From Owenia fusiformis (lineage: Eukaryota; Annelida; Polychaeta; Sabellida; Oweniidae), in contig CAIIXF020000010.1 of assembly GCA_903813345.2 (NCBI GenBank), positions 23,977,740 to 24,041,739 of the forward strand: DNA of 64,000 nt, written 5' to 3'. Numbering within the stretch: the first letter of the stretch is position 1; every line of letters begins with the position of its first letter. Both the position numbers and the translations under genes were made by a program. The notes beneath the pieces were generated by a model, which saw nothing but the letters and a program-made list of their open reading frames with translations, had not been told where the DNA came from and ran no database searches. This document shows positions 1 through 64,000 of this stretch, in pieces.

Positions 1-141
1 TGCATATTGTAATTTATTAAATGGGATCTGATTCGTAATGAGAATATATTCAATATTCATTCAATTGGATTAATTGGGAAGGTACTTTGGAATAGCTGCA
101 CCACAGTCTAAATACCTAGTGTTAAATATAACACAAAATAG

Positions 142-467
142 GTACCCTTTGCAATCATTTCACTTCATTTCTTAAAAGAGAGCTTCATCTTCACTCTTTC
201 AGTTTATAATAAATCTCTGATCTCACCGAGCCAATCAGAGTTCGTCGTTAAAATACTACGACTTTCTATACAGTCATTTCCCCTGACATCACCGCATAGT
301 TAATGAGTATGTATTTAGCACGTGTTCCTTCACTTCGCTGACTGGTTGAGAAAGGGTCAGCATCGCAGATTTAAAATGATTTATTACCTGGGATGTCATA
401 GGCACCAATCTTTGGGGCGGTGCTGCTAAACTGTAATATAGTCTATACTAGGCAGAGAGTAGTTATA
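142..467 (+). repeat. Left arm of a distant inverted repeat pair
   Basis: This ~325 bp segment is the reverse complement, at roughly 80% identity by eye, of 14185-14497. Shared landmarks in order are CTTCACTCTTTCAGTTTA, TAAATCTCTGATCTCAC, GCATAGTTAATGAG, GGTTGAGAAAGGGTCAGC, AATGATTTATTACC and TAGTCTATACTAGGCAGAG. A short third piece lies at 61806-61860. It is an uncharacterised dispersed repeat with no coding potential that I can see. The two arms bracket the unc-13 exon at 5363-5486, so they could pair in the unc-13 pre-mRNA; that consequence is inference. Confidence 0.85.
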
Positions 468-2007
468 TAACATTATATATCATTCAATGTACCATAAAGC
501 CACGTCTCTCATCAATGATATGTCATTCATTCACATGTGGTAATGGTTGGGTGAGAAATCCTTCCATTTGCACTGTGGGTCAAAATCGGCTCTGTACCAA
601 GTTTTAGATATTGAAAAAATCAGTGCAGGGGTTAAGTGCACATGGAAGTTTCCCTGACTTGAATTGTTGTTGTTGTTGTTTTCTTTTGGAGCTATCTCAG
701 GAGCATCTGTGCTCATAATTCCTCCACCAGATATTGCAAAACCTTGAGAAAGAATTGCCCATGGGCTGCTTTTCTCTGCTTTAATCCACAGATGACTCAG
801 GGCTGAACCATGCACGACGTGGACAGATGAGCGCATCTTTATGTGCAAGGAAGTGGTGGCAATTTGGAGGGGTATAGGATGTATTCTTGCAAGAATATGA
901 GTATGAACACTTTACTGTCTATGCCACACCTGTCACACCTGACCAAATATCAATGAATGATATATCATTGTAAAGAGGAGACACATGGCTTTATGGTGCA
1001 TTGAATGAAATCAATGTTGTTATCACTGGTTTTGTGCTTTTCCGAGATAACAATCTGTTGCTTTTTTTTATACGCACCGTATAAGATGGATGCAGTCATA
1101 TAATAGTTTGGCCTGAGTTGTCCTATTGTAATGTCATTACCAATAATCATATGAATCCCTCTTATTGGGCACTTTATATCTGATCAATACCTCAATGCCA
1201 TACCCACACTGACCTTAAATTAGAAGTTAATTCAAGCTCTGTATAATTGTCAACTGCAATTATATCAGTGGAAGCCTTCAGTTGTAGAAGCTATTAAATG
1301 TCAAACCCAATGTGTATTTAAAGAACTGCTTTAGATCTCCTATAAGACAGATCAGCTGAATCTCATAAAGTGCAAAAGCCGTAACAGTCTCCTCCTGTTT
1401 ATGATGGTTCCTCCACAAAATGTTAAATTAAATCTATAGCAGTCCTTAAGGGATAATCTGTAACCAATATAGTGTCATCCAATGTTGAAGAATGTACTTT
1501 ATATACAGAATCATCTAATTCAGTCAACAATAAATTCATTGAAAATGTACTCAAAAGCAATCAGTCATTGGCAAAGACTTCCATGATATAATATTCTGCA
1601 AGATTAAATGTTCAGAAGTGACAAAACTCTAGGAATATAATATCTCACTTTGTCACTAACTAAGGGAGAAACAAGGAAAGTTTATTAACATTTTAGCAAA
1701 TGAACCTCCAGATATTTCTTTTATTATTGATGCAATAAGTAACAATTCTTGTTCTTAGACTTTGTTTACTATATATATTAATGTCATCCTGTGACTTTTC
1801 AGAGATATCCATTACAAAAATCTATACTGGCACTAGAAACCCAAGTCTATACTATCACAATGAATGAGTTATAATGATTTCATCTCTCTGGGAATCAAAC
1901 ACAATTTTTAAGCATATACCGGTACATTAATATTTTGATATTTAAAAAATACAGATACTATACAAATATTTCATACTATTTTCGGTGAATACCAGTTGTA
2001 CTTTCGC
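468..2007. other. Intronic or flanking AT-rich sequence, no gene proven
   Basis: AT-rich sequence downstream of the last visible unc-13 exon in gene orientation. Apart from the doubtful reading frame at 531-848, which holds a short GTT run (AAC on the minus strand, 668-680), I see no splice-bordered coding segment, tRNA or clear mobile element. The exon that should follow 5363-5486 was looked for here and was not found. Confidence 0.5.
531..848 (-). CDS. Doubtful 105-codon reading frame with Asn run
   Basis: An ATG-to-stop frame of 105 residues with a six-Asn run (AAC/AAT codons) in its middle and an ending rich in aromatic residues (KTWYRADFDPQCKWKDF). It is not recognisable as any part of UNC-13 and has no evident splice signals tying it to that gene. 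Its residue composition is more protein-like than that of other frames here, but it lies in intronic or flanking sequence next to a dispersed repeat and may be chance. No function is proposed. Confidence 0.13.
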   Translation of the reverse strand: MHIKMRSSVHVVHGSALSHLWIKAEKSSPWAILSQGFAISGGGIMSTDAPEIAPKENNNNNNSSQGNFHVHLTPALIFSISKTWYRADFDPQCKWKDFSPNHYHM

Positions 2008-3298
2008 TTGTTTTATTATTCACTGCTATGTTCCCCACTCTCTTATTGGGAATGTTGTATAAGAACGAGAATAATTAGATTTTTTCGTATCACTTTAAGA
2101 TTTACACTGGATGAGAAGACACACCTGGTGAATACACCAGTTGAATGGCTTTTTTCCTACATCACATGCAAAGTTGTTGAATATTATAGGATTATCTTAT
2201 GGTTTTGAAAAAATATCATTTACATGGTGTCTCAAAAAATGTACCCAAAAGTATCAACAGCACAGGTAAAGCAATCAATATTTTCAGACATTTTTTGCAT
2301 AGTCATGTAGGCAAAACATGAAAGTTTTCTCCCCAATACACCATTTTTATTTCAGTCTTGCCTTTTTGATGCTTTAACCTTTTACCTTTTACACCACATA
2401 ATCAATGTAACCTCATATTTCGATGACAGCCTGTATCCTTATTGTTACATTGTTCATAACACTTTATAATAATTCCAGTGGAATGTTTTGGATTTCTCTT
2501 TGGATGTTGCCCTTAAGTTGCTCTAGGTCTTTTTGCTTGGAAACACTCCTTCAAATAGCCACAGAGAAAGATGTTTGTGGATGACGATGGCAGAAAAAAC
2601 ATAGAGAATCAGGTCAATTATCGGCAAATGATTCAGAAGTTACCTTCCAGAGTTACGCAAGCTAGCATAGGCAAGACCAAAAGATATCCAAATGAATACA
2701 TAGTGGTGTCAAATTGATTGAGCCCCTCTACACACAACAAGGGCTACACTAGAATCACAACCAATGCAGTTTCTTGAACGTATTTGAAGGACCTTCTTTA
2801 TTCTAAACCCAAGCTAAGAGACCTAGAATTACTTAAGACCAGCATCCGAACAGAAATCAAAACATTCCACCATGAATTTCAAATGTGATGAACAATGTAG
2901 TAGTAAGGATGCAGACTGTCATCGAAATATGAGGTTACATTGATTATGTTGTGTAAAAGGTAAAGGGTTTAAGTATCAAAAAGGCAAAACTGAATTAAAA
3001 ACTGTATATAGGGGAAAAAACTTACATGTTCTGACTACAAGACAATACAAAAATGTCTGGAAATTTTGATTGGGTTGTCTATGCTTATGATATACATATA
3101 TCCATGGATATTGATATTTGAAAATTTAAAAAAAAATCTTTTTTTTGGTTAAAATATGATATCTTGATCCACATATCAAATATATCTTCACATGATATTC
3201 GATCTACATCCTTGTAACCATGGAATAAGTCTTCTTATTTTTATGCCATGTGTAATAACCAATTAGAGAGTGGGGAATATGACAGTGATTTAATAAAA
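2008..3298. mobile_element. Foldback (long inverted repeat) element, ~1.3 kb
   Basis: Two nested pairs of inverted repeats share one centre. The inner arms are ~2270-2455 and ~2889-3072 (about 180 bp; shared pieces include CTTTACCTTTTACAC, CATAATCAATGTAACC and CATATTTCGATGACAG). The outer arms are 2010-2050 and 3250-3296 (shared TTCCCCACTCTCT, followed by ATTGG). The spacer between the inner arms has no reading frame of note. This looks like a foldback or MITE-type DNA element. I could not define a target-site duplication, so the outer limits are approximate. Confidence 0.7.
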
Positions 3299-4260
3299 TA
3301 AAAAATGAAATATTATATATTTTAATGTTATCATTGGCTGTGATCCTTGGGTTTTAAATTCCTGATCAACCTGCCATCTTTTGATCAATCTTGTAGTCAA
3401 ATTCATCAATACTTCTATGAGCCAAAGATAAAGGCTCAGAACTAAGGAATCTGCTTCATTCTCATTTTCATTCTCATTTTTTTTATTTGCATAATAAAAT
3501 ATGAAATTGATTATATTAATTGTGCCAAATCTATTAGCATTACGTTTGTTTGGATAATAAGTATACCTTAAGAACAATAAATAATATTTAATGTAGTAAT
3601 CCCAAAGTAATTTATGTATCAGTGCTAAAAATGGTCAATAACTAAGACCTGGTAACTTATATGCATCAATTAGTTTGAATATGTCTGGATGCCTGGAAAC
3701 ATCCTTGGTCAAAGGTCTTCATTTATCCTTAAATTATATACTTGTAAAATACCCTTGCAGCAAGGATGGCCTGGAAATATCATCATTTGATTGTTTAAGC
3801 CCTGAGCTAATAGGGATAGAGTAGGCTATAACCTTCAGATTAGATACATGCTTTACAGAGCCAGCACAATTAAATGTAGCAAAATTGAATGAGATCTAAA
3901 CTAGAATATTTTCAATTGAGGCTTTTTAAGCGATGCTTTGCACATTTCTATTACACAAATCTGTGTATATTTCATTGTCAAGAACAGTTTCAAAAATTAT
4001 AAAGACTTGAATTCAAATTGAGGATACAACGATCAAAGATCGTGAAGTCAGTTTATGGAATTAAATTTCTTTAAGAATTCAAATCATTGCAATTAAGTCA
4101 ACTGCCAGACAATTGTTTGCAATAAGCATATGTGGGCATTTGAGGACAAATAGGATTGTATTGTTCTGTGTGACCTGGTACAATCTGCTAAGGTCAGATT
4201 CATTTACAAAAGTGATAAGCATTTAAACAGATTGAATATGAGGTTCAGTAATTAATTGTA
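3299..4260. other. AT-rich intronic sequence, nothing recognised
   Basis: No coding exon, RNA gene or repeat terminus is seen. The reading frame at 3290-3577 on the minus strand is low-complexity in its middle (GAAAAT/GAGAAT repeats) and is treated as chance. Confidence 0.5.
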
Positions 4261-4787
4261 CAGGGTGACACAAAAAGTGCCTCCCACATAATGTTGCATA
4301 ACTTTTTAATCTGAATAAATTCTGACTTGTTTCTTTGCACAGTAAAACTATACTCTAGTAGCAACCCCACAGGAAGTTACAGTGGACTAGCCAGCTGAAC
4401 TAGGTGCACTTTTATGACCGTTACAAGATGTGCTCTAAATGTCATCTATTCCATTGGAGGCACACTTCTAGTTTCTACTGGCAAAGTTACTGACCACATT
4501 CACCTGACATAAACCATCCTAATTTCTATCTCTAAGGGTACTCGAAGGATCATATTTATGTAACAAGCCCCTAAACCATAGAACACCTGAATTATAGAGA
4601 TCAACAGAAAGATCAGGGCCATTTCTGTGGGGAATGTGTTGGGGTTGTCAATAGAGTTAGTCATCTGAAACTTCTTGTGGAGTTGCTCCATGGATTCTAG
4701 TTTTACTGTGCTTAAGAACAAGTCAGAAATCATGCAGGCAAAAAAGTCATGCAACATTATGTGGGTGGCATTTTTTGTGTCAACCTG
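4261..4787. mobile_element. Tc1/mariner-type MITE with ~95 bp TIRs
   Basis: Left end CAGGGTGACACAAAAAGTGC is matched on the opposite strand by the right end CAGGTTGACACAAAAAATGC. Similarity between the two ends runs about 95 bp inward (shared CACATAATGTTGCAT and GCACAGTAAAACTA). TA dinucleotides flank both ends (4259-4260 and 4788-4789), the target duplication typical of the Tc1/mariner superfamily. The 527 bp length and lack of a transposase frame make it a non-autonomous copy. A solo end of a related type is at about 34880-34898. Confidence 0.8.
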
Positions 4788-5362
4788 TAGTTTTTATGTT
4801 TCCAATAGGTTGATAAGAGAAGCCATTCATATTAGAAAACCTAAAAACTTTAATAAAGACATGGGCAACTTCAATCTAGATCGCTTGTGGGATGAAGTTA
4901 TATTGCCATAGCAATTAATTATTTTTGACGTTAAAGTTTAATGACGTAATAGTAGATTTATCAGTATTCATTTCAACTGTTTTCAATTTAAATTTAGTGA
5001 TCATGGATGCAGTTTGCATTCGAAACGTCTAAAACAAAAAATTGTAATAAAGTCTGTGAAAATGAACACTAATAAATGGATATACTGATTTCTGCTTCTT
5101 GCTATATAGCTAAATGGTGACCAATATAATATTTCTCTTATATACAAAACAACAGGGTGACCACCTTCTACAAGTACAGGGTAGCCTATATATCTCATCC
5201 ACACTTGCTACCTGGAAACCCCTCACCTCCAAAGTCTCTAATTCCTCTACAACGTGGAATGATTCTTCACATCAAATATAATTTGGAAAGTAAAGATTAT
5301 TGACAGAGGCTTATTATTTGAAGTTATAGTCTGCTTGGAAATTCAGAGAAAATCCTACTCAC

Positions 5363-5486
5363 CATACGGAAGCTCGAAACGTGCATCAATGAGGACACTA
5401 TGACCTGTAGGACATTGGGTGCCAACAACTTCCCCATTCTTCATTATCAGCTCACTGTCCAGTGAAAGCCATTTACCCTCTCCTTC
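5363..5486 (-). CDS. unc-13: unc-13 exon encoding the end of the C2A domain
   Basis: A 124 bp exon read on the minus strand, entered after ...TCTTTAG at 5487 and left through GTGAGTAGG at 5362. It encodes 41 residues plus one base: EGEGKWLSLDSELIMK continues to a final DARFELPY. This matches the segment that closes the C2A domain of Munc13/UNC-13 (family pattern EWLTLDS... then LLDARFELP). It begins in phase 0, exactly where the exon at 22264-22381 stops, so the two join without loss of frame. The C2A domain of long UNC-13 isoforms dimerises or binds RIM and helps synaptic-vesicle priming; it is not a calcium-binding C2 domain. The next exon (expected to start near IPEEEARYW in this family) is not in the window. 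Confidence 0.93.
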
Positions 5487-7384
5487 CTAAAGATAGAATT
5501 AAGAACAATATGAATAGACTATATAGACAATATGTATAGACTATGTTTAGACTATAGACTATAAGACATTATCATTAAGAAACAGTGATAAAGGACTACT
5601 TCTTTTAAGGTTTTTAGTATATTCTTTAAAAAACCCTTTTCTCTCAAGGACAGATCAATGTCTTTCTGTGTGTAAATATACACTGGACTTCAAAAATGCA
5701 AAAATAAGATATTCATAATTCCCCTGCTGTTAGTATAATTTCTATAAAAATTGAATTCAATAAAACTCAGAATTTGATGATAAAAATGAAAACTCTGGGT
5801 AAAAAAGTTACGTCAGAATTCACTGAATAAAAACAATTTATATGACAAATAGTTTGGAACAAACAAACAATCCAAACCTGAGACTGCTACATAAACACTG
5901 GGTATCAACATGTTACAGAGCCACTGTGCCTCTGCAACAAGATGGCCTATATTCTGTCTCAAAAGTAGAATACCCAGAATATCAGACATTGCTCTCACAT
6001 ATGAAATTCTATGGGAACCCAGAGTGACAGATATATCTGTCACAGAATTTCTTTGACAATTTTTTTTATTTTTTTATTTTTTATTTTTTATTTATTTATA
6101 TATTCATACAAAGAATACAGTAAACTGTATTAAAATTAAAACAATTAAAATGAATAGAATGGGTTTATGTTTACTATTCTTATACATATTGTATAATATG
6201 ATGGTAGATGAACAAAAACTGACAATAAATGAAAAATGCTCTCTGTCAATTATCAAACCCTTTTTAGAGGCTGGTACTCAAGAAGTTAAAAAGAGAAATC
6301 TTACGAAAATCTGCTCCTAGAAGGCAGGCTATCTAGATAGAGAGACATGGTGGCTCAGTAACACGTTGCGACCCAGTGATAATGTTATTGGTTAAATATA
6401 GACTACAATTATTAAAGTGTGCGCCCGACCCGGCTACGTATAGCACAGAGTTTATACTGGCGGATTAGACTAGTTCATTTTTTATATGTGTGTGAAAGCT
6501 TTCTCTTATTTTCGTTTTTTCGTTTAGTACGGTTCTGTTATAATTGCCGAGGTCATATAACCGGGATAAAACAATGATTATCGTTGACTGCCCACACACA
6601 AAACATACGTTGAGTGAACAGTACTAGTGTTATTACAAACAACAGGCTTAATAGAATACAAAGCGTAGTGTGATAATAAGCTGTACACTACCACTGCTGC
6701 ATGTACATATTACTAATTTACTAGGGCTCCCAAAGAGTGGATAGGGAGGTTGTGTTTGTCACTTTTAAATTTTACATTTAAAAATTGTCATTTTACATGT
6801 CATAATTTGTTGGTTTCATTCGTTTAGCCAATCAAAACATTGTAAAACAATAAATTGTCTGTTACGTACAATCAATTTTGTTCAGTTTTGATTAGTTGTC
6901 AGAATAAAGTTACGTTCATCTGAATCCATGTATCAAAACAAAAATCCTATTTTCACTTCAAAATACTTCAGTGAGATGAAGGCTCGGAATTGTCACATGC
7001 AGTAACTTATTGTCGTATTCGTTATTTTATCTTCTCGATAGTAGCATTTAGTCGCACATTTGATGCCAGGTCACCTTGTCGCGTACCTCTTGGGGAACCC
7101 CACATTTATGTGTGTACTCATGGAAGTAAATTCCCCGGTGTAGCCGAGAGCCACAAACTTTTCAACAGGTTCGAAATGACCAATTTCTCTCATATATACT
7201 CTAAATATTTTATTGTTTAGCACCTACAAAGTATTGCTAATAACCATATGTAATTTCAATAAGAAAACTTATCTTGCTACATGTAAATTCAATATCAACA
7301 CTAGCTGTTCTCTCAACACATCCTGGCTTACCTTGTGGTGACAAACCCTGGATTTTCGCTATTTATAGTTTATCAACACCTGGA
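5487..7384. other. unc-13 intron, no further gene seen
   Basis: Intronic sequence upstream (in gene orientation) of the 5363-5486 exon. It has a short AGACTATA-rich run at 5515-5570, the 16-bp palindrome GACAGATATATCTGTC at about 6027-6042, a T-rich run at 6060-6100, and otherwise ordinary AT-rich sequence. The frame at 6990-7220 on the plus strand has no recognisable product. Confidence 0.5.
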
Positions 7385-8349
7385 CGCACTGTGCAAAAAA
7401 GGCTATATAGTAATAGAATATCCTGTTAACTATGCTCTAATATCAACTATCATAGTGTGAAATATCTACCGTATCTCCCGTGTTGTATAGACACATGCTA
7501 TATCCAGATATTTGGCGGACAACTAGTATAGTTAGTACTATTTGCCACTCTACTAAATATGAACTAATATAAGCTGTGTTATATATCAAGGCTAACATAT
7601 AGTTTGTCTACCACCCTATCATATCTACAGAAAGGATATACTAGCCGATTCTATGAACAACAGCTTCTTCTAGCATATATCAGGATATACTATTAAATCA
7701 GAGTTCCAAAAACAAGAGATACGCTAACTATACGAAATGACGTCATCACATCTTATTTCTGTAACTTATCTGGCTTATTAATGATTGATGACTTGTTTAC
7801 ATTGATAATTAATCCGTTTGTTAGAGTGAATGGATTAATTTTCTACAACCAAGGGTTCTTATTTCCTTAAAAATAATTTTTGAGTTCATTTTTTTATATA
7901 CATTTAATCGTATAATGTCCCTAATGCTATGATTAACATTGTGTTAAATTTTGAATTTAATTGATCAACTCCATGGAAAGCTATTTTTAATTATTGAGTT
8001 TTCCTCTAGATCGGTTTTACTCTGCAGATTGTTGACACCTGACAAGAAAAGCTATTTAATGTTAAAAACAGTTTAGTAATCTCAAACAATTTGTTTAAAA
8101 TATCAGAGATAAACACTAGATTAGTCTTTGCGATAAACCTGTTTCTATTTAGAATATCACCATGACAAATTTACAATGATAATTAATCCGTTTGTTAGAG
8201 TTTATAACACATCTCATTGGCGTATTTAGAGATGCAAGTAAATTGCATGGAACTTACTACTTCATAATTCATGTTCTATGTTATCTAGATTATCTGAGAT
8301 AAACATCAGATTGGTCTCAGTAATACATTTGTTTTTATTTTACACTGTA

Positions 8350-8775
8350 ATATTGATCAGTAATTGGGAAATTCCATTAATGCATATTATTGTAGAATGA
8401 TGTATACCATTGTAAATGTCATTTTATACTGTAATATTGAGCAGTAATTGGGAAAATCAATTAATGCAAACTATTGTAGAATGATGCATACCATTAAAAT
8501 GTCATTTTATACAATAATATTGAGTAATAATTGGGGTATTCAATCAATGCATACTAGCGTGAAATGATGCACACCATTGTAAATGTCAAGTTACACTGAA
8601 TATTGAGCAGTAATTGGGATTCGGGATATTGAATCAATGCATACTATTGTAGAATGATGCATACCATTGTAAATGTCATATATTCTGTAATATTGAGCAG
8701 TAATCGGGAAATGATGTAAATAACATATTGAGACATATCAGAGCAAAATGCTAAAATAAATGTTTAATCCCTAAT
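8350..8775 (+). repeat. ~84 bp tandem repeat inside the TIR element (continued at 9230-9290 and 10681-11000)
   Basis: About five units whose TATTGA landmark recurs at 8351, 8435, 8518, 8601 and 8691, giving steps of 84, 83, 83 and 90 bp. Each unit contains AGTAATTGGG, AATGATGCATACCATTG and AATGTCA. The same units reappear at 9230-9290 and, after the hAT-like insertion, at 10681-11000, where they supply an unoccupied version of the insertion site. They are non-coding. Confidence 0.85.
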
Positions 8776-9290
8776 TATTCAATTTCAGTGGAATGAGAAA
8801 AACTAATCCGTTGAAAACTAATCCGTTTACTTAAGTTAATGGATTAATTTCTACAACTGACGGTTCTAAGTTCCAATAAAAAAAATTTGTAAATAAATTC
8901 TTTAAAATAAATTTGATGACATAATGTCCCCAACGCTATGATAAACATTGTGTTAAATTTTGAAATAAATCCATCAACTCTGTGAAAAGTTACTGTTTTA
9001 ATTTTAATAAGTTTTCCTCTCGGTTTTACATGTACTACATTGTTTCTCTTTCACATTGAGTTTTATATTAATCCATTTGTTAGAGTTTAAGCATAAATTT
9101 AATGTCACATTTAGAGATACAAGAACAAGCGCATGAAACATAATACTTCATAATTCATGTTCTATGTTATCTAGCTTATCTGAGATAAACATCAGATTGG
9201 TCTCAGTAATACATTTGTTTTTATTTTGCATTGTAATATTGATCAGTAATTGGGAAATTCCATTAATGCATAGTATTGTAGAATGATGCA

Positions 9291-10680
9291 CAGGCCCGTA
9301 GCCAGGGGGGGCTTGGGGGGCTCGCACGAGCCCCCCCCCCCAGATATCTCCTAAAAAAATGTGGACCTACCTATTTTTGCTTTCTTGAAGAATTTTCTGA
9401 CATTTCGAGGTAGAAGGTAACATTTGGTCACACATGTACGGTGTTTGATGTGATTGCCAATTTCTTTTTTATAAAATTCTAAATTGACTAGAATAGCGAG
9501 GCGACTAAATGATTCGGAAATTAATCATATATTTTGATCCTTTAATCGCTCAGAAGGTGCCGAATAAACCTAAATATTCAATTTATATATAAATACATAA
9601 ATCATATATTTTGATCCTCGAATTGCCCAGAACACGCTAAATCAGCCCAAAAATCTTAACTTTTTCAGGGGAGCATGCCCCTGATTTTTTAATAAATCAT
9701 ATATTTGGATCATAGAATCGCTCAGAACGTGTCAAATAAGCCTATAAATTCGATTTTTTTAAATACGTAAATCATATATTTTGATCCCTAGAACGATCAG
9801 AACGCATCAGAATCGCCCAGAATGCGCTAAAAAGCCTAAAAAGTTTTTTTAAATACGCAAATCATATATCTTGATCGCTCAGAATGCACCAGAATTGCCC
9901 AGAATGCATCAAATAAGCCTAAAAATTCAATTTATTTGAAATACCTAAAATATAAATTTTGATCCTAGAATCGCTCAGAACGCACTAAATCAGCCCAAAA
10001 CTTTTTCAGGGGAGCATGCCCCTGATTTTTTATTTAATAAATCATATATTTTGATCCAAGAATCGCCCAGAAGCCCAGAACGTGTCAAATAAGCCTAAAA
10101 ATTCGTTTTTTAAATACGTAAATCATATATGTTAATCCCTAAAACGATAAGAACGCATCAGAATCGCCCAGAATGCGCTAAAAAAGCCTAAAAAATTCAG
10201 TTTTTTTAAATGCGCGAATCATATATCTTGATCCTAGAATCGCTCAGAATGCACCGGAATTGCCCAGAATGGTCCAAATAACCCTAAAAATTCAATTTAT
10301 TTGAAATACCTAAAATATAAATGTTGATCCTAGAATCGCTCAGAACGCACTAAATCAGCCCAATACTCCTAAATTTTCTGGGGGAGCATGCCCTCTGGCC
10401 ATGATAATTTGGCTCAAATTTTGTTCCGTCTAAATCAACTAACTAGTCACTTTAGCACCATGAGGGAATTACTGGGCCATTTTTCAAAATTTGGGCCCTT
10501 ATTATCTTCTGTGCAAGCGCAGAAATTTTTGGGTCCCCTCCCTTGTTTTCGTGGCCACCCCTGGTGTCTTGTTAATAACCCCCTTGTGGTCACAATGCGA
10601 AGTTGGTTAAGCATGAAAATATTTTTGTGTGTGGATGGGGGGGGGGTCGAGCCCCCCCTAACCAAAACCTGGCTACGGGC
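9291..10680. mobile_element. hAT-like DNA element with perfect 8-bp target duplication
   Basis: The left end CAGGCCCGTAGCCAGG is mirrored at the right by CCTGGCTACGGGC, with G/C runs just inside both ends. The 8-bp sequence ATGATGCA is present directly outside both ends (9283-9290 and 10681-10688), and nearby satellite units show the empty site GAATGATGCATACC. An 8-bp duplication is the hallmark of the hAT superfamily. The interior is a tandem array (AATCATATAT recurs every ~75-95 bp) with a ~350 bp higher-order period marked by GGGAGCATGCCC at about 9669, 10011 and 10381. The two mirror-image frames near 10388-10689 are not a transposase. This is a non-autonomous copy. Confidence 0.85.
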
Positions 10681-12325
10681 ATGATGCATACCATTGTAAA
10701 TGTCATTTTATACTGTAATATTGAGCAGTAATTGGGAAAATCAATTAATGCAAACTATTGTAGAACGATGTCATTCATGCCATTAAAATGTCATTTTATA
10801 CAATAATATTGAGTAATAATTGGGATATTCAATCAATGCATACTATTGTTGAAATGATGCACACCATTGTAAATGTCAAGTTACACTGAATATTGAGCAG
10901 TAATTGGGATTCGGGATATTGAATCAATGCATATTATTGTAGAATGATGCATACCATTGTAAATGTCATATATTCTGTAATATTGAGTAGTATTGGGTAA
11001 TGATGTAAATAACATCTTGAGACATGTCAGAGCAAAATGCTAACATAAATGTTTAATCCCTAATTATTAAATTTCAGTGTAATGAGTTTTGAAAACTAAT
11101 CCGTTTATTAAAGTTAATGGATTGGAACTTAGAACCGTCATGACTGACGGTTCTAAGTTCCATTAAATATAATTTGCAAATGAATTCTTTTAAATAAATT
11201 TGATGGCATAATGTCCCCAACACTATGATAAACATTGTGTCAAATTTTGAATTAAATCCATCAATTCTGTGGAAAGATACTATTTTAATGAATGAGTTTT
11301 CCACTCGGTTTTACTACATTGTTTCACCTTAAGATTGAGTTTACATTAGAGAACAGAGGCTCCATATTACACAGATACAACCTACAATCTGTATGCCCTT
11401 TGTTAAACAACGTGTATTCTCTTATATTTCACAATTCATGTTTTCTGTTATCTATTATATCTGCTGTATTATAAGTGTTAAAAAACAATTTAGTTATCTC
11501 AAACAATGTGTTTATAAAATCTGAAAAAACACCAGATTATAGTCCCTTTGATAAAGTAGTTTCTATTTAGAAATCCACGTGACAAGTTTACATTAATCCG
11601 TTTGTTATAATTTATGGATTAATCTAATGGTACTTGTGTGGGGTACTATGATATAAAATTATAGAAAACAGTTTTGAACAATGGAATGTAACTAATACTT
11701 ATTAACTTTTGTACATACATTTTACCTCACTGAATGTTAAAATCACAAAGTTATTTATCTTAATGACAATTCACTTTATTAATAGACAACAGAGAAGGGA
11801 TAAGCTTCTCCAATTTGTTTATCTAATAGCTTAAAATATTTAAATTGTGGTTAATAAGCTAGATAAGTGATTTTACTTTATTAGCGCTGCAAGCAATGAG
11901 ACCTGATGACGTCATTTCGTATAGTTAGAGTATCTCCTGTTTTGGGGGTCTGATTTGGGAGTATCTCCTGATATAAGCTGAAATAAGCTGTCTCTAGCAC
12001 AGAATAGGCTGCATATCTCCTGTTGTGTATATCCAGTACTGTATGAATAGTAAGATATAGTCAGTTTTTAAGAGTATAGACAGAAGATATTTAATATAGA
12101 TTGCAAATCTCCTGATCATATCTCCATTTAAATTAGTATAATTTGGGACCTATTCTTTGACATACCATCAAATAAGTTGATATAGGTGGTATGATACTCA
12201 AATTTGTCCGTATTAAACATTTGATATCTGACTATATTTTAGGGGATTCTAAGGAGATTTGCAAACTATTTATGCAAATCTCTTGAAATAAAACAGGAGA
12301 TATCGCACATTTTGCACAGTGACGC

Positions 12326-14184
12326 ATGCGCATTTTATAGTTTATCGGGCACTTTAAATGGAAGCTGATGTAGGATTTCAACATGCCTGTGTAGAGTCTT
12401 CTTGGATTTCCAAGGTATGATGTGTTCATATGATTGAAAATCAAACTGGGAAACAAGTATGGTGTAGAGTAAATAGTGAGTCTAATCAAGTAACATGTAC
12501 TTTGTGAGATCTTAAACATGAACACTCTGTGCTTTTATGATTCACAGAAATTATCATTCTCATACTCATCACATCTTTTTGCCTTCAACTAGAAATATAT
12601 AGTTGGTTACAATTTGCAATCTGATATCATCAGATGGGAGGGGTACAATATTAATATTCTAAGTACATGTATGATGTTTATCATGTAATTATTGCCCTTA
12701 AAGTTGAAACATTACATTGTGTTACATACATGGCACTACCCTACTCACATGCAAATATAGGGTACAATATCCACAGAATCATAAGTTTGTATGCTTCACA
12801 TTAATGTTCAAATTAATCTTCAAAACAGAGGCCTATTGTATCATCAGCATGACTAACTGAGATTGAGAATATCAGTTTTTTAATATTAGTTTATCATGAC
12901 TTGACAATTTTGAATTGTAATTTTCTAATTTATCAAAATTATCTTTTTTCAAGAAGAGAGGAGTGTTATCCATCAATTCTAGGCAAGCCAAGGCTGATTA
13001 AACACATACTTGTTCTGCTCTATTTCTATGTTTGTAGTGTGGCTGAATGAACCAATCCAGTCAACCACATATTGGTTATGATATCATTCTCATAGTCTCA
13101 GCTCATATAAACATAAACATTTCATAATTTTGTTTACATTGCTCTAAAATATGACATCATCAATCTTATTAAACCTTAGTTCCTTGGTTCACCAAAAGGG
13201 GTCAGGATTCATTGGAAATGTATATTTCTAAAGCATTTGCAGGAATGCTGACTCCATGTAATTTTATAATTGCATTTCTTGTTCTTTCCTAGCCTATATT
13301 AGATTTAAAAATGTGACCATGACTGATGTTTTACAGGAAAGGCAGTTAGGCAAGGTAAAGTTAAATAGGTTGACAGATGAGCCAGGTAAATCTGATGAAA
13401 TGCCCTATATATCCTCCATAGGCAAAGGTCGATAGAAATAATTTTTTAAATAAAGATGGCATGGTAATCCATCTGTGCTTATTTATAAATATTCTCTTCA
13501 AGTAATCAATGGGAGCCGAAGTGATACTTTTAAAATCTACATTTCGCCCCTAAATGCCGATAGTTCTTGTGAAACAGCCCTACTGTTTGATAAAAGACAT
13601 ATCCATATACATACCAAGTGTGTAGTGTCCACCAAACACTAACTGAAATAGGCATAATATGCCTAAGAACAGCAAAGTTGCGGTTTGCGTAAATGACCAT
13701 GGCAGATTTCCAGAAGTAGTAATTATTCACTTCTCTCTTCGATGTCTATGTTTATTCTCAAACATCAACAAACTATCTGAAATGTGTCTAGTGATTTTTT
13801 TGTATTAATAGAAAGTTTTTAGAATGATATGCTATTTTTAATTTCCAAGTGTATGCTTTGCGCAAAATCAATAAACACTCGATTCCTGCCATGGCCAATT
13901 TCGCAAAACGGGACAGTGCCGTTTAATGACATGTCAGGCCCTCAGTATGTCATTACATGTCAATTCTATGTGCTGGGTACGTCAATCCATATGTTTTCTT
14001 TATATATCTAGTTATCTTTTTCACATTGGGAATATCGTTAAGTTGACGCAAATTGTAATTCAAAAACAACATCAAGAACTCGTTGAGCACCTGAGAGAAA
14101 AAAAGACAATACTGGATTCTATTGGTGCTGCCATCTTTATATCGGCCCAGAACCTATGATATACTCTACCCTGCGTGTATAGTC
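12326..14184. other. unc-13 intron, no gene recognised
   Basis: AT-rich sequence with no splice-bordered coding segment that I can support. Short frames at 12232-12525 and 13530-13730 on the minus strand and 13829-14159 on the plus strand are unrecognised and probably chance. Confidence 0.5.
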
Positions 14185-14497
14185 TAGTTATAAACTAACC
14201 TCTGCCTAGTATAGACTATATTACAGTTTAGCAGCCCTGCTCCAAAAATTGGTAGCAGTGACACCCAAGGTAATAAATCATTTCAAATCTGCGACGCTGA
14301 CCCTTTCTCAACCAATCAGCAAAGTGGAAGGAATGCATGCTAAATAGTGCTCATTAACTATGCAGTGATGTCATAGGAAATTACCATATAGAAAGTCAAC
14401 CATATTGACTCTGTGAGATCAGAGATTTATTGTAAACTGAAAGAGTGAAGAGGAAGCTTTCTTTTAAGAAGTGGAGTCGAACAAATGCAAAGGGTAT
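14185..14497 (-). repeat. Right arm of the distant inverted repeat pair
   Basis: Reverse-complement partner of 142-467, with matching blocks in the same order across its whole length. It is 13.7 kb from its partner. The unc-13 exon at 5363-5486 lies between them, which argues against the pair being the ends of one transposon and for two independent insertions of one repeat family. Confidence 0.85.
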
Positions 14498-14876
14498 ACA
14501 TGCTCAGATACTGACTGATAAATAGCATGTACATTTAATGTATCAATAAATATTTATTCCACTCTATTCCTCAAAAGAATTGGAATAAATAATACAATTT
14601 AATGACATTTCAATATAATTCACAATGTTTTTTTCGGCCAACATATCCCTCTGTAATAGTTCCACTGTTAAATGCTCTATTTTATCTCAAAACATTGCCT
14701 TTTACTTAAGGGAATTAAATGAATTTCAGTGGGATTGAAGGTCACTATTGATTTCAATCATTTATATCATCTGCTGAGTAGTATGCTTAACTCCAATGTA
14801 TCGCCCTCTGTCTGTTCATTCTTCCCAGTTTTCCACTTCTCCAAAGCACAGACTGAATTTGTTGAACTTGGCTCAC

Positions 14877-15899
14877 AAAGGATTGATATCGATATGGTGA
14901 ACTTTTTGAACACACATTTCTCTTAAACCAGTGATCAAAAAATTCTGAAAGTTTTACACATCGTCAATTTAATGGTCATCTTTTGAATGGTAACAATATA
15001 ATTTGATAAAAAAATGTACTTTTTTCTAAATTGTTTTTGAAAACACATCAGTCCCGCTATGGCTCAGTGGCAGAGAGAGTCAAGGAAGCCCCGGGTTCGA
15101 TTCCCGGTTCAGACAAGTTTGTTTGTGCGTTATGTAATTCTGGGTGTTTGACTGAGTGGTTCACGACTCGTATAAAAGGCTGTGGTGTGTACCTGCATGT
15201 CTGTGTACCTGTGCACACAAAAGAAAACGGGGTTCCTCCAAGGAGGGGTTGCTGGCTCTATCTTCGAGTGTAAAATACTTAAAATACGGAATATACCAAT
15301 GAGGTATTGCTCGCCAAATATGGCGGTAACCAAGATATAATAATCAGACGCTTATTTTGTTCTTGGTATCATATGTTCGGAATGAAATGAAACATCTATC
15401 CGAACCTCATTGGAACAAAACGACATAAACACAATGTGGTTAGGTCTCTCAAAATTGTAATTGTACAAAGGAAAGTCTTGGTTGATTTAAAAAAGTATCT
15501 TGTTAATGAAATAAAAAACTTAATTTTTATCTAGTTTTGGGGGTTTTGTTTTAATTTTTTCAATACTTTTTGTGAATTCAACCAAAATTTCCTTTGTATA
15601 ACTATAATATTGGGAGGTCTAAGAAAATGTTGTATATGGTATTTTGTTCCAACAAGGTTCGGAAAGACATTTTATTTCATTCTCAAGAATAGGTAGAAAG
15701 GAACAAAAAACAATTATTGCACTAAAAAACAAAAAATCTTAACAAAAACAGTTACATAAAATATATATAAATAATGTTCGAATTAAATTGTTGTCAATTA
15801 GTCAATAAAGGACCATGTTTTTTTACAGAATGTCTTTAAGAATTGGTTGAAGAGAAGAACATTGTTGAATTCAGTTCACCATATCAATACCTATCCTTT
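14877..15899. mobile_element. Foldback MITE, copy 1, carrying a SINE
   Basis: The termini AAAGGATTGATATCGATATG and (opposite strand) AAAGGATAGGTATTGATATG are followed by GTGAAC on both sides. The whole element is an imperfect palindrome: AACCTCATTGGAACAAAA and TAATTGTACAAAGGAAA on the left arm reappear inverted on the right arm. A second copy is at 35291-35968. Compared with that copy, this one holds about 300 extra bases at ~15045-15355, which contain a tRNA-derived SINE. There is no transposase. Confidence 0.8.
15050..15290 (+). mobile_element. tRNA-derived SINE inserted in the foldback MITE
   Basis: An RNA polymerase III type internal promoter is visible: A box TGGCTCAGTGG at 15060-15070 and B box GGTTCGATTCC at 15094-15104. 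The ~34 bp spacing and the lack of an anticodon arm and matching acceptor stem rule out a working tRNA. A tRNA-unrelated body of about 170 bp follows, and the sequence ends near AAAATACTT repeats. The second MITE copy at 35291-35968 lacks this block, which supports insertion. The SINE family is not identified. Confidence 0.75.
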
Positions 15900-16495
15900 G
15901 CAGAATCTTCAGTTAAGATTTCAATAGCTCTATTTAGACAGAAATTCTCTTAAAAAGTTCCAAAATATTTCAACACATATTTGCTTTTAAAGCTGTTCTA
16001 TTTGCTAGATGACATTATCTGTATGACTGAAAGAATGGCTTTCACAATATTTTTGTCATATTTGTCATAGAACTCCAGAGAAATCTAGCAAAATCCACCT
16101 TACTTTACTTGCAAATAACTATATATATATAATAAATAGTAGGGGTTAGACTGCTAGAGATACTTCATTTATTGGAAGTACTTCATTTTACATGATATCT
16201 TTGAAGCATAACATCTATAACAGAAGCGAAAGTCCCCGAAAGTTCATGTCAATATATACTGCCATGCATTTTTAAATATAAAACTATTCTCGTACATCCT
16301 AAAGATCAGAGTTGACAGAGATGATACATAGGGGATTATAATTTGAGTTTATGTGTTAATCCATATTCACAATGATGGATGGTTTCTCTAAAAGGAAACA
16401 AAACAATTTTTTACTCCATTTTGTACAAGTAAGTGGACACTTGGGTTTGACAAGTAAAACATTTGCCCACAAGCTCACCAAACTCAAGAATGGGG
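15900..16495. other. unc-13 intron, nothing recognised
   Basis: AT-rich sequence with a short (TA) run at about 16123-16135. No gene or mobile-element end is seen. Confidence 0.45.
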
Positions 16496-16995
16496 TTTAC
16501 AGGTTTACACAGGTTTACCAAACAATGATTTATCAAACAGAAGTTCACTATTCAATTGTTATTTATTTAGAAACTTACCGAACAATGGTTCACTAAACAC
16601 AAGTTAATCAGACAATGATTTATCAAACAGCAGTTCACTATTCAAGGGTTATTTATTTAGAAATTTACCAAACAACGGTTCACTAAACAGAATTTCAACC
16701 AAACAATGATTTGTCAAACAGCAGTTCACTATTCAAGGGTTATTTATTTAGAAACTTACCAAACAATGGTTCACTAAACACAATTTCAACCAAACAATGA
16801 TTTGTCAAACAGCAGTTCACTATTCAAGGGTTATTTATTTAGAAACTTACCAAACAATGGTTCACTAAACACAAGTTTAACCAAACATTGATTTATCAAA
16901 CAGCAGTTCACTAATCATGTGTTATTTGTTTATTGAGAAGTATGCCAAAAATGGTTTACCAAGCACAAATTAACCAAACAATGATTTGCCGAACA
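16496..16995 (+). repeat. 91-bp tandem repeat, about five units
   Basis: The landmark ACCAAACAA.GGTTCACTAAAC recurs at 16667, 16758 and 16849 (exact 91-bp steps), with more diverged units on both sides. Each unit also contains GATTT(A/G)TCAAACAGCAGTT and AAGGGTTATTTATTTAGAAA, and holds shorter internal echoes of AAACA.TG.TT. It is non-coding. Confidence 0.85.
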
Positions 16996-17433
16996 AAAGA
17001 TTGCTAATCAAGAGTTTAATGATAATAATCAAACACGAATTTCTATAAAATTATTGATTGAATAATGCAATTATGTGGAAAAAGTCTAATCCATTTTACA
17101 ATCCAAATTCAATACCATTCAATACCCTTGTCATTTACTAATAAAGAAAGAGAACTTGATGTCAAGGTGCCATGAAGCTGGATGTTTAACACTTAATTCA
17201 ATGTCTGTATTTAATTTGATCTGCCTCTCCTGGGAGACAATTTCCTCTCTCATTGAATCGTGATGATATCTACCCCCAAAGGCACAACATATCACTCTAT
17301 GCAAGACCAATTCACTTCTTCTCATACTCAGCAGATCTGTCTTGAACAGAACTATGAGACACATACAAGGAAAGCTGTGATTTTCTCATGATGGTTTGAA
17401 AGAAGGTTGTTGAGGTGTATCAAGTCACACTGT

Positions 17434-17520
17434 GATACTATCTTTACTATTCTCTTCCTTGTATCTTTAAGGTTTAAACTATGTTCATTGAGCCACAACC
17501 TCTACTCTCCCCTAATCCAA
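17434..17520 (+). repeat. Diverged outer unit of the 84-bp minisatellite
   Basis: Shares TACTATTCT, ATGTTCATTGAGCCACAACC and TCC.CTAATCCAA with the array that resumes at 18404. It is cut off from the array by the Helitron-like element at 17521-18403, so its last bases mark the left side of that insertion site. Confidence 0.85.
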
Positions 17521-18403
17521 CCAGAACAACGGCAACACCAAAGCGTAGCGAATCCCATTAAACAGATATGACTGGCATTTTTTCAAACGAAAAATATAGA
17601 AAATATCATAAAACACACATAAGAAAGGCCACTATTTTCAAAATGGTTGTTCACTAGCTAAGTTGTCATCAGAAGTAATATGCTTTTAAGTAAAAAAGTA
17701 ATAACACACATAAAAATGGTGGCCATTTTTCAAAATGGCCACCTACTACCCAAAGTGTCATTAGACAGTGTGCCATGCTTATAGTATTCACATATAAAAT
17801 ATGAACAAAATCGCTCTACTACTTTTTGAGTTATAGTAAAAAATGTAAAATAAAACACGTAAAAATGGCGGCCATTTTTCAAATGCCCTCCTACAACCCA
17901 AAATGTCATTAGACATTGTGCCATGCTTAATGTATTCACATACCAAATTTGAACAAAATCGCTCCACTATTTTTGGAGTTACGGTAAAAATGTTAAATAA
18001 CACACGTAAAAATGACAAATTTTTCAAAATCGCTCTACTACTTTTCGAGTTACAGCAAAAATCGTAAAATAACGAGTAAAAACCTGCATTTTCAAGATGG
18101 CTGTCATGTGCTTCTTTAATATCTACATTTCTAGCTTAATTAATGTCCCATATAATTTTCCTACATTTAAAACATATTGCTATTACAGTTTTACATATTG
18201 CACCTAAATTACTGTAAAATCTGCACTTAAATTAGCTGCCCTTTTATAATTAGTGGCCATTTTGAAAATCGCTTTTCGAGCAGAACTTCTACCCCCATAG
18301 GGTATATGTATAAATATGAACAAAATCGGGCCAACGGTATTTGAGTTATTGCACGGACGGACAAGGGCATTCCCTATATCCCTCCAAACTTCGTTCGATT
18401 GGA
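17521..18403 (-). mobile_element. Non-autonomous Helitron-like element inserted in the 84-bp array
   Basis: In its own (minus) orientation it begins TCCAATCGAACG directly after an A at 18404 and ends ...CTGG at 17521 before a T, following a GCGTAGC/GCAAC hairpin-like segment. An A-T target without long duplication, TC start and CTRR end are Helitron hallmarks. Inside are repeated AAAATGGCxGCCATTTTT segments, tandem units with CATTAGACA.TGTGCCATGC and AACAAAATCGCTC.ACTA, and a GGACGGAC stretch near the TC end. No Rep or helicase frame remains. The flanks belong to the same minisatellite, so the empty site can be read: AATCCAA followed by TAAAGG, with a small TAA excess. Confidence 0.75.
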
Positions 18404-20437
18404 TAATAAAGGTACCACCTCTTCTATTCTTGTCCCTTTAGGTATCACCTATGTTCATTGAGCCACAACCTCTGCTTTCCCTTAATCCAATAAAGGTACC
18501 ACCTCTTCTATTCTTGTCCCTTTAGGCATCACCTATGTTCATTGAGCCACAACCTCTGCTTTCCCTTAATCCTATAAAGGTACCACCTCTACTATTCTTG
18601 TCCCTTTAGGTATCACCTATGTTCATTGAGTCACAACCTCTGCTTTCCTTTAATCCTATAAAGGTACCACCTCTTCTATTCTTGTCCCTTTAGGTATCAC
18701 CTATGTTCATTGAGTCACAACCTCTGCTTTCCCTTAATCCTATAAAGGTACCACCTCTTCTATTCTTGTCCCTTTAGGTATCACCTATGTTCATTGAGTC
18801 ACAACCTCTGCTTTCCTTTAATCCTATAAAGGTACCATCTCTTCTATTCTCGTCCCTTTAGGTATCACCTATGTTCATTGAGTCACAACCTCTGCTTTCC
18901 TTTAATCCAATAAAGGTACCACCTCTACTGTTCTTGTCCCTTTAGGTATCACCTATGTTTATTGAGCCACAACCTCTGCTTTCCCTTAATCCTATAAAGG
19001 TACCACCTCTACTATTCTTGTCCCTTTAGGTATCACCTATGTTTATTGAGCCACAACCTCTGCTTTCCCTTAATCCTATAAAGGTACCACCTCTACTATT
19101 CTTGTCCCTTTAGGTATCACCTATGTTCATTGAGTCACAACCTCTGCTTTCCTTTAATCCTATAAAGGTACCACCTCTTCTATTCTTGTCCCTTTAGGTA
19201 TCACCTATGTTCATTGAGCCACAAACTCTGCTTTCCCTTAATCCAATAAAGGTACCACCTCTACTATTCTTGTCCCTTTAGGTATCACCTATTATATGTT
19301 CATTGAGCCACAACCTCTGCTTTCCTTTAATCCTATAAAGGTACCACCTCTACTGTTCTCGTCCCTTTAGGCATCACCTATGTTCATTGAGTCACAACCT
19401 CTGCTTTCCCTTAATCCTATAAAGGTACCACCTCTTCTATTCTCGTCCCTTTAGGCATCACCTATGTTCATTGAGTCACAACCTCTGCTTTCCCTTAATC
19501 CTATAAAGGTACCACCTCTTCTATTCTTGTCCCTTTAGGTATCACCTATGTTCATTGAGTCACAACCTCTGCTTTCCCTTAATCCTATAAAGGTACCACC
19601 TCTTCTATTCTTGTCCCTTTAGGTATCACCTATGTTCATTGAGTCACAACCTCTGCTTTCCCTTAATCCTATAAAGGTACCACCTCTACTATTCTTGTCC
19701 CTTTAGGTATCACCTATGTTCATTGAGTCACAACCTCTGCTTTCCCTTAATCCTATTAAGGTACCACCTCTTCTATTCTTGTCCCTTTAGGTATCACCTA
19801 TGTTCATTGAGTCACAACCTCTGCTTTCCCTTAATCCTATAAAGGTACCACCTCTTCTATTCTTGTCCCTTTAGGTATCACCTATGTTCATTGAGTCACA
19901 ACCTCTGCTTTCCCTTAATCCTATAAAGGTACCACCTCTACTATTCTTGTCCCTTTAGGTATCACCTATGTTCATTGAGTCACAACCTCTGCTTTCCCTT
20001 AATCCTATAAAGGTACCACCTCTTCTATTCTCGTTCCTTTAGGTATCACCTATGTTTATTGAGCCACAACCTCTGCCTTCCTTTAATCCAATAAAGGTAC
20101 CACCTCTACTGTTCTTGTCCCTTTAGGTATCACCTATGTTCATTGAGCCACAACCTCTGCTTTCCCTTAATCCAATAAAGGTACCACCTTTACTATGCTC
20201 GTACCTTTAGGTATCACCTATTATATGTTCATTGAGTCACAACCTCTGCCTTCCCTTAATCCTATAAAGGTACCACCTCTTCTATTCTTGTTCCTTTAGG
20301 TATCACCTATGTTTATTGAGCCACAACCTCTGCCTTCCTTTAATCCAATAAAGGTACCACCTTTACTATGCTCGTACCTTTAGGTATCACCTATTATATG
20401 TTCATTGAGCCACAACCTCTGCTTTCCCTTAATCCTA
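18404..20437 (+). repeat. 84-bp minisatellite, about 24 units
   Basis: Units read TATAAAGGTACCACCTC, then TATTCTTGTCCCTTTAGG, then TATCACCTATG, then TTCATTGAG, then CACAACCTCTGCTTTCC and CTTAATCC. GGTACC starts at 18411, 18495 and 18579, so the period is exactly 84 bp; a few units have a 5-bp ATTAT insertion (for example near 19290 and 20220). No frame stays open through a unit on the minus (gene) strand. It is intronic and non-coding, and unit-to-unit identity is very high, so the expansion looks recent. Confidence 0.95.
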
Positions 20438-21499
20438 GATACTCTTAAATGATGAAAAATATCTGAAACTATTGAGCCAATCAGAGCATGCTATTGCCAA
20501 GCAAAGGTGATTAACGAACGTGTGTACATATTATTATGGCCTTCAGTACTGTCAATCTCTCTCATTGGTGAAATATCAAACTATAGAAAGATTGGACATT
20601 GTTAGAGGGTGGTGTGAATGTGAGAGCCACTGATTTCAAATACAGGTATCTGAAAATTAGAGAGAAAATTGCAGCTTTCATAACCATCACAATCATGAGA
20701 TATGCCTATTTTCTATATTTCTACTAAAACATATTACCCTAAATAAGTCACCCGCACAGGCCAGTGCTGTCTGGAAAATCAAGTCATAATGTTCTGCTTG
20801 GAAAAGAGAGCAAACCGAATATCATGATAGTCGATTTCTCATAAGAATGTCTAGGTGAAAACCTTGGCTTAATGGTTTCTATTTCAGCCATCTCCTGCCC
20901 AGTGATATCTTCTGACCTGTTAGAACACTTCACGATCTTTTGTTCGAATCAATTTCCTTGTCTAATTTTTAAGTAACTCCCTGACTCTTTCCCTTATGTT
21001 GAAACAATACATAATAAGAGTGAAACATGGTTCAAGCATTCATATTGGTTCAACATATTCTTTGCCAAAAATAATTTTAGTCTAGTATCTTATAAAGATG
21101 ATGATGTAGATCTTGCGCTGACATCTTATAGCATCAGGAACATGTTTCTCGAGAAAAAAGTGCCCAAAAGAGCCATCAAGGGAATGTTAATGCTAATAGC
21201 TCCATAATAAATCACCAGAAAATCAATCGGAAAAGTCAACATGACCTGAAAGTTTCATTAATAATAGATTTGGGAAAGTTTTTGTTCATTGAAGTACTGG
21301 TGACATTCTACCCTTTATCTTCTATTAAACATGTATTTCAACTTCAATCATAACAACCATCAACAGAATTTGACATTGATGTAAGGAGTCCCATGTTAGA
21401 AGTATAAAACAAGTATATACTGTGAAAAATGCACTAAATAGTTATCTATCAAAATCTCAGGATATAATAACGAGGTTTGTCAAGTTTGGTCAAATGAAA
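20438..21499. other. unc-13 intron between the two 84-bp arrays
   Basis: Unique-looking sequence with no repeat end, splice-bordered exon or RNA gene that I can support. Confidence 0.45.
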
Positions 21500-22263
21500 A
21501 GACCTACTTGATTAGACTGATGGAAACTTGTGAGTGGTAGCCAGTGAGCGCCTATAAGGTTGTAACAAAGTTCTCATAAAAATGTACCTACCTGTTTAGA
21601 ATGATGGACACTCATGAGTAGTAGCCAGTGAGTGCCTATAAGGTCGTGACAAAGTTCTCATAGAAATGGACCTACCTGTTTAGAATGATGGACACTCATG
21701 AGTAGTAGCCAATAAGTGCCTATAATGTTGTGACAAAGTTCTCATAGAAATGGACCTACCTGATTAGAATGATGGACACTCATGAGTAGTAGCCAGTGAG
21801 TGCCTATAAGGTCGTGACAAAGTTCTCATAGAAATGGACCTACCTGATTAGAATGATGGACACTCGTGAGTGATAGCCAGTGTGTGCCTATAAGGTTGTG
21901 ACAAAGTTCTCATAGAAATGGACCTACCTGATTAGAATAATTGACACTCATGAGTGGTAGCCAGTGAGTGCCTATAAGGTTGTGACAAAGTTCTCATAGA
22001 AATGGACCTACCTGTTTAGAATGATGGACACTCGTGAGTGGTAGCCAGTGAGTGCCTATAAGGTTGTGACAAAGTTCTCATAGAGATGTACCTTCCTGAT
22101 TAGAATGATGGACACTCATGAGTGGTAACCAGTGAGTGCCTATAAGGTCGTAACAAAGTTCTCATAGAAATGGACCTACCTGATGAGAATGATGGACACT
22201 TGTGAGTGGTAGCCAGTGATTGCCTATAAGGTTATGACAAAGTTCTCATAGAAATGGACCTAC
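21500..22263 (-). repeat. Nine tandem 84-bp copies of the unc-13 exon end plus its 5' splice site
   Basis: Each 84-bp unit consists of about 50 bp copied from the end of the exon at 22264-22381 and about 34 bp of the following intron. The donor dinucleotide (AC on the plus strand) recurs at 21506, 21590, 21674, 21758, 21842, 21926, 22010, 22094 and 22178, with the genuine donor at 22262: nine steps of exactly 84 bp with no indel. Most copies keep CAG/GTAGGT; the outermost has CAA. Reading on from the exon meets an in-frame TGA seven codons past the real donor in every unit I checked, so the array is not an in-frame protein extension. It lies in the intron, immediately downstream of the exon. 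Confidence 0.95.
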
Positions 22264-22381
22264 CTGATTAGAATGATGGACACTCATGAGTGGTAGCCAG
22301 TGAGTGCCTATAAGTTTGTCCCAGAGCATGCCCTTGTTCCAGAGTTCAATGATGAGTCCAGCATCAAGCCGCATGGTTTCA
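22264..22381 (-). CDS. unc-13: unc-13 exon encoding the middle of the C2A domain
   Basis: A 118 bp minus-strand exon entered after ...ATTCTTGCAG and left through GTAGGTCC. Its first base completes the Phe codon split by the previous intron. It then encodes 39 residues including LIIELWNKGMLWDKLIG and THWLPLMSVHHSNQ. These align with the C2A core of Munc13-1 (family pattern LxVEVWNKGLxWDxMxG, then WIPL). It ends in phase 0 and joins the exon at 5363-5486. The distal 50 bp of this exon, with its donor, have been copied nine times into the adjoining intron (21500-22263), so splicing has a row of competing donors to choose from. Confidence 0.95.
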
Positions 22382-22860
22382 CTGCAAGAATTATGTAATA
22401 AAATACATTAATAATATCAGATCAAGCTTATATGGTAGCACTATTAACAAAAGTAACAAAGTTTGGAAGCCCAGAAGCTCAATTCCAGGATGATATTTTC
22501 TCCATTCCAAAGCGTGCAAACATTCTTGTAGTTAGGTCCCTGTGTAAACCAAGGCAGAAAGGGAAAATAATCCCTATCTTTACAGTAAACACTCACTTGG
22601 CTAATATAGCAGGTACAAACAAAGCTGATCGCCTTGAACTTTGACCTGCTGAATGATCATAATGGCACACCATCCTAAGCTTCCCAAAAAGATACTTCCG
22701 CATTTGAACACCCAAATGACGACAACGTACGTATACTAAAGGGAAGGAATTTTATTTATTTTATCTTATTTGTCAGTACACATTAGTTGATGTCAGGGGT
22801 TTTCCGTTTCTATGTGAGGGGGCCTTAATTTCATAGTTGCTTCTATTTACATGGTCTGAC
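22382..22860. other. unc-13 intron start (upstream intron, 22382-51634)
   Basis: Sequence directly upstream of the exon, with its polypyrimidine/AG acceptor at 22382-22390. The frame at 22432-22644 on the plus strand is unrecognised and antisense to the gene. Confidence 0.45.
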
Positions 22861-23110
22861 AACCCTTTTATTAGACTCCAGATGTCAATCTATTGTTTTT
22901 GCCAGTATTCTTCTTTGCTAGGAGTCTATTGCTTTTGCCTGTATTCTTACTCTTCTTATTCTTAGCACATTTTCTCAGTAACGAGAAGACTTTGGGTAAA
23001 TCTAATTGTATCGTCATTTTTTGTAATCTACTTCCTGAGAAATTTTTTATCTAGGTCAAAATCTAGGTCAATTTTTCCAATTTTCAATTTTCTTTTTTAT
23101 CTTTCAATAT
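22861..23110 (+). mobile_element. Fragment of the second Helitron-like family
   Basis: The reverse complement matches block A at 56625-56940: TAGACTCCAGAT, TACTGGCAAAAG, an AAG-rich run, GAGAAAATGTG, and ACCTAGATAAAAAATT. The copy shows no end of its own. It lies 0.5 kb left of a family 1 Helitron-like copy and belongs with the plus-oriented fragment at 24379-24951. Confidence 0.6.
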
Positions 23111-23656
23111 TTCTTGCGATGAATTAATTTATAAGTTCCACTAAGTATTTCAAACATTTCGCTTACTCTATGCCTTGATGAAAATTTTACCAATTAATTT
23201 TAATTAATTAAGGGTAAAGGTCCATATGCAGTATGGCAAGTGATTTTAGACAGTCATATCTTTCACCATGAGTATTTTCTGGGTATAAATACAGTAGTTT
23301 TTATTAAACCAATATGTTTTCTTTCAAGTGAAGTACCCATGATGATAAATGTATCGATCTAACAATTCGAAAAATTGTGAATAGGGACCCCATGTCAACA
23401 TTTTCTCAAAATGTTGAACCTATTTACTCAAAAGAGGATCTTCTTTTTCTGATTTTTATTCTACAAAAAGATTATACAACAAGGGGTCTAAAACTTCTTC
23501 AAAAGTAGAATGGTATTGAAAGTCTACTTTTCAAGATATCAATTTTCGATGACCAAATTATGCTGAAAAGAATGGATAGCACGAGTTTTCCCTCTGGAAA
23601 AATAACATGGGATATGTGGTTTTTAACTTTAAAGCATTATACCATCCCCTTTTAAA
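23111..23656. other. unc-13 intron, nothing recognised
   Basis: AT-rich sequence between two repeat fragments, without a coding or repeat assignment of its own. Confidence 0.4.
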
Positions 23657-24378
23657 CTAGAAAAACAGCAACTCCACGGAGTAGCAAATCCCACCCACAT
23701 CAAGGATTACATGTTTAATGAAAAATGGCAGAGATAAGGAAAATTTCTTCTCAAGCAGAGCTCCTTTATCTCTAGGCATCAGTATATAAAATTTGTAAAT
23801 TTGTAAGTAAATCCGTCCAATGGTATTTGAGTTATCAAAGATTCAGTGGCCATCTTGAAAATGTCTTCTTGAGCAGAACTTCTTTGTCTCTAGGCATAAG
23901 CATATAGAATTTGAACCAAATCTGTCAACGGGTATTTGACTTATCAAAGGTTATGTTCTTTTATGAAAAATGGTGGCCATTTTGAAATTTAGCTACCATC
24001 TTGAAAATTCCTTCTCGAAAAGAGTTCTTATGTCCCTAGGCATCAGCATGTAAAATTTGAACCAAATCCATTCAATGGTATTTTTTACGAAAAATGGCCG
24101 CCATTTTGAAATATGGTGGCTATCTTGAAAATGTCTTCTTGAGCAAGGCTCTTTTTTACCCAGGCAATAGCATATAAAATGTGAATGAAATCCATCCACT
24201 AGTATTTGGGTTATCAAAGAATATATTTTTTTCCGAAAAATGGCCACCATTTTGAATTGAGTGGCCATATTAAAAATTCCTTCTCGAGCAGAGGTCCTAC
24301 ACCCATAAGGCATAAGCCTATAAAATTTGACAGACGGACAGCTTTCCCGGATATCCCCTTGAACTTCATTCGGTGGGA
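23657..24378 (-). mobile_element. Non-autonomous Helitron-like element (family 1)
   Basis: On the minus strand it starts TCCCACCGAATGAAG after an A (24379-24380 on the plus strand is TA) and ends with the hairpin GCTACTCCGTGGAGTTGC, a T-rich spacer and CTAG at 23657-23660 before a T. Inside are tandem ~145 bp units with GAAAAATGGCxGCCATTTTG, CCTAGGCATCAGCAT, ATAAAATTTGAACCAAATC and TATTTGAGTTATCAAAG. A GACAGACGGACAG stretch lies near the TC end. There is no Rep/helicase coding. Confidence 0.75.
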
Positions 24379-24951
24379 TATTTATGGAAGCCTACTATTA
24401 GAATAGGTCCTCAAAAGCTACCTTAATTCAAAATTTGGACACTGAAAAGCCAAGGCCAAAATTTAGATCAAATTCATGGTTTTCCTCATTTTTGCGAATC
24501 TGACACTACACTTTAATGATATTCATCTAAATTTGGTAAACAGATAGCAAAAAGTATGTTAATAGTGTTAGTCGTTTTCCGCCGGAAGGTATTTTGACCC
24601 GGTTTTGAGATATACTGTCCAGAAAGTAGGTCAACAAAAAAGTTCTTCAAATTCAATGTGTGAGATATGGAAATAATAGGAAATTTTCTCAGTATTCTGA
24701 ATCTGAATTTCATTCTGACTCCCAGTTAAGAGCCTATGCCATTTTGAAATTTCAAAAAATAGATATGATGATATCCTGACAGAAAGTCAAGACAATTTTA
24801 AAAAGATACCACTGTTTCTTTCTATTCTTCAGTCCGTCTGTCTACTGTCATTTTTGAGCCTGTCAGTCTACTAAAAACTTGAAAAACTTCAAAAATCTGG
24901 AATCTTAAATTGAACTTGTTCAATTGAATTTGTTCAATTTAACAAGTCTAG
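24379..24951 (+). mobile_element. Second Helitron-like family, 3' part
   Basis: The 3' end reads AAATTGAACTTGTTCAATT, a perfect small hairpin, then a short spacer and AAGTCTAG at 24944-24951, followed by T. The body contains AAAGTAGGTCAACAAAA and GAATCTGAATTTCATTCTGA. Together with TCCTCAAAAGCTACCTTAA near its left side, this matches, on the opposite strand, the sequences at 55587-56350 and 56934-57310. Hairpin plus CTAG before T fits a Helitron 3' terminus. The 5' end is not defined. Confidence 0.55.
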
Positions 24952-25311
24952 TTATGTATAACATCCTACATCTAATAATCATTTTCACATGATAATGCTT
25001 ATCATATATGTTGTTTCACTTGATTGTGACATGCTCTGCACATTTAATTTCTAAACTATGGTGATAATATTGCACAAACGCTTATCAAACTAGCATGAAA
25101 ATATCGAAAAAGAGTAAAGAACATTCTGAATGTGAGCCAATGGTGAAAAACTTTAGTTTAATGAAATCAGTGAAAGAGGAATGGTGGTTACATTTATGAC
25201 CTTTGGGAAATTTCTTCAAGTGTGGGCCTGACAGACCCATATAAAATGTCATGAATGTTACACTAAATATAGGAAGGCCACCTACGCCCTACAATGAACA
25301 AAGATAAATAA

Positions 25312-26071
25312 CTAGATAACGGCAACTCCGCGGAGTAGCAAATCCCAACGAACAAAATATCAATTAGCGAATTCCAATCAATTATACTCATTACATTGCT
25401 TAAAATTGAAAAAATTAAACTTTAGAATTGCGATAGCCATTTTGAATTTTCTGAGATACAAATCTGAAAAATAATACCATAATTGTGATCTACTCAAAAT
25501 TCCTTCAATTTGAGTATAATATAGCCATACTTTGAAGGGATCAAAAAATTATTGCGAAATCGTACATTAGACGGCCATTTTGAATTTTACAAGGCTCGAA
25601 TCAGAAAAAAGATACAATATTTGCAATCTACTCTTAATTACCTTTCATTTGAGTATAATAAAGCTATACTTTAGAAAGATCTAAAAATTAGCGAAAATTT
25701 CTGTTTTCCTGTCCCCCCATACACGGCCCCTGGGGGTCAGGATGAAAAACACGGAATATATGTGAAAAAGATAAATGTTGTGAATATACTACCAAAATTT
25801 CAAACAATAATATTAATTACTTTGGTTCAGAATGAAAAATTTATGATTTTTGCGAAAAAGTCCCGTCATTTTTAAAGCGGCGGCCATCTTAAAAAATTTT
25901 TTTTTTGCGTAAAACTATTCACCAATTCACCATCTTTCCACTGAATATAAAGAAAATCTGTCTACTAGTATTTGAGTTATCTTCCGGACAGACGGACGGA
26001 CTGACTGACTGACTGACGGACAGACGGACGGAGGGCTTCACTATATCCCTACCGAACTTCGTTCGTTGGGA
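25312..26071 (-). mobile_element. Non-autonomous Helitron-like element (family 1, variant interior)
   Basis: Ends as in other family 1 copies: CTAG at 25312-25315, hairpin GCAACTCCGCGGAGTAGC, AAATCCCAACGAACAAAA, and on the right CGAACTTCGTTCGTTGGGA at 26071 followed by TA. The interior differs: two units with AGCCATTTTGAATTTT / CGGCCATTTTGAATTTTAC and TTTGAGTATAATA. A (GACT)/(GGACGGAC) microsatellite is at 25985-26035, close to the TC end. Confidence 0.75.
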
Positions 26072-26742
26072 TAATAATCCCTGGGTGTCATATTAATATA
26101 CTATTATGTTTTCCCAAAATAACTGATTTATAACACTTAAGAGTTGTATCAAATATAACTGAACCAAGGCACCAAAAAGCTGAAAATCTTTGGAATTTCC
26201 TGACATTCTGGACAGTATTTGTCCTCATTTTACATTGATCTCAATACTCAATAGAGACTACACTTTAGGTATTTATAATTCTATCTATCACTCAGCTTTC
26301 AAGGGGATCAATTTTAATCAACTGCGCTAATACCAATGATAATCAATAACTTTTAGAAATGAATTATTACAATAATGAGTTAAGGGCATTATACTGTAAT
26401 GGTTGAATTAAGGATTCTTTGAATCTTTAATAATCCTTCTTACTCTAATAACATCAATGGAATATTTGGAGGATTCTAGGCAGCTTTATTCTAGTCTACT
26501 TCATCATGATTTGGTATGAGAGCAATATGATAAAGAAATATTTTAGTCTACTAGATCACATTAGGCCAATACAATTAATAGTTTAGCCTACAAGAACATG
26601 GGGTTAATAATATACAAATATTGAATGATGTGGAGTTGGATTTATGTATATATCTCTGATGGTGTATTCAAACAATGTCCAGAGTTTTCCAATGGTCATA
26701 TCAGTGATTGACCAATGAGAGAATGAGTATAGGCTTAAAGTA
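26072..26742. other. unc-13 intron, nothing recognised
   Basis: AT-rich sequence between a Helitron-like copy and a TIR element. No exon or RNA gene is seen. Confidence 0.4.
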
Positions 26743-27155
26743 CAGGGTGGGCCAAAAAAGTCCATATTTTTGTTTTTGCTACAACATTTTTAATACTACA
26801 GACAAATGTTCATATAATCATATCATATATCATTGGAGAGACGGTTCAATTTTCAACAGACTGATGTATAATTTATTTTACATAAATAAGTATTTGTTTT
26901 AAAATAATGTTTCTATTACCAAAGGGGTCAAAATCATGATTTACCAATTGCTGAAGACAGAATGCTAAAAACTGACCAGACAGATATAACCCCTATGTCA
27001 GCTTTGGGGATACAAGTCTAATTATAGAAAGTCAAAATTGCCTATATCAGTATCATGAAATGATCAATAAGGATGTTGTAACAGAAGAGGAAATTATGGA
27101 AATGTATTCCATATCATGGGTTATGGCAAAATTTCAAAAGAGTTTCTTTGCAAAA

Positions 27156-29676
27156 CTAGAAAAACAGCAACTCCACAGAGTAGCAAATCCCACCGAACAA
27201 AACATATTTTGATTATTACAAACAGAGCTACTGTATCCCTAGGCGACGGCTTATAAAAAAATTTTATGTTTTATTTATTTATTTGGAAACTACGCTTTTA
27301 CAACAGCGGCACACAAAAATTGGTGCGTCCATTTAAGATACAGTTACATGAAGATAAAAAATGTAGTTGGTAATTCTAACTACACTTGTAGAGTTCCAGT
27401 AAGAACTTCTTAGTTCTTGTACACTATTATCAAATTTAAGTCCTGCTTCATGTCCCACAATTTTGAATGCCTCATCACCCAATAACTACTTTAGTTTTGT
27501 CGAGGAGTTTGGTATAGGTATCTAGTATGGGGTAGGGTATGATTGACTTTAAGCTCTTATGAAATTCATTTCTTTGCTCTTCATAGTGTTTGCAATAATC
27601 TATGTTCAAAAGTCTCAATATCCAAAGGACAGAAATTGCAGTGTGGATTATTAGATGAGTGGTTTTTCCATTTCTGGGTTTCATCATTTAATTGAAACCT
27701 ACCACATCTTGCGAGGAGTTTTATTCGTGCACCTTGAAATTCAAAATCATTTTCAAGGTAACGTTGGCGTCCTTTTTTTTATCAAGAAGTTGTCGGTACA
27801 GGACAGTGATGACTTTTCACTAATTTCGTCTTTAATGTAACATTCAATTTTTTGTTCAATATGCATTCTATACTTATAGGACACATCCTCAATGTCATGC
27901 CCTATCCCATTTAAATCTAATGAAGTTAAAATGTTACTCATGTTTTCAACAAATTTCCAAAAGTTTTTTACCTTTGTTGAACCTTTGTGTCATATTCGTA
28001 AGTAGAAGTTTCAAAAGAGATCCTTCATTTTGATCATTAAGGTGGAGGAAATATTCTACTTGGAGCTTCATAAGCACAAACTGGATTGTAGACTATTGGG
28101 ATCCATCCCAAATAGTTTATTACTGCAATATATGCTGGTGTGCTTTTCAAGCTGAATATTGCCCTACCTATATTATATTGCATAGACTTTAGTTTATTAT
28201 TTACATTCTGGGTATTATTTACCCAGATGCCACAACCATTAAGAACTGATGGAAGGTACTTGATCAGATATAGTTTGTTGCCATATTCAAGACGTTTAAC
28301 ATTTAGATGCTTATTCAGTGTGAATGCTACATAATTCTTTAATTTTAAAGATCTTGGACCCATTTGCTCGATGATATGAAATGTATCTTTCAATGAGCGA
28401 TGAATGAAGATGTCTAAGTACTTATAGGTTTGGACCTCAGATAATCTGAGATCGCCCAAGGCCTAGGTTTTCAATTTGTTGATTTTTTGTCCAATTACCA
28501 TTACCTTAGATTTTTTTCACTAAACTGAAATCCCCATTTACTTGCAATTTATTCGCAATCTTGAGCATGTTTTTGAGATCTTGTTCAGATTTTCCTAATA
28601 AAACAATATCATCAGCCCACATTAAACCTGGGAATTGATAGTTTTTGAAGGTGATGCCTACATTTTCCTTTAAAAGGTCATCCTGGAGATTGGTCATTAT
28701 AATAGAAAAAAGAGTCGTAAGCAAAATCCATTCACTGCTACTTGAGTTATCAAAGATTACCATGGCCATTTTAAAATTCAGCTGCCATCTTGAATATTCT
28801 TTGTCAAACAGAGTAACTGTGTCTCTAGGCATCATCATATAAAATTTGATCCAAATCCCTTCACTCATATTTGAGTTTTTTTACAAAAAATGGCTTTTTC
28901 CAAAAAATCCGTCAACTAGTATTTAAGTTATCAAAGATTACGTTTTTTTATGAAAAATGGCATCCATTTTGAAATTCAGCTGCCATCTTGAAAATACTTT
29001 CTTGAACAAATCTACTTTGTCCCTAGGCACCATCTTAAAAAAATTGAACCAAATCCGTTCTATGGTATTTGAGTTATCAAAGATTATGTTTTTTTACGAA
29101 AAATGGTCACCATTTTGATATTGAGCAGCCATTTTGAAAATCTGTTTTTCGGCTTAGCTGTTTTGTCTCTATGCATCAGCATATAAAATTTGAACCAAAT
29201 CCATCAACTCGTATTTGAGTTATCAAAGATTAAATTTTTTTATGAAAAATGGCAGCCATTTTGAAATTCAGCCGCCATCTTTTGAACTAAATCCGTTCAC
29301 TGGTATTTGAGTAATCAAAGATTACGTTTTCTACGGAAAATGGCCGCAATTTTGATATTCAGCAGCCATTTTGAAAATCTCTTCTCCATATAACTCCTTT
29401 GTCCCTAGGCATCAGCATATAAAATTTGAACCAAATCCATAAACTAGTATTTGAGTTATCAATATTTTTTACGAAAAATGTCGGCCATTTTGAATTAAGT
29501 GGTCATATTGAAAATTCCTTCTCAAGCAGAGGTTCTATCACTATAAGGCATAACCCTATAAAATCTGAATCAAATCTGTCAACCGGTGTTGAGTTATTGC
29601 CCGGACACACGAACGGACGGACAGAATGAACGGACGGACGGCTTTTCTATATCCCCCTCGAACTTGTTCGGTGGGA
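27156..29676 (-). mobile_element. Helitron-like element (family 1) split by a LINE fragment
   Basis: CTAG at 27156-27159, the hairpin GCAACTCCACAGAGTAGC and AAATCCCACCGAACAAAAC mark the 3' end. On the right CTCGAACTTGTTCGGTGGGA ends at 29676, followed by TA. Between them are about six ~145 bp units with the family's AAAATGGC/GCCATTTTG and CCTAGGCATCAGCATATAAA signatures and a GGACGGACAGA stretch near 29620. A LINE fragment at 27263-28716 interrupts a unit. This is the middle layer of a three-level nest. Confidence 0.75.
27263..28716 (-). pseudogene. 5'-truncated non-LTR retrotransposon (reverse transcriptase relic)
   Basis: In minus orientation, the frame ending at 28506 contains LFSIIMTNLQDDLL and WADDIVLLGKSEQDL, the catalytic YADD-type box of non-LTR reverse transcriptases. 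The frame at 28459-28037 gives the thumb-like segment YKYLDIFIHRSL, then LPSVLNGCGIWVNNTQ and NYLGWIPI. Near 27650-27600, another frame gives NPHCNFCPLDIETFEHRLL, a C-terminal Cys/His knuckle. Stops and frame changes separate these pieces, so it is dead. The low-coordinate end carries a (TTTA)n run, consistent with a simple-repeat 3' tail. The clade is not assigned (CR1/jockey-like in style). Confidence 0.85.
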
Positions 29677-29855
29677 TAACAAGTTTGAAGCGAATATCAA
29701 TTTATCGAACAATCTTACTTTAAACAAACTACAATGCATAAAAATAGGTTCCATGATTATTTTAGTGTTATACAATGATTTACAAACAATTAAACTCAAC
29801 TCTAAGACCTTTTCTTCATATGTAAAAGCTTAAAGTGTTGATTAAGCAATGCAAA

Positions 29856-30160
29856 AAAAATATTTTTCAGTTTCTGTCCGACAGTCAAAAAATCAATTTT
29901 TGGAAAAAGTTCAAATCCCTCAATCAAATCATTTGGTCTACTTACTCATATTTACATGACTTATTTTTTGAAGTCATATGTGTGCCCATTCGGCAGTTAT
30001 TTGGCAGATATTCGAAATTGGATCCAAATGCAATTAGAAACTCAGTCATTTTCTTGAGAAAAGTTTCCTATAAACCTCTGTTCAAATTTATTATATATGG
30101 GCGAATGAGAAAATAAATAGATTTTTCGACCGTCGGACAGCATCTGAAAAATATTTTATG
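29856..30160. mobile_element. Small foldback element with ~40 bp TIRs
   Basis: Left arm AATATTTTTCAGTTTCTGTC and CGACAGTCAAAAAATC (29860-29895) are mirrored by the right arm 30118-30160 (reverse complement AATATTTTTCAGATGCTGTC and CGACGGTCGAAAAATC). The ~305 bp element lies inside the right part of the TIR element 26743-30385. A 93-codon frame (29835-30116) runs through most of it and is unrecognised. The superfamily is unknown. Confidence 0.6.
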
Positions 30161-30385
30161 TTTTAAGCCCAAAACATATGGCGAAATGTTGTTTTCGACT
30201 GTTACTACCCCATGATACAGAAATGACCACGGTGTCACCAATAGCCATTCATATTTTATGAATCATACATCACTTTGAGAGAAATTGAATTATCTTTCAA
30301 ATGATATGTAATTAGGGATATTTCTAACATACCAGCGAAGATATTACAAAAATAAAAATATGGACATTTTTATTGGCCCACCCTA

Positions 30386-31770
30386 AACATGTGCATTGTG
30401 CATATAAGCAAGTAAGAATGGGTGTATGGGCAAGAAGATAAATCATAGACTTGCATATTTTAAGTTTGATTATTAAGAAACAGTTAAGGTTAAAAGTCTG
30501 TTATGATTTATGCCCGTAATGGCTATTACATTTTTGACATTGCAGAATAAGTATTGTATGATAATGACTCTTGGAAGTAATGACATACTGTATATCACAC
30601 ACAAACACATGTTTCCATTGAAGTCAGACATAATAGGAGACCCAATACTCTATATATATATATGTATATCGATCTGCAGTGTGCAACAGTAACATAATTT
30701 CACGACAGTGACCTTTCCTTTTCTATTCTTCAGTTTAATTTAGGCTATCTTACCTCAAGTGTTTTTCCTTCTCCTATATCTACAGTAATTTTCAACCGTT
30801 GTGGTTAAGGATATGAAAAAGGTTAATGAAATTTTTGAAACCTTTTTTAAGATAGCAGTTTTAAATTATTAGATGAAACCAGGCAATATGACTTGCTATG
30901 TAGACACATTAGCTTCTATCCTAAAGATAACAAAGGAGTTGACTTAATGAAACAACACTCATTTTCTCCATTTGCACATTTGATTTTCCTATTTCTAATC
31001 AGACCATATAAGGAAATCATTTGATTATACTCCATATAAGTACGCTGATGTAAATCATTCCTGTAGAATTGAATCACATCACACATTTACAAGAGATGGC
31101 TTTGAATAATCTATTAGTACTCAAGCTCTAACCAATTCTCTCATTTCTTACAACCACTTCACTAATGTTGTTACTCAAGGGTTAGAATTGATTAAACCTG
31201 TGATTTCAATCTCCTTAATTGTATTATAGAAAACCTTACCATGAATAATTTATGTTTTGTAACTTTCACACAACTTTACCACTTATATTAATCTTCCTTT
31301 GAGTTTGGAAGTTGCCTTCAATTATCTGTCAATAAACACTTTTTAATGATATCACAGAGAAATTGCATATTATAGAGACAGCAATTGCTGCAAATACTTT
31401 TGACCTATGTATATGATGCGTTTTGAAGACTGGGTCTAGTAATCTTTTCTACAATTGACCAATATCTAGCAAGGATATGAGGTTTTTACATGTATACTGT
31501 ATAATCAGTCGTCAGAGAGTTACAAACTGATACTCTCATTTTACTATAAACCTTTCCATTACGAGAACTCATTACTTGGAGAATGATTTCTATGTTACTA
31601 TTCAAAACAGTTCATAGAATAGTCAAGAGGACAAAACTCTTCCTCAACAAATACAATAAACAAAACTGAATAACAAGATGACATTCAGATTCAAACAGAT
31701 CTAAAGAGAGATAGATCAAAGGCATTTCACTTCTGCCATGATGTAGCAGCAAAGCCCGACCTTGAAGAAC
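30386..31770. other. unc-13 intron, nothing recognised
   Basis: AT-rich sequence with a (TA) run at about 30650-30663. No exon, RNA gene or repeat end is seen. Confidence 0.45.
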
Positions 31771-32258
31771 TTTAGTAGAGAAAGAGACTTTAGTAGAGAA
31801 AAAGCCTTTAGAAGAGAGAGACTTTAGGAGAGAAAGAGCCTTTAGTAGAGAAAGAGCCTTTAGTAAAGAAAGAGACTTTAGTAGAGAAAGAGCCTTTAGT
31901 AGAGAAAGAGCCTTTAGTAGAGAAAGAGACTTTAGAAGAGAAAGAGACTTAAGTAGAGAAAGAGCCTTTAGTAGAGAAAGATTCTTTAGTAGAGAAAGAG
32001 ACTTCAGGAGAGAAAGAGACTTTAGTAGAGAAAGAGCCTTTAATAGAGAAAGAGCCTTTAGTAGAGAAAGAGACTTTAGTAGAGAAAGAGACTTTAGTAG
32101 AGAAAGAGCCTTTAGTAGAGAAAGAGCCTTTAATAGAGAAAGAGCCTTTAGTAGAGAAAGAGACTTTAGTAGAGAAAGAGCCTTTAGATGAGAAAGAGAC
32201 TTTAGTAGAGAAAGAGCATTTAGATGAGAAAGAGACTTTAGATGAGAAAGAGCCTTTA
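31771..32258. repeat. 18-bp minisatellite, about 27 units
   Basis: Units are AAAGAG(A/C)CTTTAGTAGAG with G/A and C/A variants and GATGAG versions at the right end. Because 18 is a multiple of three, four of six frames stay open through the array: (LSLLKA)n and (FSTKGS)n on the minus strand, (RDFSRE)n and (ETLVEK)n on the plus strand. The 216- and 108-codon minus-strand frames here are by-products of the repeat, not genes. Confidence 0.95.
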
Positions 32259-32747
32259 ACATAACAGAACAACAATCACTAATATTTAAGCAATATGAAT
32301 TTTCTAATTGAGGTATTATTCTGTTTTTTTACATTAATAATTGACCAAATTCTAAGAAGGAGGATATTATTTTTGTTAATTGCAATAATTATTGACCATT
32401 TTATTTCACTTATCTCAATTCTGGATAGCTAGTGATGGTTAAGAAGCAATCATTGTTATTATCATTATTATAAAATCATAAGTGTCAGCTAAGGTTGCAC
32501 ATTGTTACTCATCATTAAAGCTGATGTTTGATCCCTTCAAGGAAACCCCTTGCTCAGAGTCCCTGTGAATTCTCTCAAACCCCTGTGAATTCCCCCAAGC
32601 CCCTGTGGATTCCCACTTTACCCCTCACCCCTGGAGGTAAATTAGATATAGGGGTTGAGCAACTATCTGATCAGAACAGTCAGATAAGTATGCCATCAAT
32701 GCTGGAGTACCACAAGGGTCTATCCTTGGACCATTACTATTTCTAAT
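32259..32747. other. unc-13 intron, short CCC-rich repeat only
   Basis: AT-rich sequence. A small CCCCTGTGAATTC-type repeat (three to four imperfect 20-25 bp units) is at about 32545-32620. No gene is seen. Confidence 0.5.
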
Positions 32748-34218
32748 TTATACAAGGCATTAACATGACAAAATGTCACCACCTAGTTGCTCACAATATT
32801 ATTGTAGATGGTTTTGAAAAAATGGTCAATTTGAAGCTATTTGAAAAAGACCTTTTTGACCCTGAAAAGTTAATTGAAGGTGGAATCTCAAATCTTCAGT
32901 CAGATTTTATCTAAAGTCAGATTTGATTTGATTTTGAAAAAATTGTCAATTTGTTGCAAGTTGAAAAAAAAACTTTTTGACCTTGACCTTGAACTTCTGA
33001 TAACTTGCAGATGATTTTGAAAAAAACTTGTCAATTTGAAGCAAGTTGAAAAATGACCTTTTGACCTTTTTTACCTTGAGAAGGTCAATGGAGGTCAAAT
33101 CTCAAATCTAAAGTCAGATTTGAACTCCTGATAACTTGTAGCTGATTTTGAAAAAAATTGGTCAATCTGAACCAAGTTGAAAAAAGACCATTTTGACCTT
33201 TTTTGACTTTGAGAAGGTCAATGAAGGTAAAATCTCAAATCTAAAGTCAGATTTAAACTTCTGATAACTTGTAGATGATTTTGAAAAAAGATTTGGTCAA
33301 TTTGATTGAACTTGTATTTGAAAAAGACCTTTTTGACCCTGAAAAGTTAATTGAAGGTGGAATCTCAAATCTAAAGTCAGATTTGATTTGATTTTGAAAA
33401 AATGGTCAATTTGTTGCAAGTTGAAAAAAAAACTTTTTGACCTTGAGAAGGTCATTGAGGTCAAATATTTTTTGGACCTTGAGAATATCATTGAAGGTCA
33501 AATCTATAGTCAGATTTAAACTGTTGAGTATTTCTAGTTGATTTTGAAAAAATCGATCAATTTGAAGCAAGTTGTAAAATACCTTTTTGACCTTTTTTTG
33601 ACCTTGAGAAGGTCAATGAAGATTAAATCTCAATTCTAAAGTCAGATTTGAACTTCTGATAACTTGCAGATGATTTTGAAAAAAAATTGTCAATTTGAAG
33701 CAAGTTGAAAAAGGACCTTTTGACCTTTTTTACCTTGAGAAGGTCAATGGAGGTCAAATCTCAAATCTAAAGTCAGATTTGAACTCCTGATAACTTGTAG
33801 CTGATTTTGAAAAAAAATTGGTCAATCTGAACCAAGTTGAAAAAAGACCATTTTGACCTTTTTTGACTTTGAGAAGGTCAATGAAGGTAAAATCTCAAAT
33901 CTAAAGTCAGATTTAAACTTCTGATAACTTGTAGATGATTTTGAAAAAAGATTTGGTCAATTTGATTGAAAAAAAGTTGGTCAATTTGAAGCAAGTTGAA
34001 AAAAGACCATTTTTGACCTTGAGAAGGTCAATGAAGGTCAAATCTCAATTCTAAAGTCAGATTGAAACTTCTGATAACTTGTAGATGATTTCGAAAAAAA
34101 ATTGTCAATTTGAAGCAAGTTGACCTTTTTTTTACCTTGAGAAGGTCAATGGAGGTCAAATCTCAAATCTAAAGTCAGATTTGAACTCCTGATAACTTGT
34201 AGCTGATTTTGAAAAAGA
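32748..34218 (+). repeat. ~130 bp tandem repeat family 3, about ten units
   Basis: Starts with CAAGGCATTAACATGACAAA and CACCACCTAGTTGCTCAC, shared with the copy at 46195-46720. Units then repeat GATTTTGAAAAAA, TCAATTTGAAGCAAGTTGAA, TTTTGACCTTGAGAAGGTCA, ATCTCAAATCTAAAGTCAGA and TTTGAACTCCTGATAACTTG. Adjacent units step about 130 bp, with some truncated. It is non-coding and is broken at its right end by a LINE fragment at 34219. Confidence 0.85.
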
Positions 34219-34635
34219 TTAGTACAAGAGTACAAGAGCCCTGTCTCTTTAATTCCAACTACTAAAATGATTGTGACCTTACCCAGACATCTCGAAATAC
34301 AATTCAATAGACTTAGATCTGGCCTCTTGTTAAAATCACACCTTTATGCTAACACCTTCAAAGAAATTAAAGATCCTCTGTGTCATTGTGGTGTACCAAT
34401 GACAACCATGCATTTTCTTTTAAAATGTCCACTGCTCCAAGATGAAAGAAACAACCTTATTGCAGGCCTCCAAACTTACAATTTAAGCAACTTGTTTAAT
34501 AATTACAACTTGAATGATAACTTACCATTTTTACTTTTCGGGAACACTAACTTAGATGTTACAATGAATGAAGCTTTAATTCATATTGTTAGCTACTATA
34601 TACATACAAGTCTTGATTTATTATCTATCTTGTAG
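34219..34635 (+). pseudogene. Non-LTR retrotransposon C-terminal fragment
   Basis: An open frame from about 34219 (no Met of its own; first ATG at 34267) to the stop at 34635. It contains RLRSGLLLKSHLY and then CHCGVPMTTMHFLLKCPLL, the CxC(x)7-8HxxxxC Cys/His knuckle that closes the ORF2 product of many LINEs. About 70 more residues follow, to the stop. The reverse transcriptase domain is missing, so this is a 5'-truncated copy. It differs from the LINE relic at 27263-28716. Confidence 0.8.
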
Positions 34636-34898
34636 TAATTAAATTTTTCAAACAGGGGCCATGCACTCATAATGAAGATCCCCCAAACAACTGCTAGTGA
34701 GTACCACTTCATTCACTCTGTTGTGAAAAAGAGAACAAAAGTCTCTTGTTTTAACGAAAACATTTAATCCTATCCAAGTACAACAATCTTTTTTCCATTG
34801 AATACTCTATCTACGCAAAAGATTAGTAGATTCCTTAATTATTAAGAAAGCTACTCTAAAATTAGTGTATGGTACTTTTTGTGTCACCCTGTAGGAGT
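34636..34898. other. LINE 3' flank and a solo CAGGGTGACAC-type terminus
   Basis: Non-coding sequence after the LINE stop. It ends at about 34878-34897 with TACTTTTTGTGTCACCCTGTA, which is the reverse complement of the terminus of the MITE at 4261-4787. No partner end was found, so it is either a solo end or a truncated element. Confidence 0.45.
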
Positions 34899-35290
34899 GC
34901 TAATTACTCTTGATGAAGCTTCTTTAAAGGAGAGAATTCATTCTATTGAAAAGGATAAGATTCTAGCTCAGGAAATGTTGAACATATAATGAAGAGTCAG
35001 ACAAATGTGAATGTGAATTAAAATATAAAATATGATAAATGTTTCATGTGTAATAACTGGGGCACAAACACATCAATCACAAATCAAATAAATGGGATAT
35101 TTATTCATATATCCTCAAATTACTGAAATAACTGAATTTTGCAATATGCTGAACTAATAACTTACAATGTCAATAGACATCTATAATATGATTGACTCAT
35201 GATCACTTATTTTTTATACCAATTATATCAAGTTGAGTAACACATAGACAAAAGTATTTTTCAAACAGGAAAATTATTATTTAAAGATGT
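34899..35290. other. unc-13 intron, nothing recognised
   Basis: AT-rich sequence between a LINE fragment and a foldback MITE. Confidence 0.4.
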
Positions 35291-35968
35291 AAAGGAGTGG
35301 TATCGATATGGAGAACTTTTTGAACACACGTTTCTCTTAAACCAGTCATTAAAAAAAATCTAAAAATTTAACACATCATCAATTTAATGGTCATCTTTTG
35401 AATGGTAACAATATAATTTGAAAATATATATATATACTTTCATCTACATTGTTTTAGAAATCTTTCCAAACCTCATTGGAACAAAACGACATAAACACAA
35501 CATGTTTAGGTCTCTCAATATTGTAATTGTACAAAGGAAATTTTGGTTGATTTTAAAAAAGTATCTTGTTAATGAAATAAAAGGTTTATCTTGATTTGTA
35601 TCTATTTTGGGGGGATTTTGTTTCAATTTTTTGAATACTTTTTTAAAATCAACCAAAAATTCCTTTGTATAACTATATAATATTGAGATGTCTAAAAACA
35701 TGTTGTATATGCTATTTTGTTCTAACAAGGTTTAGAAAGAAATTTTATTTCATTCTCAAGAATTGGTAGAAAGGAGCAAAAACAATTGCACTAAAAAAAC
35801 AAAAAAGGTTTACAAAAACAGTTATATAAAATATTTCTAAATAATTTTCGTATTAACAAATCAGTCAACATTACAGTAAATACTGTGTTTTTTACAGAAT
35901 GTTTTCAATGATTGGTTTAAGAGAAAAACATTCTTGAATTCAGTTCTCCATATCGATACCACTCCTTT
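35291..35968. mobile_element. Foldback MITE, copy 2 (no SINE)
   Basis: Ends with the near-perfect terminal pair AAAGGAGTGGTATCGATATG and its complement at 35968, both continuing GAGAACT. The whole 678 bp is an imperfect palindrome (arms share TCTCTTAAACCA, AACCTCATTGGAACAAAA, AGGTCTCTCAATATTG, TGTACAAAGGAA). It is the same family as 14877-15899 and the better copy for defining the ends. The target duplication is unclear. Confidence 0.85.
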
Positions 35969-36222
35969 AAGAGCAAAAATGGCCCCAAAATGGGCTGCGG
36001 TGAATACACCTTCAGAAATATATACAGATATTAATGTAGTTTAGATGTTCATTTATGTGTGTGGATTATATTTAATACCACAAACACTTTATAAATACCT
36101 GAAATTTGCAATAAAAGTGCCCAAAAAATGTCCCCATTGTTCCTGTATCGCGCTAGACACATGACCATTACGTGTAGCAGTCAATGACCTAGTATTACAG
36201 ATATTACAGTACATATTACAAT

Positions 36223-36477
36223 ATGGCAAACATCAGCGATTCTGATTCCAGGATTCTGACTAATGGCTATATAAATCTGCGAGAGGGTGTCATTTGACTG
36301 AGGACAATTTAAAGAGGAGAAATGTGTCCAAGTATGCCAGTAAGAGTAGATATGGAGACTTTAGACAAGTACATGTACTATGAAAGGCACGGAGAATCAA
36401 CTAAAAATGTGAGTTCTAGAATAGAGACATTGCCATTGACTGAGGATCTCAGTGATCCTATTACTCAGTTTGAATAA
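36223..36477 (+). pseudogene. Decayed or chance reading frame of unknown origin
   Basis: One frame carries a 24-codon ORF (36223-36297, starting MANISDSDSRILTNG), then after two stops a 51-codon ORF (36322-36477) that includes METLDKYMYYERHGES and ends LPLTEDLSDPITQFE. The residue mix is more protein-like than that of typical intronic frames, and both pieces share a frame, so a decayed gene fragment is possible. A GTGAGT donor-like site lies inside at 36409. No family is recognised and no function is offered. Confidence 0.15.
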
Positions 36478-36746
36478 GACACGGAAAACATTTTATGATA
36501 CAGGTTTTCTGCAAAGTTATCAAATTTAAAAAATATGGATCTTGTTATCGAGTGGTTAACAAGACTTGGCGCCATCTCTTGTCAAATACACGCAGACTTG
36601 CAATAAATTGGCCATTGCAAATTGCAAAATCAGATCATCAAATTAATCGCTTCATTTTTAAGCGTATGCTTCATATCTTCATCCAAAACGTTAGGATTCA
36701 ATAAAGATAAGTTATAAGTTGTACAGGAAGAAATGGCAGATCTTAC

Positions 36747-36821
36747 CTTAATTTAGAATCGCTGATTTTTCTGGACAAATTCCGAGAAGATATTGTTCAA
36801 CATCGCGATCAGACTATCCAT
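36747..36821 (-). other. Possible short upstream exon (ORF plus splice donor)
   Basis: On the minus strand an ATG at 36821 opens a 22-codon frame (MDSLIAMLNNIFSEF...). Its stop is at 36753-36755, and AAG/GTAAGA follows at 36747/36746. The stop precedes the donor, so if the exon is real it would be a 5' non-coding exon with a small upstream frame, for example an internal promoter of unc-13. This is weak and based on the donor consensus only. Confidence 0.15.
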
Positions 36822-37459
36822 GTTGTGTGCATGTCACTCTGAACTCGCGTGATAAAATATGGCATCTTGATTGGTTACTACTCGTGTTGTAATGACGCGA
36901 AACACAGTAGTAAACACTGAACATGTTAATGAACTGCCATATATGGAACATTTGTCTCTCCGATTGGTTAACTATACACGGCTCCTGAATGAATATAGTA
37001 GTCATTGTAAATGATTCATTGATAACTATAGAAAGTGGGCGTGACCAGCTTAATTTTGACACCAAATTCAAGATGTTTCAAATTAAAATGGCCTCACAAG
37101 ACGAGGTTGAAATATCGGCAATTTGATGGTGATATGGTCTAGGATAGATCAAAATTGACTGCCCCTCATCATAAAACCCTATATTTGTTGAAAAATGAAA
37201 GTGATAGTGACAACTTTTAATCTTAAGTTAATACCAATATTACAAACACATATCTATTTTTTTTCATTATACCAAACTATATATATTATATGTATATTCA
37301 TTTCTTCATTATACATACGTTTGTTTTATACTACATTGCAAGAATAACACTGCAAGAATAAGAAATATCTAAGTGTCATATTCATATGAAAAACAACCCC
37401 TTGATATCTTAAGACATGATGGAATGCATATAGAAAACAACCAACAAATTGGTCTATGC

Positions 37460-37661
37460 AGTGATCTCCCCAGCATAAAGCAAGTCGGTGCAGCATCCAC
37501 CTGAGATTTTGAAAATAGGCTTGCACCCACCTGAAAATCCATTTGCATCCACTTGAAAATAAGAAAATCATGAAAAATTGGCATATTTTGAGCAATTTTG
37601 GTCTATATTGTAAAAATAAGAATTTTGCACCCACCTGAGAAAAAATACTGGGGAGACCACT
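37460..37661. mobile_element. Short MITE with AGTGATCTCCCCAG ends
   Basis: Left end AGTGATCTCCCCAGCAT is mirrored by ATACTGGGGAGACCACT at the right. The 202 bp interior holds three copies of GCA(C/T)CCAC(C/T)TGA. The minus-strand frame at 37326-37634 runs through it by chance. No duplication is clearly defined. Confidence 0.65.
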
Positions 37662-38249
37662 GCTATGAACAATTGAACATCAAAAATAAAATGGAAACCA
37701 TATAAAATTGACGAATGTGACAATATTTGTAATCTAGCCAAGACCTTGAATTAACATCATATCCTTTTTAGATCACCCTGTATATATTACATATTGCACT
37801 GTCTTATGTCTTTATAAATTGGGTGATGTTCCTGATGTGTTAAGGCCACTCTAGGGAAACATTACTGTGAACGTTAAAACAAGACAGATTGTTAGAGGGC
37901 AATGGATTTGGATCTTAGCACAATCAATACCAAATGCACACCGGAATAGCCTGTGCCATTTGTGACAACAGTATCTGACTTTACCGTTGTCACAAATGGC
38001 GGACATAACCGTGGCTCCAATTAGATTTTCATAAGTCAACAAAATGTATTCCTGAATGACTTAACTTAAAGAGTCATTATGGTGTCTGGAGTGTGCTGAA
38101 GCTTGGTTTTTCAAAAATCTACCAAATAACAGCAAACTTCAGAGAACATCTTTTTCAAAATATCTGCTTTCAACAAAATTATCATGCTTATAAGTCATCA
38201 TATATTCAATTTCAATTCAATTCAATTTAGTTATTTCATAATTCTTATA
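37662..38249. other. unc-13 intron with a solo CAGGGTGATC-type end
   Basis: ATCACCCTGTATATA at about 37771-37785 looks like the right terminus of another CAGGGT-class element, but no left partner was found. The rest is unassigned. Confidence 0.4.
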
Positions 38250-38251
38250 TA

Positions 38252-38821
38252 CAGGGTAGTCAAAAAAAATGGAAACCCTGCATTTTCCTTATATCTTTGT
38301 CAATTTAAGAAATTACTCCCTGATATTTCACACATTTGTACATCATTCAATTTCCTACCACCCTACCATATTTCATGACCATCAGATTGATAGTCACAAT
38401 GTTACAGCACTTTGAATAACATGCTTCAGATTTGACCATTATCGCGCTGTAGGCAAAACAGCACAGTTGTCAATGAGCTGAATGCATTCCTCACAGCAGG
38501 TATGGCCTGAATGAAACAGATGATCTCACTTTTGAGGTTCGCAATTGTCCTGAGGTCATTCTCATATACTCTATCTCTGCAATATCCCCACAGGTAGGGA
38601 CATTTTAGACGATGAGTACATGTTTCCCCACAACGCAATAGTGGCCACTGGGCATGTTCTTTAAAGTACTGTAACATTGTGACTATCAATCTGATGGTCA
38701 TGAAATAAGGTAGGCTGGTAGCAAATTGAATGATGTACAAAAGTGTAAAATATCAGGGAGTTAAAATAACAAAGATATGAGGAAAATGGTAATAGGGTTT
38801 CCAATTTTTTTGACCACCCTG
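38252..38821 (-). mobile_element. Tc1/mariner-type element with ~160 bp TIRs and TA duplication
   Basis: Left CAGGGTAGTCAAAAAAAATG and right (reverse complement) CAGGGTGGTCAAAAAAATTG lead into arms of about 160 bp (38252-38425 and 38663-38821), which share TACATCATTCAATTT and TTTCATGACCATCAGATTG. TA flanks both ends (38250-38251, 38822-38823). Between the arms lies a relic of the transposase C-terminus, so this is an internally deleted copy of a once autonomous element. Confidence 0.88.
38426..38680 (-). pseudogene. Mariner-like transposase C-terminal relic
   Basis: The minus-strand frame contains YLWGYCRDRVYENDLRTIAN, followed by LKSEIICFIQAIP and a final CLQRDNGQI stop. This is the conserved tail of many Tc1/mariner-type transposases (family pattern FLWGYLKDRVY, RTIxxLKxEI, AIxxIP, then a short C-terminus). 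The D, D and E catalytic residues upstream are absent through deletion, so it is inactive. The start of homology is approximate; the listed frame also runs into the TIR. Confidence 0.82.
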
Positions 38822-38968
38822 TAATATACACTATAAAAACAAGCCGCTAGACACCCTAGTGGATACATGTTGCGGTTTAACAGAAATTCTTAAAATGACA
38901 TCGAGACTACATATAAAAGAGGGCACTTATATTATGTTACATGTAGGTATATAAAATGGTATTAACAA

Positions 38969-39190
38969 TTACTTGAAGGATGAAGGATTATCTGGTAGAG
39001 CATTCCAAAGATTAGGACCTAGGTAGCGAAGGGAAAGTTTAGAGCATTTAGGGATATGAAAATAATGCAACTGTCTTGTGTTATGATGATGGACATTAAT
39101 GTTGATATCAAACAAGTCTTGAAATAGATTTTTTTGGAAGACTTGGGTGTTTATTAAAGATTTTGTACATGAAATTTTGTATATGAACAA
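38969..39190 (-). pseudogene. LINE C-terminal fragment
   Basis: The minus-strand frame has HHHNTRQLHYFHIPKCSK and then LSLRYLGPNLWNALPDNPSS before the stop, the NTR...LRYxGPxLWNxLP signature that ends the ORF2 product of many non-LTR retrotransposons. Only the last ~70 codons are present. It abuts a Helitron-like fragment at 39221. Confidence 0.8.
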
Positions 39191-39220
39191 ATTCTTTTTT
39201 ACCCTGAAAACGTATAATTC

Positions 39221-39450
39221 TTACAGTTTCACATTTGTACCTAAATTACTGTAGAATTGGCACTAAAAAGCTGCCATTTTGAAATGAGTTGCCATTTTGA
39301 AAATTGACTTTTGAGCAGAAATTCTACTGACATAGGACATGTGTATAAAATATGAACGCAAATCAGGCCAGTGCCATTTGAGTAATATCACTCGGACAGA
39401 CGTACGGATGGAGTTGTTCTCTATATCCTTCCAAACTTCATTTGATGCGA
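39221..39450 (-). mobile_element. Helitron-like family 1 fragment (TC end only)
   Basis: Shares CCTAAATTACTGTAGAATTG, GCTGCCATTTTGAAATGAG, TTGAGCAGAAATTCTAC and CTCGGACAGACGTACGGATG with the copy at 17521-18403. It ends ATTTGATGCGA at 39450 before TA. The hairpin/CTAG end is missing. Confidence 0.7.
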
Positions 39451-42081
39451 TAAGTGTTATATTTTTTATCGTAACTACATGTTAATAATAATATTACTTA
39501 AATTTCATATGATTATGTCATTTTACGATACAACAGATATTTATTGTTGAAATATACGAGGTGATTTCTGAAAGACACTTTTCCTCTCTTATATATGCAA
39601 CAGGCCTAGAAATCAATATTTTATATTAACAACAAAACTGCCATTTACTCACTCTTCTAACAAAATTAATTGCTGACATTTGGACATCATACCCCTCTTT
39701 ATTCCTTGCTGATTATATTTTCCCACTCTATTTCCTATGAAATAAAAATGGCAGTCATTCTGAATTCACATTCTAGATAATAGAACATCAGTTTTATTGA
39801 TGCTGATCTGGTACCTTGCATCAACTTGCACAATTTTAAAGGTATTGATGTTAGCTATAAATTCATATTAGCAAGTGATCAAAGTAAGCTATCTTAATTG
39901 TTATTATATCAACCTAACTTGCTTTATAATTTTGGACATGAGTCGAGTGGGATGAGATTTTCAATCTCAAATAGTGATGTCACACGCTCAACTACATTTT
40001 ATGGCTGTAGGAGTGTAGGTGCCCAATATTGAAGAACAAAGAAGGTTAGATTATCATATGGGATCTTCAAATGTTAACAGTGGTGTCAAAACACCACATA
40101 CTCAGTCTCTACTGCATTCTATGACTGTATAGAGCCGAGTGAAGAACAAAGAATATAAGATTATCACATATCACTTAAACTGTGACAAGGTGCATCCTTA
40201 TAAAGTGTAAATTGATCTGCAGTGAGATAACCCATAGAGAACCTATCTCATTGCTGAATTGCACAATGTTACACAGTGATGCTGTAAACATCAATGAATG
40301 TGATCCTTAATCTACATTACCCAATTCATTAGAATGAAATGTGTCCCTATTTGCATGACTTGATTAAATACATAAGATGTAGCGTGAATGATTTCAAAAT
40401 CAATTCTTCCAAAGATTATTAGAGCATTAGAGGGGTGAATAAACATTCTCCTCAAATTCCATTAAATCCTAAGTAAAGTTAAACACAAAATGTCCCTCAT
40501 TGACCAAGAGAAACTTTGGTAGACGAGTTGCTTATAATTGCCTTTTGAGGTGTCAAATATTGCTAGTGATAGATTTTTGAGACGCAAGAGAGATGAAGGT
40601 GACCTATGGCCTGAGCATGGATACTGCCAATATTACAACTACATTCTTCAACTAAATCACTCTTGTATAATTCAATTACCATTAGTCTACACAAGAACCA
40701 GCATTCTATTATCTAATTCAAAATGTGATGTTGAAAATGGGACTGCTTCCGATGAGAGATGAATTGCACCAGAAGATGGCCCAGAAATCAATATTTGGGA
40801 ACACCATGGAGATTCCTAAAAAGATTTAATCAATATGGAATCTCAAAGGCCTCAAGTTAAAATCTAGGTACCCTTCAACACTGCATTTACTAGGTACAGT
40901 TAATTTACTATGAGATTACGTCATGGTGAACTATGTGAACAATTAAATTCTATGTTCAAATAACAATCATATGATTTCCATGACTAATTGTTAAATGAGC
41001 TTTCGTAAGTGAGAACACCTTCACTTTTTAGAAAGTAAGTGTACAACTTAAACAGGTTTCATTGTAAAGTACATAATGTACATCAACAAGATACTAACAA
41101 ATGCTGTATTGATACTAAATTGATGAATGGAAGTGCACTTTTCATTGTTTTCTTACATAGAACAGTGTCGAAGAATATGTAAAAGGGTAGGTCTTCATTA
41201 AGGTGAACATGTATTGTATTATTGATTTGTCTTAAGAACAATGTTGACATTTTAAGTCACTGATGAGCTTACTCCCCCGCTTAGTTAATTAAGCTCTCAC
41301 TTGATTTCTACAACAAGTACATTATCTCATGTCATCTTCTTGCACTGCTAAGATCAATGTCTGAGTCTTAAAAAATACCAAGATGAGTTTGCCAAACACA
41401 TTTGGTTAATTCTGCTGCCTTTATTCACTAAATCTCAAAACAAATCTGCAGGAATTGAAATGAAAATAGGAATTTATATTTTTGCCTGGACTAATTGGTT
41501 CTTCAAGGGCATTGCTCCTGCAATACATGATTAACATGTCTTTCTCAGTTTAAACAAGCTAAGCACAATGGACCAAATTTCCTGCCACACTCCCCTATTT
41601 CTAAATTCAAATTGATTAAGCCTAATAGACCAAATTCCCTGCCACACTCCCCCATTTCTCAATTCAAATAAGGTTCAGCCCAAAAGACCAAATTTCCTGC
41701 CAGCACAATCGCAAAATGAGCACATGAAGCCGGGGATTTAGGGCTTCTTCGTTGGTAGGTGGATATTTGGTACGGCTCAACATGTAAAATAAAAAAAGTC
41801 CAGAGGGGTCTTGATTGTGCTTTCCTATCGCAACATCCCTCTTTAAATTAAATGTATTTAAATATGTTTGCAAACAAATCTCCTTTTATAAATCTATTTT
41901 CAATCAGAAGTTGACAGCTTTGTATATTTCTTTGTCAGAATATTGATCAAGATTTACATCATTGACAAACAGTTTTGTCTCACTGAGCCTCCTTTAATCA
42001 TTCAGGTACCACATATACAAGATAATAATGAGCCAAGTATATGGACCTCAGAAGGACTATGATGTGTAATATTACAGTTAT
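39451..42081. other. unc-13 intron; small local duplications only
   Basis: No gene recognised. A 57-58 bp unit with GACCAAATT(T/C)CCTGCCA and ACTCCCC is repeated three times at 41571, 41628 and 41686. A diverged duplication containing GAAGAACAAAGAA lies at 39995-40060 and 40105-40170. The frames at 40538-40762 (+) and 41664-41873 (-) are unrecognised. Confidence 0.5.
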
Positions 42082-42455
42082 CAGGCCCGTCAGACACTTT
42101 TCTCTAAGAAGGGTACGGTTTTTACTAAACAGAATAAATTTTTTTGCCGCATAAATCAACGCCAGATATGGGTCAGTGGGGGGATGTTTGGTTATTCCCT
42201 AAAGTGGGGCCACACAAACTATTTTGTACTATCTTATTTGTTTCGGACAATATATTGTTTGAGCAATTTGGATTAACATTAGAATAGGGGGAGGGTGTGC
42301 TAGAAGTAAAGGATCCCCGGCATAAATTTTACCACAGAAACATTGGCTATATCAAGGTGCTATTTGATGATATATGGGGTGGTCCAATAATCCAAGAAAA
42401 TTTTACAACTTTAAGATGCTATTTGATGCTTTCTCGGCACTTTCAAAGTGTATGA

Positions 42456-44509
42456 CCATGTTGAAATGGACCATGGCCATACCATGGTATACCATGGTAT
42501 GACCATGGTATACCATGGTATATGGCCATGAAATGCAATGAAATACCATGGTAATACCATGGCCGATCATGAACGTTAAATGGCACCATTGTATTTCATG
42601 GTTTACAGCGCGTTTTTAACATGGAAATTTCCATTGAAAAAATACTGCCGTTTCGCAGTATTTCATGGTCAGAAACCATCAAATGCAATGGTATCATGGT
42701 CAAGTTCTCGACCATGATATCATTGCATTTGATGGTTTCTTGACCATGATATCATTGCATTTGATGGTTTGTGACCATGAAATACTGCGAAACGGCAGTA
42801 TTTTTTCAATGGGAAACTACATGTTAAAAAACCGCTCCTGACCATGAAATGCAATGGTGCCATTTAACGATCATGATATACCATGGTATACCATGGTCAA
42901 TTAACATGTAATTTTGTATCTAAAAAATACCACCGTTTCACAGTATTTCATGGTCACAAACCATCAAATGCAGTGATATCATGGTCTAGACATTCAACCA
43001 TGATATGCAATGGAGCCATCTATTTATCATGATCTACCATGGTATACCATGGTCACTATACTTAAAATTTGGCATTTAAAAAGACTGCTATTTTGCAGTA
43101 TTTCATGGTCACAAACCATCAAATGCAATGTGTATTTCATGGTCACAAACCATCAAATGCAATGAAGTACAGTCAAGATGTTTAATCAAAGACTGGAGGT
43201 TGGACTTACATAATATCAAGTTGTTCTCCTATTTCACCGACAACAGTCAAATAAAAGTAAAGCAGATTTGTTTAACAAAAAAATTTTGTTTCTAGGGTTA
43301 TAAACTTAATTATTCGTAATAGAAATTAATTTATTAAATAAAGGAACAAAAGTATATAAAGTTGTGATTTTGATAAATCTCAGAATCACTAATTATAATA
43401 ATTTGGTTATTTAATTAACATTTATTAATAAAGAAATTTCATGTAAAAAATACTTTTTGAACATGGTCTTTCATTGTATTTCACTGCATTGCAAGAAAGA
43501 CCATTGCATTTCATTGCATTACATGGTTAAACGTGATATTTCATTGCATTTCATGATCCATTTCAACTTTGACCAATTTTAGACTTGTCACTCTTCTAGA
43601 GTTCTTTTGACAATGAAATACCATGGTATAACTATGGTATTTGATGGTCAGGTTTGACAATGAAATGCTATGAAATACAATCAACCATGAAATGCAATGA
43701 TATGCCATGATAAATGATAGTTATGATTATGGCAATGAAATACCATGGTATGACCATAGTATTTGATGGTCAGGTTTGACAATAAAATGCCATGAAATAC
43801 CACCAACCATGAAATGCAATGATAAAACCATGATAAATGAGAGTTATGATTTTGGCAATGAAATAACATGGTATGACCATGGTAATTGATTGTCACATGG
43901 TACAATGAAATGCCATGAAATGTCATCAACCATGATATACCATGGTAATACCATGGTAAATGATGATCAGGAACATGGCAATGAAATATCATGGTATGAC
44001 CATGGTATTTAATTGTCACATCATTCAATGATATACCATCAACCATGATATACAATGGTAATACCATGGTAAATGATGGTCAGCAACATGGCAATGAAAT
44101 ACCATGGTATGACCATGGTATTTGATTGTCACATCTTATAATGAAATGCCATCAACCATGATATATCATGGTAAATTATGGTCAGGTACGTGGCATTGAA
44201 ATACCATGGTGTTTTATTGTCACATCTTACAATGAAATGCCATGAAATGCAATCAACCATGATATACCATGGTAAATGGTGATCAGGAACATGGCAATGA
44301 AATACCATGATAATACCATGGTATTTGATGGTTAACTTTGAACATGAAACATTGTATAACATGATATACCATGGTATACCATGGTCAAAAATTGACCAAA
44401 AAACATCATTGCCACCATGGTCAGAGTTGATGGTAATTTCATTGCCGATCACGATAGACCATGGTAAACCATGGTATACCATGGTATCATGGTTTACGTT
44501 TAAACATGG
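42456..44509. repeat. CATGG-rich palindromic block, ~2 kb
   Basis: Dominated by ACCATGGTATACCATGGT-like words and ATGAAAT/ATTTCAT repeats. The block has inverted organisation at several scales, for example 42632-42705 against 42712-42820 (shared AATACTGCCGTTTCGCAGT and CCATCAAATGCAATG). Its ends are inverted (CCATGTTGAAA; reverse complement at the right CCCATGTTTAAA). They interrupt a sequence that is continuous elsewhere (AAAGTGTATGA, then GTCAATAAAAAA), so the block itself is probably an insertion with a 2-3 bp duplication. An AT-rich non-palindromic stretch at about 43160-43460 interrupts it. Reading frames on both strands are repeat by-products. Confidence 0.75.
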
Positions 44510-45480
44510 GAGTCAATAAAAAATGTGTTTTTTCTATTTTTTTTGGGGGGGGTGTCAAAGGTGAGTGTCGACCATGACAAGGTGCTTTTGGATGATGTCT
44601 GGGAACTTTAAAAGTGTCTAAATCCAGAATTTTGTCAATTGATTTATGGGGTTGTGAGGGTGAACCACTAGCCAAAGAAAGTTTAACAATTTTAAGATGC
44701 TACTTGGTGGTTTCTGGGCACTTTTTAAGTGTCAATAAAAAAAAGTCGTAATATTTTTTTCGACTTTTTGGAGGATGTCAAAGGTGGGTGCCAGAGGGGG
44801 AGGGGGGCAATATGAAGTGAAGTGCCAGAGGGGGAGCAAAGGTTTATACCCCATAAACATTGACCATATCAAGGTGCTATTTGATGATGTCTGTGCAGTT
44901 TTAAAGTGTCTGAGACAATACATCAAATAAATTCAGATTTTTTCAATTGTTTTGTGCGGGATGTGCGTGGGGTGTCACCTACTCCCCAAATTTTTTTTAC
45001 AATTTTAAGATGCAATTTGGTGCTTTCTGGGCACTTTCAAAGTGTATGAGTCAATAAAAAATTGAAATAACTTTATTTTCAATTTTTGGAGAGTGTCAGA
45101 CGGGGTGGAGTGGGGCGCCAGAGGTGGAGCAAAGGTTTGTCCCCCAGAAATATTGACCATATCAAGGCGCTATTTGATGATGTCTGGGCACTTTAAAAGT
45201 GTCTAAATAATACATAAAATAAATTCAGATTTTATTTCAGATTCAGATTTTTCAATTGTTTTGTGGGGATATATGAGGGGTGACCCACTCCCCCTAGAAA
45301 ATTTTACAATTTTATAAGATGCTATCTGGTGCTTTCTGGGCACTTGCAAAATATATGAGTCAATAAAAAAAATGGGGGTCAAAGGGGGTTCACTGTATGT
45401 AAACCTTGACGGGGATCCCCGGTGCACATGGAGCACCTTTTTTGACATTTTATTTAAGAATCTGGTATGAGAATGCCCCC
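44510..45480 (+). repeat. ~310 bp tandem units of the hAT-like element
   Basis: The landmark GATGC(T/A)A(T/C)(T/C)TGGTG(C/G)TTTCTGGGCA occurs at about 44695, 45009 and 45319. CATATCAAGG(T/C)GCTATTTGATGATG occurs at 42351, 44869 and 45162, so units also lie left of the CATGG block. Units contain GGGGTG/CCAGAGG G-rich parts and are non-coding. Confidence 0.8.
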
Positions 45481-45841
45481 CAAATTATGACTTGAGGTAT
45501 GAGAATGATCGTATTTTACCACTCTCCGGTACGAGAATGGTTGTAGAAAATACTTTACCTCTCGCTTGTGGTATGGAATTGGTCTAGTAGTTACACAAAT
45601 CCTTAATTTGAGGTTGTTTTGGATAATTTTCCTCAAAGATCTCCCTTCTTTCAGATATTTGGTATGGCATTGGTTCTATATTTTGATATTTGATATGGCT
45701 TTGGGGCGTTATTTTGGTTGGTATGGGAACACATTGAAATTTGACAGATTAGTATGAGAATATATTGATATCTGAGGGTTCAGCCTAAGTACCACGCCAA
45801 ATTTTGCATACAGTGAACGCCCCATCTGACGGCCTGGTTAT

Positions 45842-46194
45842 AAAGGGTTCCTTCATGTTTTTATTTGTATATCTTGGAGTGTCGCTAGAATCTTTTAAAA
45901 AGTTACATTTTTCTTCCTGATTTAATTTCATTATGCTCTAGCTAAAATAGATTTATGAATGTTTTAGCAATGGCAACTCATATAAAGTACTGCAGTATTG
46001 ATTATTGATCTATAAATATCCTTGTGCAAATCACATTTGACACAAATCTTGACAGAATAATTTATAACAACTGAACAATATTTTATCAAGCTCTTACTAG
46101 CTTAATTATCGACTGACATTCTAATAACAACAGAATCATAATCTCACATACCCATCTTCCATTGAACTAAAATATTGAAAGTTACTGTACTAAA
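45842..46194. other. unc-13 intron, nothing recognised
   Basis: AT-rich sequence between two repeats. Confidence 0.4.
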
Positions 46195-46720
46195 CTAGAA
46201 ACAAGGCATTAACAAGACAAAATGTCACCACCTAGTTGCTCACAATATTATTAGTTCAATCTTAAGTCAGATTTGAATTTCTGAGAACTTGAAATGATTT
46301 TGAAAAAATATCGATTTGAAGCAAGTTGAAAAAATACCTTTTTTGACCCTGAGAAGATCATTGAAGGTGAAATCTCTGATCTAAAGTCAGATTTGAACTT
46401 CTGAGAATGTGTAGATGATTTTGAAAAAAACTTGATCAATTTGAAGCAAGTTGAAAAAGTGTTTATTGAAGATCAATTTTTTTTACCTTGAGAATGTCAT
46501 TGAAGGTCACTTTATAGTCATATTTGAACTTTTGATAATTCCGAGATGACTTTGAAAAAAAAGTGGTCAAAATGGAGCAAGTTGAAAAAAGACCATTTTG
46601 ACCTTGAGAAGGTCAATGAAGGGCAAATCTCAAATCTAAAGTCAGATTTGAACTTCTGAAAACTTGTAGATGATTTTGAAATAAGAAATTGGTCAATTTG
46701 AAGCAAGTTGTTAAGTTATT
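46195..46720 (-). mobile_element. Family 3 repeat copy with CTAG end
   Basis: Starts CTAGAAACAAGGCATTAAC after an A, then GACAAAATGTC (a small hairpin) and CACCACCTAGTTGC, shared with 32748. Four ~130 bp units of the TTTTGACC.TGAGAAG.TCA family follow. In minus orientation this gives a hairpin followed by CTAG before T, as in the Helitron-like families, which suggests family 3 is also Helitron-derived. The other end is not defined. Confidence 0.5.
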
Positions 46721-47759
46721 GGAAGTTTTGAATGTCGAGTCTCAAACATACAAATGTAATTTTAGGCAATCTGTCTACATGGGGACTACATAGTGTATAT
46801 GCCTTTAAGACACCATCTTACTAAATTAAAATCCTGTCCAACTCACTAGATTTCACCAGGTTATGTTTTAAAAGTATTCATATTGCAAAAATGTCTGACA
46901 AAAAAAGGAAACTCAATTGTTGGAAATTTGGTATGTGGTTTATAAATATGATATCAATTTGCAGAGAATTTACCAAGAAGGGGTTATGTTTCTCCCAGAT
47001 GGGGTTTTGTTTTAAAACAAAAGGAGAGTTCAAAGCGAAGGGGTTCTCTCGATGGAAACGGTTTCAACAAACCAATCAAATTACAGAACATAGTATGCGC
47101 ATAACGTGTGGTTCATTGTTTGAGCAAAAATAGTTACATTTCTGAGAGTGGGGTTCGTTCCCAGCCTGGGGTTCATTGATTTTTCAGAAAAGAAGGTTGT
47201 TCCCAGCTGTGGTTTCATTTTAAAACAAAGGGGTTCAAGGCGAAGGTTCATACGAGCCCCACAAACTCTCATATCTATGATTTGTCTGAATTTTGAATAT
47301 CTAATGATGAAAATGAAAATGATTTCTTCTGGCATCAAGACTATTTGAGAAATGATGTAATATCTGAGTTACTTATCATCGGCTGACATATGAATCAATA
47401 TTATCAGTTTCATCACAATCAATACTCCATTTAAAAGCTTTTGTAGTCGGATGATTTACCTAATATCTCTTCTTCACCACGTTTTGTTGTTTAATTAACA
47501 TTGACAATGGCTCCTACTTTACATTACACTGAAAGAATGTGACATTATGTAAATAGTTATACGGTAAATATGGTTATACAAGATGAAACTAGAAAATGAT
47601 AACTGAAAAGCATACCCCTACAAAAAACAGAGTTTCTTAACAACATGGTTTACTTTCCATATTAATTTTGAATATTTCACATATAATTAATCATAGCATT
47701 GGTATTATTCTGGCTGGCTAGCCACATGTATAAAATCTGTGTACCTTTGATAAATATTA
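46721..47759. other. unc-13 intron with GGGGTTC-rich imperfect repeats
   Basis: At 46980-47260 a phrase built on CCCAG..GGGGTT, TTTTAAAACAAA and AAGCGAAGGGGTTC is repeated two to three times (about 205 bp apart for the clearest pair). The overlapping opposite-strand frames there (46891-47133, 47081-47338, 47148-47348) follow from the repeat. No gene is seen. Confidence 0.5.
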
Positions 47760-48573
47760 GAGAGGATAAGATGCATGGGCAACCTAAACATGAACCTGTT
47801 TTTATGCATATGCGTTTAGGTTTTTCTAAATGTTCCTTTTGAGCATCAAAATAAGCAATTTATTCACCCGTCGACGAAAACGTAGATGAAATAAGGGGTG
47901 TCATTGACCTTTGAACTAAAAAAAAGATGTGATTGCCACGAATGACTGGCTGTAATTATGAATAGTGTCTGTATCCTTTTGTTGCGATAGACCTTCGGAT
48001 TTGTTCAAGTCAATTAGTAACACTATATTGGATTAGCTCAATGTATGTAAAATAGGGGCAGTAGCATATATTTGAACATGGCTAGCTATGGTAACCATTG
48101 GTCATAACTTATCTTAGGAAATATATGATATTTTCCTGGGGCTAGTTTACCTACAAACGATTTATTTTGAGCCATTTAAATGCATACACAACTATTAGAC
48201 AGATATGCTACTTCAAATTTAGAAAATAAACATCCTAATGCTTTTTAGTCATTTATTCATGGAACAAAACTCACATTACTGCCAACACGAAAAGCTAGAG
48301 TTTCGCATCTCAATGGCCTTATAAAATGATTGAAACCGTGAAATAAGTACTACAACGTTAAGTAATCTCAACCTCACTCACAATCTCTCGTGTTATAGGT
48401 TCAACGCAAGAACGAAACCTAATTGACCCTATTGAATTTACATTGAATCTACGCGTCGACGGGATTATAACACAAGTCAAACTTCAAGAGTTTACATAAT
48501 TTGTTGCGCACGCATCGCACTTCACGTTCAGGTTTAGGCTTTCGTCGTCCAAAAGGTGAAATCTTATCCTCTC
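47760..48573. mobile_element. TIR element with 5-bp TATTA target duplication
   Basis: Ends GAGAGGATAAGAT and its exact complement ATCTTATCCTCTC. TATTA occurs directly outside both (47755-47759 and 48574-48578). The 814 bp interior has more CpG than its surroundings (GTCGACGAAAACG near the left, ACGCGTCGACGGG and CTTTCGTCGTCC near the right) and partial inner inversion around CCTAAAC.TGAAC. There is no coding frame. The superfamily is unassigned. Confidence 0.75.
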
Positions 48574-48578
48574 TATTA

Positions 48579-49065
48579 ATTGAATAACAACCACACCTAG
48601 AAAATACAGCATGTTGATTGGCAATGCTATAGAAATGAATCCCTTCTAATATATCAATAATGCATCAATTTCTAAAAGAATAAGTCTTTGCTCAAAAATG
48701 AAACCTTGAGGTTTTAATCCAAATAACAACAAAAAGTATTTACTGTTCAACAAATGTTATAGAAACAAAGCACATAAATCAAATATCTATAAGGATCAGG
48801 AACGATTAATACAATTTTGTATATTTCAAATGAGCATGATGATTTATTGATTTTGAGACATACATACATAAAGCTGTGCTATCTCTATATCCAATGTTTT
48901 TTCACTGAGGTCATTACCATCAGCTGATGTTATCCTTATATTGGTTATTCTGATAATATCAGAGTATGACCATTATCACACGCAAAATGTTAAATACTAA
49001 AAACCAAATGAAGTTGAAAATAAGGTGAAATATACACCAACTCAATGATTATGACCAAATAAAAA
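48579..49065. other. unc-13 intron, nothing recognised
   Basis: AT-rich sequence between a TIR element and a Helitron-like copy. Confidence 0.4.
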
Positions 49066-50295
49066 CTAGAAAAACAACAAGTCCACCGAGTAGCAAATCC
49101 CACCGAACAAAACATATTTGATTATTAGTGGCCATCTTGAAAATTTCTTCTTGAGCAGAGCTTCTTTGTTCCTAGGCATCAACATATAAAATATAAACCA
49201 TATCTGTAAATCAGTATTTGAGTTATCTAAGATTACATTCCTTTTTACGAAAAATGGCAGCCATTTTGAAATTCAGCTGCCATTTTGTGAATTTTTCTTG
49301 AACAGAGCTACTGTGTCCCTAGGCATCAGCATATAAAATTTGAACAAAATCCATTCACTGCTATGTGAGTTATCAAAGATTACATTTTTTTTACGAAAAA
49401 TGGTGGCCATTTTGAAATTCAGCTGCCATCTTGAAAATTTTTAGTCAAACAGAGGAAGTGTATCTCTAGGCATCATCATATAAAATTTGATCCAAATCCG
49501 TTCACTGGTATTTGAGTTATCAAAGATTACTTTTTTTTACGAAAAATGGCCACCATTTTGATATTCAGTAGCAAATCGAAAAATCTCTTCTCCAGTGTAG
49601 CTCCTTTGTCCCTAGGCATCAGCATAACCAAATCCATCAACTAGTAATTGAGCTATCAAAGATTACGTTTTTTATGAAAAATGGTGGCCATTTTGAAATT
49701 CAGTCACCATCTTAAATATTCTTTCTTGAACAAATCTTTTTCCTGAGGCATCATCATATAAAATTTTAACCAAATCTGTTCACTGGTATTTGATTTATCA
49801 AAGATTACATTTTTTTACAAAAAATGGCCACCATTTTGATATTTAGCAGCCATTTTTAAAATCTCTTCTACAGCGTAGTTCTTTTGTCTCTAGGCATCAG
49901 CATATAAAATTTGAACCAAATCCGCCAACTAGTATTTGAGTTATCAAACATTAAGTTTTTTTATGAAAAATTGCAGCCATTTTGAGATTCAGCCGCCATC
50001 TTGAAAATTCTTTCTTGAACAAATCTACTTTTTCCCTAGCCATCATCTTATAAAATTTGAACCAAATCCATTCACTGGTATTTGAGGTATCAAAGATTAC
50101 GTTTTTTACGAAAAATGGCCGCCATTTTGATATTTAGCAGCCATTTTGAAAATCTTTTCTCCAGCATAGCTCCTTTTGTCCCTAGGCATAAGCCTATAAA
50201 ATTTGAATCAAATCCGTCAACTGGTATTTGAGTTATCGCCCAGACAAACGAACAGACGGCTTTCCTATATCCCCTTCTAACTTCATTCTGTGGGA
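49066..50295 (-). mobile_element. Non-autonomous Helitron-like element (family 1), best complete copy
   Basis: CTAG at 49066-49069 after an A, then the segment CAAGTCCACCGAGTAGC and AAATCCCACCGAACAAAAC. On the right CTTCATTCTGTGGGA ends at 50295, followed by T. About eight ~145 bp units lie between (ATAAAATTTGAACCAAATCC, TATTTGAGTTATCAAAGATT, ACGAAAAATGGCCGCCATTT), each with paired AAAATGGC/GCCATTTT motifs. A CAGACAAACGAACAGACGG stretch lies near the TC end. It directly abuts the TIR element at 50297. Confidence 0.78.
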
Positions 50296-50296
50296 T

Positions 50297-51478
50297 AATT
50301 AAGCTACATTCTTACCAACGGTGCTTTGATGGCGCTTTAAAGATGCTTGTAAAGCAGCACCAAAGCGTAAAAAAGCTTGATTAAAGTGTTGGGGTCGTAA
50401 TAGGTCGTAGAAAAGCTCGGAGTAAAGCGGGATATTCGGCAAGAGCGCCAAACATTTTTAAAGCTACTTTCACACCAACGGCAAATGTCATGCTTTAAAT
50501 CGGCGAGCAAAGCGCTGTCATTTATGTTTACTTTTCCAAAAATATCACGATCTCCTAAGTAATGTTACGCTCTGATAAGCTCTGATTTCCCGACTTGTTA
50601 CGGTTCCTCACGCTATGATCCCGCTTCGACCAGGCTTTGATACGCTTAAAATCACGTTTGATAAGCTTTGGTAAGCATTATTACGCTCTGATACGATTGC
50701 CAAGCTCTGTTGTGCATTTTCGAGATCACCTTTATCATGACGCTTTTGATCAAATGGCTGTATAAAGATGCAGTAGATCCATAAAACCATTGCATCTGTG
50801 ACTCGAGAAGACGATGGCAGAACAGCAAGATCCAGAATTTCCAGATGGACCAGATCATGACCTATCTGAAGAAGACATGATGTTTGTCGCACGGCGTGAA
50901 AGAGCGTGAGAAAGCTTGAGGAAGCTTGTCAATCGTAACAAAGCTTAACAAAGTGTTTCAATCCTTGATTAAAGCGTCTCAATTTGTTAAAAAGCTTGAG
51001 AGTCCTTCATGAAAGCGTAACAAAGAGTGCCAAATATTGATGAAAGCATCTGACCTCGTGTCAGATCTTCATGCCAGATCGTAGCAAAGCTTGAGACATC
51101 TAAATGAAGCGTGTCAAGTGGTAACAGACCGTGAAGAGACTGGGGTCCCCGCTTTGAACCAAGCTCTGTTAAGCTTTCCTACGCTTTGGGTCAAGCTTTG
51201 CTGAGCTTTGTTACGGTTTGTTAAGCTTTGATACGCTCTCGGCGCTTTAATCAATTCGTAACGGAGCGCCCCAAACAGTTTAAAAATTTTTGGCGCTCTT
51301 GCCAAACATCCCCATTACTTCGAGCTTTTCTACGACCTATTACGACCCCAACGCTTTAATCAAGCTTTGTTACGCTTTGGTACCGCTTTACAAGTCCCTT
51401 TAAAGCGCCATGCTTTGGTGCCGCTTTGCTCGCCGATTTAAAGCGTGGCATTCGCCGTTGGTGTGAACGTAGCTTTAG
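50297..51478. mobile_element. DNA element with ~200 bp TIRs, GC-richer than its surroundings
   Basis: Left arm (50299-50520) and right arm (51260-51478) are reverse complements with shared TTGATTAAAG.GTTGGGGTCG, TAATAGGTCGTAGAAAAGCT, GGCAAGAGCGCCAAA, AATCGGCGAGCAAAGCG and, at the tip, AAGCTAC.TTC. The interior is full of GCTTTG/CAAAGC and GCTTGA words and holds a 31-residue frame at 50814-50909. Superfamily and duplication are not clear, because the left side abuts the Helitron-like copy. Confidence 0.78.
50814..50909 (+). CDS. Small acidic ORF inside the TIR element, possibly captured
   Basis: A 31-residue frame beginning MAEQQDPEFPDGPDHDLSEE and ending MMFVARRERA. Its composition (acidic, then basic) and codon mix differ sharply from the surrounding GCTTTG repeats, and no such organised frame exists elsewhere in the element. 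It could be a captured host coding fragment or a remnant of the element's own gene. It has no recognisable family and may be chance. Confidence 0.25.
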   Translation: MAEQQDPEFPDGPDHDLSEEDMMFVARRERA

Positions 51479-51634
51479 TGTTGATTAGTCATAGAGCAAC
51501 CTTTTTCTGGGAATAAGTGGTAAATATTCATACAACCTTTTTTCTATAAAAGGTTGCCATTTATACTTACTACTATTATTTTGAAGAGGATCTATAACTC
51601 TGCTTATTTCTAATGTAAAAAATGCTTTACTTAC

Positions 51635-51734
51635 AACATAAAATCTTGTTCCCAACTTGGAGTGTTTCCTTTAACAGCAATTGTTGTGGATTTGACATTC
51701 TGGAGCTTTAAGGTTACGTATGTGTGAAATTGAC
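51635..51734 (-). CDS. unc-13: unc-13 exon encoding the first part of the C2A domain
   Basis: A 100 bp minus-strand exon entered after ...TTTATTTCAG and left through GTAAGTAAAG. Two leading bases finish a split codon. Then come 32 residues, [20 protein letters not shown] followed by [12 protein letters not shown], and two bases of a Phe codon that the next exon (22264-22381) completes. This matches the beta-strand region of the Munc13/UNC-13 C2A domain (family pattern [21 protein letters not shown], then [10 protein letters not shown]). The start of the protein (family pattern MSLLxVxVKKAK) must be on an upstream exon at a higher coordinate; I could not find it up to 64000. The intron to the next exon is 29,253 bp. 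Confidence 0.95.
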
Positions 51735-54700
51735 CTGAAATAAACAAAAATCCTTATATTAATTTCTATTTAGAAATTGTCTTGACTTAACCATCAAGTA
51801 TAATTCCTTTATTCGAGTCATCTGTGTTTAAATCAAAGTGTGAGTGGTTACATTTTATTAGCTACTACACTATTTTTCATATCTAAAAATCGTAAGAATT
51901 GATTTGGAAAATGGGTTACATGTCAGATAAGTAATCATAAAACCATACTTAGAGCCTAAAAGAGTGATAAATAATAGTAAAAGCACTTTCCCAGTTAATG
52001 TTTTTTGATGATATTCAAATTCAGAGCAACTTATATAAGCCATTTACATTATATTAGTGTAAAATAAACAAAAATTGAACACCTTGTATTCAAAGTATAT
52101 TGATAGTTGTCTTAGAGATAAAAGAAAACAATCATTATTTAAGAGATGCATAGTGTTGGACTTGCACTTATAAAAATAATAGCAAAATTATGAACTGCAT
52201 TTTGATGAAAGCATATTATTACACAAGAAAATATATAATCTGGACAATCAATTTAACCCAGTGACACAAAACGAGATATTCCTCATATTATTGCTTATTA
52301 AAACCCTTTGAAGTTGCAAGAAAAACCAATTCAATTGGATTTCATTTATTTTTTCAATTTCCCACTGACACATAGATTATAGGTAGCTGGCTTTACGCTA
52401 TTGATGGTTGGAAAATAGGCTGAAATCGGGAGCTTTTCAAGAAATGAATCAATCCCCAATAACAGGCAGAGTGGATAAATAGCCAACCATATGTTAATCT
52501 AGCAGAAAATATATGAATTTCTGATAAGTTTTAGTGTTCAAATATTTCATCTTAAATGTCACATATGCCAATTCATTTAAAGGTAGAAATAACTTAACAG
52601 CAGACACACTTCTAAATGGCACACATTTTTTAAAAGCCATCATCTGAGTTACCCCTCTGCCCAAATACCATTAGTTAATAACAAGAAAATGTCAACTCAA
52701 CAAAATAGCAAATCCCAAGGATTCATTAATCTATATATGTCACAGTATGTTATTTACCATTGATTTGCAGAAAATAAGACAGACATGGAAGTTACATCAT
52801 AATTTTAAATATTTATTATTCCATGGTAAAAAATCCTTGCAATAAGAAAGATATAAAATAGTGCAGACAATCAAAGGTGAATGGGCTCTTCATGTAAGAT
52901 TTGCACTTTTATAAATGTTAGTAAAATATATCTATTAATGAAGTCATAACAAAATTAATTATATTACTAGATGTATATTGATATTTCATCCCAATCAATA
53001 ATGAAAAATATGTGTCATTCAATGCCTCTAAAAGTAGCAAAAAATCAATTTGTAAAATAGCTTCCAAATAGTACAGATCTCTATTGCAGAACTAAATCAA
53101 TCAATTAAAGGCCCTATGCAAAGTTTAAAAATATTTTAAACTATATCGAAAAATATAATTTATCTTAAAAACTTGGGCAAGAACTTGTGCTCCCTTTTTC
53201 TTACTTACTTAGTAATAGCCCAGGTTTCATATGAGTAACAAAACGGTAGCAACAAAACGTTAGGCAAGTAAAGTGATAGTGGTGATCAAATGCTTTGATT
53301 AAAAGTGAAATTTGAATAACTAAGTTTCTCATCATATAAAATACATGAACACATATTCTGATCAGAATAGGTTTCAGACAGATAAATTATAAGCTCACTA
53401 CATTGATATCTAATCTGTACCTCTCTTAATCCGCTATAGTTCAAAGTAGATTTCAAAGATTTCCTTGGTTGGGCCAGATTTTCCTGTTCTTTGAGATATT
53501 CCCACATTTATTTTCTCTAATTTTTAATTAACCGAATGCTCCTTCCCTTCTTTAAACCATTACACAGATTGCGATTGTCTGGGTTTTTCTCAATTGTCGT
53601 TTACAATTATTATGCAAACTTTACAAAATATAATAGGAATATAATATGTTTTTGAAAAAATATCATTTATATCCATGAGTGGATACAGATATCTTCATGA
53701 GTGAGCGCAATGAGTGAAAATATTGATATCCATGGGTGGATATAATTGAGAGTAAATGGAAGAATATAATACCCCCATGTGTAAATGATACCCAAACAGA
53801 ATAGAAAATTGGGAGCATAGACTTATCATATGCCCACATTTTCAAGCAGAAAGATCTATTTTTCATGATACTATAAGCAAAATGATATCTAAAAATAGTT
53901 CCGATATATTCTTTAAAAGCCCCCCCCCCCTTACAGCAGTTGAAATGGATAATTAGGGATGTGGCCTATAACCTTGGTGGACATGATATGAGTCACACTT
54001 TTGATAAGATCGGTAAATGCTTTTTAAATAAGAACTCTTGGCTATAAAATCTGTTGATAAAAAAAATCAAGAACAAAATTAATTATTTTTTACTTTGTGA
54101 GCATTGATATTCCATCCCAATCACTAATGAAATATGCTGATCCGATTCTAAAATGCCTCTAAAAGTAGCAAATAATTTCGTTTTCGTAATTAATCATTAA
54201 AAGTGCAGATCTCCATGGCAGAACTTAATCAATTAAAGAATATGTGTTTTCAACCTAGCCTATCTTCAAGCTATATTGAACAATTTGATTTCTCCAGGAT
54301 CTGTAAGTACACATATGATATGATTAGCTATACTATACTTATCTCATCAAGAACACTATATTTTTATCATTAATGTAGGTGGGAAGATATGAGTAACAGG
54401 ATATAATTACTCACACATGGAGTGTAAGAAAGTCACTTGGTCCAAATGAAGCTCACAATAAACCTTTAAGCATACCTTAAGCAGCCAACATTTGTTCTCA
54501 GACAATAATAAACAAGCAATGAAGGGTTCAATGTATCACTGACAGGGACAGGGATAGAAAAAATGATATGGGCTAATCAAATGAAAATGAAGATGAACGA
54601 TCACCAACAAAGAAGGATCTCAGTCTTGTATGAAGTCCTTATATTGATCCCTTTAGCCAATCACTTAGGGGTGGGGCAGATCAGAGGGTTAGGGATGGGC

Positions 54701-55365
54701 AAGATAGGAGATTGAGGATGGGTACGTTGGCCAGATAATAAGGGCAGGGATTTTATAGTAAGGAGACAGACTTGATAACATTGTAAAAGCATTCTTTCAT
54801 TAAAGTGCGATCACGATGACCTTTTATGTTTTTGAACTAAATTTCATCATAATACTGTAGTATCAAATAGTATGGTTCAACATTCTGAGTGACTTCGTGC
54901 AATGATCAGTGCATCTATTCATACAGACCTAAAATTACCTAATACCATTGACAGCTATAATTCTAACAATGACAAATTACAGATTCTATAACAAAAACTG
55001 AGACACTTCAGAGATGTACATCATTTTTGACATTGGCAGGATTTGATCTGAGATTCAGGTATATCAACATACTGTCTATTTTGATTGATAAAGTTATGGT
55101 TTGATGGTCTTTGGTGTGATCAAGGTTAGTACATTAAGCTGTATAATAGCCCTGGACTTTCATGAACACAGATCATTCTTCTATTCTTTTCTGGGAGACT
55201 GATGGCCTTAGGGTTATCTTATGTACAACAAATATAACTAGAATGGCAAATTGAACAGACTCCAGATTGATTGACCTACAAAGTTGAGTAAAGAGCTGAG
55301 TAAGTAACGGAGTAGGAAGCTGAGTAAGTAGATGATTAAGTAATTGAGTAGGTATTTGGCTTTCT
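51735..55365. other. unc-13 upstream intron (or 5' region), no exon found
   Basis: Searched for the first coding exon without success. 52682-52720 (AAATAGCAAATCCCAAGG) is a degenerate solo 3' end of Helitron-like family 1. A ~140 bp segment with TTCCATCCCAATCA and AATGCCTCTAAAAGTAGCAAA occurs twice (52975-53115 and 54105-54240). A short TCCATG(A/G)GTGGATA repeat lies at 53670-53745 and a C10 run at about 53920-53930. A GAGTAAGTA-type run lies at 55275-55350. Confidence 0.5.
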
Positions 55366-57310
55366 TTAAGCTACATGATGAAAAAAAGATTGAGGGGTTA
55401 GGATTAAGAATGATGAAGATAATTGACAGAATGTTAAGGATGCAAGAGTTGATCTAGTTCTTGACCTAGATAAAATTTGACCTAATTTCCCAGAAACTAG
55501 GTTACTGGGCTATGTTAGCCATGTAAGCAGATTTAAGTATGCTCTTCTAGTTGTTGAGAAAAAGTGTTTGGAAAGAATAATAATTACTAGACTTTGGAAA
55601 TTGAACAAGTTCAATTTTAGACTCCAGATTTAGACGTTTTTTAGCTGAGTCATCCAGAATAAGCCGAGTCATCCAGAATAAGCTGAGTCATCCAGAAAAA
55701 GATGGATGGATAAAATAGGAAGGTAGGATAGGATAGAATAGGAAGGAACGATAGGATAGAATAAGAAAGAAGGATAGGATAGAATAGAATAGGAAGAAAG
55801 GATATGATATGATAGGATAGGAAGGAAAAGATACGAAGACAGGATAAATAGGGAGGAAAGGATAGGATAAATAGGGAGGAAAGGATAGGAAAGGATCAGA
55901 AAGGAAGGATGGATGGATGAATTTTTCAATATTTTCTTCTCTACTCTTGACTTTCTATCAGGATACCATCAGATCGATTTTTCCGAAATATCAAAACGCC
56001 ATAACTTTGGAACTGGAAGTCAGATCGAAATTTGATTTGCAGATTCGGATTTCTGAGAAAATTCTATTCTTAATTCATAACTCAAACGTTAAATTTGGAG
56101 AACTTTTCATTTTGACCTACTTTTCGGACACCATATCTCAAAAGTGGGTCAAAATACTTTCTGACGGCAAAAGGCTAACGCTATTTGCGCACTCTTGGCT
56201 ACATGTATACACAATTTCGAGGAATATAATTAAAGTGTAGTGTCAGAATCGCAAAAATACGGAAAACCTTTGGATTTGACCTAGATTTTGACCTAGGCAT
56301 TTTGGTGTCAATATTTTGAAGCTAAATGGCTTTTGAGGACCCCATCTTTTAAAAGCTTTCATTAAATTAAGCTGAACTCTATATTTCGTATTTTTCACTT
56401 CATAGACACCAAATTTAGCGATTAAAACGACATAACTTCCGAACTGGAAGTTGGATCGAAATTTGGTTTGCAGATTCAGATTCCTGACAAGATTCTACCC
56501 CTAATTCATAACTCATACATTGAATTTGGAGCACGTTTTGGTGTGACCTACTTTCCAGACGCCATATTTCAAAATTGGTAAGAGTAATCAAAAAAAAACG
56601 GATGGCACACTTATGAAAGGGCTGTTTCTAAGCTACATGATGAAAAAAAGATGAAGACGTTTCGATAAATAACGACGAAGATAATAGACAGAAAGTTGAA
56701 AATGTAAGATTTGACCTAGTTCTTGACCTTTGACCTAGATAAAAAATTGACCCAATTTCCGAGAAACTAGATACTGGACCTAAATTGACCATATACAGGT
56801 CTTGACTCAATGTCTTCTAGTTACTGAGAAAATGTGTAGAGAATAATAATAAAGAAGAAGAAGAAGAAGAAGAAGAAGAAGAAGAATACTGGCAAAAGTA
56901 ATAGACTCCAGATTTACATCTGGAGTCTAATAATTAGACATTGAAAATTGAACAAGTTCAATTTCAGACTCCAGATGACATATTTTTTTAGTTGACAGAC
57001 AGACAGACAGGCAAACAGAAGGAAAGACAGACAGGACAGACGGATAGGACAGGATAGAGAGGTATTTTTGAATATTGTCTTCAATACTCTTGACATTCTA
57101 TTGGGATATCATCAAATTGATTTTTTCAAAATTTCAAATTGGCATAGAATCTGAACCGGAAGTTGGATTTCAATTTAGATTTCAGATTTGGATTCCTGAG
57201 AGAATTCTACCTTTGTTTCATAACTCACACATTCAATTTGGAGAAGATTTTGTTTTGACCTACTTTACGGACACCATATCTCAAAATACTTTCTGATGGC
57301 AAAAGGCTGA
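55366..57310 (-). mobile_element. Second Helitron-like family, two tandem copies with microsatellites
   Basis: Block A (AGCTACATGATGAAAAAAAG, TTTGACCTAG.TTCTTGACC, TTCTAGTT..TGAGAAAA) occurs at 55370-55585 and 56625-56850. Block B (GGAACTGGAAGT..GATCGAAATTTG..TTGCAGATT, TTTGACCTACTTT..GGAC) occurs at 55920-56250, partly at 56390-56590, and at 57065-57310. The 3' ends in minus orientation are hairpin AATTGAACTTGTTCAATT plus CTAG at 55587 and CTAA at 56934. Between the blocks lie a GGATA pentanucleotide array (55690-55915), an AAG array (56848-56887) and a GACA array (56997-57060). Reading frames here are unrecognised. Confidence 0.55.
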
Positions 57311-60300
57311 CACTATAAGCATACCCTTTGCTATCTGTATACCAAACACTGGTATTAGCACTGGTATTTACTCATATATATTAGATTATCCTAAATAGTG
57401 TACCAGTATGACTTCAATATTTGTCTCTTCATATTGGATAAATTATACAACCATCATTGTGAGTTCTACAGCCACGACTTTCTATAGTCTTGCCCTCCCC
57501 CCAGACACTCTGCCACAAGGAGAGAAGTAGAAGATAGGGGCGGGGCCAGAGGATTAATGCAAGACTACTATCATCATCTCACAACCTTTATATAGAGAGA
57601 AACTCTTTTAAATCAGAATGGGTATACGCCATTTATGTTGCTATTGTCTCCCTTATACATGAATACTAGTATAATGCTATTTAGAGAATTGCGTTCAGAT
57701 TTTCATGTTTACAAAGCTTATTATTATAGTAGAAATCGGTCAATTAGCAATCCTTTATATATAATATATCAATAAGACTCTTTTAAAGATATAATTGATA
57801 CCCCAATATAATTACTGAGCACCAATAATTCATGAGAAATGTAAACGGGTCAGGCATTGATCCAATCTATAAATGCAGCAGTGTGGTATAACTACAGCTT
57901 TAACTCATTCAATGCATAACTAGAAAAAAGCAACTCTCTGGAGTAGCAGATCTAGGGGTCCTGCGAATTCTCAATATTGCTTGAGTAGATGCGAGTCGTA
58001 ATAATCTTGATTTACATCATTAAAAATTCATACAAAATGATGTCATATTTGGAATCCACATGTAAAATTACATCTAGAAATATGGTTTTGAAAATTTAAT
58101 TTTCCTTGAAAATATGACTTCTAGGTCGGGGAGATTCCTCATAGACCCCATGTTGTAAAATCACAAAAAGTTAAGTATTTATTCTTGTGTTAGGCAGATA
58201 ATATTTTCTTTTACTGGACATATATTATTAAAATTTGTATAACTATCAGATACATAGACCTGAACGAGCCACCTAGTGGTGAAACTGGTAACTACCTACT
58301 CGCATGTGCGTTATTGCTCAAGATATTAGCGTACCAAACTCAACCTGAATATCGAATAGTGGGAGATTTGAATTTTAACTTTAAAGCGACAACAAGGACT
58401 GTGAAGAGAAAAATGGATAAATTTTACCTTTTCTGAGCTATCAGAGCTAAGTTTGGTCTAACATCTTCTTCCTTATTCCTATTTTATCAAAATGTATGCA
58501 TATGGCAATATTCATCAACCAGTAGAACTGACAAATCGTTTAAAATCTTTAATTCTATACAAGGAGTCCCACTTATGGGATTTTTCAAATTCTTTCCAGG
58601 TCGATGTGGAAACACCTCGCAGATGAAATTGAAACTAATTTTCTGGCTGCTCGAGTCGATAAAAACTCTGATAGTGTGAGTCTTTTTATGAAAACGTTTC
58701 TAATAGAAATCATTTGACGATTATTAGAAAGCATTAAAGTCAAATCCAAATCGGAATCTGACATAAAAGTGCAAAAATATTGCACGGACTTTAGAGAACA
58801 TACTTCCTGTTTAATAAAAATGGCGAAGATAAAGAAGACAAAGAATTAGAGGATATTCTTTTGCCATCATCAATCGATATAAAGTATGTGTACAAATTGT
58901 AGTTAATATATACATGTTTAAATGCTATAACACATTCAAAGCTTTCATTTTACGATAGGCCCAGGATCATTGGATAAGACTCGGCGCTGCTTGGTGCTGC
59001 TTTAACTAACAGTTCAATCAATACTGCACGTTCGATACAATTGAAAACACATGAACTTCAGCAATTGAAAACACATGAACTTCAGTAGATTTAGATGTTA
59101 TAAATAATATACAATTTTACATAATTCTCCTCAATGTCTACAGAAATAACACCTTACAAATTTTGTTTGGTAGGATCATCTTTTCCAAAGTGAATTCCAC
59201 TAGATTTTGGCCTATCACTACATTTAGGGTAGATGCATCATGCTTCAAAGCTTGACCAATATTCCCAGCACAACCAAGAAGATGCAAATACCAAGAATCT
59301 AACTGGACAAATAGATCAAACCAATGTCAATATGGCATACACAGGGTTTACTTCAACTCTCAATTGAATGATTGATCTCCATCTAGGCAGGGCTTGAATG
59401 ACAGATCTAAAATTAGGTGCTGGATCAATTCATTGATTGACATATGGACTTAGTCAGTTGCATAACTCTTGCAATGAGGGAGGTATTATCCATCAACTGG
59501 TCAATAAAATCAGGGCTTCTGGGTTACTTATTACAAGATTACAAGGCTCCTGTTTGAATCTGAGAGGGATCAGTATCATCTGACTTGTGCCCCTCAAACT
59601 CTCTAAAAGACAGGAACATATCCAAAATAGACTCCTTAAAATCACCATTTTAAGTGTTCTGATATGAGATATTTATGTGCTTCTAAATATAGAGGAATCA
59701 TTTTGACATGTAATGATGTTAAATATTTATTGTGTTATACAATTAAAAAATAGAAATGTAAAGCAACAGATTAGAACTTTAATGGTGAAATATCAAACAG
59801 AAATATATTTCTAGGAAAAATTCAATCCCAAAAGTCAACTTCAGAGACCCACCATGTCTATCAGAATTACTTTTGTGGTGATAACCGATGGTATCTTCCT
59901 CCAATCTTTACGCAAATAACGTCACACATTCATCAATTAAAGAATAGAAAAGAATCCCATTTTATAGATTATTATAAAGGAATGCAAGGTATATTGACAG
60001 GCTGACACAATACACAAAAAACTAAGAGAAAAGGAATGTGTCAATTTATGACTGGGTAGAGATTTCAGAACAAATTATCAATAGTACAAGAAAACCTTCA
60101 TTATGATCTTATGAGAAGGAGACATACCTAATCACACTTGTCAGTATAATAGTAGCATCCAATAAAACTGAATATATGAAAATCATATCTTATAGAAACT
60201 CAATAAACCCTTACAGAGAATGAATGAAATCATATAGACAAAAACAAATAAAGATTACAATCGATTTTTCTAGGATAGCTTTACTTTTCCTGAGGGTGTT

Positions 60301-60847
60301 GTAATATGACCTTGAAAGCTGTTCTTCCACTGTCTTCATAATCATTGATTTATATACATAATTGCTTTTGGTTTCAGCAGAAATTTGTGCCAATGATACG
60401 GACTTCATCATAATCTCCTAACGGTAATCTGTAAAGGTGAAGGATTATAAGTTCTAGTGTGGTGGAGTGGTGGAAGGGAAATGAAAAAAACAATTAATGA
60501 CAATATACATCATGGAGAAGGCAGTGAGAATTATATATAACAGGGTGAGATATGAGCAAATACAGTAGAGAACTGAATAAATATGTTTTAGTATGGGTGA
60601 ACTCTTCAAACCACACAAGATAAACTGCAAGATCGCTTCTCCATTATAGCCATACCTATTCTAAATCAAGCCAATTTACTTATGAATGTGGTATCTCAAC
60701 TGCAGAAAGAGGTCTTTCAAAGAAACCTAAGTTGAAGCTAAGGAACATCCAAAAAGTGATCCCAAGTCAATTGAAAACAAACTACATGTAACTGTATAAC
60801 ATTCTTATATCAAACACACTAGTAAGTTGAATAACATATACTTCCAA
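57311..60847. other. unc-13 upstream intron (or 5' region), no exon found
   Basis: No supported coding exon. 57920-57962 (CTAGAAAAAAGCAACTC, then GGAGTAGCAGATC) is a solo 3' end of Helitron-like family 1. A 24-bp unit CAATTGAAAACACATGAACT is duplicated in tandem at about 59038-59085. The frame at 60211-60411 on the minus strand is preceded by a TTTACAG acceptor-like site at 60434, but is unrecognised and does not resemble the UNC-13 N-terminus. Confidence 0.45.
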
Positions 60848-61305
60848 CTAGACAACAGCAATGCCAAAGCGTAGCAAATCCCATCGAACAGCCATGGCTG
60901 GCATTTTTAAAAACAAAGTATACAGCAAAAAAGGCAGCCATTTTTCAAAATGGCCAACTTCTACCAAAAGTGTCATTAGACAGTGTGCCATGCTTATAGT
61001 ATTCACATACCAAATATGAACAAAATCGCTCCACTACTTTTCGAGTTACAGCAAAAATCGTAAAATAACGAGTAAAGGCTGAGTAAAATACATTTAAATG
61101 GTGGCAATTTTTCAAAATGGCCACCTTCTACCAAAAGTGTCATTAGACAGTGTGACATGCTTATAGTATTCACATACCAAATATGAACAAAATCGCTCTA
61201 CTACTTGCTAACATAACATATTGCTATTACAGTTTTACATATTCCACCTAAATTACTGTTAAATCGGCACTAAAATGGTCATCATTTTTAAATGAGCGGC
61301 CATGT
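60848..61305 (-). mobile_element. Helitron-like family 1 fragment (hairpin/CTAG end)
   Basis: CTAG at 60848-60851 after an A, then CAACAGCAATGCCAAAGCGTAG and AAATCCCATCGAACAGCC. Two units follow with AAAATGGCCA, AAGTGTCATTAGACAGTGTG and ATATGAACAAAATCGCTC. It belongs to the subtype at 17521-18403. The TC end and GGACGGAC stretch are missing. Confidence 0.75.
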
Positions 61306-61316
61306 ATCAAATACAT

Positions 61317-61436
61317 TAATTGTAGTAAACATTCTTGTTATAATAAATACACTAGCTGTACCAAACATATTCGTTGCATCACACACACTAATTGTACCAA
61401 ATATACTAGTTCTACTAAATAGAATGGTTGTATCAT
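61317..61436 (+). repeat. Diverged ~28 bp tandem repeat
   Basis: About four imperfect units of the form ACACTA.TTGTACCAAATA (ACATTAATTGTAGTAAACAT, ACACTAGCTGTACCAAACAT, ACACTAATTGTACCAAATAT, ACTAGTTCTACTAAATAGAA). It directly follows the truncated Helitron-like fragment. Confidence 0.7.
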
Positions 61437-61805
61437 GTACTCTGTGTAAGTGCACATATTAAGATTATGGTTACAGTTATGGTTATGATAATTTCCGCCA
61501 AAGTGCGTCACTTGGACAGTTCATTTTTGAGTCCTTCAGGTCCTCTCAATTGTCGGGACAGGTCCTTGAAAGCACTGATTATGTACATAAAGATTTTTAG
61601 AGACAGCTTAATTTTCTCAATTCTCAAGGGATTTATATCAAAAGCAAAGTCTAATTATCATATCTTTAAGAGTCTTAGAACCCAAATGGGATTTTACTTA
61701 TGCATAGAGTCTTTGACAGCTTTTATATGCTATACATTGGCTAATTTAGTTGTCAGAATTTTTATTTCAGTTTTATTATGCATTACCCTTCACATTTGTT
61801 TGATT

Positions 61806-61860
61806 TGCTTCTTTAAAAATAGCTTCGTCTTCACTCTTTCAGTTTAAGAAAAACATCTGA
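61806..61860 (+). repeat. Short third copy of the 142-467 repeat
   Basis: TAGCTTCGTCTTCACTCTTTCAGTTTA followed by an ATCTGAACTC stretch matches the outer part of 142-467 in the same orientation. Only about 50 bp are present. The C-terminus of the 139-codon frame at 61428-61847 is made of this repeat. Confidence 0.6.
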
Positions 61861-63360
61861 ACTCTGGACTGTCTTTTCTAGTTCTTAAGGAGAGGGGGTA
61901 AAAGCTTAATTGGAGGTCTTTATCAATATTTGGTTTGTGATAAGCATAAGTTCTTTCTCATCCAAAATAGGCAGTAGAAACCATACTGAATCAAAAATAT
62001 AAGACAGCGCAACATATTAACATTATCAAATAGAAAATCATGTTGCAATAGATAAAATACACATTTTGTTGTAGAATATTTCATGACCTCTTGCTGTGTG
62101 GCAATCTGAGGCATCTCAAGATTGAGAAGATGATGTGTTTTATCATTATGCAACAGATTCATACTGAACAGCAATTTGTTGGCTTCATTGAAACACACTT
62201 AGAAAAAGTTCCCACAAAGGACAGTGTCCTCCTATTTTATTTTAGTATATTCTATTGACATTATGTCACGTAAATCCAATAATTACAGCTCAAAGATATT
62301 ATCGCATCATGGATCATAGTGAGCACTTGTTTTAATATACACATAATATGCCTGGAGATACATAATCCCTGTAAATTAATGTAGATTGACGTGTAATTTA
62401 TAATGTAAATTCATATTAGGCAAGGTCTGGTTCCATTCACAAATTAGTTAAAACAGGAAGCTCACTGTGACTTGACCCATAAGCTATGATGGCTTTGTCG
62501 AGCTATATGTGAAGCTTAGGGAACTAAACACCTTTGCATCTTCTTTTTCATCAAGCTATTTTATATAAAAAGTATTTGACTACTTCTACCTTACTTAGTC
62601 TTAAGAAAATTCTGATACTTGCTAACCTCAAATCCTGAACTCAATTATATTAGGGAACCATGTTCAACAAAGTCTCCCAAAGCAGTATTCTCTATTAACA
62701 TTGAAGTCAATGAAGTTAATAGGCATCACAATACTCTTTTGAGCCATAGGTCAAACAATGAACTTTTCTAGCGAGCACGATATCATAACCAAAAAGCACT
62801 ATAACTCCAAAATTATCTTGAAAGCACTAACAAATCCAAATAAAGAATTAAGAAAACTAAACATTCAGATCTAAGTGCTTATAAGACATAACTATGTATT
62901 GAAGATTGCAAGCAATTTTACAGAAGACCTCTAAAGATGTCAGTGTTGAGAGCCTGCTCTCGAGGTCAAGAAAACATGACTGTGTTCTCACACTATACAG
63001 CCTTTGCTATAAGAAAATAACAAGTGGTGCGATATAATGTGCGCAAGGTATGGATATTTACTGTCATTTTTGAATTTGAATTTTCATATTTCATAAACAA
63101 AGGTATTCAGTTATATTCACCCATTTGTAGAGGACACCTTATAAAAGGGAAAGTCTATTGTTTCCTTCATTCTTTTACGACGCACTAAACATTCATCTTT
63201 TCTCTACAGCAAAAAATTTGAAATTGCAACTTTAATACATCGTTTACAGCCTTCATTCAGTATTGGTGATCGAGATAACCAATCGATATAAACCATTTTT
63301 ACATTTTGAAAGTCATGGACTTTGTGAATTTAAAAAAAAAAGAAAACTGTTATCGGATAT
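61861..63360. other. AT-rich sequence, nothing recognised
   Basis: No coding exon, RNA gene or mobile-element end is supported. The minus-strand frame 61923-62198 is unrecognised. Confidence 0.45.
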
Positions 63361-63433
63361 GTGCTACCTCTTAACAAGCGGATTAGATATCGTCACTTTA
63401 CGGATATCCGCACCGCTTGTTTAGAGGTAGCAC
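63361..63433. other. Near-perfect 21-bp-arm hairpin
   Basis: The arm GTGCTACCTCTTAACAAGCG(G) at 63361-63381 is complementary to 63413-63433 with a single mismatch. The 31-nt loop itself contains GATATC twice and the palindrome CGGATATCCG. Size and arm length would allow a microRNA-like precursor or a small DNA-element remnant. Perfect complementarity of this kind is also common in decayed TIRs, and there is no expression evidence. Confidence 0.6.
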
Positions 63434-64000
63434 ACTTTCAAAATGCAAGTACAATTTGTATTGATAGGTCATCTTGATCATCAATATAGAATGAATGCTG
63501 TTTACGCTATGTTACAGCTACAATTTCAAATTATATGCTTTGGAGAGAATATTATTGCTTGATGTGTCGCTATAAAATCAAGTACACAACTATTTACAAA
63601 ATTCCCTTTTTATTAGAGATCCTGTACACATGTCTTAATATAATTGAGAAACCTAACATGCCTTTGTTTGTGAAATATCACGAATTGAAATTGAAAAATG
63701 GCCATCAATATTTCCACCGCACGCACATGATATCCTAACCTCTTGTTTTCGTATAGCACAGTCTGTATAGGGTGGTTCTAGGCATTTAAAAATTGACATT
63801 TAACATTAAGCATTCGCAAATATAAGCTTAGTGTGCATTCGTTATATACCAAATTGGACCCGTCAGCTGAAATAATGATTACCCAATTAGCATTTGAATA
63901 GATTTTATTGCCCACTACTGAGAAGTCCGCTAGCCACCAACTATCGAGTGAGGGTCGACTTTTGACTCAACTATCGAGCTTGTCTGTTTACCCAATCTTT
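63434..64000. other. Right edge of window, nothing recognised
   Basis: AT-rich sequence. The 67-codon plus-strand frame at 63535-63738 has no recognisable product. No unc-13 first exon is seen up to the edge. Confidence 0.4.

Follow-up and report, generated by a model that had tools for sequence, protein, structure and literature searches.

How does a gene cope with a stack of near-identical 5′ splice sites at the end of one of its exons? Such a stack lies in the unc-13 gene of the polychaete Owenia fusiformis, and the original prediction for it had offered three readings, namely tuning of isoform output, a U1 sink, or a harmless recent expansion. We approached the question through a 64,000-nucleotide stretch of DNA (the window; contig CAIIXF020000010.1, forward-strand positions 23,977,740–24,041,739) and through the assembly as a whole, which comprises 498 Mb in 525 contigs, with C1–C12 each measuring 32–62 Mb. 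The reading that we favor, at a probability of roughly 0.78, is that the array is a ‘mirage’, a minisatellite that sits astride the UNC-13 splice site and is spliced out together with a 16.8-kb intron at small cost.

The affected exon belongs to the UNC-13 C2A domain. A tblastn query with a Munc13-1 sequence located a 118-nt C2A exon on the minus strand of the window (22264–22381), the next C2A exon EGEGKWLSLDSELI (5367–5486, minus strand, acceptor TTTAG|GAA), and an upstream C2A exon (51634–51732, minus strand), where 5367 marks the point at which the match stops and not a mapped exon end and the coordinates of the upstream exon are match limits. The exon boundary was set by homology and splice consensus, not by transcript, and the intron that holds the array is closed by the acceptor before 5486. 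Exon 22381–22264 and the exon from 5486 translate to ETMRLDAGLIIELWNKGMLWDKLIGTHWLPLMSVHHSNQ and EGEGKWLSLDSELIM, respectively, and this pair matches UNC-13 homolog A in the PDB (2cjs, E=2.2e-28; 2cjt, E=6.6e-27), which settles the identity of the C2A exon as originally predicted; a Pfam search with the 80-aa exon pair gave no match. Moreover, matches to the MUN domain follow ~200–215 kb downstream, on the contig and strand that carry these exons (C10:23.786–23.798 Mb; 8 of 13 MUN matches in the assembly, the remaining 5 being on C5), so that the locus seems to be part of a complete gene and not a fragment.

Further along the gene, two exons occur in two versions each: the MUN-domain C-terminal exon (C10:23786657–23786869 and 23786959–23787144; L069) and a C2 exon, presumably that of C2B (C10:23806277–23806438 and 23808018–23808176; L019 and L027). 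Placed side by side, these paired versions look like mutually exclusive exons. The window also holds an array of 27 copies of an 18-bp unit (CTTTAGTAGAGAAAGAGC; 31770–32258), which leaves several reading frames open on each strand, and an ORF fragment with WADDIVLLGKSEQDLKNML on the minus strand (28506–28880), which we take to resemble a reverse transcriptase remnant.

The array at the C2A exon is far above chance expectation (TRF: 21501–22319, 84-bp period, 9.8 copies, 91% matches, 0% indels, score 1372) and can be laid out as ten 84-nt units on the minus strand (21474–22313). Copy 0 (22313–22230) consists of the last 50 nt of the open exon (22264–22313) and 34 nt of intron, much as had been anticipated from the raw sequence. 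Copies 1–8 are full-length decoy repeats of this unit; copy 9 retains the exon part and 7 nt past the donor and diverges thereafter. Mean pairwise identity is 92.7% among copies 0–8 and 88.7% across all ten, so that of the ‘nine exact 84-bp tandem copies’ first described the tandem 84-bp units stand but their exactness does not; similarly, the claimed lack of indels holds for copies 0–8 but not for copy 9, whose alignment past +7 requires gaps. Compared without gaps over the 84 positions, copies 0–8 differ among themselves at 3–10 and copy 9 from each of these at 21–26. Searching the unit and the exon peptide against the assembly, with the best-scoring candidates scored, found no match beyond the array. 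A second array of 84-bp period (24 copies, 18406–20437) lies in the same unc-13 intron; it was considered as kin and rejected, its local alignment score being reached by 52 of 500 shuffles on one strand and 174 of 500 on the other.

Nine of the ten units keep GT at the donor position, comprising the true donor and eight decoys. The authentic site, CAG|GTAGGT (22262–22263, minus strand), has a computed U1 duplex of -11.9 kcal/mol, and from it the frame continues into the exon at 5486. The series of sites, read as AC on the plus strand from 21506/21507 to 22262/22263, falls where the original prediction had put it, but the count of ten splice sites with nine decoys was one too high, as copy 2 has GA in place of GT (22094–22095, minus strand; computed U1 pairing -8.6 kcal/mol). 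The same CAG|GTAGGT is present in eight units (0, 1 and 3–8), and the computed pairing of the U1 5′ end to copies 1 and 3–8 ranges from -11.9 to -13.7 kcal/mol, so that seven of the eight GT decoys equal or beat the true donor; the weakest GT site is that of copy 9, CAA|GTAGGT (21506–21507, minus strand; -5.3 kcal/mol). Past the true donor the frame reads GTA GGT CCA TTT CTA TGA, five sense codons before the stop where seven had been counted, and every extra unit lengthens this frame by 28 codons and again contains the TGA in phase. Truncation or decay upon use of a decoy donor, as first proposed, is a direct consequence of this in-frame stop.

Among copies 0–8, 13 of the 50 exonic columns vary and 8 of the 34 intronic ones (Fisher P=1.0); at the donor (-3 to +6) the count is one column in nine (hypergeometric P=0.29). 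Decoys 1–8 differ from the real exon by 3 synonymous and 16 nonsynonymous changes, with 22% of possible changes being synonymous. Neither the donor sites nor the coding sequence of the decoys thus shows detectable constraint, at the low power that ten copies afford. Copy 0 is nearest to the majority sequence, with one difference, which fits a functional exon under constraint beside drifting decoys, and the terminal copy 9 is the most divergent unit. The first unit, in short, carries the exon end and its donor, and the rest are intron-side copies that differ from one another like unconstrained DNA.

Arrays of this kind have been described in amphioxus, where mirages, minisatellites across exon–intron boundaries, occur in Adh3, the globin genes BflGb6 and BflGb9, troponin C and PGBD5, according to the relevant passages of two reports (PMC3087553, PMC3902484). 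In the globin genes, both 5′ and 3′ boundaries are duplicated and regular splicing is described there as apparently undisturbed, although cryptic splice-site use is considered possible and could give alternative transcripts (PMC3087553); for PGBD5, Adh and troponin C, the corresponding passages likewise describe apparently normal splicing (PMC3902484). As portrayed in these excerpts, the amphioxus mirages affect 5′ or 3′ boundaries, have units of about 10–160 bp, and retain AG or GT in many copies. They share with the unc-13 array minisatellite-like copies of a real exon edge and its splice site, and the difference lies in the gene and the animal; as a contrast to amphioxus, the Owenia assembly gave no match in a search for the GFP family, a weak negative that does not establish absence. 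In Owenia, the repeat unit crosses a genuine exon–intron boundary, the exon end at 22264 falling inside copy 0, and ten 84-bp minisatellite-like units carry splice signals, with GT in 9 of 10. Furthermore, a homogenized interior ends in a diverged terminal unit (copy 9), the same pattern as that outlined for BflGb6.

We propose that the array originated through tandem duplication across the UNC-13 C2A exon–intron boundary, followed by expansion. Short direct repeats on either side of the unit may have prompted the founding event, by slippage or unequal exchange. The candidate is GACAAAC, found in the exon beyond the 5′ edge of the array (22314–22320, minus strand) and in the intron at its 3′ edge (21475–21481, minus strand), possibly the 7-bp direct repeat of the founding duplication. 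This motif is not rare in the window (GC ~34%), which has 9 occurrences versus 8.6 expected, and a gapped alignment of the copy 9 intron tail to the unit gave a score reached by 65 of 1000 shuffles, making it only suggestive that this tail is a gapped relative of the unit. As the GACAAAC birth model depends on that kinship, it is offered tentatively. During splicing, the spliceosome would mainly take the copy 0 donor, which, counted from the real acceptor, gives the shortest exon; exon definition probably picks this acceptor-proximal donor, and the whole array would leave with the intron. Occasional use of a decoy would add a multiple of 84 nt with an in-frame TGA, and because of this stop the product would be decayed or truncated and the cost small, with leakage amounting at most to a little stop-containing, decay-prone RNA.

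Is the unc-13 array exceptional in this genome? We sampled 100 domain matches, namely the best 30 of 77 C2-domain matches, the best 30 of 42 RhoGEF matches, and 40 of 144 kinase matches hand-picked in score order from open frames of <160 aa, a selection that left out neighbours, paralogues and some further rows within the frame limit. Arrays were required to have a TRF period of at least 15, exon edges and junction copies were placed by eye, with translation and splice consensus as guides, and two nominal edges were assigned per match, where a domain match need not equal a whole exon. Several matches share a gene, and the C2 set contains two UNC-13 loci (L019 and L027). Of the first 60 matches (C2 and RhoGEF), 9 have an array overlapping the domain match and 11 have one within 60 nt; among the 40 kinase matches, 7 have an array within 60 nt, 2 of these overlapping. 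As read by eye, an authentic junction is copied in 7 of the 60 and 2 of the 40. In all, 9 of the 100 matches carry such a copy, at 10 of the 200 nominal edges (5 donors and 5 acceptors).

The copied donors are found at L013 (20 bp x 12.2), L018 (85 bp x 2), L058 (54 bp x 2) and L062, where a RhoGEF exon end plus GTAAGT recurs (81 bp x 12.5; G000:C6:3165761-3169057, array 1654-2670). At L062 no stop interrupts the frame across about nine units, and use of a decoy would therefore add repeats of 27 residues rather than a stop. Acceptor arrays occur at L026 (176 bp x 2), L034 (64 bp x 7), L097 (51 bp x 4.7) and L059, the last preceding a RhoGEF exon with TTTCAG|GGG (35 bp x 21.6; G000:C10:17184950-17188147, 773-1529). 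The kinase exon L076 (G000:C5:68721-70477, 425-753 and 966-1106) is flanked on either side by a boundary array, 86 bp x 3.8 at the acceptor and 71 bp x 2 at the donor. Left uncounted were L024 (a short AT-rich repeat), L055 (junction unclear), L017 and L051 (nearby, no overlap) in the first set, and L090, L091, L094, L095 and L098 (nearby, no overlap) in the kinase set. Across the six donor arrays, including that of unc-13, unit lengths are 84, 20, 85, 54, 81 and 71; with three multiples of three versus two expected, the lengths give no reason to see the copies as serving to encode protein.

Arrays with a period of at least 15 cover 16.3% of the window and on average 6.9% of the flanks of the 100 sampled matches. 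Random placement would predict 13.8 affected edges versus the 10 observed (simulated 95% range 7–22, P(<=10)=0.20), so arrays neither clearly favor nor clearly avoid splice sites. Genome-wide, tandem triples of the perfect donor word CAGGTAAGT gave 139 matches versus 50 for the reversed control word, with 10 clusters among the 100 donor-word matches listed versus 7 among the 50 control matches; this excess is not normalized to single-word frequency, and as the donor word is expected to be common, no conclusion is drawn from it. These counts leave room for some attraction of arrays to donors.

Of the three readings first offered for the array, the harmless one is therefore supported, by the lack of detectable constraint, the commonness of comparable arrays and the amphioxus precedent, and the two regulatory ones are not. 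Harmlessness is most likely, and a regulatory role for the array may nonetheless exist.

Among the regulatory readings, a tunable donor array fares best: use of decoys would yield stop-containing mRNA, and copy number would set the dose of long, C2A-containing UNC-13 while sparing C2A-less forms. The TGA inside the unit suits this scheme, as do the seven decoys that match or exceed the true donor in computed pairing. The same pairing counts against the mirage reading: duplicated strong donors often compete, and leakage could be substantial.

A human parallel is the minisatellite of IFI6 (6-16), whose repeat units are about 12 bp long. It gives an exon several splice donors (Turri et al. 1995, cited by both PMC4526556 and PMC2572611), and two downstream repeat units are said in the passage on this gene to act as alternative donors, giving isoforms (PMC4526556). 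The unc-13 array has in common with IFI6, as outlined in those sources, a tandem repeat with multiple donor sites for one exon; unlike the isoform-making units of IFI6, the unc-13 decoys, if used, would add an in-frame stop. The donors used in IFI6 and the human boundary repeats that alter splicing are a counterpoint to a blanket verdict of harmlessness. We nevertheless consider the tunable array quite improbable, given that the decoys carry no sign of constraint (at low power), that comparable arrays adjoin unrelated exons, acceptors included, and that the amphioxus cases are reported in the accounts above as normally spliced.

Splicing within the array could, in principle, be seamless, by proto-splice-site intron gain or recursive splicing: joining a donor to the AG of a later unit would drop multiples of 84 nt and recreate the same donor, and the final mRNA could be identical no matter which donor served. 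Read from its donor, the unit starts with GT and ends with CAG|GT, and AG|GT is found at all intact-GT units except copy 9 (AA|GT). There is precedent in Rogers-type intron gain from AGGT tandem repeats, including a fission-yeast intron that covers several 24-bp repeats, as summarized in part of PMC4974935, and in human tandem repeats at exon–intron boundaries, which are stated in an excerpt of PMC2812944 to alter splicing and to be able to create novel introns. In the portrayals of intron gain by tandem duplication (the Rogers AGGT model; potato RdRp, fission yeast, human), GT and AG stand at unit boundaries, as they do here; the unc-13 repeat, in contrast, lies at the edge of an existing intron, and any new intron there would be hypothetical. 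Against seamless removal, three of the five other donor arrays (L018, L058 and L062) end in TG|GT or TT|GT, their junctions read by eye, and without AG before GT it cannot explain tolerance in general; the would-be acceptor tract, moreover, looks weak by eye (unscored). Seamless removal appears very unlikely as the explanation of the array, and at the unc-13 locus itself seamless or recursive splicing may still occur.

Least credible, and to our minds close to negligible, is a U1 platform or sink, whereby clustered donors would recruit U1 and help exon definition or guard against premature polyadenylation within the long intron. In its favor, nine GT donors crowd into 0.8 kb at the opening of the 16.8-kb intron, and for eight of these the computed U1 pairing is strong. 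Against it, donor and acceptor arrays are equally common in the sample (5 each), and a handful of sites is trivial beside the cellular U1 pool.

With the mirage as the preferred reading, the unc-13 locus is one more of the exon-boundary minisatellites that are already known, and the new element is how common boundary arrays are in this animal genome. Judged by title and abstract, the open-licence literature yielded no paper that describes exon-boundary arrays as a frequent feature throughout any animal genome outside the cephalochordates. A bolder generalization, which we regard as unlikely, holds that this genome tolerates splice-site arrays at ~5% of exon edges and shows no detectable sign of purging them, that position or exon definition does the choosing, and that AG|GT edges may erase themselves recursively. 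If it were true, each mirage would be a natural splice-competition experiment among near-identical donors or acceptors, and AG|GT unit edges, as self-erasing recursive splice points, would hold the mRNA constant. With boundary arrays at 9 of 100 sampled domain exons, the genome of Owenia offers a ready test bed for splice-site choice, in which one site must be picked out of as many as about 20 near-identical neighbours, and for asking whether new introns arise from such repeats.
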